Positions 1-25,821 of a stretch of DNA of 25,821 nt are shown here, piece by piece. The stretch covers positions 1 through 25,821 of the IMG/VR virus record IMGVR_UViG_3300042305_001758. One strand, written 5' to 3'. Each line of letters opens with the position of its first letter. Positions within the stretch are counted from its first letter, which is position 1. The translations under genes were made by a program, and so were the position numbers. Source of the DNA: a virus. The notes under the pieces were generated by a model, which ran no database searches, was not told the origin of the DNA, and saw only the letters and a list, made by a program, of their open reading frames with translations.

Positions 1-234
1 CATGATGCATATCTATGGTTTAAAAGAGCACGATATAGTGGTCGCAGAGAGTGCTCTTATCATGATGATTATTTTGATATGCTTGGATGGAACTTTTACA
101 TGATGCCAGAATTAGCCACAAGAGGATTGCTTTTGATGAATCAGTTTTATAATTTAGACGGTACAAAAAAACACAATGAAGATTTAGAACTTCCATATCC
201 TGATCTAAGCAAATTTGAGGTGTACAACACATGA
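1..234 (+). CDS. DegT/DnrJ/EryC1-type aminotransferase, C-terminal fragment (5' end outside window)
   Basis: An open frame runs from base 1 to the TGA at 232-234 (77 residues) with no start inside the window, so only the C-terminal part is seen. Residues 25-52 include FDMLGWNFYMMPELATRGLL, which resembles the segment of PLP-dependent sugar aminotransferases of the DegT/DnrJ/EryC1/StrS family where an aromatic-N-aromatic-x-M-x-E-L motif contributes to the dimer and substrate site. The active-site lysine would lie upstream, outside the window. Such enzymes transaminate keto-sugar nucleotides to amino sugars. Its stop overlaps the start of a NeuD/PglD-type acyltransferase (ATGA), and that pairing is usual for making N-acetylated amino sugars. 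Family assignment is inferred from a short segment, so it is only moderately secure. Confidence 0.55.
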   Translation, partial: HDAYLWFKRARYSGRRECSYHDDYFDMLGWNFYMMPELATRGLLLMNQFYNLDGTKKHNEDLELPYPDLSKFEVYNT

Positions 235-854
235 ATAAGTATGTAATATTTGGTTCTGGTGGGCTTGCTAAAGAAGTTATCGGGTACTTGATCGAAATGT
301 ACGGATTCAATCATGGAATCTGTGCTGTAGTGAGTACCGAACCATTTAACAATCCAGTATACAATGAGATGTTTCCCGTTAGGTCTGAACTTCTTCCTGG
401 GGAATTTCCAGAAGCTAAATTTATCTTAGCAGTTGCTGATCCTAAAGTTAAGAAAATTATTGTCGAAAAAAACGAAGATCGTTGGACGAATTTTATTCAT
501 TCTTCTGCGACAATTTCACCTTTCGCTAAATTAGGCAAAGGTGGTGTTTTTGCTCCGCTTGTTTTGTTGGCAGGAGATTGTGTAATTGGTGATTATGTTT
601 TTATGAATAGCAATGCAACTGTGGGCCATGATTCCACTATCGGTGATTATACAACTCTTTTTCCAAATACCGAAGTCTGCGGCGATTGTAATATTGGACA
701 TTCGTGTGTTTTTGGTATTGGCTCTTATGTTGTTCCAAAAGTGAATCTTCCTGACAACACTAAAGTAGGTGCAGGTGCAGTTGTTTGGAAAAGCATCGAT
801 GAACCTTGTTTACTGATTGGTAATCCAGCATCACCCAAAGCCCCAAAAACATGA
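231..854 (+). CDS. NeuD/PglD-family sugar O/N-acyltransferase (left-handed beta-helix)
   Basis: This 207-residue protein has the two-part layout of the NeuD/PglD family. The N-terminal Rossmann-like half starts with KYVIFGSGGLAKEVIGYL, matching the family's GAGGHAKVV-type nucleotide-sugar motif. From about residue 84 to 205 there are imperfect hexapeptide repeats (I/V-G-D-x-x), typical of an acyl-CoA-dependent left-handed beta-helix. H133 in ATVGHDSTIGDY sits where PglD has its catalytic histidine. Length agrees with the family (about 200-215). The start at 231 is supported by a GAGGTG ribosome site 8 nt upstream and by ATGA overlap with the preceding aminotransferase stop. The likely role is transfer of an acetyl (or other acyl) group to the amino sugar made by the upstream enzyme; the acceptor is not known. 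Virion or host glycan modification is inference. Confidence 0.85.
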   Translation: MNKYVIFGSGGLAKEVIGYLIEMYGFNHGICAVVSTEPFNNPVYNEMFPVRSELLPGEFPEAKFILAVADPKVKKIIVEKNEDRWTNFIHSSATISPFAKLGKGGVFAPLVLLAGDCVIGDYVFMNSNATVGHDSTIGDYTTLFPNTEVCGDCNIGHSCVFGIGSYVVPKVNLPDNTKVGAGAVVWKSIDEPCLLIGNPASPKAPKT

Positions 855-1471
855 TTGTTTCGACACAAGAATCTTTAGACTTGCTCACGGCAATCAGCAA
901 GTCTATCGAAGAAAAAACTTTTCATCATCATTATCATGTTCTCTATGATATTGCAAAAACTTTTCCTAGAGATTATGCCCTGCAATATCTTGAGATTGGG
1001 TGTTATGCTGGAGGGTCCGCTTGTCTGATGCTACAGCGAGAAAACACCTCAGTCACTTCAATCGATTTAGGTCATCCAATACCCAAAAAGACTGTTATGG
1101 AAAATGTTGCCAAGCTAAACAAGCACAACAATCTATATCAGTACATTGAAGGAAACTCACAAGTAAAATCTACTTATGACAATCTAGATTCAACGTATGA
1201 CATAATTTTCATCGATGGAGATCATTCATATGATGGTGTGTTAAAAGATTTCGAAATCTACTCAAAGTATCTGAAGCAAGGTGGCTACCTTGTCTTTGAT
1301 GACTACAACGATTGGGTACATTCTCCTGAAGTGAAGTCGGCAGTCAATTTTTTATGCGATAAACATTCTTCCGAATTTGAAATCATTGGAACACTAAAGA
1401 ACACCTTGAACGCAAGAGGGTTTGATTCAAATTTTCTTGACGGAAATTGCTTTATCATTAAACAAAAATGA
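851..1471 (+). CDS. Class I SAM-dependent methyltransferase (Methyltransf_24 type)
   Basis: This is a 206-residue Rossmann-fold methyltransferase. Motif I is YLEIGCYAGGSA at residues 46-57 (SAM binding), followed by an acidic motif II at TSIDLGH (69-75). A second core block, IFIDGDHSYDGV (119-130) then YLVFDDY (146-152), is the pattern of Methyltransf_24 enzymes found in sugar and cephalosporin-hydroxylase-like families. The start overlaps the acyltransferase stop by ATGA, and the stop overlaps the next gene in the same way, so the gene is translationally coupled. No clear ribosome site precedes the ATG, which fits coupling. Context suggests methylation of a sugar or glycan-linked substituent; the acceptor cannot be told from sequence. 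Confidence 0.82.
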   Translation: MIVSTQESLDLLTAISKSIEEKTFHHHYHVLYDIAKTFPRDYALQYLEIGCYAGGSACLMLQRENTSVTSIDLGHPIPKKTVMENVAKLNKHNNLYQYIEGNSQVKSTYDNLDSTYDIIFIDGDHSYDGVLKDFEIYSKYLKQGGYLVFDDYNDWVHSPEVKSAVNFLCDKHSSEFEIIGTLKNTLNARGFDSNFLDGNCFIIKQK

Positions 1472-2172
1472 AGCTTGCAATTGTAACACCAACGTATCAA
1501 AGAAAAGATGGTAAAACGCCAACTTATCTCAATCGCGCTATAGACTCTTTGAAAAAACAGACATACAAGAATTTTAAATTTTTTTTGATTGGAGATAAGT
1601 ACGAAGACGATGAAGAATTTAATAGATTCTCAGAATCTTTGACTGGCATCGAGCACTATCTTGAAAATCTACCAATCGCAAAAGAAAGAGACAAATATTC
1701 AATAGATGATAGAAAACTGTGGGTTTCTGGTGGCGTAAATGCATATAATCATGGGCTGCAAAAAGCTTTAGATGATGGTCTTGATTGGATTTGTCATTTA
1801 GACCATGATGATTACTGGAGTGAAAATCATTTAAGTGAAATCGTCAACATCATCAACACCGTAAGCAATGTGGCACTGGTGTACACTTGCGCACAATACT
1901 TAAAAAATCAATATATTCCAGGCGTAAAATTAGATGATAAATATGAAGAGAGATGTCCAGAACCAGTAAATGTTGCACACTCATCAGTGTGTATTAATCA
2001 CAAGTTGCTACCTCTAAGGTATAGAGATGTTTTTGAAGAGACAGGAGAAGTTTTAGAAGCTGACATTGATATGTGGCGAAGAATATCAAAGGCCATTAAA
2101 TCTTCTGAGTATAAAAGTATACTTGTAAGAAAAAAAACTTGCTATCATACCGAAGAAGGCGTTTCTAGGTAG
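1468..2172 (+). CDS. Family 2 (GT-A fold) glycosyltransferase
   Basis: The 234-residue protein begins KLAIVTPTYQRK (residues 2-13), the first beta strand and nucleotide-binding loop of GT2 enzymes, followed by YLNRAIDSLKKQTYKNF, the standard helix after it. The metal-binding DxD motif is read as HLDHDDYW (110-117). Together these show a GT-A glycosyltransferase using a nucleotide-sugar donor. It is somewhat shorter than stand-alone GT2 enzymes and has no membrane segment, so it is probably cytoplasmic. It is the last of four genes joined by ATGA overlaps. With an aminotransferase, acyltransferase and methyltransferase upstream, it probably attaches a modified amino sugar to an acceptor (phage protein, DNA or host glycan). 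The acceptor is not shown by the sequence. Confidence 0.82.
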   Translation: MKLAIVTPTYQRKDGKTPTYLNRAIDSLKKQTYKNFKFFLIGDKYEDDEEFNRFSESLTGIEHYLENLPIAKERDKYSIDDRKLWVSGGVNAYNHGLQKALDDGLDWICHLDHDDYWSENHLSEIVNIINTVSNVALVYTCAQYLKNQYIPGVKLDDKYEERCPEPVNVAHSSVCINHKLLPLRYRDVFEETGEVLEADIDMWRRISKAIKSSEYKSILVRKKTCYHTEEGVSR

Positions 2173-2198
2173 CACAAAAATCGAAAAAGGAAATATGT

Positions 2199-2720
2199 AT
2201 GGGCTTTTTTACGAAAGCTGCATTTATATTTGCCATCACATTCACAATATCTCATGACGCAAGCGCACCGATTCCAGTAAACGGAATTAATTATATTCAG
2301 ATAATACCACGTGTAAAAACGATAGACTATGATGACATATTATGGATGGCAATCAATATCTACTACGAAGCAAGAAATCAACCACAAATTGGTAAGATTG
2401 CCGTAGGCTTAGTCACGCTCAATCGAAAGAAACAGGATAACAAACCAACAATTCATGCCGTGGTAACTGAGCCTAGACAATTTTCATGGTACAATCCTTA
2501 TCTTAAAACTGCCAAAATAAAAATGCCAAACGATTCTGAAATATGGAGAGAGTGTCTCAGAATTGCCGAGTACATATTGCGTTTGGACGAAAATGATGCT
2601 ATGATATTATTGTTTGAAGGTGTAACACATTTTCACACGACAAAAGTTCATCCACCATGGAGAAGAAGTATGACAAAAGTTGTTCAGATAGAAGACCACA
2701 TTTTTTACAGGAAAAAGTAA
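2199..2720 (+). CDS. SleB-type cell wall hydrolase with signal peptide
   Basis: This 173-residue protein has a hydrophobic N-terminus (residues 6-18) ending in a signal-peptidase-like ASA at 21-23, so export to the periplasm is likely. From about residue 46 it follows the Hydrolase_2/SleB fold: WMAINIYYEARNQPQIGKIA holds the conserved E57 in the YYEAR motif, then VTLNRKK, and further on EPRQFSW, all hallmarks of this peptidoglycan-cleaving family. An AAGGAAA ribosome site lies just upstream. Two ATGs sit close together (2195 and 2199) but only 2199 is in frame. The stop overlaps the gp33 start (TAATG). Family members cleave peptidoglycan glycan strands; here it is probably the phage endolysin or a lysis accessory. 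No holin was recognised nearby. Confidence 0.82.
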   Translation: MGFFTKAAFIFAITFTISHDASAPIPVNGINYIQIIPRVKTIDYDDILWMAINIYYEARNQPQIGKIAVGLVTLNRKKQDNKPTIHAVVTEPRQFSWYNPYLKTAKIKMPNDSEIWRECLRIAEYILRLDENDAMILLFEGVTHFHTTKVHPPWRRSMTKVVQIEDHIFYRKK

Positions 2721-2959
2721 TGGTAGAAAACTTAAAGATTTTGACTCAAAAAGAATTTGAAGAGAGCATTAAGTTAATTGTAAGAGAAAAGAAACTCAAT
2801 TCAATTATCGATGCAATTGTCATGTACTGTGAAAAAAATAAGATCGAAATTGAAACCGCGGCGTCTTTGGTCACACCAAGAATGAAAGGTCTAATCGAAT
2901 CTGAAGCTATCAAAAATAAAATGATCAAAAGCAAAAAGGCTAAACTACCAATCTCCTAA
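2720..2959 (+). CDS. 33: Late-promoter transcription co-activator gp33
   Basis: This is a 79-residue protein starting at the ATG that shares one base with the upstream TAA (TAATG). An AGGA about 9 nt upstream supports this start over an in-frame ATG at 2657 deep inside the hydrolase gene. The core AIVMYCEKNKIEIETAASLV (residues 32-51) and the C-terminal KKAKLPI match what I recall of gp33-like proteins in marine T4-like phages. T4 gp33 (112 aa) links the gp45 sliding clamp to host RNA polymerase and, with gp55, switches on late promoters. The assignment rests on these motifs and on position directly before gp59 and gp32, the same order as in T4. The TATAAATA promoters elsewhere in the window would be its targets. 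Confidence 0.75.
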   Translation: MVENLKILTQKEFEESIKLIVREKKLNSIIDAIVMYCEKNKIEIETAASLVTPRMKGLIESEAIKNKMIKSKKAKLPIS

Positions 2960-2960
2960 C

Positions 2961-3554
2961 ATGGATGCATTTGATGCGTACAAAATATATGTCGCTTTAA
3001 AAAACCATTTCACAGTAGAGTCTTATGACTATTTTAAATATGGTAAAAAATCGAAAACTAACTTTGACGCTTTTTTAAAACGGCGAGATAAAATATTCTT
3101 TGCAAAACTTGGCAATAGAAGAGGTGATCATCTTGAAGAATTCCTAGTATCAAACTTCATACACGATCCTAAAATCTGGATCGGAGAACTCCTATCTGAC
3201 ACTAGCGAAACTCGATATAAAAACTGGAAGAAAAAACATGAATCATTGACATACAACTTTACAAATGAAATTGATTTTTTCTCGATTCTGTCGAGTGAAG
3301 ATTTTGAAAATTTGTTCTCGGTGAACAGTGGCGAACATCCTAAAATTATATTAAAGTATCTTCAAGGCGAAATTAGTATTGAGACGGTTATTATCCTAGA
3401 CTCGATATTGAATTTCATTCACAGGTATGATAAGATTATTACTGATCCAGTATATAAAGAGGTTAGCAATCTATGCAAAAAGTACCGGCCCTTCTTAAGG
3501 TTCGAACAAGCAAAGATGAAATTAGTGGTGAAAAGCAAATTGAATCTAGGGTAA
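2961..3554 (+). CDS. 59: Replicative helicase loader gp59
   Basis: This 197-residue basic protein is near the length of T4 gp59 (217). Its N-terminus, with FDAYKIYVALKNHF then YDYFKYGKKSKTNFDAFLKR, and the block FFAKLGNRRGDHLEEFLVSN (residues 49-68) fit the gp59 family of helicase-assembly proteins. gp59 binds fork DNA and gp32 and loads the gp41 hexameric helicase. Position between gp33 and gp32 is the T4 order. The start follows the gp33 stop by one base, with no strong ribosome site, so coupling is likely. An overlapping 63-codon frame at the 3' end (3473-3664) is judged spurious. Confidence 0.8.
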   Translation: MDAFDAYKIYVALKNHFTVESYDYFKYGKKSKTNFDAFLKRRDKIFFAKLGNRRGDHLEEFLVSNFIHDPKIWIGELLSDTSETRYKNWKKKHESLTYNFTNEIDFFSILSSEDFENLFSVNSGEHPKIILKYLQGEISIETVIILDSILNFIHRYDKIITDPVYKEVSNLCKKYRPFLRFEQAKMKLVVKSKLNLG

Positions 3555-3679
3555 TAAAGAAAATTTGTTTTTTACTTTCTAAAAATCCGTCTTCAAGTAT
3601 TATACATAGTGATGTACATTATGAGAAGAGTGGACAAGACTTACAAACAGCAAATACATTTTAATACGAGGTAACCAAC
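3555..3679 (+). promoter_or_regulatory. gp32 leader/intergenic region
   Basis: This 125-nt non-coding stretch lies between gp59 and gp32. It is AT-rich, with a run of Ts at its start, a short palindrome ATGTACAT near 3613, and a GAGG ribosome site (about 3668) before the gp32 ATG. In T4 the gp32 leader is an autoregulatory operator bound by gp32, and an unusually long leader here in an otherwise tightly packed region suggests a similar role or a separate promoter (possible -10-like TATTAT near 3599). I could not identify a convincing -35 box or pseudoknot by eye, so this is a placement, not a proven element. Confidence 0.35.
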
Positions 3680-4573
3680 ATGGCAACATCATTCTCAGAA
3701 CTCAAAAAGTCCCGCACCCGAGATTTGGAAAAGCTAACCAGCGAAGTTTCCAAACTCAACTCAAAAGAAGAAAAGAAATCATACGAAGACCTTAGGTTTT
3801 GGAAGCCCACCGTAGACAAAGCAGGTAACGGTATGGCAACCATTCGTTTTCTCCCCGCGCCCGAGGGTGAAGACATGCCCTGGATTCAAATCTTTTCACA
3901 CTCATTTCAAGGACCAACTGGTCAGTGGTACATCGAAAACTCTTTGACCACACTGAACAAAAAAGATCCGGTCAGTGAGTACAATACTCTACTCTGGAAC
4001 AGCGGTATCGAATCAGACAAAGAGATCGCACGAAAGCAGAAGCGTAAACTGAATTACATTTCGAACGTTTATGTTGTTCGTGATTCTGCAAATCCAGACA
4101 ATGAAGGTAAAGTTTTTCTTTTCAAGTTCGGCAAGAAAATCTTTGATAAACTCAATGATCTAATGAACCCTGAATTTGAAGATGAGACCCCCGTTAGCCC
4201 ATTCGATCTGTGGGAAGGTGCTAACTTCAAGCTTAAGATTCGTAAAGTCGAAGGTTATCAAAACTACGATAAGTCTGAGTTTGAGTCGCCGTCTCCGCTC
4301 AGTGAAGACGATGAAGAACTCGAACGTATCTGGAAGGCAGAGCATAGTCTGAAAGAATTCTTGGATGAAAAGAATTTCAAATCGTATGATGTACTCAAAG
4401 CTAAACTCAACACAGTTTTGAATCTAAACAATGAAGAACGTGTTGAACAAAAGCAGACTGTGACAAAGGAAGAATCTAAAGTCAGCAAGACTGCTGAAAC
4501 TTCTAAGTCTTGGAAAGATGACGAAGACGATGATGAAGCAATGAGTTATTTTGAAAAGCTAGCACAAGACTAA
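3680..4573 (+). CDS. 32: Single-stranded DNA-binding protein gp32
   Basis: This 297-residue protein matches T4 gp32 (301) in layout. A basic N-terminal cooperativity region (FSELKKSRTRDLEKL, containing the K/R-rich self-association stretch) precedes a core with RFLPAPEG (56-63), WYIENSLTTL (83-92), NEGKVFLFKFGKKIFDKLN (141-159) and LWEGANFKLKIRKVEGYQNY (177-196). The acidic C-terminus (DDEDDDEAMSYFEKLAQD) recruits partners such as gp59. The T4 zinc site (His64, Cys77, Cys87, Cys90) is not kept: H74 remains but the CPVC motif reads DPVS (96-99), and the whole protein has no cysteine. It coats single-stranded DNA in replication, recombination and repair. Its codons are richer in G+C than the neighbouring genes, as expected for an abundant protein. 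Confidence 0.95.
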   Translation: MATSFSELKKSRTRDLEKLTSEVSKLNSKEEKKSYEDLRFWKPTVDKAGNGMATIRFLPAPEGEDMPWIQIFSHSFQGPTGQWYIENSLTTLNKKDPVSEYNTLLWNSGIESDKEIARKQKRKLNYISNVYVVRDSANPDNEGKVFLFKFGKKIFDKLNDLMNPEFEDETPVSPFDLWEGANFKLKIRKVEGYQNYDKSEFESPSPLSEDDEELERIWKAEHSLKEFLDEKNFKSYDVLKAKLNTVLNLNNEERVEQKQTVTKEESKVSKTAETSKSWKDDEDDDEAMSYFEKLAQD

Positions 4574-4578
4574 AAACG

Positions 4579-4601
4579 AAAGCCCCGAAAGGGGCTTTTT
4601 T
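4579..4601. terminator. Bidirectional rho-independent terminator
   Basis: An 8-bp perfect stem AAAGCCCC / GGGGCTTT encloses a GAAA tetraloop and is followed by a T run on the + strand. On the minus strand the same hairpin is followed by a T-rich tract (TTTCGTTTTTA). It lies 5 nt after the gp32 stop. The stop codon of the converging tape-measure gene (4600-4602) is inside the T run, so one hairpin most likely ends both transcripts. Confidence 0.92.
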
Positions 4602-7600
4602 ATACCCTAGCTAAAAAGAATCCGTTAGTCAGATTTCTATCATTACTGTTCAGAATAGGATGATAATCTCTAACTTTATCATCGTTCATAATGATTGCTG
4701 TTGGTGATGATGTCGATGCATTCACAGAATTATCTATGTACAGAGGATTTGTTGATCCGCCAGCGGCAGAGCCACCTTGATTTGTAGTTCCAGTATAACC
4801 ACCAGTCACTAAGAATTCACCGGATGCACCTGAAGTTCCTGATGACACTTGAGTGGATGGCTGTGAAGAAAAATAAGGAGTATATGTGGGACTGTCAACG
4901 TATGTTTGTGCTAAGCCACCAAATGAACCCACAGCATATTCTCCAGTATATCCGATAGAAGAAGACACTTCACCAACATAATTTGCAAAAGGTGCAACAA
5001 GGTCAGTAACAACTTGTTCGGTTTCTTTTGCCTTTTCCTGTTTTTCTACCTCTAGATTGATAAATGCTTTTAGTGCATTATCGAACTCATCGGCAAAATC
5101 CATAAGCTTGAATCCCATGCTGGTATCTTTTTTATTCAGAGATTCAACAACTCCTCTAAACGTGTCGTAATTTTTTCTTAGGGTTGCTTCAACGTCAATC
5201 ACCCCTTCGCCAGTTAAAACTTTAGAGAATTCTTGAAGACCTTCCACCTGCTTGAAAAGTTCAGTGCCTTGAAATCCTGATACAATCTTTTCGGTTTCTT
5301 GTGCCATTCTCTTTCTATTTGATTCCATGATATACATATTCTTTTCAGTTTCAGTATACATGATATCAAAATAAGTTCCAACAACACGACTAAAGTTTTC
5401 ACGCTGTTGATCTAAAGTATCTCCACCAAACGTTCCAATCAGACTTTGCTTAAACCCAGCCAAATCTGCTAAAGTTTTTGATCTGAAAGTTTCGGATAAT
5501 TTATCGGCCGTGAATCCTAACTTAAACATTGCATCATCAAAAATTATGGTGCTGTTGGCTAAGTTAGCCATTGTTTGAATTAATTCTTCATTTGCAAATT
5601 TAAACTTCTCAACTCCAGCATAGACCGTTTGAATCATATTATTAGAAAATGATGTGATCATATCACCAAATGCTTTGGCCATTCCTGCTTCATCTAGGCC
5701 TTTTAAACTCATACTAATTTGCTGAGTGAAGTTTCTTGTTTTTTGTGCAGCCTCATCACCGTAGCCAAGTATTTGGCCATATGATCTAACAAGTTCATTT
5801 CTACTAGAAATAGCACCGCCAATTGCATCTAAAGATGCTTGGTCTACTGCCGAAACTTCAGTTCCGCTTCGATCACTTCTGTATCGTCCACCTTTCTGAA
5901 ACCAATTCTTATATTGCTCAAGGCTGGTGGCATCTTCTCCAAGCGTTCCTCTTATACCATAATCTGTGTATTCTTTGGCCTTCATACCAAACAGTCTGTT
6001 CAACACTGCACCACCTAAACCGATTAAAGGCGCGAATGGTGTCAACCCAGGAATCATAGCAGCGGCGCCAACTAACTTATTGAAATTTTTGTTTATCGAA
6101 TAGCCACCAGAAAGACCCTCTGCAAGACCATATGAAGAAAAACCTCCTAAAAGAGATCCGGCCAAAGCGCCGCCGGCGGTGGCGCCGCCAGTAGACATAG
6201 CACCTGAAAATCCTGAAAGACTTCCTGTGCCCATAGACATACCAGCACCGAAGTTGGCCATGCCAGCACCTAGTTGTCCTCCCAATGATGTAAACCCTGC
6301 CGGACCAAATGCTCCTTGTGCAAGTGCTGAACTCATTAATGATGAACCGCCAGACGTTAGCAGTTTAGCCAATCCAGGAATCATTCCCCCACCAAGAAGA
6401 TTATTGACAGAGCCTGCCACACCCATACCAATTTCGCCCATAGTTGACGCGCCAGTTATACCCTTTAAACCTAACGCATTACTTAATGATCCTGTTAAAC
6501 TAAAACTCGATAGACCTTTACCGCCAAACATTTGCAGAGAACCTAAAAGGCTGCTGATAACAGGAGATGCAACATTCATCATCGCCATATTACCAAGTAA
6601 TCCTTTCACGCCTATTTTGTTACCAAGTTGTCGGGTTAGAGCATACGACAGAAGAGGAACCATAGCAGGCATTGATCTACTCAATCTAGACATTGCAGAA
6701 GGTGTTCCTGCCATACCAGATTCGAGAGCAAGAATATCTTGTTCTCCTGGAAATGTTGCCATAAATGGCATTTGAGATGGGCCTGAATAATATGGTCCGT
6801 AAGGAACACCACCCATGCCTCCCATAGGAGCATATGGATTAAATCCTCCTGATGTCATCATCGGATACCCATATATTGTAGATGGGGTCATCATACCCCC
6901 ACCAGGCATGCCAATCATCGTTCCGCCTCCGATGCCACCGAAACCTCGCATGCCTCCGTACATACCACCCATTCCAGCCGCGCCGGTTGTGCCGAATATT
7001 GGTGCAAACGGTGATGCTGATGCCATACCTAAACTTATTGCAAGTTGATTTAATCCCTGCTCATATCCTAAGAAACTTCTGATTCCAGTTGGCACTCCAC
7101 TCAAGCCAAAGATAATATCTTCAAGAGCCATATCTTTATATTTTTTCTCTTGATCTTTTAGGCTCTTATAAATTGTTTCTCTTTGAGAAATTTGTTGACG
7201 GAGAGAAACAAGAGCACCATATCTCTGTTGCTGATTGGCATCAAATCCTCCAGCAGCGCCAGCCTTAATTAATTCTGCCATAGAGAAGCCAGTTTCTTTT
7301 TCAAGCTTTACTAGTTCATTTCTTGAGTTTGCCAATTCTCGTTCAACTTGTTTCATCTGAGGTCTGAATTGTCTGGACGCAATCAGATTATTGATCGAAC
7401 GATTCAATTGTCCAGCCTTCATTCCTAATGCGGGAGCCATTGTATTATTGATGAATTGATCTAAGTAATTTCCTGCAAGATTATTAAATATGTACGCCAT
7501 TGGTGCGCCCATTTGGTCACCAAATATTTTAGTTCCCCCACGAATAAATCCTTCGACAATTCCAGGCTGATTAGCAATGTTATATCCAGCCCTAGATGTT

Positions 7601-10344
7601 TGTCCACCAAATCCCATCGGACCAACCATCTTTGAAAAGGCCTGTCTATACATCTGAATCATGTTATTGTTAAACTGGTCTTGTAACTGCGCCCTCTCCT
7701 GTCTGTAAGACTCATCGTTTCTGTAGTAATCTCTACTTAAGAAATATTGGTCTTTACTATATTGAGCATTTTGCCCCCATAACTCCATGGGAGAAGGTGA
7801 TCTGTTTATACGAAAAGCGTCTGCTCCACCTTGAGCAAAAATATATCTAAATTGTTCACTGAACGCTTCTAGTGATGTGAAAGTTCCATTTTTAACAGCT
7901 TTTTCAAGTTCCTGCTCAAAAAGGACTTTACCTGGTGCATTTCCTTTATATAGGTTGGGGTTGTTTCGGGTCTTACCATAAAGAGTATTGTATGCCGCAT
8001 CTATCGCGGCAAAGTCGCCCACGATAGGATTTGTTCCTGTCACTGCGGAAACAGCGCGAGCCGTGTTTCTAGCATTACTCGCGTTTCTCATCATCGCGGC
8101 GCCAAGATCAGAGTCTTCATAATCTTGAGCAGTCATTCTATATCTACCAGTTAAATCAAATGGCGTTTTTGGACGGAACACTGGAGGTAACTGATTTATG
8201 AGCCAATTAACCCCGTCCTCAATAAATCCAAACATTAGTTTGGTGATGTCAACAAAAGCACCCGCCAAATTTTTAACCTGTGCAACAACAGCATCTTGTA
8301 CTGAGCCGACACTTTTCATCATTTTTGCAGTGTCGAAAGTTATTATTCCTATAATAATATCAAGAACTCCCATAAACGCGGCAGCCGCGTTTTGTCCAGT
8401 TGTTTTCAGACCAGCCAATAAAACATCATAAACCTTCATCATCGTGTCGCTGAAGAGAAAGTCTTTCATGAAATCAATGAATTTACCGAAACCTTTCATA
8501 ACGGCATCAACAACTTCACCGACTTTAGTATAAAGTGCCATGGCAGGTTCTGAAGTTAATACTTGTCCAAAAAATACTAGCATTGATTTTAATGCATTGA
8601 ACACTACTGATATATTCTTGGTCAAAAAGTCGGTTACCATTCCCTGAACGGTTCTCTTTTTACCGCCCATCATATTACCCATCATATCTTCACCGACTTC
8701 TTGACCTAAATCGATGTCCATTAAGTCTAATAATAAATCAATTATACCAAAAACGCTTCCTAAAAATCCTCCAGCAAACGCCGCTAGCCTGTCTGCAATT
8801 GTCAGTTCTTGTCCCTCTGTTTTACCTAATACAGATTTTAGATTTTTATCATTAAAGAGTGCATTCGACATGCCGTCAAAAACACCAATAATTGCGCCGA
8901 GAGGTTTTGCTATTGCTAAAACTTTTTTGACAATAACATCGAAGTCGCTTATGTCTGCTATAAATTTGAGTGAAGAACCTATTGATTTTCCAATTGAAGA
9001 AAACATTTCAAGAATTCTTGCCATAGGGCCGGCCGTTTTTGCAATGTCACCTACTACAGCAGTTCCTTTTACTGCATCTGCGCCGGTTGCGGCTTTTATG
9101 GCATCTTCAACACCAGCGGCGGCTGGCGCCGCGCGTCCACCTTCGGCGGCTGTCATTTTTGAAGTCTCTAACTTTGCTACATCAATTTCACCAATTCGTA
9201 TTTCTGATGACGTAATCATTGGAGCTTCTAACTTTGAAAAATCCTTCAGATTAAATTCTATAGTCGGCACCTTTTCAGGCATGACAACTTTAATTTCAGG
9301 AAGCTTGATTTCTGGAACCGTAGTCTTAACCGTTCCTATTTGAGAGATAGCTTTAGCAATTTCTTCAAATAAATTAGCTACCGTTCGACCTATCTTAGAC
9401 TCTGAAACTATTTTTATTACATCATCTAATCTAGATTTGAAAATATCAGTAAGTGCTGAAAATTTTCCCTTAACTGATTTTCCGAGTTCATCGAGTTGAT
9501 CGCCAATCACCGCCATATTCACAAGAAAATTGTTTTTAAATTTTCTGAATGCATCGGCTAGATCATCAATTCTTAAAAATTTACCTAAATCTTCTATGCC
9601 TTTTTTGAAAACATTTTTGAAATTTTCAAAAAACGATTTGAACCCGCGCAAAATATCTTCAAAGGAAGATTTTAATCCTTTAAATATATCTTCTAAAAAC
9701 TTAGGAGTTTTTAAATCTTTGAAAACATTTTTGAAAATGTTTTTGAAGTCTTCAAAGAATAGTTTCAATCCTCTTAAGATGTCATCAAAAGAAAATTTTA
9801 GTCCTTTAAATATATCATCTAAATTCGGAAGTCTTTCTAACAGACCCTTTAACTTCTCAAAAAGACTTGATAATAGTTTACCTATATTTTCTAACGTATT
9901 TTTTAGACTTTTGAACATCTCATCTAAAAAAGATATAAATTTTCCTAATTTTTTATCCAAGTCTTCTAAAAATTTTCCAAACATCGCTATCAAAGCAGTA
10001 AGCATTTCTTTCCAAGGATTTTTATCTTTGCTGGTGAAAGCTTTCAATAAATTTTTAAGAGTGTCATTGATCTCTTTTAGTTGACCTAGAATGTCAGTGA
10101 ACAATTTTTTCTGTTCATTGTTTTTTTCTTCATCAAAAGCTTTTTCTCTCTTACGTTCTTCTCTATCTTTTTTTATTTCTTTAGTTTGAGATTCAAAAGC
10201 TTTTTGAAGTCCTGCAACCATGGGACCAAAGACGGCGGGGTTGGCGCCAATAAATGACCCCTTAACCCCGCCTAAGAAATTGCCGGCGGCGCCTTTTATC
10301 GATCCTGTTATTTTTGATGCTAGTGCTTCTGATAGATTTGCCAT
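4600..10344 (-). CDS. Putative tail tape-measure protein (gp29-equivalent), very large
   Basis: This 1914-residue protein is the last gene of the minus operon. Its place directly after the gp26-like chaperone and the 66-aa ORF is where tape-measure genes lie in contractile and siphovirus tails. The N-terminal 350 residues are highly helical, Lys/Phe-rich and periodic, with aromatic residues recurring as in known tape measures. A 42-residue unit is repeated in tandem at bases 9822-9697 and 9696-9571 (LDDIFKGLKFSFDDILRG and LEDIFKGLKSSFEDILRG). Residues about 410-480 are Ala/Gly-rich linkers, about 1115-1200 form a Gly/Met-rich low-complexity stretch, and about 1290-1450 are Gly/Ala/Leu-rich and could contact membrane. 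T4 gp29 has 590 residues, so this is more than three times longer. A GAAGAAG lies upstream of the start. The role is inferred mainly from position and composition; another tail-interior or fibre-like function is possible. Confidence 0.7.
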   Translation of the reverse strand: MANLSEALASKITGSIKGAAGNFLGGVKGSFIGANPAVFGPMVAGLQKAFESQTKEIKKDREERKREKAFDEEKNNEQKKLFTDILGQLKEINDTLKNLLKAFTSKDKNPWKEMLTALIAMFGKFLEDLDKKLGKFISFLDEMFKSLKNTLENIGKLLSSLFEKLKGLLERLPNLDDIFKGLKFSFDDILRGLKLFFEDFKNIFKNVFKDLKTPKFLEDIFKGLKSSFEDILRGFKSFFENFKNVFKKGIEDLGKFLRIDDLADAFRKFKNNFLVNMAVIGDQLDELGKSVKGKFSALTDIFKSRLDDVIKIVSESKIGRTVANLFEEIAKAISQIGTVKTTVPEIKLPEIKVVMPEKVPTIEFNLKDFSKLEAPMITSSEIRIGEIDVAKLETSKMTAAEGGRAAPAAAGVEDAIKAATGADAVKGTAVVGDIAKTAGPMARILEMFSSIGKSIGSSLKFIADISDFDVIVKKVLAIAKPLGAIIGVFDGMSNALFNDKNLKSVLGKTEGQELTIADRLAAFAGGFLGSVFGIIDLLLDLMDIDLGQEVGEDMMGNMMGGKKRTVQGMVTDFLTKNISVVFNALKSMLVFFGQVLTSEPAMALYTKVGEVVDAVMKGFGKFIDFMKDFLFSDTMMKVYDVLLAGLKTTGQNAAAAFMGVLDIIIGIITFDTAKMMKSVGSVQDAVVAQVKNLAGAFVDITKLMFGFIEDGVNWLINQLPPVFRPKTPFDLTGRYRMTAQDYEDSDLGAAMMRNASNARNTARAVSAVTGTNPIVGDFAAIDAAYNTLYGKTRNNPNLYKGNAPGKVLFEQELEKAVKNGTFTSLEAFSEQFRYIFAQGGADAFRINRSPSPMELWGQNAQYSKDQYFLSRDYYRNDESYRQERAQLQDQFNNNMIQMYRQAFSKMVGPMGFGGQTSRAGYNIANQPGIVEGFIRGGTKIFGDQMGAPMAYIFNNLAGNYLDQFINNTMAPALGMKAGQLNRSINNLIASRQFRPQMKQVERELANSRNELVKLEKETGFSMAELIKAGAAGGFDANQQQRYGALVSLRQQISQRETIYKSLKDQEKKYKDMALEDIIFGLSGVPTGIRSFLGYEQGLNQLAISLGMASASPFAPIFGTTGAAGMGGMYGGMRGFGGIGGGTMIGMPGGGMMTPSTIYGYPMMTSGGFNPYAPMGGMGGVPYGPYYSGPSQMPFMATFPGEQDILALESGMAGTPSAMSRLSRSMPAMVPLLSYALTRQLGNKIGVKGLLGNMAMMNVASPVISSLLGSLQMFGGKGLSSFSLTGSLSNALGLKGITGASTMGEIGMGVAGSVNNLLGGGMIPGLAKLLTSGGSSLMSSALAQGAFGPAGFTSLGGQLGAGMANFGAGMSMGTGSLSGFSGAMSTGGATAGGALAGSLLGGFSSYGLAEGLSGGYSINKNFNKLVGAAAMIPGLTPFAPLIGLGGAVLNRLFGMKAKEYTDYGIRGTLGEDATSLEQYKNWFQKGGRYRSDRSGTEVSAVDQASLDAIGGAISSRNELVRSYGQILGYGDEAAQKTRNFTQQISMSLKGLDEAGMAKAFGDMITSFSNNMIQTVYAGVEKFKFANEELIQTMANLANSTIIFDDAMFKLGFTADKLSETFRSKTLADLAGFKQSLIGTFGGDTLDQQRENFSRVVGTYFDIMYTETEKNMYIMESNRKRMAQETEKIVSGFQGTELFKQVEGLQEFSKVLTGEGVIDVEATLRKNYDTFRGVVESLNKKDTSMGFKLMDFADEFDNALKAFINLEVEKQEKAKETEQVVTDLVAPFANYVGEVSSSIGYTGEYAVGSFGGLAQTYVDSPTYTPYFSSQPSTQVSSGTSGASGEFLVTGGYTGTTNQGGSAAGGSTNPLYIDNSVNASTSSPTAIIMNDDKVRDYHPILNSNDRNLTNGFFLARV
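9571..9822 (-). repeat. Two tandem 42-codon repeats in the tape-measure gene
   Basis: Two adjacent 126-bp units (9822-9697 and 9696-9571 in reading order) encode similar 42-residue segments. Each follows L-(D/E)-D-I-F-K-G-L-K, then S-F-(D/E)-D-I-L-R-G, then F-F-E-(D/N)-F-K-N-(I/V)-F-K. The DNA has diverged at third positions, so the duplication is not very recent. The segments are amphipathic with Phe at regular spacing. Confidence 0.85.
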
Positions 10345-10347
10345 ATA

Positions 10348-10548
10348 TTATCTTCTTCGTTTGCTTTTTGCCTCAGCCTCTTGAGACTTGATTCGTTCGT
10401 TTTCTTCTTTCAAAAACTGAGTTAACAAAGTAATATAGATTTCTCTTTCAAAGGGCATCATTTCTTCAAGTTCAGTTAAACTGTATTTATGATGTTGCAT
10501 GAGGGCAAAATTAGTCTTGTAGTGCGTAACTAAGTCCTCACTAGACAT
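10348..10548 (-). CDS. Tail assembly chaperone T-segment (66 aa), likely expressed by -1 frameshift from gp26
   Basis: This 66-residue, charged, helical protein (TELEEMMPFEREIYITLLTQ, then a Lys/Arg/Glu-rich tail ending in RRR) lies between gp26 and the tape measure. It takes the place of T4 gp51 but is far shorter than T4 gp51 (249 aa), so I do not give it that name. Its ATG is two bases after the gp26 TAG and has no purine-rich ribosome site. Its frame is open upstream through GCG, CTA, CGG into the T TTT TTC heptamer at the end of gp26, so a -1 slip would fuse it to gp26 (314 residues in total). This matches the G/GT layout of other tailed phages. Coupled re-initiation at the ATG is the alternative. 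Confidence 0.65.
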   Translation of the reverse strand: MSSEDLVTHYKTNFALMQHHKYSLTELEEMMPFEREIYITLLTQFLKEENERIKSQEAEAKSKRRR

Positions 10549-10550
10549 CG

Positions 10551-11291
10551 CTAGCCGAAAAAATTTGCCATTCCTTCCATTTCTACTTTATCGCTAGCGC
10601 CACAGCCTTCGCATTTCCATTTGACTACATGTTTTAGTTTTGGCATTGAGTTAAAGAACTGTGCAAGTTTTCCAAATTGCTCTTGCGACAAGTCGTTTAT
10701 GAATGCCATCAATTCTTCTTTTGTTGATTCTGAAGCGGGATAAACATTTTCAGCATCAAAAATGTAATCGATACTCTCGACGATAACAGAAACAACTGAA
10801 TCAATTTGATTCTGTGGTCCGAGTTGTTGCAGCCGATTAGCAAGTGCAACAGTAGGATATCTTAAGACAACACCGACTTTTGATTCGTCATCGATAATAA
10901 TTTTATTGGTGTGCCCTTCTTCCTTCTGCACTTCAACTTCTAACAGATTTAAAGTTTGTGAAGTTACGTGAGAACACTCAACACCCTTTGAATTTTTCCC
11001 ATCATTATGTTTTAGTTTAAGTTCAATCGTTTCTCCAATTGATTTTGCACGAAGCCGTAAGAAAAAATATTCCAAATCAAACATCGGCAAATCATCTACG
11101 TCAATCTCATCGACTGCGCAATTATTAATGATTTGCTTGATCGCTCGAAACATTTCTTCCGTTTCTTGGCTCTCTAGCGCCATCAAAAGTAGTTTTTGTT
11201 CTTTCACTAAGAAAGGTCTGTATTTGATAGATTTTCCAGTTGAAGGAATTTTCAATTCAAATATTGGTGATTTAAGTTTTGGTAAAGCCAT
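10551..11291 (-). CDS. 26: gp26-like baseplate hub / tail assembly chaperone protein
   Basis: This 246-residue protein is similar in size to T4 gp26 (208) and is preceded by GAGGAG at good spacing. The N-terminal region has KSIKYRPFLVKEQKLLLMAL (residues 18-37), the recognisable start of the T4 baseplate/gp26 family. A C-terminal CEGCG (228-232) suggests a partial zinc-ribbon-like element. gp26 is listed as a baseplate hub component in T4, but in many contractile phages the protein in this place is a tape-measure chaperone. The gene ends AAT TTT TTC GGC TAG: the T TTT TTC heptamer sits two codons before the stop, and the -1 frame continues into the following 66-aa ORF. Confidence 0.8.
   Translation of the reverse strand: MALPKLKSPIFELKIPSTGKSIKYRPFLVKEQKLLLMALESQETEEMFRAIKQIINNCAVDEIDVDDLPMFDLEYFFLRLRAKSIGETIELKLKHNDGKNSKGVECSHVTSQTLNLLEVEVQKEEGHTNKIIIDDESKVGVVLRYPTVALANRLQQLGPQNQIDSVVSVIVESIDYIFDAENVYPASESTKEELMAFINDLSQEQFGKLAQFFNSMPKLKHVVKWKCEGCGASDKVEMEGMANFFG
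10557..10563 (-). promoter_or_regulatory. Candidate -1 ribosomal frameshift site (T TTT TTC)
   Basis: The minus-strand heptamer T TTT TTC is in the correct X XXY YYZ phase for the gp26 frame (AAT TTT TTC GGC TAG). After a -1 slip the next codons are CGG CTA GCG ATG, which run without a stop into the 66-aa ORF. Only a weak CTAG/CTAG hairpin is visible just downstream, so any stimulatory structure is unproven. Confidence 0.65.
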
Positions 11292-11330
11292 TTTCTACTC
11301 CTCGTTCAATAAAATAACAACTAAAAATTA

Positions 11331-12095
11331 TTATACCCGTCCTGCGCGTGCTTTTGCGGCCGCAAGAACGTCAGATGGACTTGATTGTCCAGCAAGAGCT
11401 AATTTTAAAACATCGGCCGGATTTACAGTAGCAGCAGGCACAACTGCTGGTGCAAATTCAACCACATGATATCTATATGATATGGTGGCAGAAAATCTCT
11501 GATATGTATTCTGTTCTTCCCAATTTAAATTCATAGTGCTTAGTTGAATTGGATAAGCTTCGTATAAAGTATATCGCGCAACAACACTTCCAGAATTATT
11601 AGTGTGATACAGTCTAACTTGACCAGTGGCATATTGATCATAGTATTTAATCAATCCAGCCTTTGATCCCATACCTCCGCCGGCCAAATTAGTATTATTC
11701 ACAATATTTTCCATCCATACCTCAAAAAATGCTCTCTCTATCATATCTTCACCTGCCATGATAGTTAGATTTATATCACTGTATGTAGTATCATATGCGT
11801 GTTTGGTTGTCGGACCAAAAGAAACATCTTCTGATGTAGCAATTGTTTTTCCTGGAAGTTCAGAAGATTCGCATCTAAACATAAAAGAATCGTTTATGCC
11901 TCTTGTTGCACTAAAACTTGATGCAAGTCTATCGAACCATGTTTTTCCCGATTGAACAGCACTACCAGAAATATCAGATTTCAATCTATTAATTATGGCA
12001 TTTCTTATGTACTCTGGTGCATCAATTTCTGCATAGAAATTATTTGGTCTAGTTAAGTTATCTAACTTACTCTTAAACGATGATAGTGCAAACAT
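11331..12095 (-). CDS. 54: gp54-like baseplate tail-tube initiator (gp19 tube fold)
   Basis: Taking the start at 12095 gives 254 residues. This ATG is one base past the stop of the upstream gene and follows an AGAGAG ribosome-like site. The longer frame (from 12176) would overlap that gene by 80 nt and add a charged, unconserved tail. The protein starts MFALSSFKSKLDNLTRPNNF, as tube-fold proteins do. ESSELPGKTIATSEDVSFGP and AFFEVWMENIVNN follow the tail-tube (gp19/gp54) pattern in order: a C-E-x-x-x-L-P-G strand, then the R-A-F-x-x-W helix. It is longer than T4 gp19 (163) and nearer gp54 (320). gp54 starts tube growth on the gp48 cap. Its location next to gp4, gp26 and gp48 favours gp54 over the tube monomer, which is expected elsewhere beside the sheath gene. 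Confidence 0.7.
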   Translation of the reverse strand: MFALSSFKSKLDNLTRPNNFYAEIDAPEYIRNAIINRLKSDISGSAVQSGKTWFDRLASSFSATRGINDSFMFRCESSELPGKTIATSEDVSFGPTTKHAYDTTYSDINLTIMAGEDMIERAFFEVWMENIVNNTNLAGGGMGSKAGLIKYYDQYATGQVRLYHTNNSGSVVARYTLYEAYPIQLSTMNLNWEEQNTYQRFSATISYRYHVVEFAPAVVPAATVNPADVLKLALAGQSSPSDVLAAAKARAGRV

Positions 12096-12096
12096 A

Positions 12097-12690
12097 TTAG
12101 ATTTTCTCTCTGCTTTCTTTCCAGATTGTATCTTTTGAAGACTTTCTAAATCTTTCTGTTGGTAAGAACAGTGCAATGTCCCATTCTTTAGCAGTTATTT
12201 CTAAAAATGGTGATCGAACATGCGAATTTAAATATTTTTTTAGTGTAGGTTTAAATGCTTTATATTTAGACGCACGTTTTAATATGCTATATGTTAAAAT
12301 CACTTTTGTATTTTCATCATATTTTCTGTCGGTTGTAGTTGAATATATTGCATTCATCAAATTAGCACGTAGAATTAAAGGTAAATAGTGAAAATTAATA
12401 CCTAAAAACCCGTCCGAATGAGTTTCTACTGGAAATATTAATGGAAAAGTGTCATAATATGGCAAATCCATTTTTGTTTTTGGATCATATACGAACATGT
12501 ACATGTTTCCAAGTTCTAATCTAGAAACTTTTCTTTTTGGATCAAAAGATTGTTGAACTCTTCCTGGTGAAACTCTATTAGAAGCTATTTGAGTTGCCGC
12601 GTCACGATACCAATCTCTGGCAAAAAGAGTTCTGCCAGGAAGAATATTGGCGGAGACTCCTTTATCTATGATTTGTTTAAAAATTAGCAT
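12097..12690 (-). CDS. Conserved T4-like phage protein of unknown function (197 aa)
   Basis: I do not recognise a function. The 197-residue protein has a central MYMFVYDPKTKMDLPYYDTF (residues 63-82), then GFLGINFHYLPLILRANLMN, and ends with WDIALFLPTERFRKSSKDTIW. Similar blocks recur, from memory, in marine T4-like phages as an unassigned gene near the tail operon. There are no cysteines, signal peptide or membrane segments. The neighbours are gp4 upstream (head completion) and gp54 downstream, so a virion or neck/baseplate assembly role is likely. In T4, gp2 (a DNA-end protector) is near gp4 and could be a functional counterpart, but I see no sequence support. A variant late promoter (CATAAATA) lies 25 nt upstream of its start. 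Confidence 0.7.
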   Translation of the reverse strand: MLIFKQIIDKGVSANILPGRTLFARDWYRDAATQIASNRVSPGRVQQSFDPKRKVSRLELGNMYMFVYDPKTKMDLPYYDTFPLIFPVETHSDGFLGINFHYLPLILRANLMNAIYSTTTDRKYDENTKVILTYSILKRASKYKAFKPTLKKYLNSHVRSPFLEITAKEWDIALFLPTERFRKSSKDTIWKESREKI

Positions 12691-12715
12691 TTAAGATTCC
12701 GAGTTTCATTGATTC

Positions 12716-12723
12716 TATTTATG
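12716..12723 (-). promoter_or_regulatory. Late promoter-like CATAAATA upstream of the 197-aa gene
   Basis: On the minus strand the sequence reads CATAAATA, one base off the T4 late consensus TATAAATA and matching the NATAAATA form reported for marine T4-like phages. It overlaps the gp4 stop codon and ends 25 nt before the next start. It could drive the 197-aa gene, gp54, gp26 and the tape measure. T4 late promoters have no -35 element. Confidence 0.5.
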
Positions 12724-13159
12724 TCAATTCTTTTTCAGTAATTATCTTAAATTCAAAATTTTTGTCTTTGCAATATTCAATTGCTGCTTTCCATTTTGCT
12801 TGATTCACACCCCATGTCATAACTTCGTTTAGATATCGTCTTGTTGGCTTGGAACTACTTTCTGGTTTGTTGGGTGGCTTTGTTTGCGAAGAAGGCTTTA
12901 TTTCAATTAAATTTTTCTTAATATTACCGTGTAAATCTCGATATTTTACGTAAAAATCTACAAAGTATCTGTGCCATTTCTTGTCAATAGGAGAATAATA
13001 TGGTATGACAACTTCCTCCGATGACCATTCTAGTATCGATGGGTTATTGTCGCAATAAACCATGAATCTTCGCTCCAATAAACTTCGGTAAACTATGTTG
13101 GTCGGGTCTCCAGCATATTTCTGATAGTTTTTAGGTTTAAATTTTCCTTTGTACGCCAT
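12719..13159 (-). CDS. 4: Head completion protein gp4 (TnsA-like nuclease fold)
   Basis: This 146-residue protein matches T4 gp4 in size (150). It opens with a basic stretch and then has NIVYRSLLERRFMVYCDNNP (residues 21-40), SEEVVIPYYSP and YFVDFYVKYRD (65-75), then NLIEIKP (83-89). E29, D68 and E86-x-K88 have the order and spacing of a PD-(D/E)xK nuclease as in TnsA N-terminal-type proteins. gp4 (called gp50/gp4 in T4) is needed to finish filled heads so that tails can join; the nuclease-like fold suggests trimming or protecting DNA at the portal, although its activity is unproven. It is the first gene of the minus operon, 31 bp from the divergent gp48. No clear ribosome site precedes the ATG. 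Confidence 0.85.
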   Translation of the reverse strand: MAYKGKFKPKNYQKYAGDPTNIVYRSLLERRFMVYCDNNPSILEWSSEEVVIPYYSPIDKKWHRYFVDFYVKYRDLHGNIKKNLIEIKPSSQTKPPNKPESSSKPTRRYLNEVMTWGVNQAKWKAAIEYCKDKNFEFKIITEKELT

Positions 13160-13164
13160 AGTAT

Positions 13165-13172
13165 TATAAATA
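13165..13172 (+). promoter_or_regulatory. Late promoter TATAAATA upstream of gp48
   Basis: A perfect T4 late consensus, TATAAATA, ends 18 nt before the gp48 start. It is followed by AAAAGGAGAAAT, an excellent ribosome site. It lies in the 31-bp gap between divergent gp4 and gp48. No matching motif was found for the minus strand in this gap. Confidence 0.8.
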
Positions 13173-13190
13173 AGTTAAAAGGAGAAATAT

Positions 13191-14222
13191 ATGTCAACGA
13201 TAACTACTTTTGCATTAGTGGCCGACAATCAAACCACATCATATCCAGATGACAATGGATATAGAGTAGCAGAGCCCAGGCGCACGAATGCCATAGGAAG
13301 ATATGCTACGGCCGGCCTTGCCGGTAAAAACATTCAATATCCATATCCTGGTAGCCAAACTAATTCATTTAATGTTCCATTGATTAAATTTGTATTTCTA
13401 GATGGTTATGCTGAAAGAATATCCGACACACCAATAGTATTTATAAGAATGCCTAATCAATTTAACATATCAGATTTTTCAGAATACAGTAGAACAGAAG
13501 CAATATTTGGATCCAGTACAGACTTTGGTATGCTTTCAGATATGGTGTTTAACGAAAATAAAACCAAATCTGGATTTGATGCCGCAAACTTTGGATTAAC
13601 TGCCGCAGAAGCCATGAAATACGCAACACAAAAAGGCTTAACTAATGTGCAAGGATTTATTCAATCTGCTGGACTGAACAACATTGGTCAAGCCGAATTT
13701 AGTGCTAGATCAGCGGTGAATCCATTTACACAATTGCTTTACAAAGGTCCTCAGTATAGAAAATATCAAATTCCTGTTTCGATAAAACCCAAAAACAAAG
13801 AAGACGCCCGCGCGGCACTTGACATAATTTCTGTGTTTAGAATAGCATCGTCTCCATCTGTTCCTAGCACAACAGGAATTTCAGTAGGGGAAAAAACAAT
13901 CGGATCCGGAACATCATTTCTATTTGGATATCCGCACTTGACACAATTTGATATTCAATTTAAAGTTGATGGAAATATCAAAAAAATATTTAGAAGTAAG
14001 CCGTGTGTAATAGATTCTGTTGCTGTAGATTATGGTGGACAGAAAATGACATTTTTCGAAGATGGTGTTCCCACAGAAATGAATTTAACTATTCAATTGA
14101 CTGAAATTGTTCCAAGAACTCTTGGTGATTCCCTCACAGACGCTAAAATAGGGGACACTTCAACAAAAGTGGAAACAGATCCAACCAGATCGTCAGACCT
14201 TAATTACAGAACCATAAGATAA
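13191..14222 (+). CDS. 48: Baseplate tail-tube cap gp48
   Basis: This 343-residue protein is near the size of T4 gp48 (364). Residues 64-90 (IKFVFLDGYAERISDTPIVF then RMPNQFNI) read as the start of a tube-fold domain. Later, QLLYKGPQYRKYQIPVSIKP (residues 181-200) and EDARAALDIISVFRIASSPS (203-222) follow the pattern of gp48-family proteins, in which an RR/YR-K-F strand precedes an E/D-A helix and a P. It would cap the central hub and serve as the platform on which gp54 and the gp19 tube grow. It is the first gene of the plus baseplate operon, with a perfect late promoter and GGAG site. Assigned from motif and order; it could equally be called a gp48/gp54-family initiator. Confidence 0.75.
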   Translation: MSTITTFALVADNQTTSYPDDNGYRVAEPRRTNAIGRYATAGLAGKNIQYPYPGSQTNSFNVPLIKFVFLDGYAERISDTPIVFIRMPNQFNISDFSEYSRTEAIFGSSTDFGMLSDMVFNENKTKSGFDAANFGLTAAEAMKYATQKGLTNVQGFIQSAGLNNIGQAEFSARSAVNPFTQLLYKGPQYRKYQIPVSIKPKNKEDARAALDIISVFRIASSPSVPSTTGISVGEKTIGSGTSFLFGYPHLTQFDIQFKVDGNIKKIFRSKPCVIDSVAVDYGGQKMTFFEDGVPTEMNLTIQLTEIVPRTLGDSLTDAKIGDTSTKVETDPTRSSDLNYRTIR

Positions 14223-14223
14223 A

Positions 14224-14736
14224 ATGTATCAATATTATCCAAAGATATTATATTCAGTAAATGAATTTGATAAAATCAAAGCCGTTGATATTACCAAATC
14301 TGCAAAAGTAAAAAATCTTATATTATCATCTTCGGACTCAAATTATTTACGAAGATATGTTGTTCAGAATGGAGAAAGGCCTGATATTGTGTCTTTTAAA
14401 TTATATGATTCTCCAAAGTATGAATACTTATTACTTCTTGTCAATAATATCGTAAGCATATACGATGATTGGCCAAAAGATTATGAAACATTTAACAAAT
14501 ACATAGAAGAAAAATACGGATCAATATCATATGCAATGTCAAACTATGCATATCACTACACCTCAGAAGGTGTAATTGTAAGTGAGGAATATTGGCAATC
14601 TCTTTCTGGATCGTCAAAATATAGAGAAACTTTTTTTGAATATGAAACTAGACTTAATATAAAAAAAGCTAGAATAAAAGTTTTAGATTTTCCATACATT
14701 ATTCAGTTTGAAACTGGACTTCGAGAATTATTATAA
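14224..14736 (+). CDS. 53: Baseplate wedge protein gp53
   Basis: This 170-residue protein (T4 gp53: 196) begins MYQYYPKILYS. It contains VQNGERPDIVSFKLYDSPKY (residues 47-66) and YLLLLVNNIVSIYDDWP (68-84), the typical LysM-like block of gp53 in which a compact fold binds gp6, gp25 and the hub. In T4 it is the last wedge component, and its addition lets wedges assemble around the hub. The gene starts one base after the gp48 stop. Order gp48-gp53-hub is consistent with co-expression of the inner baseplate. The start was chosen as the only ATG that gives the full N-terminal block. Confidence 0.85.
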   Translation: MYQYYPKILYSVNEFDKIKAVDITKSAKVKNLILSSSDSNYLRRYVVQNGERPDIVSFKLYDSPKYEYLLLLVNNIVSIYDDWPKDYETFNKYIEEKYGSISYAMSNYAYHYTSEGVIVSEEYWQSLSGSSKYRETFFEYETRLNIKKARIKVLDFPYIIQFETGLRELL

Positions 14737-14742
14737 TTAACT

Positions 14743-16110
14743 ATGGCAACAGAATTACCAAATTTTTCTAATAGTACAACTTCTGCGGTAGTTGGTGCAA
14801 CTGAAGAAGCTACGCCTAGACATTTTGTAGACTCATATACACTACACGAATTAACTATAGTTATTAAAAATGGCACTAGGGTATCTCTCACTGATGTTTT
14901 TGTTGTTATGGAAGTTTATGAAGATATTTTTAGTCCATCAATTTCAGGATTTATTCGCATAAGAGATTATGTTGGTGGATTAGAAAAATTCATATTCACC
15001 GGTGGAGAAGTTATAACCATTAGAGCACTAAAACCAAATACGTCTGAGATAATTGTTTCTAGAGATGATTTAGTTGTCTATGAAATATCTAAAGTTGCCG
15101 TCGAAGATCAAAATACTATGACATATGATTTACGATTTACTTCTAAATCTGCTATAGAATCTCAGAAAAAAAGATTATACAAAAGTTTTGGTGGCAATAG
15201 ATCAATAACAGACATAGTTAAAAAACTATATTCGTCTATGGAAATTAATCCTTATCTTAATATACCGAATATAGGAACAGGATTACAAAACACGTTTGTA
15301 AGTCCAGGATATAATCCAATAGAAGCCATTACACATTTAGCAAAAAGAGCAAGTGTTGATGGAGACTATTATGTATTTTTTGAGAGATTTAATACAAACA
15401 AGTCAACCGACTATAGACATCTTTTTATGGGGCTGTCTGAAATAAAAAAATGGTGGACAACATCAGGCGCCAATATACCAAAAATATTGTATGTTCCAGG
15501 CGTTGTTTATGTAACAGAAGAAGGTGCCGAAACAAATGTTGTTGCAACAGCATTTCAAATACAAGAAAATTACAAACACTTGGATTACATGAACGGTGGA
15601 TTTTATAATTCTAGAGTCAGAGAAATAAATTTAGCAACACGAAAATATGGTGACATTAAAATTTCGTATAAAGACAGAGCATTAAATTCGGACTTTTATC
15701 AAAACAAATTTATTGAGAGCGGCAACATATTTTTTTCGTATGATAATGTTTCTCAAGTTCAGGGTGAAAGATTAGTTGTTAGTCCGACAAATGATTCTAT
15801 TGTAAATAAAAAACAATGGATTGCAAATGATACATATGGTGCAATATTAAATAGCAGCATAAGAATTCTTATTGATATTCCAGGAGGAAGCAACAAGATT
15901 AGGTGTGGATACGCAGTAGAATTAGATATACCTAGTTTGGTTGCCAAATCACTAGCATTAGAAAATTCTGAGGTGCAAAACGACCAAATGCATTCCGGTA
16001 AATATTTGGTTACTGCATGTAGACACATCATTGATAAACAACGATATAGAAAAAAAATAGAATTGAGCAGAGGGTCACTACAAAATGATATCGATAAACT
16101 TTTAGGATAA
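14743..16110 (+). CDS. 27: Baseplate hub protein gp27-like
   Basis: The 455-residue protein shares the gp27 scheme. HELTIVIKNGTRVSLTDVFV then VYEDIFSPSISGFIRIRDYV (residues 58-77) is the first beta-barrel, followed by VYEISKVAVEDQNTMTYDLR and the segment around SKSAIESQKKRLYKSFGG (domain swap linker). ISDIVKK-like ITDIVKKLYSSM and NPIEAITHLAKRASVDGDYY (residues 194-213) complete the hub pattern. T4 gp27 has 391 residues; the longer C-terminus here is unassigned. gp27 trimers form the hub ring at the tail axis and hold gp5. The gp5-like gene lies two genes downstream, separated only by a kinase-like gene. No ribosome site stands out beyond weak AATTA. Confidence 0.78.
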   Translation: MATELPNFSNSTTSAVVGATEEATPRHFVDSYTLHELTIVIKNGTRVSLTDVFVVMEVYEDIFSPSISGFIRIRDYVGGLEKFIFTGGEVITIRALKPNTSEIIVSRDDLVVYEISKVAVEDQNTMTYDLRFTSKSAIESQKKRLYKSFGGNRSITDIVKKLYSSMEINPYLNIPNIGTGLQNTFVSPGYNPIEAITHLAKRASVDGDYYVFFERFNTNKSTDYRHLFMGLSEIKKWWTTSGANIPKILYVPGVVYVTEEGAETNVVATAFQIQENYKHLDYMNGGFYNSRVREINLATRKYGDIKISYKDRALNSDFYQNKFIESGNIFFSYDNVSQVQGERLVVSPTNDSIVNKKQWIANDTYGAILNSSIRILIDIPGGSNKIRCGYAVELDIPSLVAKSLALENSEVQNDQMHSGKYLVTACRHIIDKQRYRKKIELSRGSLQNDIDKLLG

Positions 16111-16130
16111 AAACTTTAGAGAGTTAATAA

Positions 16131-17072
16131 ATGTTAAAAACATTTTCAGAGTTTTTCAACGAATATGAATATAATCTTCATGAAAAACTTATCATTTACA
16201 ACAACGACAAACGATACGGTCAAATCGTTTTCTTAGCTGGTGGCGCAGGTTCAGGAAAAGGATTTGCAATCAAAAACTTCATGCACGATGAACTGTTTAA
16301 AATTCGTGACGTTGATGAACTGAAAACATCATTTCAAAAATTAGATAATTTGAAAAAATTTACCACTGATGATTTATTGGAAAAGTATAGTAAAAATTTA
16401 TCGCCAGAAGTTTTTGCATTGGTAAGAAAAATTTTAGTCGATGATAAAGTTTCTCTTAAAGATTTGGATTTAAGAACTCCAGAACATGTGTTCATTTTGC
16501 ATATGCTAGTAAAGGCGACCGGAGCAAAAGAAAAAACTCTCGATTTAATTCTAAGTGGCGCAAAAGAAAAAACATTGCCAAATATAATTTTTGATATGAC
16601 GCTAAAAGACATGAGCGAATTAAACTCATATCTACCAAAGTTGATAGAAGTTGGTTATGATCCAAAAAATATTCATTTGACTTGGGTTCTAACAAATTAC
16701 GAAATCGCAATTAAAAACAATGCAGATCGAGAAAGAGTTGTTCCTGCCGACATTCTTTTGCAAACTCACGAAGGCGCAGCAAGAACAGTTCTCGATTTAG
16801 TTAAAAAAGGTTTGCCAAACGAAGTTGATGGTTCGCTTTATGTTATATTAAACAACAGAGAGAATACTACATACTTTACAGACAGTAGTGGAAAAGAAAT
16901 TAAAAACTCTAGATTTGGAAAACCAACAGTTAAAAATTTCCTATATCTAACTCTTAAGAAATCTGGAAAACCTATTGTAAATGATCTTGCAGTTAAACGA
17001 CAATTATATGCATGGGTCATTAACAATGTTCCGGCTTCAGTGTTAAAAACAGTTAACATGCAGGACTTATAA
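16131..17072 (+). CDS. P-loop NTPase, zeta-toxin/kinase-like, within the baseplate operon
   Basis: This 313-residue protein has a clear Walker A motif, FLAGGAGSGKGFAIKN (residues 34-49). A beta strand IIFDMT (152-157) is the probable Walker B/sensor region, and an Arg-rich segment NNADRERVVPADIL (196-209) resembles the lid of zeta-toxin or small-molecule kinases. A phosphotransferase or ATP-dependent remodelling activity is likely; the substrate is unknown. Two GAKEKTL copies (131-137 and 143-149) suggest a small internal duplication. It sits between the gp27-like and gp5-like genes with a GAGAG ribosome site. There is no catalytic gp5 lysozyme or tail gene homology. Why a kinase-like enzyme is expressed with the hub is unexplained. 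Confidence 0.72.
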   Translation: MLKTFSEFFNEYEYNLHEKLIIYNNDKRYGQIVFLAGGAGSGKGFAIKNFMHDELFKIRDVDELKTSFQKLDNLKKFTTDDLLEKYSKNLSPEVFALVRKILVDDKVSLKDLDLRTPEHVFILHMLVKATGAKEKTLDLILSGAKEKTLPNIIFDMTLKDMSELNSYLPKLIEVGYDPKNIHLTWVLTNYEIAIKNNADRERVVPADILLQTHEGAARTVLDLVKKGLPNEVDGSLYVILNNRENTTYFTDSSGKEIKNSRFGKPTVKNFLYLTLKKSGKPIVNDLAVKRQLYAWVINNVPASVLKTVNMQDL

Positions 17073-17075
17073 AAT

Positions 17076-17879
17076 ATGTTTATTGGCCGCGATGGATTTT
17101 ATTGGTGGATTGGAACAGTAGAAGATAATGATGATCCTCTTCTGTTGAACAGAGTTAAAGTCAGAATCTTTGGATATCATCCACCATACACTGCAACAGA
17201 ATCTGCCGACAGAGACAACACTATACCGTCTTCAGATTTGCCTTGGGCCACGGTTATACTTTCTCCAAACTCATCGGGAAATTTTTCTAGACTAGAATTA
17301 GGTGAATGGGTGTTTGGATTTTTTCTAGACGGCCCAGAAGCGCAAGAGCCTGCCGTTCTAGGATATATGCCGACTCAACTTGCAGAGGGTGCAGTGCCAT
17401 CCGCACAATCATTTGGTAAATATCCAACAACTAAAAGAACTTTCTCAGAAGTAGCGAATCAAGCAAATTCTTTCAATAATCCTACTGAAGATCGTAAAAG
17501 ATTATCGCAAAGAAAATCATTTTTTTCTCCGTCTGGACACTCTTTAGAATTTCTAGACTATGCCGGCAGTCAAGAAAATAGAATTGACCTTAGGCATAAT
17601 AATAGAAAAACCGCAGTTGTAGTGAACAAAGATGATGTTCAAGTAACAGGAAATTCTGGAACATATGATCTAACAAACAAATTAAGTCAAATTGACGGCG
17701 CCCTTAAAGCTTTAAATATAGAAATTGTTAACAATAGATTTGATGCTAGTCCAATAGTGAAAAATTTTCGTCTTATGACGCTAGGCCAGTTTACTTCAGC
17801 GGGACAGAGTATTGTTGTTAGAGGTGGCCAGGCAGAATTTAATACCAGAAACGAATCCAGATATCCTCCTGAAGGATAA
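17076..17879 (+). CDS. 5: gp5-like baseplate hub OB-fold protein without lysozyme domain
   Basis: This 267-residue protein opens FIGRDGFYWWIGTVEDNDDP, then LLLNRVKVRIFGYHPP (residues 22-37), the gp5 OB-fold signature (W-x-G-x-V-E-D, then RVKVRIxGYH). LGEWVFGFFLDGPEAQEPAV (75-94) closes the OB barrel. T4 gp5 (575 aa) continues into a lysozyme and a beta-helix needle; here the region after about residue 110 is too short and shows no lysozyme active-site motif. A later SFFSPSGHSLEFLDYAG resembles the start of a VgrG/gp5-type beta part. It probably binds the gp27 hub and forms the base of the spike. Cell-wall cutting may be left to the separate SleB hydrolase (inference). Confidence 0.8.
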   Translation: MFIGRDGFYWWIGTVEDNDDPLLLNRVKVRIFGYHPPYTATESADRDNTIPSSDLPWATVILSPNSSGNFSRLELGEWVFGFFLDGPEAQEPAVLGYMPTQLAEGAVPSAQSFGKYPTTKRTFSEVANQANSFNNPTEDRKRLSQRKSFFSPSGHSLEFLDYAGSQENRIDLRHNNRKTAVVVNKDDVQVTGNSGTYDLTNKLSQIDGALKALNIEIVNNRFDASPIVKNFRLMTLGQFTSAGQSIVVRGGQAEFNTRNESRYPPEG

Positions 17880-17918
17880 TTCTAGCAGCAATTACTAATT
17901 TTTTATAGGTGATTATAC

Positions 17919-18401
17919 ATGTCAGGCCTCATATCAGATCCTACAAAATTATCGAGTTATAATTGGCCGAGAGTGCCTAACGCTGTTATCAATCAAGACT
18001 TTTTGAGCAATCCCCTTACCGTCACTAATTATGCTATAGATGCAACTCTTCGAGTTAGAGTTGTTGCGAATGCAAATTTCTGGTGGACCTGGCTTAAAGG
18101 AAATAGAGGAAGGTGGTTCGGGGATACTTATCGCGGAATCTTAGATTGGTATCTTTTACAAAACGGAAATATTCGAAGTTATTATAGATTATCTGATATA
18201 TATTCTCTAGATTTTAATACGTCGTATCAAGGAGTTATGTTTAATCCAGAGGGCGGAATTATTTGTGATATACCAAAAACTACACAAACAATATTTCAGG
18301 TACTTATTTTAAGTAGGACAATAAATACTACTGATACAAGATATTTCTATTATTACTATTACCTAGATACATTTAAAGCAGAATTTGTGGCTTTTGTTTG
18401 A
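17919..18401 (+). CDS. Unknown 160-aa protein in the baseplate operon
   Basis: I do not recognise this protein. It is 160 residues long and very rich in aromatics (WWTWLKGNRGRWFG near residue 55 and YFYYYYYLDTF near the C-terminus). A ribosome-like AGGTGA lies 8 nt upstream. There is no signal peptide or membrane segment. It sits after the gp5-like gene and before a late promoter, so a virion or spike role is possible. Its aromatic, beta-rich pattern would fit a small tail-tip or fibre-linked protein, but that is guesswork. Confidence 0.65.
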   Translation: MSGLISDPTKLSSYNWPRVPNAVINQDFLSNPLTVTNYAIDATLRVRVVANANFWWTWLKGNRGRWFGDTYRGILDWYLLQNGNIRSYYRLSDIYSLDFNTSYQGVMFNPEGGIICDIPKTTQTIFQVLILSRTINTTDTRYFYYYYYLDTFKAEFVAFV

Positions 18402-18402
18402 A

Positions 18403-18410
18403 TATAAATA
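18403..18410 (+). promoter_or_regulatory. Late promoter TATAAATA upstream of Hc1/gp25/gp6
   Basis: A perfect TATAAATA follows the stop of the 160-aa gene and lies 66 nt before the Hc1-like start. The 75-nt gap (18402-18476) is non-coding. A ribosome site AAGGAT lies about 8 nt before the 18477 ATG. This would start transcripts carrying Hc1, gp25, gp6 and gp7. Confidence 0.75.
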
Positions 18411-18476
18411 TGAAACAAGGCACTGCTATAATAACTCTTTGTCAAGTAAAAGTCAAATATTATAAGGATAATTGCC

Positions 18477-18662
18477 ATGTCGCATCATGAAAGTTTAATG
18501 TCGTTATTTGAAAGTTATCAAATTGAAAATGATAAGTTTGTTTCAAAAGGTAACAAAGCAGCCGGAACTAGAGCTAGAAAAGCACTTGCAGAAATTATTA
18601 AATTCTCGAAAGAGCGAAGAAAAGAAATTCAAGAAATCAAAACAGAGGCTTCTACGGGATAA
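18477..18662 (+). CDS. Small histone H1-like (Hc1 family) protein
   Basis: This is a 61-residue basic protein. The stretch KFVSKGNKAAGTRARKALAE, followed by IIKFSKERRKEIQEIK, is the conserved block of the Hc1 (histone H1-like, PF07432 type) family, known from Chlamydia Hc1 and many bacterial and phage small proteins. Family members are thought to bind DNA through basic helices. The protein here is about the minimum family length and lacks the long Lys/Ala tail of Hc1. In T4 the gene before gp25 is uvsY; this protein is not UvsY. It has its own late promoter and is followed at 4 nt by gp25. Role could be DNA compaction, packaging or assembly; unknown. Confidence 0.7.
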   Translation: MSHHESLMSLFESYQIENDKFVSKGNKAAGTRARKALAEIIKFSKERRKEIQEIKTEASTG

Positions 18663-18666
18663 ATAA

Positions 18667-19056
18667 ATGGCAACTAACACGGTTTTCTTTTCTGATTTAC
18701 CTCTTAATTTTATTGCAAATCCGATTACACTTGATATACCAGTTCTAAAAAATGAAAACGCAATAAAAAGGGCTCTTCTTAATTTAATTAAGACTCCAGT
18801 AGGAACTAGGCCTTTTAGACCAGATTACGGCACACGAATCTATAATTATCTTTTTGAACATGCTGATTCATCAACAGAAGTGGAAATCAACGAAGAATTA
18901 GCAAGATCAATTCAGAAATACGAACCAAGAGTAACATTGATATCAATTGAAAGCGACGTTGTAGATAGAGTTGGTATTAGTTTAAAAATAGCATATTATG
19001 CGCAAAACTCTCCAGTGCCACAAACATTAGAAACTGTAATTTCAAGAACGAGATAA
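18667..19056 (+). CDS. 25: Baseplate wedge protein gp25
   Basis: This 129-residue protein matches T4 gp25 (132) in length. It contains NAIKRALLNLIKTPVGTRPF (residues 30-49) and FRPDYGTRIYNYLFEH (49-64), the GPW/gp25 family signature: a conserved helix, a P-x-G-T/E-R motif and F-R/P-x-Y/F-G. gp25 sits next to gp53 and gp6 in the inner baseplate ring and starts the sheath. It lies 4 nt after the Hc1 gene. The GATAAATA at 18658-18665 overlaps the stop of that gene but ends one base before this ATG, too close to serve as its promoter. Confidence 0.95.
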   Translation: MATNTVFFSDLPLNFIANPITLDIPVLKNENAIKRALLNLIKTPVGTRPFRPDYGTRIYNYLFEHADSSTEVEINEELARSIQKYEPRVTLISIESDVVDRVGISLKIAYYAQNSPVPQTLETVISRTR

Positions 19057-19057
19057 C

Positions 19058-20881
19058 ATGGCCACACCAACAAATTTAAAAGTAGATGGATTAGCATATG
19101 AACAAATTAGAGATAATCTAAAACAGTTTTTATCTAATCAAGATCAGTTTAAAGATTATAATTTTGAAGGTTCTGGTCTAGCGGTTCTGTTAGACGTTTT
19201 AGCATATAACACATATTACAATTCTTTTTATCTGAACATGATGTCTACTGAGACATCTTTAGCCACAGCACAGCAAAGAAATTCTGTTGTAAATTTGGCA
19301 AAAACTTTAAACTATACTCCAAGATCAACAACGTCATCCAGAATTACTGGAACCGTAGAATTAACAGTTTCTGCAAATACTGCATCATACACTCTTCCGA
19401 AATACACTAAATTTTCTGCATCATTGGATGGACAATCATATACGTTTTTGACTGAAACTGGTGTGACGATTTTTGCAAATGCAAATTCAGAATATATTGC
19501 AGAAGATATAACGTTAGTTGAAGGCGTCTTTGCAAGCGAACGTTATGTTGTAAATACTTCCGATAAAGATCAGAGATTCATTATCAATAATGAATTAGCC
19601 GACACATCGACTTTATCCGTACGAGTTTTAAATTCAACGTCTGATGATACAACGAGAGTTTTTACTCTCGCTGATAATTTTGTAGAACTTAGCTCAACTT
19701 CATTGGTATATTTCTTAGAAGAAATTGAGGATGGTAAATATCAAGTAAAATTTGGTGATGGCATACTGGGCCTGGCTCCGACAAACGGAAACGTAATTTA
19801 TCTTGAATATCTTGTGTCATCTGGAAAATCGGCAAACAACATTCGTAGTTTGACATATGCATCTACAATTACAAATGTAACAACGATTGATTTTACACCA
19901 AACTCGCCATCGGCGGGTGGTGATGATAGAGACTCTATTGATAGAATAAAGTTTACTGCACCAAAAGCTTTTTCAGCACAAAATAGAGCCGTTACGGCAG
20001 AAGATTATACTGCCATATTGTTGAAAGAATCAAATGTTGGATCGGTTACCGTTTGGGGCGGGGAAGATAATGATCCTCCGGCATACGGAAAAGTTTATAT
20101 CGCTATCAAACCAACAACAGGAACTGCTCTGACTGCAACTGAAAAGCAATCCATTATTAATACTATATTAAAACCGAAAAAAGTTTTAACAGTTTCTACC
20201 GAAATCGTCGATCCAGAATTCATCTATCTATTGCTGAACGTGACAGTTAACTACGATCCAGCACAAACAATTTTAAATGAAGACAGTTTAGAATCAAAAA
20301 TTTTCAATATAATTAAAAATTATAATGACAATGAAATTAATCAATTCTCACGTTATTTCAGATATTCAAAACTTTCTAGATTAGTTGACACTTGCGAAAG
20401 ATCAATATTAAATACTATAATGAGAGTTGTTTTACGAAAAGAAACCGATATTCAATTGGGTTCTCCGAGTCGTTATGTATTAAACTTTTCAAATCCAATC
20501 AATTCTGGAACTGTTGGTCGACCAACTTCGCATCCATATGGTGTTGGAAATCAGATAACGTCGAACGCATTTACATATAACGGATTCTCAAATTGCTTTT
20601 TAGAAGATAACAATGGAATTATAAGAATATATCGAGCAGTTGGTGCATCGAACATTGGCGTATCACAGAACACCGGTACTATAAATTATTCGACGGGTAG
20701 AATTATTTTAAATTCATTCAATCCAACCGCCTTTGCTGATGGTGGCGTTACGTTAAAAATAAATGCAAATCCATCCAATTTAGATGTATTACCATTAAGA
20801 GGTCAAATTCTTTCAATACGAGATTCAGATATTGATATTAGTTTACAAGATGATACACAAATAAGTTTAGTCAGAAGATAA
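19058..20881 (+). CDS. 6: Baseplate wedge protein gp6
   Basis: The 607-residue protein is near the size of T4 gp6 (660). It opens with a helical region and LLDVLAYNTYYNSFYLNMM (residues 44-62), then TAQQRNSVVNLAKTLNYTPR, the standard gp6 beginning. In the middle RDSIDRIKFTAPKAFSAQNR (residues 291-310) followed by AVTAEDYTAILLKE is the Baseplate_J-like motif (NR-A-V-T-x-x-D-Y). gp6 dimers form the continuous inner ring of the baseplate with gp7 and gp53. The gene starts one base after gp25 stop (TAACATG), as expected of coupled translation. The C-terminal domain after residue 470 is unassigned beta structure. Confidence 0.93.
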   Translation: MATPTNLKVDGLAYEQIRDNLKQFLSNQDQFKDYNFEGSGLAVLLDVLAYNTYYNSFYLNMMSTETSLATAQQRNSVVNLAKTLNYTPRSTTSSRITGTVELTVSANTASYTLPKYTKFSASLDGQSYTFLTETGVTIFANANSEYIAEDITLVEGVFASERYVVNTSDKDQRFIINNELADTSTLSVRVLNSTSDDTTRVFTLADNFVELSSTSLVYFLEEIEDGKYQVKFGDGILGLAPTNGNVIYLEYLVSSGKSANNIRSLTYASTITNVTTIDFTPNSPSAGGDDRDSIDRIKFTAPKAFSAQNRAVTAEDYTAILLKESNVGSVTVWGGEDNDPPAYGKVYIAIKPTTGTALTATEKQSIINTILKPKKVLTVSTEIVDPEFIYLLLNVTVNYDPAQTILNEDSLESKIFNIIKNYNDNEINQFSRYFRYSKLSRLVDTCERSILNTIMRVVLRKETDIQLGSPSRYVLNFSNPINSGTVGRPTSHPYGVGNQITSNAFTYNGFSNCFLEDNNGIIRIYRAVGASNIGVSQNTGTINYSTGRIILNSFNPTAFADGGVTLKINANPSNLDVLPLRGQILSIRDSDIDISLQDDTQISLVRR

Positions 20882-20882
20882 C

Positions 20883-23800
20883 ATGTCAAATGCAGTTTAT
20901 TTAAATCCAAATTTTTTACTGGAGAATATTTCTCCAGTTTTAGATGACGAAGCATTTCTAGTTTTTCTAGAATTATATTACGAATGGTTACAAACCACTG
21001 AACTTTCCATATCTTCTGTTTCTGGAACTTTTCAGAAAGATGAAATTGTAATCGGATCCACCTCAGGCGCTAGAGGTATAGTAAGACTTATCAAAGATGA
21101 CGCAATCATTGTAAAGGCAACTTCATTAAAGACTTTTGATTTAAAAGAAACTTTAACTGGTCAAATATCAAGCGCGACTGCATCTTTAAATGACATAAAA
21201 GATAATGTTTTAAAACATGCTGCAAATTTATTACGAAATAAAATTCCAGAATTTGCGTCTGGAAAATATCTAGAGTATTTGAAATCGGAATTTAATAATC
21301 AATATCCGACAGAAACTGAAACCGATAGGCGGCAATTAGTCGCAAAACTTAGAAATTTATACGAATCAAAAAGCACCGAAGAGGCTTACAGATTTTTATT
21401 CAGAACAGTATTCGGAGAAAATATTGAATTTAGATATCCTGGAGAAGAATTACTAAGAGTTTCTGATGGAAAATTTGAAAAGACGATTGTTCTCAGAGTC
21501 GTTGCAAATGATGATATTTTTGGATTTTTAAATGAAACAATTCGTGGAGCAACAAGTGGCGCGGTAGGTAATGTTGTTGATATTAAATTAACTTTTCTTG
21601 GTGGAATTCAATTCGCAGAATTTACACTCAGTCTAGTTTCGGGAACATTTTCCGCAGACGAAACAATTTTTGCAGTCAACAATACTGAAGTTGCGAACAC
21701 CACGACATATGGAATGTTAACTTCAGTTATTATTAATGATGGTGGTTCGGGTTATAATGTTGGCGATTCATTAGCTATTTCTGGAGATGGCTTTGAGGCT
21801 TCGGCATCGGTTTCTTCTGTTAGCGATGGTCCGATCAATAAAATCAAAGTTAATAACATTGGTTATGGATACAGATTAGGAACACTTGCGACCGTAAATA
21901 ATGCGGGTACTGGAGGTTCTGGACTTTACATTAAAGTAACGGAACTTGCAAATACTTATACGATACTTCAACCAGTAGGCGGCGGTGGCTTTAATCAATA
22001 TAATGTCGGAGAAATTTCAAAAGTATCTATTTTAAACAGAGGATCGGGATACTCTTCTGTTCCTACTGTAACTTTAATTGACAGTACAGTTAAAAATCTT
22101 GGAAGTCTTCATGAAAATTTAATTACAATTGATGATTCTGGAAACAACTATTCTGTTGGAGATTCGTTAGTATTTTCTGGAGGCTCTCCGACAACTTCTG
22201 CGAATGGTGTCGTAGCATCAGTTGGTAATACTGAGCCATATGGTGCAAATAATATTTTGTTTGAAGACTCTTTTGTTCTCATTCAAGAAACAACGATTAA
22301 TGGAAAATCGAGTGCATTAAAGGGCGAAGACTGGACGAATAATGGCCCTATTTTACGAATAGAATTGTATGATTCTTCTAATGTCGCATCAGGATTTGGA
22401 TTTGGTTACTCGACTGCAAATTTATCTTCTGTATCAATTTCAGTAACTTCTGGAACTGGAACCAATGCACAATTTACAGTTGAAGACATACAAGGAAATT
22501 CTGCAAATGTTGAGGTAGACGTTGCAAATAATTCTGTAGGTATTGGTTCTATTCGAGCCGTAGAGATTTCTGATTTTGGTATTGACTACAGCAGTGTTTC
22601 AATTGATGCAACAATATCAGGCGATGGAAATGCAAATCTTACTGCTGTTATTTCTGGAACAGGTATTTCATCTGGAAGATTTATCAATGACGATGGGAAA
22701 ATTGATTATCGAGTTATTCAAGATTCATTATTTTACCAAGATTTTTCATACGTAATTAAGAGTGCTTTAACATTAAATCGATATGATTCATTAGTTAAGG
22801 AATTAGTCCATCCTGCTGGATTAGAATTCTTCGGTGAAATTTCTATTCAATCTATCATTGGCGGATTAAGTCCAACTGCATTTACCATCATTGACTTTCC
22901 GTCTGCAATTTCTTCCCTTGTGCCCATCGGAGTCTCTGAACCAATTCAAAGTGTTTATAAACGATACAGAATTTGGGGAAGCTCGGCCAATCCAGTTGGT
23001 GCAGAGTTTAGAGGTAATGTTGTACCAATTTACATAGCTAATTCTGTAGTAGAAAAATCTACAGAAATGGTTGTAACTCGACCTACAGAATTACAGGTCA
23101 CATTAACAATTATACCTGCTGCAAATTTTGTCAATATACTTGAGTTATATGTTGATGCCTCGGTTCAAAATATCGAATCTATTGTTAGAAGATTTAGCGA
23201 ACTAGAAATTTACGTTAGTCCCGCCGTAGTAACGTCCAACTTTGTGCCAAAGACTGTTGAAGTTGATATTAACTTACAGAAACGAAATTTAAGCATCGTA
23301 AATGATTTTTCTAATTATAAAATAGAGGTTATTTTAGACGAAAACGTTTCGGTTAATCCTGTAACTGAACTTGAAGTTGGAATTGACTTACCAATATCGG
23401 TAGAAATGTTGTCTAATGATAGAGAAATTCAAATAGAAATTTCTCCGTCGATATTACCTGGTTCAATATCCCTAGATGCCGAATATGTAAACAGATTAGA
23501 GTTATATTTTGACCTGACCACTGCTTGGTATAGTCAAATTCAAGTCGTTGAGTCTGCGACTAAGATTGAACTGGAAGTTATTCTAGATGGAACAAATCTT
23601 CAGATTGCCAATAATAGAGAACTTCAAGTTAAAATTGCTCCGGCGATTGTACCAGAATCATTATCTCTAGACGCCGAATATGTAAATAGACTAGAACTAT
23701 ATTTGGATTTAACTACCGCTTGGTATAGTCAAATTCAAGTCGTTGAGTCTGCCACTAAGATTGAACTTGAAGTTATTCTAGATGGAACAAATCTTCAAAT

Positions 23801-25004
23801 TAATGATTTCAAAGAACTTCAAGTTAAAATTGCTCCGGCGATTGTACCAGAATCATTATCTCTAGACGCCGAATATATTGTCTCGGTAAAAAATCAATCT
23901 AATTTAGGTTTACAATTTGATACTTCTGAAGTAGTAAATAAACTTGAATTGCAGACAAATCTTGTCACGGTTGAATATTCTGAATTTAAACTTAATGTAT
24001 TTTCAGAAGCCGGTTCGCAAATTCTGTCCACAGATGCTGAATACGTCAACAAAGTGCATCTCTATTCGGATGTAACTGGGCAAATTGAAATCAACGAAAC
24101 CGTTGCTATAATTGAACTTGAAACCAATCTTCAATCAGATGAGTTTAAAGAACTTCGAATTGAATTTCCATCTGAATTTTTAGCAGAAACCTTAAATACC
24201 GATTCTGAATATGTTAACAAATTTCAGTTAGAAACTAATGTAGAAACAAATAATTTTATAAAATATGAAATTGATATTATACCAGAACCAGCTAAATCGA
24301 CGCAATATCACAGAGAAACTATCTTAAGATTTGAACTTCTTCCTGTTTCAGAAATTATACAAACAATCACTGAGCGAGTAAATGTATTAGAAATATATGT
24401 TGATGCTACCACAACATGGGAAAGTCAAGTTAAAGTTCTAGAAACAGTTGTTGAAATTGTATTAGATGATATTATACTATATCCATATCAATCAAGAGAA
24501 TTGATTTTAAATATACCTCTCTTTGAAAATCTAAGTTCTTCTATATCCGCGGAATATGTCAATAAAATACCAACGGATATAAATTTATTCTCAGAACAAA
24601 ATTTTGTGGGAATAAATAAAGTAGAATCTGAAATTGCTTCTTTAGCTAAGGTACAAGATTTTAATCCATTTAGAAATAATACAATAACTTACGGAGACAC
24701 AACAATTGCAACTTTGGCTAATAGGCCGATTCAAGACGAGCAAAATAAAACATTCGAATCGGAGTTTGGTCAAAAGTCAGTAACAAAGAATGTAAAAATT
24801 TCTGGAACCATCACTATTTCTGGTAACAGTGTGATAGGAACTGGAACAAGTTTTACATCAGACTATTCGAATAATAGTAGTCTGATAGTAGGAAGTGAAA
24901 AGTTTATTATTACAGGTATTTCAAATACAGAGTTTATGACAATTAACGTCAACCCAGCAGGCACATACTCAGGCGCGTCTGCATACAAAGAAGTGGCCAT
25001 ATAA
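20883..25004 (+). CDS. 7: Large gp7-like baseplate wedge protein with beta-repeat arrays
   Basis: Its place between gp6 and gp8 matches T4 gp7 (1032 aa), but this protein is 1373 residues. The N-terminus FLVFLELYYEWLQ and STEEAYRFLFRTVFGENIEF (residues 163-182) match the gp7-like proteins of marine T4-like phages. Residues about 280-480 hold repeated beta units with GGSGYNVGD and RGSGYSSVP. From about residue 750 to 1260 runs a second array with AEYVNRLELYFDLTTAWYSQ units (DNA repeats at 23475-23864). The C-terminal 70 residues form another small beta domain. gp7 is the long wedge scaffold; the extra arrays probably project from the baseplate rim and may set where fibres attach (inference). 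Confidence 0.75.
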   Translation: MSNAVYLNPNFLLENISPVLDDEAFLVFLELYYEWLQTTELSISSVSGTFQKDEIVIGSTSGARGIVRLIKDDAIIVKATSLKTFDLKETLTGQISSATASLNDIKDNVLKHAANLLRNKIPEFASGKYLEYLKSEFNNQYPTETETDRRQLVAKLRNLYESKSTEEAYRFLFRTVFGENIEFRYPGEELLRVSDGKFEKTIVLRVVANDDIFGFLNETIRGATSGAVGNVVDIKLTFLGGIQFAEFTLSLVSGTFSADETIFAVNNTEVANTTTYGMLTSVIINDGGSGYNVGDSLAISGDGFEASASVSSVSDGPINKIKVNNIGYGYRLGTLATVNNAGTGGSGLYIKVTELANTYTILQPVGGGGFNQYNVGEISKVSILNRGSGYSSVPTVTLIDSTVKNLGSLHENLITIDDSGNNYSVGDSLVFSGGSPTTSANGVVASVGNTEPYGANNILFEDSFVLIQETTINGKSSALKGEDWTNNGPILRIELYDSSNVASGFGFGYSTANLSSVSISVTSGTGTNAQFTVEDIQGNSANVEVDVANNSVGIGSIRAVEISDFGIDYSSVSIDATISGDGNANLTAVISGTGISSGRFINDDGKIDYRVIQDSLFYQDFSYVIKSALTLNRYDSLVKELVHPAGLEFFGEISIQSIIGGLSPTAFTIIDFPSAISSLVPIGVSEPIQSVYKRYRIWGSSANPVGAEFRGNVVPIYIANSVVEKSTEMVVTRPTELQVTLTIIPAANFVNILELYVDASVQNIESIVRRFSELEIYVSPAVVTSNFVPKTVEVDINLQKRNLSIVNDFSNYKIEVILDENVSVNPVTELEVGIDLPISVEMLSNDREIQIEISPSILPGSISLDAEYVNRLELYFDLTTAWYSQIQVVESATKIELEVILDGTNLQIANNRELQVKIAPAIVPESLSLDAEYVNRLELYLDLTTAWYSQIQVVESATKIELEVILDGTNLQINDFKELQVKIAPAIVPESLSLDAEYIVSVKNQSNLGLQFDTSEVVNKLELQTNLVTVEYSEFKLNVFSEAGSQILSTDAEYVNKVHLYSDVTGQIEINETVAIIELETNLQSDEFKELRIEFPSEFLAETLNTDSEYVNKFQLETNVETNNFIKYEIDIIPEPAKSTQYHRETILRFELLPVSEIIQTITERVNVLEIYVDATTTWESQVKVLETVVEIVLDDIILYPYQSRELILNIPLFENLSSSISAEYVNKIPTDINLFSEQNFVGINKVESEIASLAKVQDFNPFRNNTITYGDTTIATLANRPIQDEQNKTFESEFGQKSVTKNVKISGTITISGNSVIGTGTSFTSDYSNNSSLIVGSEKFIITGISNTEFMTINVNPAGTYSGASAYKEVAI
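21721..22230 (+). repeat. GGSGY-type beta repeats in gp7
   Basis: Three or more imperfect protein repeats carry a G-x-G-Y turn followed by x-V-G-D or x-V-P: GGSGYNVGDSLAISG, RGSGYSSVPTVTL and SGNNYSVGDSLVFSG. They are degenerate at DNA level. The same G-S-G-Y pattern recurs in the gp8 gene. Confidence 0.75.
23475..23864 (+). repeat. Two nearly identical 195-bp tandem repeats in gp7
   Basis: Units 23475-23669 and 23670-23864 (65 codons each) are nearly identical. Each starts with a GA(T/C)GCCGAATAT segment, and the stretch CTTGGTATAGTCAAATTCAA is shared exactly at 23524 and 23719. A third, truncated unit begins at 23865. More diverged copies of the same AEYVN/LELY block occur on both sides, to about 24590. 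Confidence 0.95.
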
Positions 25005-25007
25005 ATA
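25000..25007 (+). promoter_or_regulatory. Late promoter TATAAATA upstream of gp8
   Basis: A perfect TATAAATA overlaps the gp7 stop codon (25002-25004) and ends 26 nt before the gp8 start. It is followed by AAAAGGAGAAT, a strong ribosome site. Confidence 0.78.
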
Positions 25008-25033
25008 TATGGTAATTACAAAAGGAGAATAAG

Positions 25034-25821
25034 ATGGCAGCTATTGCAACAAGTAAATTCAGAGTACACAATGCCGAACAATTTGTCGAGGCATTCTCTG
25101 AGGCATCAAACACAATCATGTATCTTTACGTCGGCGGCACAAGTCCATTCGTTGACGATTTCAGCCCACCAACACCAACCAATTCAACGGCAAACATTGA
25201 ATTTGAGCCATGGAGAGACAGCATCGGCGCAAAACGTGTTCAGTCTTCAGATGTGGTTCATGTTATTGATCGCTACAATTGGACAACTGGTACAGTCTAT
25301 GACATGTACGATGACACAGACACAAACATTCTCGACGATGATTTCTATGTTGTCACCGACGAGTACCAAGTTTACAAGTGCTTGTTTAATGCCGATGGCG
25401 GAAACTCAACAGTAAAGCCAACTGGCACATCAGCAACACCATTCACTGCCGCCGATGGTTATATTTGGAAGTATATGTACACCATCTCAACTGCGGATGC
25501 CCTCAAGTTTCTAACGAATGATTATATTCCAGTTAGAACAGATGGAACAGTCGCCGCAGCGGCTGTTGAAGGCGGTATTCACGTAGTTAAAGTAACTTCT
25601 GGTGGTTCTGGATATTTCTCAGGAAATACCACAGTCACCATCAATGGCGATGGTTCTGGTGCAACAGCAACTGCAACAGTCTCTGGCGGTGCAGTCACTG
25701 GAATTACAGTTACAAATAACGGAACTGGATATACATTTGCAACCGCATCAATTTCTGGTGCTGGTGGCTCAGCGGGTGCGACAGCGCGTCCAGTCATTAG
25801 CCCAAGAAATGGTCACGGCGC
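25034..25821 (+). CDS. 8: Baseplate wedge protein gp8, N-terminal part (runs off window)
   Basis: An open frame of 262 codons runs from ATG 25034 to the end of the window with no stop, so the 3' end is missing. The ATG follows a strong AAGGAG site. The N-terminus AAIATSKFRVHNAEQFVEAF (residues 2-21) then TGTVYDMYDDTDTN (86-99) and YIWKYMYTIS (143-152) follow gp8-family baseplate proteins (T4 gp8: 334 aa). gp8 forms dimers on the wedge, bound to gp7 and gp10. From residue 185 it enters G-S-G-Y repeats (GGSGYFSGN, NGTGYTFAT) like those of the gp7 gene; T4 gp8 has no such array, so an inserted or appended beta domain is likely. Codons are G+C-richer than gp7. Confidence 0.85.
   Translation, partial: MAAIATSKFRVHNAEQFVEAFSEASNTIMYLYVGGTSPFVDDFSPPTPTNSTANIEFEPWRDSIGAKRVQSSDVVHVIDRYNWTTGTVYDMYDDTDTNILDDDFYVVTDEYQVYKCLFNADGGNSTVKPTGTSATPFTAADGYIWKYMYTISTADALKFLTNDYIPVRTDGTVAAAAVEGGIHVVKVTSGGSGYFSGNTTVTINGDGSGATATATVSGGAVTGITVTNNGTGYTFATASISGAGGSAGATARPVISPRNGHG

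Follow-up and report, generated by a model that had tools for sequence, protein, structure and literature searches.

The window analyzed here, a 25,821-nucleotide stretch of viral DNA (IMG/VR record IMGVR_UViG_3300042305_001758), carries T4-like core genes, among them a homolog of gp26 followed on the minus strand by a 66-aa open reading frame (ORF; 10548-10348, minus strand) and a long gene. The genes are as follows:

11331..12176, minus strand: tail tube family protein (gp19/gp54-like), directly upstream (phrog_45, E=1.8e-39; PF06841, E=1.2e-5, below cut-off); the true start may fall inside these bounds
10551..11291, minus strand: gp26 homolog, 246 aa, the predicted TAC-N made by standard decoding (PF12322, E=1e-59; phrog_150, E=6e-68)
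4600..10344, minus strand: predicted tape measure protein, 1914 aa, directly downstream (phrog_4200, tail length tape measure, E=5e-12)

The 66-aa ORF belongs to phrog_634, "baseplate hub assembly catalyst," that is, gp51 (E=2.7e-27), and the corresponding domain, denoted here the C-domain, is annotated in other records as "gp51 / hub assembly catalyst." Within the 282 positions of phrog_150, the 246-aa protein spans 5-232 and the 66-aa ORF spans 238-281 (E=6.5e-6); both thus map to successive parts of one public family, which therefore already holds fused members. The gp26 homolog and the C-domain sit between the tail tube family gene and the tape measure gene, as tail assembly chaperone (TAC) genes do. 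A first-pass annotation, made from the letters of the DNA, had assigned the pair to gp26/gp51 and placed it just ahead of a tape measure gene; the phrog_150, phrog_634 and PF12322 matches uphold the assignment, and the phrog_4200 match directly downstream upholds the placement.

On the minus strand, the sequence across the end of the gp26 homolog is GAA ATG GAA GGA ATG GCA AAT TTT TTC GGC TAG CG ATG TCT AGT. The junction comprises the following elements:

10571..10579 (approximate bounds), minus strand: Shine-Dalgarno-like element GGAAGGAAT, a candidate frameshift stimulator identified by anti-Shine-Dalgarno pairing and synonymous shuffles
10557..10563, minus strand: slippery heptamer T_TTT_TTC, in phase, kept in 176/176 relatives not of the Ackermannviridae type, with codon-level conservation
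10551..10553, minus strand: 0-frame stop TAG of gp26, one codon past the heptamer
10348..10557, minus strand: -1 extension, consisting of RLA and the 66-aa ORF (ATG at 10548), the C-domain of the predicted TAC-NC

A shift to the -1 frame gives TTT TTT CGG CTA GCG ATG TCT, which is stop-free into the 66-aa ORF, so that the predicted fusion is 245 + 3 + 66 = 314 aa long, with MANFF-RLAMSSEDL as the predicted peptide across the slip in this phage. On re-reading of the minus strand, the in-phase heptamer (10563->10557), the open -1 frame and the 314-aa fusion proved to be exactly as first described. The remark that the 66-aa ORF lacks a ribosome site of its own is also borne out: no Shine-Dalgarno sequence was found at normal spacing before its ATG, and a GGAAGGA motif lies ~22 nt upstream of that ATG. 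The window is AT-rich and holds 79 in-phase X_XXY_YYZ sites in 7,976 codons, including a second in-phase T_TTT_TTC at codon 76 of gp26, so the heptamer alone carries little weight and the case rests on comparison.

For this comparison, 80 IMG/VR loci were retrieved with the gp26 of the window and 80 with the gp26 of Pelagibacter phage Mosig; other queries gave smaller sets (2 loci with the gp26 of VH7D and 6 with that of T4), and 20 annotated cultured-phage regions were added. The heptamer was counted over the 199 loci in which the end of gp26 is complete, with T4-type loci set aside. An in-phase T_TTT_TT[C/T] lies 0-8 codons ahead of the stop in 176 of the 199 (TTTTTTC in 160, TTTTTTT in 16), and in these 176 loci, where the contig is long enough, the -1 frame continues for 56-70 codons past the heptamer. 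Among the carriers are Kyanoviridae, Straboviridae (Vibrio VH7D, Aeromonas AS-yj, Citrobacter Ci1), and Delftia, Stenotrophomonas and Rhizobium/Sinorhizobium phages. Conservation of the -1 product begins with the very first residue past the slip (R-[IL]). In Synechococcus phage S-CAM1, the predicted junction peptide is SFFRIAVFHNSLEGYYK. Loss of the heptamer in close relatives, or a stop between it and the 66-aa frame, had been named beforehand as evidence against a -1 frameshift joining gp26 to the 66-aa ORF. Neither was found in any close relative, and the joining is supported by the heptamer and open frame shared by these loci. In 16 loci (L086, Pelagibacter phage Mosig, and some of L103-L182), the heptamer stands 8 codons before the 0-frame stop rather than 0-2, giving a different tail on the short form.

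Codon usage at the junction was analyzed in 126 loci, each pair less than 80% identical at the nucleotide level (median protein identity 40%). At the first Phe, TTT is used in all 126 (background 71%); at the second, TTC is used in 112 (89% compared with 29% in the background). The codon ahead of the pair has T as its last base in 126/126, whether it encodes Asn, Ser (both codon boxes), Asp or Ala. The first Phe column shows the highest synonymous conservation among the 243 columns scored. The nominal joint chance of this pattern is ~1e-42 under independence, an overstatement because the loci are related and the counts are not independent trials, so that the true figure is weaker. Judged from the aligned sequences, conservation of the junction is far beyond chance, and the direction of codon-level selection at the putative slip site is clear.

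Just upstream of the heptamer, the pairing energy with the anti-Shine-Dalgarno sequence reaches a minimum across the 126 loci (mean -6.1 kcal/mol; gene background ~0), with the Shine-Dalgarno core ~10 nt upstream of the heptamer and GGAGGG at this position in the nearest relatives. The observed energy (-6.12) is stronger than in shuffles that keep the protein and codon usage (-4.87 +/- 0.12), as is that of the 15 closest loci (-8.5 compared with -5.7 +/- 0.4); hence, the element seems to be under selection for more than the amino acids it encodes. It is badly placed for starting translation of the C-domain. In Escherichia coli dnaX, a Shine-Dalgarno-like stimulator lies ~10 nt upstream of the heptamer. 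The dnaX site likewise combines a tandem slip heptamer (A_AAA_AAG) with this upstream stimulator, and the element described here could possibly act in the same way; dnaX also has a downstream stem-loop, and, unlike the shift proposed here, its shift ends synthesis rather than extending the protein. Minimum free energy profiles and z-scores of pseudoknot-free folds over the 126 loci gave neither a consistent downstream structure nor an energy peak specific to the position past the heptamer.

T4 provides a natural control. The 249-aa T4 gp51 covers phrog_150 positions 13-280 of 282, with PF12322 over its first 201 residues, and so is, by sequence, the fused form, consisting of a gp26-like domain and the C-domain; its C-terminus matches both the 66-aa ORF (BLAST) and the profile of -1 products. 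T4 gp26 is the short form. T4 thus has both protein forms, as here, but in separate genes on opposite strands, with no frameshift and no heptamer: gene 26 ends GAG TTC TTT GAG, where the codons TTC TTT retain Phe-Phe but no longer form the heptamer, and its -1 frame enters gene 25. As read from these genes, the putative slip site is lost where a gene encodes the fusion directly. One T4 relative (L189) reads G TTT TTT at this point.

The remaining 23 of the 199 loci are Ackermannviridae-type phages (L093, L097, L099, L191-L208), Aeromonas TSW001 (L095) and Vibrio K361 (L096). In all of them, gp26 ends [A/C]TT TTC, that is, TTTTC after A or C (for example, GAG ATT TTC ATT TAA in an Ackermannviridae junction), and an open -1 frame follows; a recognizable C-domain was found in this frame in each Ackermannviridae-type locus tested (L093, L097, L099, L196, L206). 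By its sequence, this motif would let the second codon alone re-pair. We give even odds to a broader scenario in which T_TTT_TTC and a selected Shine-Dalgarno-like element drive the slip across T4-like phages without a conserved downstream structure, the arrangement having been dissolved in the T-even lineage, with two genes in T4, and replaced by the non-canonical TTTTC, with one Phe codon re-pairing, in Ackermannviridae-type phages.

The 66-aa ORF could instead be a separate small gene translated through termination-reinitiation coupling at TAG-CG-ATG. This window does have an in-frame ATG 2 nt past the gp26 stop, which could also permit coupled synthesis of a separate protein here, and a small "gp51" is annotated on its own in many records, but such an ATG is a minority state among relatives. 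Among 122 complete loci, 93 lack an ATG, and 78 lack any ATG, GTG or TTG, within the opening 12 codons of the -1 frame; a start preceded by a Shine-Dalgarno sequence occurs in just 5, and the first -1 ATG falls mostly at codon 18-32, within the conserved domain. Judged by these sequences, most relatives depend on the junction. Reinitiation would also leave the codon conservation of the heptamer unexplained, several records have a ~180-nt stretch without any gene there, and the two domains are fused in T4; we consider a separate gene improbable. Still less probable is slippage of RNA polymerase on the T run, yielding mRNAs of altered length from which the fusion is made by standard translation. 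A run of T6 is present, and such slippage is known in bacteria at runs of ~9 A or T (PMC5009743), but here the run is just six T, and 112/126 loci keep it at that length with TTC, where TTT, adding a seventh T, would encode the same residue. The exact codon phase is preserved, and the upstream element, apparently under selection, stands at ribosomal spacing; both count against this reading.

That the heptamer is kept merely through a need for Phe-Phe, together with the abundance of T in AT-rich genomes, we regard as the least credible reading, with hardly any probability left to it. The frequency of in-phase heptamers in the window would favor it, but the codon choice opposes the background at the second Phe, the joint chance given above is minute, though overstated because the loci are related, other in-phase T6Y sites in gp26 are missing from 102 of 126 loci, and T4 retains Phe-Phe without the heptamer.

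We therefore favor, with a probability of about 0.93, a -1 frameshift at T_TTT_TTC that makes two predicted chaperone forms, TAC-N and TAC-NC. The gp26 homolog would be the short form, TAC-N. At T_TTT_TTC, a minority of ribosomes would move one base backward as tRNA-Phe re-pairs on TTT TTT, probably aided by pairing of the Shine-Dalgarno-like element with 16S rRNA; these ribosomes would bypass the TAG and continue in the -1 frame to yield the 314-aa TAC-NC, with the "66-aa ORF" as its C-domain. On sequence evidence only, the two forms would share the N-terminal domain and differ by the C-domain of the long form, and phrog_150 spans both. If the two forms work as lambda gpG/gpGT do, the tape measure protein would be coated by TAC-N, and tail-tube subunits would be brought in by the C-domain. 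Sequence and comparison establish the site, its phase, the open frame, selection at the codon level and the reliance of most relatives on the junction; the occurrence of slippage, its rate, the role of the Shine-Dalgarno-like element and the chaperone function are what we infer. In E. coli, U_UUU_UUA and U_UUU_UUU slip less than A_AAA_AAG (PMC5009743). U_UUU_UUC is likely a similarly weak slip site, which counts against frameshifting here.

An AlphaFold model of the gp26 homolog (64 relatives) reached a pLDDT of 88.7. The sole plausible PDB fold match was the HK97 tail assembly chaperone 2ob9, whose two chains ranked 2-3 (probability 0.51-0.63, TM by target 0.44-0.51), a weak match by E value (0.46-0.54). 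In a library of viral predicted structures, the strongest named matches were gp26-type baseplate hub proteins. A PDB sequence search with the gp26 homolog gave no match; a search with the C-domain returned HIV gp41, rejected as chance coiled-coil similarity.

In lambda, the tail genes are ordered V-G-T-H, and the heptamer differs from T_TTT_TTC. The order of tube-like, chaperone, C-domain and tape measure genes in the window corresponds to V-G-T-H. The lambda gpG/gpGT frameshift and the conserved tail-gene frameshift of Xu, Hendrix and Duda 2004 likewise involve a -1 slip near the end of a chaperone gene that immediately precedes the tape measure gene; the short form is the major product and the long form the minor one, as proposed here. 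A 2016 review of recoding (PMC5009743) describes this lambda-type frameshift in tail genes as widely conserved "except T4," which now looks like an exception limited to the near relatives of T4. TACs of T4-like phages were identified by Vladimirov, Gautam and Davidson 2022 (Virology 566:9), as cited in PMC10885494 and PMC12846349; according to passages in these two papers, the TAC-N genes of T4-like phages are known to contain slippery poly-T sequences (PMC12846349), and some T4-like phages have a short gene and a fused gene in place of frameshifting (PMC10885494). Insofar as these passages describe them, the TACs of Vladimirov et al. are presumably the same gene pair (gp26/gp51 family) as here, given that the poly-T site and the short and fused genes match. 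The TAC locus of Pseudomonas phage Adele (Vandenendeviridae / Andersonviridae, PMC12846349) likewise has a -1 frameshift and a poly-T motif that is conserved ahead of the tape measure gene, on comparative evidence of a like type, with the motif GTTTTT and in different phage families.

The earlier statement that no report exists for this lineage is thus narrowly true, but frameshifting of this kind in T4-like TACs is known from the cited passages of PMC10885494 and PMC12846349. With lambda G/GT and the T4-like TACs already described, the finding belongs to a known kind and is not a new mechanism; what may be new are the Shine-Dalgarno-like element and the variant in Ackermannviridae-type phages. 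The element also gives a named, testable candidate for the stimulator.

The comparison provides a firm gene model for the tail assembly locus, for which cyanophage and other T4-like records mostly show two unrelated genes or a gap. In the 20 annotated cultured-phage regions inspected, no joined CDS was found for the TAC locus. About 170-500 nt after gp26 are without an annotated gene, despite a C-domain in the -1 frame, in S-CAM1 (L083), DSL-LC03 (L100), ACG-2014j (L102), AS-yj (L094) and aagejoakim (L099).

Elsewhere in the window, several ORFs of up to 209 aa with biased composition lie on the plus strand at 5823-10084, antisense to the tape measure gene; most likely, they are mirror ORFs of a repetitive coding strand and not genes. 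At 231-2172, three consecutive ORFs beside the T4-like core genes resemble, by eye, a sugar acetyltransferase, a methyltransferase and a glycosyltransferase.
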